Positions 1-21,350 of a stretch of DNA of 21,350 nucleotides are shown here, one piece after another. The position numbers and the translations under genes were made by a program. The stretch is from a virus: the IMG/VR virus record IMGVR_UViG_3300017744_000195, positions 1-21,350 of that record. The stretch is one strand, 5' to 3'. How positions within the stretch are numbered: the first letter of the stretch is position 1; every line of letters begins with the position of its first letter. The notes under the pieces are model-generated. The model ran no database searches and had not been told where the DNA came from. It worked only from the letters and a program-made list of their open reading frames with translations.

Positions 1-804
1 AACACCGCTAATATTACCAATTATTCTAAATACAATATTCATATTTTGTCCGGCAGTAGCAGTAGGGTTTCCCCCACTTCTACCTGCAAAGTTTCTTAAT
101 GAAACAATACAATGAGTATCACCGGAAACAAAGACAGGATTATTTCCGGCAGTTACAATACCATTAGAGCCAAGATGAGAGTCATTAGTAGGCGGCCCTG
201 ATGCAAAGTCAAACCTTTCCGCCGCATTAGTAAAACTTGTTGAATCTATAAGAGGATAAGTTTGCCCGACTTCGGAACGGCTAGTTTTAGCGACTAAACC
301 CATACCTGTAAAGTTTGCAGATGCTCCCTGTATGCTTATCTCTCCCGAAAAAATTTGAGCCGTTCCGTTAGGAGATTCTAAATACCACCCGAATAAAAAG
401 AAAGTTTCGTCAATATGTGTTGCTGAACCACCCGAACCTGTAAAGCCTGTTCCAATTAAACTATTAAAAGCAGAAGCGGGCATAGTGTGTGTTAGTTTTA
501 TACTAAATTGTCCATTATTAATTAAAGGGTTTGTTATATCAGTAAGAGCCATACTTGCATTAGTAGTTTGATTACCGTTAAAGGGCGTTATTATTTGTGG
601 GGCTATATTGTTTTGGAACAGTTCATTAAAATTCATTCCTATTGTATGAACTGTAAATCCAACTACCCCTCCATTAGAAATAGCAGTATATACTTGATTA
701 GGTGGGGTTAATCCTGTAGGTGGAGAACCTCCTCCGCCACCACCACCGGCATTAGCCTTATCTTCAGCACAAGCCCCCGCAACAGCAAGATAAATAATAA
801 TCAC
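1..804 (-). CDS. Partial tail-associated surface protein, possible lipoprotein
   Basis: This reading frame is open for 268 codons from a GTG at 804 to the left edge, so its C-terminus is missing. The GTG overlaps the TGA of the upstream fibre gene (GTGA, 804-801), which suggests translational coupling; the nearest Shine-Dalgarno-like AGGTGT sits too close to be convincing. The N-terminus reads MIIIYLAVAGAC, then AEDKANA, then seven glycines and SPP. A short hydrophobic stretch ending in A-G-A-C fits a loose lipobox, and the glycine/proline run looks like a flexible tether. Against this, only 11 residues precede the cysteine and none is basic. The rest is beta-rich, Thr/Ser/Asn/Gly-rich and without a catalytic motif. 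Position after the tail fibre suggests a further tail or host-surface protein. I do not recognise a family. The open frame is certain; the start and anchoring are inference. Confidence 0.6.
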   Translation of the reverse strand, partial: MIIIYLAVAGACAEDKANAGGGGGGGSPPTGLTPPNQVYTAISNGGVVGFTVHTIGMNFNELFQNNIAPQIITPFNGNQTTNASMALTDITNPLINNGQFSIKLTHTMPASAFNSLIGTGFTGSGGSATHIDETFFLFGWYLESPNGTAQIFSGEISIQGASANFTGMGLVAKTSRSEVGQTYPLIDSTSFTNAAERFDFASGPPTNDSHLGSNGIVTAGNNPVFVSGDTHCIVSLRNFAGRSGGNPTATAGQNMNIVFRIIGNISGV

Positions 805-2120
805 ACACCTAATGCTATCCAGTTGTTACTAGCGTCTATACATATACAAGTAACACCATTATAAGTAGCAACTGTAATATCGGAAGCCGCATTATTAATA
901 TTATTACCATTTCTTCCAACAGTAATATTACCACCTGTTGTATTTAAAATAGTAAAATGTACTCCTGCGGCAGAAGTAGGAGGTAAAGTTACATTTCCCG
1001 CACAAATTAAATATCTTCCTGCGTGAGTTGCTTCTGATAAAGTAGTGCTAGCACTTACAGAAACAGTTGGTAATCTAGGAGTTGTAAAGGTTTGACCCGC
1101 CGCAACAGTAACACTACCCGCTAAAGCAAGAGTCGCTTCTCCTTCAACAGCACTAATAGCACCCGCCGCATCAATAGCCCCAATATCTGATAATGTTTGA
1201 GCCGCAGTTCTACCTTCTATTTGTGTTCCATCTACTCTTAAGAAATCATTATCCGCTAAGTTAGCATTAGCCCTCAATATATTATTAGTACCGATACCAA
1301 AAGCCGCACCACTTAACAATGCTAATTCAGTAGAAGTCACCGAACTCGCTGTAATATTTTTACTAGCATCTGTAGTCAATGCTCTACTAGCAGTAAGGTC
1401 TGTTTCTAATGTTCCGTCTCCCTTTACAGCAAATTGTAGTTGGTCTGCGCTATCTGTAACTTGAAAAGCGTTAGAAGAACCAGTGCCATTAAGTTTTAGC
1501 ACCACTTGATTTTCTTCGGATAAGAGCGTTGTCTTCCCACTACCTCCGGTAATAGACATTGTTTGGTCATAGACTTGGTTAGGTGACGAACCTGTAGCGT
1601 AGCCGATACTAAGACTATTCGCTATTTTTCCTGTTGTTAAATATTGGACTTTCATATCATTAAATCCATCAGTAGTAAAACTAATTATCGCTATAATAGT
1701 ATCTCTTTCTGTATAAGGAGGTATTTTATTCACTACATTAGAGGCACTACCATAAATACCGCCATCTCCAAACTTACGGATTCTTACAGTGTTGGTAAAA
1801 TCAACAACTAACAAATGGTGTGCGTTTGCAGTATTATTAAAGTCACTTTGAGCAAAGGTAGTTTGTGCAGTAGAGGGTGTTAAAAGACCATCCCTAAATA
1901 TTTTACCTGCCTCTACCACAACAGCACTACTAGATGAAGAACTTTGGGTTATGTCGAAACCTGTTATTGAGTCTTTTATCGCAAAGTTTCCTCTTATGCC
2001 CAAACTTAATGCTTTTATCAATCCAGTATGCGGAAAATCTACGGCATCCTCTATTTGAGAAATAGCAGTATCGTCTTTAGTGTGATTAGAATAATGATGT
2101 GGGTTTGCTTCTGTCGGCAT
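801..2120 (-). CDS. Tail fibre protein
   Basis: A 439-aa fibre-type protein that probably protrudes from the tail tip and contacts the host. Residues 1-60 form a short N-terminal region that may attach to the tail. Residues 215-255 (DSADQLQFAVKGDGTL) look like the repeats of phage fibre shafts. Residues 262-322 contain TSTELALLSG and LRVDGTQIEGR followed by LSDIGA, segments I associate with marine viral tail fibres. Residues 360-439 form a C-terminal beta domain of the type seen at fibre tips, with TLP, an ITVGRNGNNINNAA stretch and a terminal WIALGV. ATG start at 2120 lies 1 nt after the upstream stop, with AGAGGT about 8 nt before it. A run of six serines (60-65) marks a low-complexity linker. 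Receptor binding is inferred from gene order and motif style, not from a known receptor-binding domain. Confidence 0.8.
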   Translation of the reverse strand: MPTEANPHHYSNHTKDDTAISQIEDAVDFPHTGLIKALSLGIRGNFAIKDSITGFDITQSSSSSSAVVVEAGKIFRDGLLTPSTAQTTFAQSDFNNTANAHHLLVVDFTNTVRIRKFGDGGIYGSASNVVNKIPPYTERDTIIAIISFTTDGFNDMKVQYLTTGKIANSLSIGYATGSSPNQVYDQTMSITGGSGKTTLLSEENQVVLKLNGTGSSNAFQVTDSADQLQFAVKGDGTLETDLTASRALTTDASKNITASSVTSTELALLSGAAFGIGTNNILRANANLADNDFLRVDGTQIEGRTAAQTLSDIGAIDAAGAISAVEGEATLALAGSVTVAAGQTFTTPRLPTVSVSASTTLSEATHAGRYLICAGNVTLPPTSAAGVHFTILNTTGGNITVGRNGNNINNAASDITVATYNGVTCICIDASNNWIALGV

Positions 2121-2121
2121 A

Positions 2122-2472
2122 TTACTCTACCTCTAATAATATAAAAAATTCTAAAGTGTCATTTGAAGAAAATGGCCCGATTCCATCAAAATTTTGTCTA
2201 ATGACTAAATCAGTAGAATCATAAAATCCAACCTCTCTAAGAACTTGACCTGTCATCCCTGCTTGATTACAGTTTACTGTAGCCTTTATTTGAACAACAT
2301 TTGAGTTGGCATCATTAGTCGCCGTACTTGTTACGCTAACACTAGTCAAAGGAACATCTAAATCCCCTTGTGTTGGGAATGTAGTATTGCCCCCTAAACC
2401 AACTTTAGCACTATCAATTAAACTGCTCGCAATGTGACCTGCAATCAAATTCTGTAATTTTTCAGTTATCAA
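2122..2472 (-). CDS. Small tail-tip/fibre-base protein
   Basis: A 116-aa protein starting at TTG (2472), which overlaps the TGA of the giant hub gene (TTGA). The TTG is supported by GGAGGA six nt upstream, and no in-frame ATG lies near. The sequence shows an N-terminal helix (residues 1-20), a GLGGNTTFPTQGDLDVPL segment, and a C-terminal REVGFYD...IRQNFDGI...LEFFILLEV segment. That pattern of beta strands, with E-V-G-F-Y-D then I-R-Q, resembles small phage baseplate or fibre-attachment proteins whose typical core is EiGlfd...l..R. Its place between hub and fibre fits an adaptor that holds the fibre. The family assignment is by pattern memory only. Confidence 0.65.
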   Translation of the reverse strand: MITEKLQNLIAGHIASSLIDSAKVGLGGNTTFPTQGDLDVPLTSVSVTSTATNDANSNVVQIKATVNCNQAGMTGQVLREVGFYDSTDLVIRQNFDGIGPFSSNDTLEFFILLEVE

Positions 2473-5400
2473 AACTCTTCCTCCACTAATGTAGTAGTAG
2501 TTGTTACTCCTATGTTTAATGCGGCGGTGTTCGTATTTAGTGTTTGTGTGCTAGTATTAAGTGCAAAAGAACCAGCCGGAACTGTAGATTTTCTCACTAA
2601 GAATTTTATCGGCTTTATCTTAGCCGTCTTCGCTATATCGAACTTCTGTGCAACATCATCAAATTCATTTTCTCTAATTTTATTATTTATAGCATTATTC
2701 GCTACTGCTAATTCTGCAAATCTATCTTCTAGTCCTTTGGTGTAACTACCTAGTTCTAAGTCCATAGTTCCTGTTAGATTATGTTGTATTTCTAATACAA
2801 TAAACTCGCCTCTCCTAATACCCTCTTGTGGTATTTCAACAGTAACCAAATCACCAACTCTTAGTTGAGATATTCCCTTATATCCAACATTTAATTGAAG
2901 GCCGAAACTTTCATCATTGTGCAATTTTAACAACTGTAATGCCCTTTTGTCTACATCTACTTGAGTAGTGAGTGCATTCTCAAATATTTGTAGAGTCTTC
3001 TTACCTCTCTTCTTGATACTTCTAAGTTCCTTTCTAACTCCTTTGTGGAACTTACCAAATACTTCTATTTCATTAAATAAATCAAATTCACTCTTTTCTC
3101 TACTGTAAGAGAATATTTCTGTTTTATTATCTAAAGTGTTAAAGAAAACTCTTGAAGATAAATCTTGTTCAATTTTATCCTTTATCTTAAAAGAACCTCC
3201 CTCTTCTATTAATGTTTTATCCTTTTTAGTCATTAAGAATTTTATTGCTGAAAATAAATCTACACCCCTAAAATTAGGAGCCACAATAAATGGATAACTA
3301 GTAGTTGTTTGTGTAAAGTCTACATTATTTTCTTCTAATAATTCATTAATTAGACTATCACTATCGGATGCAATTGTGACACTAGAACCTATCATAGCCC
3401 TCTTAGCATCTATACTATTATTAGTTCCAACTAAAACATCCATAGTCTCGGAGACAGAAACTACACCTAAGAGTTCTTTTTGTTGTTCAAGAGTCATTTC
3501 AAAGCCTATATCATTTCCTGCATCACTAAATTCAACGGTAGTAAAATTATTGTTATCCCCATCACTAAAATTCATTTTTAATTTACCTTCTGTCATTATA
3601 TTATTTCTCATACTTGCAGGGTTTCTAATAACAATATCGCTTTCATCTGTTTGTCCGTCAGTATCTACAACAACATACATCGAAAGAACTGCCTCATTGT
3701 TCCCTTCGTCGCTTCTACTACCCAATCTATCTGCAAATACGAAGTTGTTTATTGTAGTGTAAGTAGTATTTTCTTTAGGTTTCTTAGTGTAACTTGAAGA
3801 CAACTGATTCAATCTAATTTTCTTTGGGCTAAAATTATGAAAGCAAGTATGGTTAGGTTGCATTATTCTAAAAGTCTTAAGCCTACCTGTGGTTACAGAA
3901 GCCGCTACAGGCGAAGGGAAATTTCCACTAACCGTCAAAATATGAGTTCTGTCTTTTCTAGTTGTGTCTACTTCGTGTGATATAACATATAATATATGGT
4001 TGGGCGTTCCTAAATCCATTGAGGCTCTATTATTGCTAAAACCATTCATAGTTCTTGAGCCATCTTCCGCAACATTACTACCGATATTAACGCCTAAGTC
4101 TCTAACTATTGGGTTTCCATCATCGTCAGTATCGTCTATTTTCACTCCTTCGGAAACTAAATAACAACCAGTCAAATCTACATGGCTTAAGAATAAAGGA
4201 TTATCTGTTCTAACTTCTCCATCTCCATTTGCGAAACTGTCTTTTTGTGAGGTTATATTAAAATCAGTAAATGCTAGAACAGTAACATCTGTGCCATTAG
4301 TTGCTTTTTTAGTTCCTACTCTATTTCTGCTAAATATAACATCTACATCTGTTCCCGCACTTGTAGCGTTGTTGGACATATGAATTAGTGGAGGGCTAAC
4401 ACCGGCAGTTCTTTCTTGTGTTCTAGTAAAAAATGGAACTTTCTCACTATCTACATAAAGATATATTGACCTATTTGCAAAGGTAATATATTCTTCATCT
4501 GCCGCTAATTCATCATTTGTGTCTTCAAATCTAGCACCTGTATTAGTTGCCGTATTAAAAACACAAGATGCAGTATAGCCCACATCAATTCTTAAAGTTG
4601 GCTTAAAACCACCAAACACTCCATCGGCATCATCTTGATAGGTTCTATTTGTGTTTGCATTAAAGAGGTCGGTTCCTATCACTTTAGTAGCGAAACCTAT
4701 CGCTGATTGAGAAATAGTTCCTGTTGTGGTTTTAGTAGTAGTTGCTGTGCTAATTCCAAATCTCACTTCTTGTCTATTGGTTCCCTCTATGTCTATGCTT
4801 CTAAAACTTCCCACCTTAGTAGCGGCCATACCAGTATCTACCCTAGCACCACTACCGCCTGTTATTCCCCATCTATCTAAAAATATAGGAATCGAGCCTT
4901 GATAATTTCTTGTTGCGTTTTTGTTATTTTCGTCTGTGCCATTAAGCGCACTGTGTGACGATGCTCCATGAAAGTTTTGTGTACCTTGTCTTAAATCCGG
5001 TGTAACTGCTATCTCCATCATTTGTGGGAAAGTGTTACCATATCGAGATTCAATATAGAAATTACTATTATTAGTATCTCTTGTTTGGTTTGCTATCCAA
5101 GAGTAAAAAGACGAATTTTGGCTAGATAAAACAATTGGTAAAACAATACTATTATCTTGTCCATTCCCTGCTACTTCTCCTCCCATAGCATTTACGCCAA
5201 AAATATCCGAAAAAGTAGTGTCACAAAAACTAGCACTGTTTCCACCGTAGCCACTATCGTTATTTCCTCTATTCGCAGTTGTAGAAACATAATTGCTAGG
5301 GTAGCCTGTTCCATCACTCGCTAATCCTCGCATAGTAACATATTGCATTGGGTTAATATTACCATTACCTTGAATAAAATCATTGTCGGTGTTATAGCCC

Positions 5401-8400
5401 GAAATAGTTGCAGTTCCACCTTTATTTGTAAAAGTTAAGGTTGTGGTTCCCGTTGATGTAGCATCCAAGCGTAGTGTAAAGGTGTTGTTAGAGAAGTTGA
5501 TAGAATCTACATATTGACTTAAACTACCTATCCCGCTTCCCGTAACTGTCATACCAACAAATATCTTATCCATGTCACTTGCATTAACCACAGTTACAGT
5601 TTGGCTTCCATTTACTGTATTGCAGGAGACAGTCTCTACTACAGCCGGCATTGTGTATGAATTGCTTATGTAAAATAGCCGCATGTAATTAATATTAGGT
5701 GAACTTCCATTCTGCTGATTAACTGTAGGTTTATTGAAACCTGCATTGTTAGAACTGTCTAAAACTGTTCTATTTGGTTTGTCTACTAATGTTATGGTGT
5801 TAGTTCCTACACTAGCCACCACACCAATAAATCTACCTGCCCTATCTACTAAGATTTGTTCGGCTTGTATATCGGCAGTTGCCGCACTACCTGTATCATC
5901 AACAGTATTGATGACTTTACCACTAATAGAACCTATACCAATAGGGTTATATGAGGGGTTTCCATCACTAATGCCTAAAATGTAGTGTCTAGGATAGTTG
6001 GTTATAGTCCCTATGTTGTTAGTATTTTCCGGTATGTTTTCGGGGTCAAATTGATTATAGAATACATCCACAACTAATTCGGTTAATCTCATAACGCTGA
6101 ATTTTCTTAGTTTATTTATTTGTTTTCCATCAAAGGCAGAAAGAATATTATGATGTCTGTAAGAGTCATCAACGGCAGTTATTGTATTTGTTATTCCCCT
6201 AGAGGCTTCTTTCAAATCTGAGCGTGCGCTAAGGCTTAATTCTTCTAATGTTAATAATGAATACTTTGTTATATCTCTAGTTTTATTTATGTTTAACAAA
6301 CTATCTTTTCTTGTAGAAGAATAAGGTAATAAATCACTATTACTGAATAAAAACATTCTAGTAACTTTAGGGTCTATTTGTTCAAATTTATCTCTATACT
6401 GATGAGAATTTATGTGTCTAGTTTTATTATTAGCGGAACCTCTTAAGTTAGGATAGTCTGCCTTTTCGTATAATGTTAGTTTATCGTGAACAAAGGGCGT
6501 GAAAAAGGTAAGAGGTTTCCCTCCCCTTCTAAAAAATTCTAAACCATGTGGATTGCCAGTGCATTGTTCTAGTGTTGTTGGCTCGAAGAATCTATCGCCG
6601 ATACTAGGTAAAAATCCCCTTGATTCTAATATTCTTTTGTTGTCAAACTTGAAGAATGTCGCTACTGAAGTATTAGTAGTGGATGTTGCATTTACAGCGT
6701 TACCATCCAAATCTACAAGTCTCATTTGTAATAGCAAGTCACCCGCTTCACCAAATCCTACAATTGCACCAACGAAAGTGTCACTAGGAATATCAGGACT
6801 AACTACTTTTTGACCAACCCTAAATACATTATGGAAAAAGGAGTTTACGCTTCCCCCCATATATTTTTCGACATCTATCCTAACTACAGAATTACCACTG
6901 ACAGTTCTTATATTACCTTCACCAATGTAATTCCTTTGACTTATATCTGTTCCTATTATATTGTTTTGGCGAATGCCATCAACATATTGTCCTGCGTTAT
7001 ATCTATACGCACTAGCATAATATTTTATTTTGCTAGTTTCGTTTTCATACATTCTAGTGTCATCCGAGTCAAATATTAAATGCTTACTCTTGTTGTAGTT
7101 GCCCTTTTCTAAATTAAGCAACCTATAGTTAGAAGAACCAAATTGAGATTGATAACTCCCTAACCTATCAACTCTAGCACTTGTTATTAAACTGTGAACC
7201 CTATTTCCGCTATTAAACAACATAGGATGTTCTGCTTCTAACTTGAAATCTAATATGCTTGTTATGTTATTTACATTAGTTTGATTAACTTGCGGATGTA
7301 ACAATGCAATGTTTTTTCCTCCGTGTAAGTGACCCCCATTCAATAAATTTAATTCGTGTGTGAACTTCGTAGTTTCCCTTACATTGTCTTGATTGTGATG
7401 TCCTTCTAATCTATCTATTGACATCCCACTGACAAAGAAAGCAGTAAAGGCTGTTGTTACATTAACAGTAGTTTCTGCATTGTTATCTAAAGTAACCGTT
7501 CTTTCTTCTTTGTTCATGCTTTCAATCAAATAAGTAGTTCCAACTGCTAAACCTGTGCCTATCACTTGCATGCCAATAAATAACTTTTCAGTATCTACAT
7601 TTTTTATTACAGGAGAACCTGCAACTATTGATGCTCTTACGAAAGTATGAACACCAACCTCTCGGTCTAGCATTATTCTACATTGATTGCTAGCCAATGA
7701 AAATTCAGTAGGGTTTGCACTAGCACCTGTAGCATTATTGCTCATTTCAATACTAATACTACCTACGGAGGTTATAGTAGTGGATGAAGGGATGTTAGAA
7801 TGTGTAGTATCATCTATTACCATTCCTACTGATAGTTTACTGGTATCTACCGTTAATGTCGCATCAACGCCTAATGTTGTAGCATTCAATGTAATGTTTA
7901 TATCCTTTTCAACTTGTAATATATTTGCCAAAAACTTACCGTTTACAAATAAAGGTTTTAGATGTAAGTTTCTTTCTCCTCTAATATTATTAACAGAAGA
8001 CAGGGCAGAATCCGAATCAACTTCTATAAATCTTCTAGCAAGACTCATATTATGTGTTAGTTTACCAACTAAAGTAAAATCAGTATCTTGGGTGTTAGCG
8101 TGGTTAATATCAACCCTACCCAATGTTAGTGGATTATATGGAGCAATGGTTACAATAGTTCCTTTATTCTCACCGGCAGACCTAGTATTTACTATCTCAA
8201 AATCAATAAGAGTGTTTACAGTATCAAAGGTTTCGCTATTTCCATTTTCATCTTCTAGTATAGTTTGGAAGTGAGAATCGCTTTTCATGTTAGCAATGTC
8301 ACTTAAGAAATACCCTACTGCTCCTTCATTGTCGCTTGCGCTACTGCTGATTAAAATGTCTCCTTCGTCACCGGAAGAAGTTATTTTTACTCCCGAATCA

Positions 8401-10943
8401 AAGAACAGTCCTTTATCCGAAGCACCGCTTAGACTAGTAGTAGAATCTACTAGAGTATTAGTTGCTAATGCTTTATTTAACATAAATCCTTTATTAGATT
8501 CTTTGAATCCTACAAGTGTAGTTCCCTGCGCCCTTGCTTTATCCACTAATGTAAAACTAGTTCCCGTCGCTGTTGTTGCTATTTCTCCTATATATCCCAT
8601 CATACCCGAAGCATGTTTCAAATGAACCTTGTCTCCTGCTGTCAAAGTTATACTACCCGAAGCAGTTAATGTTTTACTATCAAATTCACAAGTAAAGTTT
8701 ACTCCAACGCTAGATAATTTATTATACGGACTTTGAGTTGAATAAATTACATCTTGAGAAAATAAAGTATTCTTGTTTATAATAGGAGATATTAGTTGCC
8801 TTATTTTACTTCTACCTGCTAACTTAACTTGTGTTAATCCATTTTCTTTGTAGTTATCTATTCTTTCAACAGTTCCGTCTATTTTTTCTACTAGAATAGC
8901 ATATTGACCATTCATGTAATCTAGCATGTTTCCTTGAGCATGATATTCATGTTCGTTGCTAGTGTTACCATCCGAATCATAATATGCCTTATTTGAAAAA
9001 CTTAGAGTAATTAATTTTTTGACGGCATCAATAGAAGTAACTTTAGCATATAAAAATGAGAATTCTTTTGATAAGAATTTTACATATAAGTCTGCTTGCC
9101 TATTATCTATTAATGGAAAATCTGTTAGTAAAGTTTTATCCTTTTTGTTATAAGCCCTTCTTTCTAATAAACTTTCATTTGCTAATGTTGGTAAACTACC
9201 TACGGTAAATTCAGATTCGGTTTCTAATCTATGGTAAGTTGTAAATGAAATAGTTTGTGCGGCATTACTAAAAGCACCTAATCCCGAAACTACCATTATT
9301 CTATTACCAACTTTAACTTCATCCCCTTCATTCAAATAACTGTTTAAGTCGTGGCTTGTTGTTATGTTATATACAGAACCTCCAACGAATGAAAAAATGG
9401 TTGCTCCAAATGATTTAAATTCATTAAAGTCACCTGTAAACAGTTGTTGTCTAATTCTAAGAGGCTCGTTATCTTTCATTTTAGTAGTCACTATTCTGTA
9501 AGGGTCTGCTATTTTTACTTCTGCTAAACTACCCTTTGCGCCAATAGATTCATACAATTGTTGGTCAATTACATTGTAACTTAAATTTGCTTTGTCTTTA
9601 GAAAGACCATAAGACAAATATCTAATAGGGCCAGTATAGTTTTGACTTGCTAGGCCTGTTACTTCATCGTCGTCATCTCTTCTAGCATGGCAGAAACAAC
9701 TATCTCTATCGAATGGTGTATAATCGGGTAAAGGAACACCACCTTCATTGCTATTAACTGTATTCATAACGACAGGACTATCTAGTTCCCTTAGCCTATC
9801 TACTAACCTAGTCCTTAAGGAGAACCTACTATAATCAATAACCTCAAAACCAAAGTCCTGCATAGTAGTAAAGAAACTAGTTGTTGTTAGAGTATCTGTT
9901 CCTGCCGAAAAGAAATCTAATTCCGAATATAAAATATTATACTTTTTGTTGTGGTCAAGTTGATTTTTCTTATCTGTGTTTTCATCAAAGAAATAAAACA
10001 GTGGTCTTGATAGACCCGCATTATGACCTATGTTATTTTTTATTCCAAGGCCAACAGCCACTATAGTTTTATCAGTAGGAATAGGAGTAGAGTATAATTT
10101 GAATTTAACTCCCTTACCTACTTCATCCCCTAGTTTTGGCTCAAACTCAAAAGAGTCTCCATTTACATCATCGTTTAATATTTCTTTAACTCTAACAAAG
10201 TGATGTTTAGCACTATCATTAGAATTAATCATAGCAAATAAATAGTGTGTATTTATATTAACGCTGTTAATGTTTATTCCTGTTTGAGTTAAATCGTCAA
10301 AGCATTTTATAGAAGTGCCTCTTGTGTTTTGTAAATTTTGATGTTCTAGCCCTAAAGTGTATGTTGTATTGGTAGCAGTAGCACTCGCCTTTTCCGTTAA
10401 ATTAAATGTAGTGCTTGATGGTATGTTTTTGATTGTAGCAGTCATGCCCGTAAAACCTACTCCGGTTACACTTTGACCGACATACAATGAGTTAGTATTT
10501 CCACTAGATAAAGTGACCTTTGCACTACCCATAGTAGCATTACAGTTAGCAATTTGCGACCTGCCTATGGGAGTCAATACAACGCTCCCCGAACCCTCTT
10601 CTATTATAACAGCACCAAAATTATCTACAACTGAACCACTACTTGTAGGGGATAATGTGCTTGCACACAGTAAAGGATGAGGGGGAACTTCAAATGCTGA
10701 TTTGGTAAAAGTTCTATCGGCAGTTGTAGAATTAGTAGCCGACTTGCTAAGAACTGCTATTGATTGGAGAGGAGACAAACCAATTATTACAGTTCCATTC
10801 GGTATTCCACTACCTGTAACTACCATTCCAATAAAAAGACTATTAGTATTCACTGTTAAATTAGCACTACCATTAGTCGTGCTTGCTCTATCGAAGGTTA
10901 ATGTGTCTTTAGACGGAGTAAAGGCCACTATTGTTGATGTCAT
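2469..10943 (-). CDS. Giant tail hub / central fibre protein (2,824 aa)
   Basis: This gene occupies about 40% of the window. ATG at 10943 overlaps the previous stop (ATGA) and has GAGGAGGT six nt upstream. The long middle is beta-rich and Asn/Thr/Ser-rich. At least five copies of a 60-75-residue module with a core like LFIGMVVTGSGIPNGT lie near residues 35, 150, 1035, 1120 and 1790, with weaker relatives near 770 and 1370. Residues about 2540-2750 look different: they contain FNEIEVFGK, LQLLKLHNDESFG and LRVGDLVTVEIP, then IRRGEFIVLEIQHN, and resemble the last domain of tail hub proteins (gp27/gpD type) that close the tube. The last 40 residues are Thr-rich with LNT repeats. The protein probably joins tail-tip closure to an extended surface. 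I see no hydrolase motif. Hub identity is inference from C-terminal pattern and gene order. Confidence 0.75.
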   Translation of the reverse strand: MTSTIVAFTPSKDTLTFDRASTTNGSANLTVNTNSLFIGMVVTGSGIPNGTVIIGLSPLQSIAVLSKSATNSTTADRTFTKSAFEVPPHPLLCASTLSPTSSGSVVDNFGAVIIEEGSGSVVLTPIGRSQIANCNATMGSAKVTLSSGNTNSLYVGQSVTGVGFTGMTATIKNIPSSTTFNLTEKASATATNTTYTLGLEHQNLQNTRGTSIKCFDDLTQTGININSVNINTHYLFAMINSNDSAKHHFVRVKEILNDDVNGDSFEFEPKLGDEVGKGVKFKLYSTPIPTDKTIVAVGLGIKNNIGHNAGLSRPLFYFFDENTDKKNQLDHNKKYNILYSELDFFSAGTDTLTTTSFFTTMQDFGFEVIDYSRFSLRTRLVDRLRELDSPVVMNTVNSNEGGVPLPDYTPFDRDSCFCHARRDDDDEVTGLASQNYTGPIRYLSYGLSKDKANLSYNVIDQQLYESIGAKGSLAEVKIADPYRIVTTKMKDNEPLRIRQQLFTGDFNEFKSFGATIFSFVGGSVYNITTSHDLNSYLNEGDEVKVGNRIMVVSGLGAFSNAAQTISFTTYHRLETESEFTVGSLPTLANESLLERRAYNKKDKTLLTDFPLIDNRQADLYVKFLSKEFSFLYAKVTSIDAVKKLITLSFSNKAYYDSDGNTSNEHEYHAQGNMLDYMNGQYAILVEKIDGTVERIDNYKENGLTQVKLAGRSKIRQLISPIINKNTLFSQDVIYSTQSPYNKLSSVGVNFTCEFDSKTLTASGSITLTAGDKVHLKHASGMMGYIGEIATTATGTSFTLVDKARAQGTTLVGFKESNKGFMLNKALATNTLVDSTTSLSGASDKGLFFDSGVKITSSGDEGDILISSSASDNEGAVGYFLSDIANMKSDSHFQTILEDENGNSETFDTVNTLIDFEIVNTRSAGENKGTIVTIAPYNPLTLGRVDINHANTQDTDFTLVGKLTHNMSLARRFIEVDSDSALSSVNNIRGERNLHLKPLFVNGKFLANILQVEKDINITLNATTLGVDATLTVDTSKLSVGMVIDDTTHSNIPSSTTITSVGSISIEMSNNATGASANPTEFSLASNQCRIMLDREVGVHTFVRASIVAGSPVIKNVDTEKLFIGMQVIGTGLAVGTTYLIESMNKEERTVTLDNNAETTVNVTTAFTAFFVSGMSIDRLEGHHNQDNVRETTKFTHELNLLNGGHLHGGKNIALLHPQVNQTNVNNITSILDFKLEAEHPMLFNSGNRVHSLITSARVDRLGSYQSQFGSSNYRLLNLEKGNYNKSKHLIFDSDDTRMYENETSKIKYYASAYRYNAGQYVDGIRQNNIIGTDISQRNYIGEGNIRTVSGNSVVRIDVEKYMGGSVNSFFHNVFRVGQKVVSPDIPSDTFVGAIVGFGEAGDLLLQMRLVDLDGNAVNATSTTNTSVATFFKFDNKRILESRGFLPSIGDRFFEPTTLEQCTGNPHGLEFFRRGGKPLTFFTPFVHDKLTLYEKADYPNLRGSANNKTRHINSHQYRDKFEQIDPKVTRMFLFSNSDLLPYSSTRKDSLLNINKTRDITKYSLLTLEELSLSARSDLKEASRGITNTITAVDDSYRHHNILSAFDGKQINKLRKFSVMRLTELVVDVFYNQFDPENIPENTNNIGTITNYPRHYILGISDGNPSYNPIGIGSISGKVINTVDDTGSAATADIQAEQILVDRAGRFIGVVASVGTNTITLVDKPNRTVLDSSNNAGFNKPTVNQQNGSSPNINYMRLFYISNSYTMPAVVETVSCNTVNGSQTVTVVNASDMDKIFVGMTVTGSGIGSLSQYVDSINFSNNTFTLRLDATSTGTTTLTFTNKGGTATISGYNTDNDFIQGNGNINPMQYVTMRGLASDGTGYPSNYVSTTANRGNNDSGYGGNSASFCDTTFSDIFGVNAMGGEVAGNGQDNSIVLPIVLSSQNSSFYSWIANQTRDTNNSNFYIESRYGNTFPQMMEIAVTPDLRQGTQNFHGASSHSALNGTDENNKNATRNYQGSIPIFLDRWGITGGSGARVDTGMAATKVGSFRSIDIEGTNRQEVRFGISTATTTKTTTGTISQSAIGFATKVIGTDLFNANTNRTYQDDADGVFGGFKPTLRIDVGYTASCVFNTATNTGARFEDTNDELAADEEYITFANRSIYLYVDSEKVPFFTRTQERTAGVSPPLIHMSNNATSAGTDVDVIFSRNRVGTKKATNGTDVTVLAFTDFNITSQKDSFANGDGEVRTDNPLFLSHVDLTGCYLVSEGVKIDDTDDDGNPIVRDLGVNIGSNVAEDGSRTMNGFSNNRASMDLGTPNHILYVISHEVDTTRKDRTHILTVSGNFPSPVAASVTTGRLKTFRIMQPNHTCFHNFSPKKIRLNQLSSSYTKKPKENTTYTTINNFVFADRLGSRSDEGNNEAVLSMYVVVDTDGQTDESDIVIRNPASMRNNIMTEGKLKMNFSDGDNNNFTTVEFSDAGNDIGFEMTLEQQKELLGVVSVSETMDVLVGTNNSIDAKRAMIGSSVTIASDSDSLINELLEENNVDFTQTTTSYPFIVAPNFRGVDLFSAIKFLMTKKDKTLIEEGGSFKIKDKIEQDLSSRVFFNTLDNKTEIFSYSREKSEFDLFNEIEVFGKFHKGVRKELRSIKKRGKKTLQIFENALTTQVDVDKRALQLLKLHNDESFGLQLNVGYKGISQLRVGDLVTVEIPQEGIRRGEFIVLEIQHNLTGTMDLELGSYTKGLEDRFAELAVANNAINNKIRENEFDDVAQKFDIAKTAKIKPIKFLVRKSTVPAGSFALNTSTQTLNTNTAALNIGVTTTTTLVEEEF

Positions 10944-12082
10944 TCATCTACCTCCTCAAATCTAAAGTAGAACAATGTGTCGTTTAAATTAGGAAGTAAG
11001 TTATTTATTAGAAACTTTTTCTTAACTGTATTTACCATAGACATTTCATGCATTTCTCCCATAAATTGTTTGTTATGAGTAGCACTAAATTTGCCAGTAG
11101 AAAAACTAGGATTATGGTGATTGCCGATAAACGAATCTTCCTTTGGCATAATAAAATCATTAATAGTTAGAGTATTTATTTTTACTAAAATACCATTTAA
11201 AAACAATCTAACTTCTTTAGATATATCATTATATGAACAGGCTATGTGAAATTGGTTGTTTATGTAACAAGCGTCTTTGTAAGAGTGAACATATATCTTA
11301 GTTGATGTAGATATTGTGTTAGCAGGTGCGTTTGCTAAATCAAAACTAACTCCTGTGTTTATCGAAGCAATAGTTCCTAAAGAGGTATAGTTGAAACCAT
11401 CTTTCAAGAACACTTCTTGATTAATGTGAAACTTAGTAGTATCATCTATGTTTATTGTAACTCCACTACTAGAAGCATCTGTAGTTCCTGCAAAAGAGTG
11501 CGTTATTCTTCCATCAGCGTCAAACCCATCAATGACTAGAGGAGTTAAAGAAGGGTTTGCAGGAGTTGTGGGGTAAGACCAACCAAAACCGGAAGTAGAC
11601 TTTATTACAGGCAAATCTGTTATAGTTGCTTGTGAATCTAACACCACTTTTATTTTATATTCTGCGGGTTGGTTTTGATTATGTGTAGTAGAGTTTACTA
11701 AAGATATAGAAAATTTAGAGTTAGAAAAAAGCATCATTTCATGAGTCAATCTCTTTGTAACATTAAGATAGCGTTCACTTTTAAAATCATCATTACCACT
11801 AACACCGCTTTGAGTTTTAGTTACGGAAGGCATTACTTTTTGTGTTTCTGTTGTTGTTTCTATCCCTATTGAATTAGCCGATGTAGACCATTGCCCTGCC
11901 CCGTTTATATCGTAAGGCGTAACTATTGCTTCAAAGGTAAAACTTCCTGCATGAGAAAATAGTCCATAATTTATATCATCAACAGATGAGTTAGTATTAT
12001 CAGTATAATCTATTCTAACATGACCATTGCACATAACGGGGAATATTAACCCTCGCTGTTTTCCAATAAGCACATCATACAT
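10940..12082 (-). CDS. LamG/concanavalin-like tail-tip protein
   Basis: A 380-aa protein with the hallmarks of a LamG-like jelly roll split by an insertion. Residues 47-57 (SFTFEAIVTPY) match the first strands, 278-301 (FHIACSYN...VRLFLNGILV) the central hairpin, and 317-350 (SFIGN...FMGEMHEMSMVN) the closing strands. These domains often bind carbohydrate. Residues about 205-265 hold an inserted beta module (TINIDDTTKFHINQEVFLKD...IYV) like those repeated in the giant hub. ATG at 12082 follows AGGTGATAAT, a near-ideal ribosome-binding site. The gene sits between the distal-tail-like gene and the hub, so it likely decorates the tail tip and may bind host surface glycans. The fold call is strong by motif; the ligand is unknown. 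Confidence 0.75.
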   Translation of the reverse strand: MYDVLIGKQRGLIFPVMCNGHVRIDYTDNTNSSVDDINYGLFSHAGSFTFEAIVTPYDINGAGQWSTSANSIGIETTTETQKVMPSVTKTQSGVSGNDDFKSERYLNVTKRLTHEMMLFSNSKFSISLVNSTTHNQNQPAEYKIKVVLDSQATITDLPVIKSTSGFGWSYPTTPANPSLTPLVIDGFDADGRITHSFAGTTDASSSGVTINIDDTTKFHINQEVFLKDGFNYTSLGTIASINTGVSFDLANAPANTISTSTKIYVHSYKDACYINNQFHIACSYNDISKEVRLFLNGILVKINTLTINDFIMPKEDSFIGNHHNPSFSTGKFSATHNKQFMGEMHEMSMVNTVKKKFLINNLLPNLNDTLFYFRFEEVDE

Positions 12083-12090
12083 ATTATCAC

Positions 12091-12795
12091 CTATGGAACT
12101 ATGATTGCTGTTTCAAAATCTAAATTAAATGACAATTCAAAGGCTTCTCCGCTAATGTCGCACCCAAAAGTTCTAATGAATCCTGTCATCCCCGTATCAG
12201 TTTCAAAGTCGGGGAAAGAAGATATTTTAGCAGGAACTCCTATATTGTCTAAATCATTATTGTCGCCTCTTGATGCAAAATTAAATGGAACATTTTGCCC
12301 TACATCTCTAGTGCTATTATCGAAAACAGTTTGTGTCCATGTTCCTCCTCCGGCTTCACAGTCCGTCTTATTCTTATGGTCACTTATACTGCAAGTTCCT
12401 CTATAATTATAATCACTAGCAACAAAAGATGGTATCAAAACTACAAGTTCGTTTACCGCTTGATTCTTAGCAAACCCTGTAGAGTCAACGCCGGATGCAA
12501 TCATTTGTGCTATTTCGTGTGCTGTAAATTTTCTAAGAGTAGATGTTTTATTGATAATTTTAGTAATAGTTTCATCCATTATTATTCCCTGCAATGAAAC
12601 ATTTTTAGTCGCCATACCTAAATCCAATGCGGCTGTTATAGATTCACCAGTAGCAACACCGGACAAAGGAATAGGAAAAGCAGGAATTGATTTACTAACA
12701 CTTATACCTACACTATTTACTTTTAGAGGTATTACATTAGTAGTCAGTCCATCACCGGCTTTATGGTTCTGTATTTTCAAATATACTGTAGTCAA
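12091..12795 (-). CDS. Distal-tail-like protein
   Basis: A 234-aa protein directly after the tape measure gene, the usual position of the distal tail (Dit) protein that caps the tube and carries the tip. The N-terminal half (residues 1-80) is beta-rich and includes TVYLKIQN and GMATKNVSLQGIIMDE, a pattern typical of tail-tube-fold proteins. Residues about 133-153 hold a cysteine loop, C-x(10)-C-EAGGGTWT, probably a surface insertion closed by a disulfide. The C-terminus (SFPDFETDTGMTGF...LSFNLDFE) returns to beta strands. The start is TTG at 12795, chosen because GAGGTGAT, an almost perfect Shine-Dalgarno, ends about 4 nt upstream and overlaps the tape measure stop; the next in-frame ATG is about 58 codons later. 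The Dit role is inferred mainly from position. Confidence 0.7.
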   Translation of the reverse strand: MTTVYLKIQNHKAGDGLTTNVIPLKVNSVGISVSKSIPAFPIPLSGVATGESITAALDLGMATKNVSLQGIIMDETITKIINKTSTLRKFTAHEIAQMIASGVDSTGFAKNQAVNELVVLIPSFVASDYNYRGTCSISDHKNKTDCEAGGGTWTQTVFDNSTRDVGQNVPFNFASRGDNNDLDNIGVPAKISSFPDFETDTGMTGFIRTFGCDISGEAFELSFNLDFETAIIVP

Positions 12796-12799
12796 ATTA

Positions 12800-14800
12800 T
12801 CACCTCACGAATCCACTAGAAGAAGAACTCCTATTGATTTTATTTGTTATCATTCTTCCAACTTGGTCTGCTATTCTTCTTAATTCAGCATCGGAAGTAT
12901 CTTTGGCGTTTATAGTAATGTTGATGTTGGTATCTCCCATCTTCATAGAATCTCTATTATTATGTACTCTACTTCCCGCAGGTAGCCTAACTAATTCCGG
13001 CCCCTTTTCTCCAACTAATTGTAGACCGGAGGCAGAAACTATACCTCCGTTTGCGAAAGCACCTTTAATAGAACTATCCAATTTCTTCTTTTGTTCGTCA
13101 CTTAAACTATTATAGCCACTTACAGTTTTAGCCACCTCTCTACCTTTCTCAACCGTTTTAGTAAAGTTATCTTTCACTTTACCAAGGAATTTTTTGACAC
13201 CTTTGACTAGACTTACTTTGAAAACAAAACCTTTAGCAAAGTCCTTTAGTGTACTTAATATGTCACTAAAGAAATCACCATTAGTCATATAATTAAGTAA
13301 TTTAGCAACGAACTCAACAGGTTCTCTAATTATCTTAAGTAACAGGTCGTTTATTTCTTCTTTGTATTGAGTATATAGGGCTACTAAGAAAGCCGCCACT
13401 AAAACAAATACTGCTAGTGGTAGTGCATAAGTAGCAAGCAATTGTAGTGCCATAGCAATTAATGTCTTTGCCATCCAAACTCCCGCTACCAACATACCTG
13501 CTTGAACTGCATATTCTATTACTGCGGCGGCGAAAGTAGGATTAGTAAACATTTCATTGAAGAAATCTATTATTAATCCAAATCCTGCTGTTAATGTAGT
13601 CCATGCCAATTCGACTAGCAATATTCCTCCGTCTATTAATAAGTTCTTTACCTTCTCTAACATAGGTGGTATTAACGCAAATGCTTTTTCATAGTCTCCA
13701 CTAATGAACGCAAATGCTATTTTAAATAAATCCATCACTACTCCAAATACTCCTATAACAAAGTCTTTTATGTCGGCTATCAACCCCATTTCTTCTAATA
13801 CTTTGAATATTTCATATGCGGCTTTTAAGAAGATTAAGAAGGCTATAGCACCAAATATAACAAATAATATCATCCTTTGTAAATTAGGTAATATTGACTT
13901 TTGCATCATCTTATTAAAATTCAATATTTTCTGTTGATACTTCTTTCTATTCTTTGCTAATCTAAACATACCAATTAAAGGAGCAATTGGTAAAGCAAGA
14001 GCCTTAAATTGTTTAGGGTCAAAGAAACTTTTCTTTAAACTTTCAAAGCCTTCTTTCTTGCTGTCTTTAGAAATGCCTTCTTGTTCTTTGGACATCTTTT
14101 GTTTTTCATCCCCGATAGCAAACTTTACTTCACGCTTAGTTTGTTTCTTATCCATGCCTTGCATTTTTGCTCGTTTTCTAGCCTGTTTTTCTGCTAATAC
14201 TAATCTATCTTCATCAAAAGCATGAGCCTGTTTTGCCATTTTTATGACTTCTTCTTCTTCCTTTCGCATTTGTTTATGTTTTTCCGAAACACTATTGTAG
14301 GCTTTAGCCATAGCATAGGCTTCGTCTCCTGTTGCTTTGAGTGCTATTTGAAATGCCGCAGTATCTTGTATTTGTTCTTTCAAAAGGTTGCTTTCTGCTT
14401 CAGTTTCTATACCTCTTTGGTAGTTTTGATATGCCGCCATTGTGTCTTTCATTGCGGCATTAAGAGTATTGTACTTCTTTATATTCTTAACAATAGCATC
14501 ATTCTGTTCATTCCTTGCTTTAGTATTTTCTTTAGACGCTTCTGCGAACTCGGACAAAACACCTAATGCACCTCTTAGATAATTTTGGACTTTCCACAAA
14601 GGAGTACCGGAAACTAGCCTACTAAAAATAGTCCATTTTTTGCCGGCTTTATTAATTGAATTAGCGGCATCAGTTATTTCTTTGAATAAACCTTTAAATT
14701 CAATACCGGAACGAAAGGAAACCTTTTCTAAACTTGCTAACGAATCCCCAAGACTTTCGATTTCTCTTTCTGTCTTTTCGAGGTCACTCATTAACTTCAC
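12800..14800 (-). CDS. Tail tape measure protein
   Basis: A protein of 666 aa (663 from the preferred start) that sets tail length and is the core around which tube subunits assemble. Numbered from 14800, residues 1-260 are helical and charged, with coiled-coil character (DLEKTEREIESL, HKQMRKEEEEVIK). Residues 308-330, 340-368, 388-415 and 422-477 are strongly hydrophobic, as expected for segments thought to enter the cell envelope at infection. The C-terminus (583-611) carries the family signature FANGGIVSASG, then LVGEKGPELVRLPAGSRV, followed by a helical tail. The frame can start at GTG 14800, overlapping the chaperone stop, but ATG at 14791 has GGTGA five nt upstream and is more likely. 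At about 1.5 angstrom per residue the tail would be near 100 nm. Confidence 0.93.
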   Translation of the reverse strand: MKLMSDLEKTEREIESLGDSLASLEKVSFRSGIEFKGLFKEITDAANSINKAGKKWTIFSRLVSGTPLWKVQNYLRGALGVLSEFAEASKENTKARNEQNDAIVKNIKKYNTLNAAMKDTMAAYQNYQRGIETEAESNLLKEQIQDTAAFQIALKATGDEAYAMAKAYNSVSEKHKQMRKEEEEVIKMAKQAHAFDEDRLVLAEKQARKRAKMQGMDKKQTKREVKFAIGDEKQKMSKEQEGISKDSKKEGFESLKKSFFDPKQFKALALPIAPLIGMFRLAKNRKKYQQKILNFNKMMQKSILPNLQRMILFVIFGAIAFLIFLKAAYEIFKVLEEMGLIADIKDFVIGVFGVVMDLFKIAFAFISGDYEKAFALIPPMLEKVKNLLIDGGILLVELAWTTLTAGFGLIIDFFNEMFTNPTFAAAVIEYAVQAGMLVAGVWMAKTLIAMALQLLATYALPLAVFVLVAAFLVALYTQYKEEINDLLLKIIREPVEFVAKLLNYMTNGDFFSDILSTLKDFAKGFVFKVSLVKGVKKFLGKVKDNFTKTVEKGREVAKTVSGYNSLSDEQKKKLDSSIKGAFANGGIVSASGLQLVGEKGPELVRLPAGSRVHNNRDSMKMGDTNINITINAKDTSDAELRRIADQVGRMITNKINRSSSSSGFVR

Positions 14801-14802
14801 CG
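14791..14802 (-). promoter_or_regulatory. Ribosome-binding site deciding the tape measure start
   Basis: GGTGA (about 14802-14798) lies five nt before ATG 14791-14789. The alternative GTG at 14800 overlaps the chaperone TGA and lies within this element, so it lacks a properly spaced site of its own. Initiation at 14791 is therefore preferred and shortens the protein by three residues. Confidence 0.55.
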
Positions 14803-15003
14803 TCTATTTCTTGCTTTTTCCAGTTCTTCGCCCTTTATTGTTTCAATTACACCATGAACAGTTAATAAATCTTTTACTAAACTAACTGGCATTTTATATA
14901 CCTCTAAGGGGCTTATGCTTAATGCAGAAGATAGAGTATAGACCATTATTAAACTAATAGTCTGCACATCGGAAGGCTTACCTTTTAATGCCTTCCTAAT
15001 CAT
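14797..15003 (-). CDS. Tail assembly chaperone, frameshift extension (T-like part)
   Basis: A 68-codon frame that most likely is not a separate gene but the C-terminal part of a -1 frameshift product. A ribosome slipping on A AAA AAG (15012-15006) reads GGA and then enters this frame at its ATG codon (15003), giving ...K-K-G-M-I-R-K-A-L and ending at 14797. From ATG 15365 the fusion is 189 aa. The sequence (TISLIMVYTLSSALSISPLEVYKMPVSLVKDLLTVHGVI) is helical, like extensions thought to bind the tape measure protein. In lambda the equivalent pair is gpG and gpGT. Independent initiation at 15003 is possible, but the nearby AGGAGG is 16 nt before the ATG and AAAGGA directly abuts it, neither being well placed. 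Confidence 0.8.
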   Translation of the reverse strand: MIRKALKGKPSDVQTISLIMVYTLSSALSISPLEVYKMPVSLVKDLLTVHGVIETIKGEELEKARNRR

Positions 15004-15025
15004 TCCTTTTTTTCGTCATCCTCCT
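14971..15025 (-). promoter_or_regulatory. -1 programmed ribosomal frameshift signal
   Basis: Read on the minus strand, AGGAGG (15025-15020) is followed by 7 nt, then the heptamer A AAA AAG in the zero frame (15012-15006), then 9 nt, then a hairpin. The hairpin pairs GGAAGGC (14996-14990) with GCCTTCC (14977-14971). It can extend through TTA/TAA with a bulged A at 14989, leaving the five-nt loop AAAGG. The zero frame ends at TGA 15002-15000, just past the heptamer, and the -1 frame is open for 69 codons after the slip (GGA plus the 68 codons listed above). Slippery site and hairpin are standard parts of -1 frameshift sites; the upstream Shine-Dalgarno-like element at this spacing matches the E. 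coli dnaX site as I remember it. Confidence 0.85.
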
Positions 15026-15365
15026 GCATTAATGACATAGGGTTTGGTAGTATTTCTTTAATTTGATTGCCAACATACGGGCTTAGTTTTAGCATATCAA
15101 TACTTGAGAGGGATGGTTCAGTTTTAGATATAAAATTATCCATCATATAACGATACATGGCGTTTAAATCTATATCTAAATTCTGAGTTCTAGCGTCAAT
15201 TTTCATAACAGAATTTAACGCTTTTTCAGTTTCTAACCATGTGGGTTCTTTTACCCACACCTTTAGATATTCTTCGCTTTCGGGTGCTACCTTAATATAA
15301 TGTAGCGTAGGCTCTTGTAGTGCAAATAAAGCACTCTTATCACTTATTACTTTCTTTTCAGTCAT
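15000..15365 (-). CDS. Tail assembly chaperone, short form (G-like)
   Basis: A 121-aa protein lying between the tail tube and tape measure genes, the standard position of tail assembly chaperones, which keep the tape measure protein soluble while tube subunits are added. It is mixed alpha/beta and acidic at the end (MQEDDEKKE). LKVWVKEPTWLETEKALNSVMKID fits such chaperones, where a P-T-W-x-E segment often precedes helices. The frame opens further to TTG 15389, but ATG 15365 is preceded by AAGGTGG at good spacing, so I start there. Its last codons contain the A AAA AAG slippery heptamer, and its stop TGA overlaps the next ATG (ATGA, 15003-15000). Normal termination gives the short form; -1 slippage gives the 189-aa form. 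Confidence 0.82.
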   Translation of the reverse strand: MTEKKVISDKSALFALQEPTLHYIKVAPESEEYLKVWVKEPTWLETEKALNSVMKIDARTQNLDIDLNAMYRYMMDNFISKTEPSLSSIDMLKLSPYVGNQIKEILPNPMSLMQEDDEKKE

Positions 15366-15381
15366 TTCATCCACCTTCAAA

Positions 15382-15408
15382 ACCAACAAACAAACAAACG
15401 GTGTTGGT
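15382..15408 (-). other. Small intergenic stem-loop before the chaperone gene
   Basis: ACCAACA (minus strand 15408-15402) can pair with TGTTGGT (15388-15382), enclosing a 13-nt loop built from TTTG repeats. It lies between the stop of the 41-aa gene and the chaperone ATG at 15365 and would bury the alternative TTG start at 15389. It has no U-run after it, so it does not look like an intrinsic terminator. It could adjust chaperone translation or be chance. Confidence 0.3.
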
Positions 15409-15419
15409 GGAATTTATAA

Positions 15420-15545
15420 TTACTCGGCTTTTGGAGTTGTTTTTTTCTCCTCCTTAGCCTTCGTAGTTGTCTTTTTTGCTTGACGCTTAGGCTTCTTAGC
15501 CTTTTCAATTTGCGTCATTCTAATTATATCTTCTCTCGATACCAT
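15420..15545 (-). CDS. 41-aa lysine-rich small protein
   Basis: A short gene filling the gap between the tail tube and chaperone genes. The ATG at 15545 follows AGGGGTGATT, a good ribosome-binding site whose TGA is also the stop codon of the tail tube gene, so translation is probably coupled. The product begins MVSREDIIRMTQIEKAKK and continues as a Lys/Ala/Thr-rich tail (AKKTTTKAKEEKK), with 11 lysines and 3 arginines in 41 residues, ending at TAA 15422-15420. The first 14 residues could form a helix; the rest is likely disordered. I recognise no family. It could be a tail assembly helper or a small nucleic-acid-binding or virion protein. Confidence 0.65.
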   Translation of the reverse strand: MVSREDIIRMTQIEKAKKPKRQAKKTTTKAKEEKKTTPKAE

Positions 15546-15550
15546 GCAAA

Positions 15551-17173
15551 TCACCCCTGTAAAATCCAGTGTGTTTTCACAGTACAAGCATTAAGATTTC
15601 TCGGCATTACTGTTGCTTCTACAACAATCGGCCCTTTATCTTCAGCGATTGGAAAATTATTTGCGCTAATAAAATAGTCTTCAAACTTTAATGTAATTGT
15701 TTCTCCATTAGATTTTGTAAAAATTAATTCTATGGTTTGAGTAGTATCTTCCGAATCGTTTAGTAATGCGGTGTAAAGAGCATCGTCTGTAACATGACCA
15801 GTAAAAGAAATCTCATATGTTCTTTGTGCAGGTATAGACTCTTGAACATCTTTTGAACCAACACCTAAGAATCTTCTATCTTGTAGATTATTATTCATAG
15901 TGAGAGTTAATGAATTAATCTTCAAGAAAGTGCTTCCTAATAATTTAAAAGTTCCATCGGAGAAAAAGAACGGTTCTCTAGTTTGGTCGGCGTTAGTGCT
16001 AGACTCATAATTAACGAATGCTGTTTCATCAGTAACCCCTCTCCTAGCATCATAAACTTCATCGGAGGCTAAGGAGTGAACATTTCTTGTTGATAAATCC
16101 ATAGTCATTTTAACTTCTTCATTTTCATTAGCGGTCATAGTTAAAGTATTAACCCTACATCCTCTAGCGATTTTAACGAAGTTTAAACTTTCATCGGTTT
16201 CTGTTCCTGTTCTGTATTGATTTGTTCCTGTTAGTTTAGATAGGTTTTGTTCCAATGAAAAAGACGGTAGTAAATCTCCATCTTGTTCAGTAAAAGTATA
16301 TGTGATTGCCTTTGTTAATGTAGTCGAACCAGTTGGCCTATCTAATTTATGGTAAAAGTCTAATTGAGCATCAGTGGCCTCAAAAGGAGTAATAGGTGGG
16401 CATATTTTACTACCAACACTTCTTCTAAATATTGGCCCTGTTTCAACAATACCGCCAATAACTGCATCGTCACCTGCCGCAACTTCAGCAGTAGACTCAT
16501 TCATAGAACGAATCAAGAAACTATTGTTATCTCCCGCATTAGGTAATGTTTGTCTATGTGCATCCGTGGTTAGTTCGGTAGCCAAAGCATCCGTACTGCA
16601 TGTTAGTGTAGTACACTTTCCTAAGAAATAATATAGCCATGCTCCATGATTTGCTACAAGACCTAAATTACCTCCGGTAAAAGAAGTAATGCCCTTGTAT
16701 TGATAAGTGAAGTTTCTTGACCCACCAAGAGAAAGGTTCTGTTGTTTCATTTCAACTTCACTAGTTGGGAAAGTAGCACTTTCAAGAATGCCTAACCATT
16801 GGTCGGAAAGTAGTCTTTTTGCTGTATCAACTGGGGCAGGAACAGGTGCGCCATATGACTTAATTACAAAATAATCAGTAGAAGCCGCCGGAGCAGAAGG
16901 ACTAATAGTTACTGTATTAGCAGTATTTGATGTTATTCTATGGGTGGATTGTAATGCATCGCTTGTATTATATCTTTCTAAAAGACAACCTTTGTATAAA
17001 TTAGTAACTAATTCAAAGTCGGTATCAAAAGTTGAACTTACTTGAATGATACTTTGTGCAGAACCGTCTAATGCTCCTCCACCACTTTTTAATCCTATAC
17101 CTAAAAATAAATCATTTTCTGGTATAAATGTTATACTTGCCCCGCTTCCTAAAAATATATCTGTGTTTGCCAT
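15551..17173 (-). CDS. Major tail tube protein
   Basis: A 540-aa protein in the tube position, before the chaperone and tape measure. Residues 285-362 and 415-540 show the tube pattern: YTFTEQDGDLLPSFSLEQNL, then ARGCRVNTLTMTANENEEVKMTMDLS, then LKINSLTLTMNNNL, RTYEISFTGHVTDD and IELIFTKSNGETITLKFED. This resembles Phage_tube_2-type tube proteins, in which a conserved gC.v..l.l.a...e.v...mdl strand pair recurs. The N-terminal 1-30 (LGSGASITFIPE, FLGIGLKSGG) is typical of a tube N-arm. The length is well above many tube proteins of about 150-300 aa. Residues about 40-108 form an additional beta module (LYKGCLLERY...NTVTI...DYFVIKSYG) that probably lies on the outside of the tube. ATG at 17173 follows AAGGAGAGG. 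No sheath gene is present, so the tail is non-contractile. Confidence 0.85.
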   Translation of the reverse strand: MANTDIFLGSGASITFIPENDLFLGIGLKSGGGALDGSAQSIIQVSSTFDTDFELVTNLYKGCLLERYNTSDALQSTHRITSNTANTVTISPSAPAASTDYFVIKSYGAPVPAPVDTAKRLLSDQWLGILESATFPTSEVEMKQQNLSLGGSRNFTYQYKGITSFTGGNLGLVANHGAWLYYFLGKCTTLTCSTDALATELTTDAHRQTLPNAGDNNSFLIRSMNESTAEVAAGDDAVIGGIVETGPIFRRSVGSKICPPITPFEATDAQLDFYHKLDRPTGSTTLTKAITYTFTEQDGDLLPSFSLEQNLSKLTGTNQYRTGTETDESLNFVKIARGCRVNTLTMTANENEEVKMTMDLSTRNVHSLASDEVYDARRGVTDETAFVNYESSTNADQTREPFFFSDGTFKLLGSTFLKINSLTLTMNNNLQDRRFLGVGSKDVQESIPAQRTYEISFTGHVTDDALYTALLNDSEDTTQTIELIFTKSNGETITLKFEDYFISANNFPIAEDKGPIVVEATVMPRNLNACTVKTHWILQG

Positions 17174-17203
17174 GCTGTTCCTCTCCTTCCTTTTACTTAC
17201 TTA

Positions 17204-17713
17204 CTAAGGGAGTGTTAATGCGAATCGTTTTGTTTCTACTGTTAATTTATAACCAAATAACCTCTTTGCTCTATCGTTACTTTCGCTTCTTGAACCTACA
17301 AACACTTGATTAAACTTAGAACCATCACTTGCGGTATAACCTTTACGACCTCGCTCAAGCGTATGACGGGCTATCAAGTATAAAGCCTTTAGCCTGTCTT
17401 TGCCGAAGTTAGCATCTGTTCCTGCTCTTTCATCATGTATCGTTCTAATGTGCATTGTGAACGAATGCGTTTCATTTCTTAAATCAAAATGTATTGTTGG
17501 GTAAGTTATGTTTTGAGAATCTTCAAAGAATATAATTACATCTTTAGCAGTTAAGTCATATCTAACTCCCTTATTCTTTTGTAGTGTTCTAACATCAACA
17601 AAGTTAGGAGTTCCTGCATGGTCAGCAGTTATCCTTCCTTCGCTAATTAAAGTAGTAACAGAAGAACTCCATTTACTTGAAACCAAATCTATAAGTAAAC
17701 TTACTTCATCCAT
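17204..17713 (-). CDS. Neck / tail terminator-like protein
   Basis: A 169-aa protein just before the tail tube gene, where neck or tail-terminator proteins that cap the head-proximal end of the tube are found. The pattern starts with a helix (VSLLIDLVSSKW), then PNFVDVRTLQKN, a DVIIFFED strand, TIHFDLRNETHSFTMHIRT, a long helix (FGKDRLKALYLIARHTLERGR) and a closing strand pair (FGYKLTVETKRFAL). This strand-helix-strand order is typical of tail terminator and neck proteins. ATG at 17713 lies inside the previous gene (13-nt overlap) with GGAGGA nine nt upstream, implying coupled translation. The general neck role is well supported by position; the exact type is not. Confidence 0.72.
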   Translation of the reverse strand: MDEVSLLIDLVSSKWSSSVTTLISEGRITADHAGTPNFVDVRTLQKNKGVRYDLTAKDVIIFFEDSQNITYPTIHFDLRNETHSFTMHIRTIHDERAGTDANFGKDRLKALYLIARHTLERGRKGYTASDGSKFNQVFVGSRSESNDRAKRLFGYKLTVETKRFALTLP

Positions 17714-17904
17714 TTCAAAACATCCTCCGCTATTTGTTTCTGCAATACTTTATTGTAAGATTGCATTGCATATTCAATAACTTCTTCATCGCTAAAAGAT
17801 ACATCAATACCTAATACTTGAGAAAGTTCTTGCGTCGCCGCTTGTCTTTCTTTTTGTATTTCTACAAATTTTCTAAAGTCTGCAATCAATTGTTTGCTAG
17901 ACAT
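17701..17904 (-). CDS. Small helical protein of the neck region
   Basis: A 67-aa protein predicted by eye to be almost wholly alpha-helical: one helix over residues 4-30 (LIADFRKFVEIQKERQAATQELSQVL) and another over 38-66, where EEVIEYAMQSYNKVLQKQIAEDV is amphipathic. ATG at 17904 follows AAGGAG at good spacing, 3 nt after the stop of the Pro/Gln-rich gene, and the end overlaps the terminator-like gene by 13 nt. It lies among head-tail joining genes, so a small structural or assembly role is likely. No family is recognised. Confidence 0.68.
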   Translation of the reverse strand: MSSKQLIADFRKFVEIQKERQAATQELSQVLGIDVSFSDEEVIEYAMQSYNKVLQKQIAEDVLKWMK

Positions 17905-17907
17905 AAC

Positions 17908-19128
17908 TTATCTCCTTAGTATGTCTTTAATTGATTTTGAAAGTTCATCACTTTTTGCTACAGGTATTGCCCTTGGTTTTCTTGGTATTAGCCTACTTTT
18001 TGGTGGTGGTGCCTGTCCTTTAGGAACTAATCTATTATTTGGATTATTCATTGGATTAGGGTTTCTTCTAACTAATTGACCACCGGCTCTAGGATTTTGT
18101 TTTGCTTGACGCTTTGCTTCTTTCTCTTGTTGTCTTTGTTGCTGTTGTGCTAATCTTTGTTGAGTTTTTTGTTGTCTAGCCTGTTGTTTAGCCTGTTGTT
18201 TTTGTTGTTTAGCCTGTGTTTTAGCATCCTTTCTTCGCTGTCTTGGGCTTTTAGCACTTCTTTGAGCCGTTCTTCGCATGTCCTGTAAGAACTTATCCTG
18301 TCTTTTTCTTTGTTCTTGTATTAACTGTTGATTAACATTAGGAATTTCTTTTGGCGGGATAGGATTGCCTTGAGCATCTTTAGGTGGGTCGTAAGGTTGA
18401 TTAGCAGTTCTTTGTCCTTGTTGAGGAGTTGGTGGTGAAGCCTGTTGTGTTGCTTCTTGTGTAACTTTTCTTTGTTGTGCTTCTTGACTTAATTGTGCTG
18501 ATGTTTTTGTAGCAGGTTTTTTAGGAGGTGGGCCGGTTCTTTGTGTAGGATTAGGTAATGGTGGTGGTCTAAATGTCTTTGCGCCTTCAGTGGGAACATT
18601 GCCCATAGGTCTAGGAACATTTTGTTGTGGAGTTTGTTGTTCCATATATCCTCTTTGTCTAGCAAAGCCCGCTAAGTCAGCAGGTTTTTCTCCTTGAACC
18701 GGAGGTAAATTAGGAGCAGGTGGAGCATTTCTTGTTGCATCTACTACACTTGTAGCAGGTTGTTGATTTCCTGTTGATTGAACATTAGGTTTTAACATCT
18801 GTTGCCAATTTTGTTGTTTAGGTGTTGCTCTTTGAGATTTTAGTCGCTGAACTGCCGGAGCAATTTGACTATCCCTTTGACTCTTTAACTTGTCTAACTC
18901 GCCTTTATCTCTATTATAAGCCCCCCCACCTTTTGTTCTAGTAGCAACTAGAGCCTCTAACTCTTTTATTTTTGGATTATATCTATCATTAGCGGCTCTA
19001 ATTAGGTTCTGTAATTGAGTCCTATCCATAGAATCTAAGTTTGAACCTGTTCCTCCAAAGCCCTCTCTTCCTAAGTAAGTGGCGGCATTCTTTCTTATTA
19101 CATGAGAACGCCAATCACCAATAGCCAT
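17908..19128 (-). CDS. Basic Pro/Gln-rich protein of the head-tail junction
   Basis: A 406-aa protein of unusual composition. Residues 1-102 appear ordered and helical (DRTQLQNLIRAANDRYNPKI, GELDKLKSQRD). Residues about 103-265 are low-complexity Pro/Gln/Thr-rich and probably disordered. Residues 266-345 form a Lys/Arg/Gln helix with KQQ repeats (KQQKQQAKQQARQQKTQQ) that could be a long coiled coil. The last 60 residues are Arg/Pro-rich (LIPRKPRAIPVA) and end in a short helix, SIKDILRR. ATG at 19128 follows GGAGTGATTCT. Its position between the connector and neck genes suggests a virion or assembly protein; strong positive charge is compatible with contact with packaged DNA. The function is not known and no catalytic motif is visible. 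Confidence 0.7.
   Translation of the reverse strand: MAIGDWRSHVIRKNAATYLGREGFGGTGSNLDSMDRTQLQNLIRAANDRYNPKIKELEALVATRTKGGGAYNRDKGELDKLKSQRDSQIAPAVQRLKSQRATPKQQNWQQMLKPNVQSTGNQQPATSVVDATRNAPPAPNLPPVQGEKPADLAGFARQRGYMEQQTPQQNVPRPMGNVPTEGAKTFRPPPLPNPTQRTGPPPKKPATKTSAQLSQEAQQRKVTQEATQQASPPTPQQGQRTANQPYDPPKDAQGNPIPPKEIPNVNQQLIQEQRKRQDKFLQDMRRTAQRSAKSPRQRRKDAKTQAKQQKQQAKQQARQQKTQQRLAQQQQRQQEKEAKRQAKQNPRAGGQLVRRNPNPMNNPNNRLVPKGQAPPPKSRLIPRKPRAIPVAKSDELSKSIKDILRR
18120..18225 (-). repeat. Imperfect tandem repeats encoding a KQQ-rich helix
   Basis: The DNA shows repeated short units on the plus strand, such as TAGCCTGTTGTTT and TTGTTG, encoding the KQQ/AKQQ/ARQQ series of the basic Pro/Gln-rich protein. 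The units are imperfect and in frame, so they look like slippage-prone coding repeats, not a regulatory array. Confidence 0.6.
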
Positions 19129-19132
19129 AGAA

Positions 19133-20251
19133 TCACTCCAATAAGTAAACGAGGTCGCCTTTGCCCTTTAAGATTTCGTTGGCTTCAGTTGTTAAAATAT
19201 CATACTTTTCTTTAGTAGATATATTGCCACCAGTTTCAGCAATCATGATTGTTTGGTCATCGTGCCTTAATAATTCAGCCGCAACTAACATTGTTGTAGC
19301 CTTATGTATGCTAGAAGGAACTCTACCATCACCCGCAACATAAGTTGCTATTATAGAATTTTGAGTATGATATGGATAATCTCTTAAGAAAAATATTCTT
19401 CCTTCATCTCCTATCTTCCAAAAACTTCCTAATCTCTTCATATCTTGTTTATCTGTAAATGCTTCGGAAGTTGATTGTGAGTCTTGTCCTGCTTTATCTG
19501 CAAGTGTTATTGTGCATCCCGAACCGTCTTCGCCCGCTAACAAACTTGAAATATTAATTCTATATCCATTATCGGGGTCAATAGAAGCATAAAAGAAATC
19601 ACTTATACTTAGACTATTAGGAGAAGAAGTTCTCTCCTTTTCTCTATTTGCTCCTGTAAATTGAGCAGTATTAGCAGGGAATTCTTCATTAATTAAATGG
19701 CAAATATCTCTAGCAGTAGTCTTTGCTCCGAATCTACTATCGAATGTATTGTGTGCTGACATAGCACCTTCGGCATGGTGATATAAAATAAATGAATCTC
19801 CGCTATTAGGCAATTGTAATGTTATGCTTCTAAGCCTATGAAAATCATCGGGGTGTAGTGTGACGCTTGCTTGAGCCGATGCCAATTCTAAATAACTATT
19901 TCCTTGCCATACTTTAAGAGAAACTATCTTCTTTACTTTCATAGTAGTTAATTGAACAAAACCAACATAGCCACCGTAGTAAGTTTGCATTGGGTGATTC
20001 ATAAATTCAAAGTTATGGTATTCATCTTTGTGAATGATTGGCCTATAAGACCTTTTTACCTTTTCATCTACAATACCTTCTATTGTTTTTATTATAGAAC
20101 CTACTTGTGCTTGAGAAGGATAAGTAGAACCACTAAAAGCAGGAACCTGTAGCATATCCGATACTGCTCCTTTGTCAGTATAGTAGCCTTTTCCTGTTGA
20201 ATAATCTACATCAATAGAAGTGTAGTCGCTTGGGGATGATGCTATTGCCAT
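19133..20251 (-). CDS. Head-tail connector / adaptor protein
   Basis: A 372-aa protein resembling gp6/gp15-type adaptors that bind below the portal ring. Residues 28-70 (GAVSDMLQVPAFSG, then YPSQAQVGSIIKTIEGIVDE, then KVKRSYRP) match the usual pattern of a short loop followed by a long helix with I-D at its end. Residues 96-128 form strands (VQLTTMKVKKIVSLKVWQG), and 311-334 (VPSSIHKATTMLVAAELLRHDD) the closing helix. Between them, residues about 165-265 contain an insertion with TTARDICHLINEEFP and YRINISSLLAG...CTITLADKAG, much larger than a compact adaptor of roughly 100-180 aa. ATG at 20251 follows GAGAGAGGA, one nt after the previous stop. The connector call is by motif and gene order. 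Confidence 0.72.
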   Translation of the reverse strand: MAIASSPSDYTSIDVDYSTGKGYYTDKGAVSDMLQVPAFSGSTYPSQAQVGSIIKTIEGIVDEKVKRSYRPIIHKDEYHNFEFMNHPMQTYYGGYVGFVQLTTMKVKKIVSLKVWQGNSYLELASAQASVTLHPDDFHRLRSITLQLPNSGDSFILYHHAEGAMSAHNTFDSRFGAKTTARDICHLINEEFPANTAQFTGANREKERTSSPNSLSISDFFYASIDPDNGYRINISSLLAGEDGSGCTITLADKAGQDSQSTSEAFTDKQDMKRLGSFWKIGDEGRIFFLRDYPYHTQNSIIATYVAGDGRVPSSIHKATTMLVAAELLRHDDQTIMIAETGGNISTKEKYDILTTEANEILKGKGDLVYLLE

Positions 20252-20252
20252 A

Positions 20253-21350
20253 TTAAATTCCTCTCTCTAGTGTATCAACCCTACTTCTAATAGAATTAAT
20301 AAATGTATTTATCATAGAGATATTAGTTTTGCTTTCTAATATTTTGGTAGTTTGTCTTTTGTTTTTTGGAATGGGATTAAGGCCGCCACCTTTGAATATG
20401 ATTTGTTTTCTTTTAGCGTTGAATCTTTTTATTTCTGTTTTATTCTTAGTTGTACCTTTAGGATTCTTTTCTGTTTTATTAGTAGTCTTTGTTATTTTAG
20501 TCATGACAAATTCTATATCAAAAACATATTCTAAATCATTTAAGTATCTAAGTAATATTTTTTGTAGTGACTCTTTAGGGTCATCAAATGAAACGGGGCT
20601 ATCTTTAAAAATATTCAATTCTTTTATCTTTTTGTTTGCTTCGGAATATGTATCTTCTTCTAAACTAAACATGGCTTGTGCTTTTTCTTCTATTATTTTT
20701 TGCTTTTCAGTCGCTACATAATTTCCTGCGGATAGTGTACTTTTTATGGATTTATTTTGACCTTTAAAGAATACTTGGTATGGTATTTTTTCTGTGATGT
20801 CTTCAACACTACTATAGTCTATCCCACTCAAACCAATCCCTATTATTTCTTCAAAGGGAATTTTTTTATCGTCATCGCTCTTAAGTTTATCATGTAACTC
20901 AACTATTTCTTTAGCAACTTTGTTTGATATCTTTTTCTTTTTTGCTAAACCCATAACTTCGCTTTGTTCGGGAGCAAACTTAGAGCCTTCTTTTATTCTT
21001 CTTTTAGATTCAGTTTTTCCGTCAATGTAATCAGTGACTTCTTTATCTTCATAAATACTCTTATCTTCTAACTCTCTTTCAATGTCTATCATTTCTTTTC
21101 TAAGTTCGCTGAGAACAGTTTTTTCTAAACCTTCTAGCATCTTAGGAACACTATCAAGAAACTTATATTTCCTTACAGTTTCTTTATTATCTCTATCATA
21201 TTTAACAGCCCCTTCTAAAATTAAAGGGTCTATTCTACTACCGTCTTTTATTTCTCTTAAAGTATTATTACCTATCTTATTAATTAAATATAATGGTATT
21301 TCTTGTAAGTCTAATCCTCTTACTGTAGTTCCTCTACTATCATCTGTCAT
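20253..21350 (-). CDS. Charged protein of unknown function at the head-tail border
   Basis: An open frame of 365 codons to the right edge, beginning with an ATG formed by the last three bases of the window, so its true start cannot be decided. The product is rich in Lys, Glu and Ile. Residues 62-105 (SVPKMLEGLEKTVLSELRKEM, then IDIERELEDKS) are likely coiled coil, 140-165 is helical (KVAKEIVELHDKLKSD), and 282-330 is lysine/threonine-rich and probably disordered, ending in a glycine/proline segment (KGGGLNPIPKNKR). I see no enzyme motif, membrane segment or known capsid-fold pattern. It precedes the connector gene, where capsid-associated or scaffold-type proteins often occur, but the role is unknown. 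It could also be the C-terminal part of a longer protein. Confidence 0.6.
   Translation of the reverse strand: MTDDSRGTTVRGLDLQEIPLYLINKIGNNTLREIKDGSRIDPLILEGAVKYDRDNKETVRKYKFLDSVPKMLEGLEKTVLSELRKEMIDIERELEDKSIYEDKEVTDYIDGKTESKRRIKEGSKFAPEQSEVMGLAKKKKISNKVAKEIVELHDKLKSDDDKKIPFEEIIGIGLSGIDYSSVEDITEKIPYQVFFKGQNKSIKSTLSAGNYVATEKQKIIEEKAQAMFSLEEDTYSEANKKIKELNIFKDSPVSFDDPKESLQKILLRYLNDLEYVFDIEFVMTKITKTTNKTEKNPKGTTKNKTEIKRFNAKRKQIIFKGGGLNPIPKNKRQTTKILESKTNISMINTFINSIRSRVDTLERGI

Follow-up and report, generated by a model that had tools for sequence, protein, structure and literature searches.

A very probable programmed −1 frameshift site in the tail chaperone gene of what is most likely a magrovirus, a tailed virus of archaea

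The stretch of viral DNA analyzed here, a window of 21,350 nucleotides, very probably carries, in its gene for a G/GT-type tail assembly chaperone, a programmed −1 frameshift site. The virus to which it belongs would be a tailed virus of archaea and is most likely a magrovirus. This reading is supported by the gene order, by a slippery heptamer present in all 133 homologous sites, by the codon bias of an upstream G-tract and by covariation in a downstream stem; the slippage, its efficiency, the tRNAs used, the functions of the proteins and the host are what we infer. An earlier note on this DNA, made from the letters alone, had proposed such a site with a stimulator on each side, and comparison with the relatives supports it, neither of the two sequence patterns that the note had named as contrary being found.

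The anatomy that the note described on the minus strand (AGGAGG, 7 nt, A AAA AAG, 9 nt, a 7-bp hairpin, and a stop close by) proved right base for base (Table 1), as did the open −1 frame of 69 codons ending at 14797 and the products of 121 and 189 aa. The zero-frame codons around the heptamer are GAC GAA AAA AAG GAA TGA. The three A-U pairs by which the note had extended the stem are recovered in the predicted fold, which places them within the hairpin loop, and a second hairpin predicted further downstream may possibly be part of the stimulator. The window thus has the upstream Shine-Dalgarno-like (SD-like) element of a three-part cassette as well as a stem-loop near the heptamer, represented in most A-type relatives by a longer, covarying stem.

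Table 1. Features of the putative frameshift site and its surroundings (positions in the window)
Feature	Position	Strand	Remarks
ORF of G in the zero frame, a tail assembly chaperone of 121 aa	15000..15365	minus	ATG start; PHROG match; homologues
SD of the G ORF, AAGGTGG	15377-15371	minus	
Upstream SD-like AGGAGG	15025-15020	minus	read directly
Spacer from AGGAGG to heptamer, 7 nt	15019-15013	minus	
Slippery heptamer A AAA AAG, zero frame	15006..15012	minus	X XXY YYZ at all 133 homologous sites
Zero-frame stop TGA, 3 nt past the heptamer	15000..15002	minus	
Spacer from heptamer to stem, 9 nt	15005-14997	minus	
7-bp hairpin, 12-nt loop	14971..14996	minus	GGAAGGC 14996-14990 with GCCTTCC 14977-14971
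Second predicted hairpin, approximate limits	14939..14961	minus	folding only
T extension in the −1 frame, 69 codons plus stop	14797..15006	minus	stop at 14799-14797
Major tail (tube) protein gene, upstream neighbor	15551..17173	minus	phrog_290, E 6e-25
Tape measure protein gene, downstream neighbor	12800..14800	minus	phrog_1538, E 2e-9

The zero-frame product matches a tail assembly chaperone in PHROG (E 1.1e-4) and has homologues of 62–100% identity. The gene lies between those of the major tail protein, which matches haloviral tail tube proteins, and of the tape measure protein, which overlaps the stop of T; this is the position of G/GT in lambda, and there are PHROG matches on both sides. 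The T domain aligns without gaps with that of most other relatives bearing an A-type heptamer, and the trans-frame product is of 189 aa. In one relative, L021, the T frame has 54 codons versus some 76 in close relatives, and may be truncated or affected by an assembly error. Elsewhere in the window (2469-10943), a single ORF of 2,824 aa, presumably a tail or baseplate protein, occupies 40% of its length.

In the proposed mechanism, most ribosomes would end the 121-aa G protein at the TGA at 15002, and a minority would be slowed by the contact of AGGAGG with the anti-SD behind them and by the hairpin ahead. SD motifs are found upstream of 12 of the 13 gene starts inspected in the window, so that the anti-SD of the ribosomes that translate it is probably normal. 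On A AAA AAG the two decoding tRNAs would then shift back by one base and re-pair, and the slipped ribosomes would read on to 14797, giving the 189-aa G-T fusion. If the roles are as in lambda, the tape measure protein would be coated by G and the tail tube protein recruited through the T domain of G-T, and given this division of roles the ratio of the two products would matter.

Scanning IMG/VR four times and the GTDB genomes once provided 133 distinct homologous sites, each with a zero-frame X XXY YYZ heptamer close to the end of G; a conserved heptamer in this position, within a pair of overlapping frames, is what characterizes the G/GT type. Most of the heptamers are A-type (AAAAAAC 80, AAAAAAG 23, AAAAAAA 2) and the others G-type (GGGAAAC 20, GGGAAAG 3, GGGAAAA 3, GGGAAAT 2), in such a way that both the letters and the encoded pair (KK, KN, GK or GN) vary among sites. 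In the other genes of the window a zero-frame [A/G]3AAAZ occurs only 7 times in 6,858 codons, and against this background its presence throughout the homologous sites is not due to chance. Homologues that keep both frames and lack the heptamer, which the earlier note had named as evidence to the contrary, number none among the 133. The conserved T domain is always out of frame with G, and consequently the joining of the two always needs a shift.

The upstream element is also retained, a purine G-tract being present in 131 of the 133 sites and absent in two relatives (L047 and L049). At codon −4 the residue alternates between Glu and Gly with the G-tract retained: Glu is encoded by GAG in 81 of 81 cases and Gly by GGG in 44 of 48, versus a background of 15–20% for GAG among Glu codons and 10–17% for GGG among Gly codons, and Glu at codons −1 and −2 is written GAA in 160 of 172 cases. 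The sequences are related, and binomial P values at codon −4 are therefore overstated, but the contrast with the neighboring codons is clear. On this codon usage, the upstream G-tract is under selection at the level of the RNA.

As regards the downstream structure, the 66 nt past the slip in the window fold 3.5–3.8 SD better than synonymous shuffles encoding the same peptide, and the 71-nt segment that the earlier note had proposed for folding (15030-14960) gives a z of −2.3 versus dinucleotide shuffles. Over the A-type sites the same 66 nt have a mean of −21 kcal/mol and a mean z of −3.2 versus synonymous shuffles, and in the control windows the mean z lies between −0.9 and −1.6 upstream and between 0.2 and −0.5 further downstream. 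Most of the A-type relatives have, directly past the heptamer, a stem of 13 bp that encloses an inner hairpin. The consensus for this stem was drawn from the summed pair probabilities of 53 ungapped sequences and then counted with controls on those same sequences, which flatters the counts: 78.6% of the cells are paired, versus 43–50% with a slid partner, and changes on both sides of a pair occur in 119 cells versus 51 in shuffles, none of 500 shuffles being as high. The slid and shuffled controls speak against circularity as the whole explanation of these counts. Several of the pairs link third codon positions on both arms, and the stem can thus covary at little cost to the encoded protein. 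RNAalifold gave no consensus structure on the 53-sequence alignment, each pair being broken in some of the sequences. Rfam gave no match at gathering thresholds, and a permissive run around the site produced only hits far below the gathering scores.

In the alignment, the long stem is absent from the clade of the window, in which an AGT-type Ser codon breaks its 3′ arm. The 7-bp hairpin of this clade has invariant arms and a variable loop among six distinct members and, to judge by the alignment, it appears to be a local, lineage-specific replacement of the longer conserved stem. Synonymous drift that destroys the stem, the other contrary pattern of the earlier note, is not what is observed: all the changes in the hairpin fall in the loop, and outside this clade, in most other A-type relatives, the longer stem is maintained by compensatory change. 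The element is not universal, since a downstream stem is missing in most of the G-type clade. Ten loci with G GGA AAN sites (L172, L173, L175, L180, L186, L192, L080, L081, L167, and L169) have mostly kept a strong upstream G-tract and have no downstream structure; judged by their sequences, such loci are a two-part version of the signal.

Alternative explanations for the overlap of G and T are that T is translated separately, that the frame is shifted during transcription, or that two adjacent genes overlap without any functional link. In the first, termination followed by reinitiation, or internal initiation, would give a separate 68-aa T from the ATG at 15003, with AGGAGG as its ribosome-binding site. 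In the window that ATG does overlap the TGA of G, and AGGAGG lies 16 nt upstream of it, so that the window, taken by its own sequence, would allow reinitiation; however, 16 nt is a long spacing between an SD and a start. Of the 123 −1 sites, moreover, 57 lack a start codon close to the stop, and in 43, about a third, the new frame has none within its first 16 codons, which speaks against translation of T by itself. The conservation of T, furthermore, begins right at the slip, and reinitiation leaves unexplained the heptamer of all the homologous sites, so that we consider this route very improbable.

Slippage of the polymerase on the run of seven A's, which the window shares with most A-type sites, would shift the frame in part of the mRNA, but the 28 distinct G-type sites with G GGA AAN have no long homopolymer, several A-type sites have six A's only, and a polymerase does not need a covarying downstream stem; the probability of this explanation is slighter still. 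A chance or pseudogene overlap is contradicted by the ubiquity of the heptamer, the conserved T domain, the SD codon bias, and the covariation of the stem, and is hardly credible. A programmed −1 frameshift is thus the preferred reading of the window.

In ten distinct relatives (L036, L037, L039, L127, L131, L138, L140, L141, L261, and L263), T is in the +1/−2 frame. For these, though not for the window, a −2 slip on GAA AAA AAG in place of the −1 is, on balance, the explanation that we favor, +1 slippage or reinitiation at an ATG being the alternatives. Each of the ten has the seven A's and the AAG, so that both tRNA-Lys could re-pair two bases back, and the −2 product aligns free of gaps with the −1 products; L131 has no ATG, and the tree requires at least two changes of frame state. 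On the other hand, a +1 route reaches the same frame with a product one residue shorter, an ATG is found at the start of T in nine of the ten, and the AAG and the seven A's may have come by shared descent. In the window, too, there is a run of seven A's before the G (GA A AAA AAG), and a −2 slip could therefore re-pair there as well. The comparison of L139 and L143 with L127 suggests that a one-base deletion just past the heptamer switched the direction. Tailed phages are known to use shifts of −1, −2, and +1, and in phage Mu a −2 shift occurs in a tail gene (PMC5009743). The ten relatives resemble Mu in this respect, although their own sisters use −1 at nearly the same site. The slip sequence of Mu is also different from theirs. 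It is about an even chance that the magroviruses hold a family of signals in which the SD-like element and the covarying stem-loop act together, and in which −1 and −2 have been switched more than once through single-base changes downstream, the length of the fusion remaining constant.

The virus group is assigned through the relatives, as the window is a 21-kb fragment without PolB, GroEL or TFB genes of its own. The long relatives are records of 92–97 kb, nearly all with PolB in two pieces; of the 16 relative records, 11 have a GroEL-type chaperonin (Cpn60), and an archaeal TFB is above the cut-off in two and weaker in three more. Of two further Magrovirales genes that were looked for, the MCM helicase gave a weak match, below the cut-off, and the sliding clamp (PCNA_N) was not detected in these relatives. 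Genomes of 90–110 kb, a split PolB, a GroEL-type chaperonin, and TFB are properties of the Magrovirales, viruses of Poseidoniales (PMC10768690, PMC12999244), and within them the published description of the Aoguangviridae fits the gene set of the relatives (PMC10768690). The virus of the window is therefore most likely a member of the Magrovirales with a Poseidoniales host; that this host is archaeal is well supported through the relatives.

Some records deserve separate mention. The only hit of the scan of genome contigs, L085, is a chaperone-bearing, virus-like contig placed under a bacterial MAG of Maricaulis; it is probably mis-binned, and hence does not identify a host. Another, L027 (IMGVR_UViG_3300021958_000021, 184,733 bp), is about twice the usual genome length, with two Cpn60 genes some 90 kb apart and four PolB matches, and may be two genomes joined together, a concatemer or an artefact of assembly.

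The site can be set beside several known systems. Like G/GT in lambda, it precedes the tape measure gene and combines a −1 slip near the end of G with a T extension; unlike lambda, it would be in an archaeal virus, with SD-like and stem stimulators on both sides. The heptamer of lambda is different from A AAA AAG. With dnaX of Escherichia coli it shares A AAA AAG, the upstream SD-like element, and the downstream stem-loop, but the SD spacer of dnaX is of about 10 nt, versus 7 nt in the window, its stem spacer is shorter, and its shift leads to a shorter product, whereas that of the window leads to a longer one. The resemblance to the dnaX design on which the earlier note remarked is one of plan and not of descent, the window gene being an unrelated one, a tail chaperone by its PHROG match.

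Among archaeal viruses, frameshifts in tail chaperones have been reported before, in the haloviruses HVTV-1, HCTV-1, -2, and -5, with the same kinds of heptamers in the −1 cases (PMC5009743, PMC8211752). As for the note's suggestion that, with an archaeal host, this would be an uncommon demonstration, such a host is well supported through the relatives, but the site would not be a first case. According to a review from 2021, one archaeal −1 frameshift had been reported experimentally, in Saccharolobus, the viral cases being more tentative (PMC8211752). In HCTV-5 and HVTV-1 the tail tube gene is followed by a chaperone with a joined CDS and then by the tape measure gene and, as in the window, GGAGG lies upstream of the slip and T has a similar start (RAAIRGR). 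The window differs in that its heptamer is A AAA AAG, and its group in that the covarying stem and the selection on the SD at codon level are shown over many sequences. A tblastn search with the window chaperone against phage genomes gave no match. In HHTV-2 (L084, around 4600-4700) two genes of the chaperone region are annotated separately; there, the −1 frame at GAG GAA AAC TGA encodes a T-like start (GKLRAAVRR) with GGAGG upstream, and this may be a frameshift that the annotation has missed, on a non-canonical heptamer.

The papers searched gave no account of such a site in magroviruses, of comparative evidence for both stimulators or of a −1/−2 switch among close relatives, and these three points appear to be new. 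More than 100 natural variants show which parts of the RNA have been kept by selection in viruses of abundant, uncultured marine archaea, and these variants, with AAC or AAG as the second codon, with or without the stem, and with −1 or −2 as the shift, constitute a test set for how archaeal ribosomes slip.
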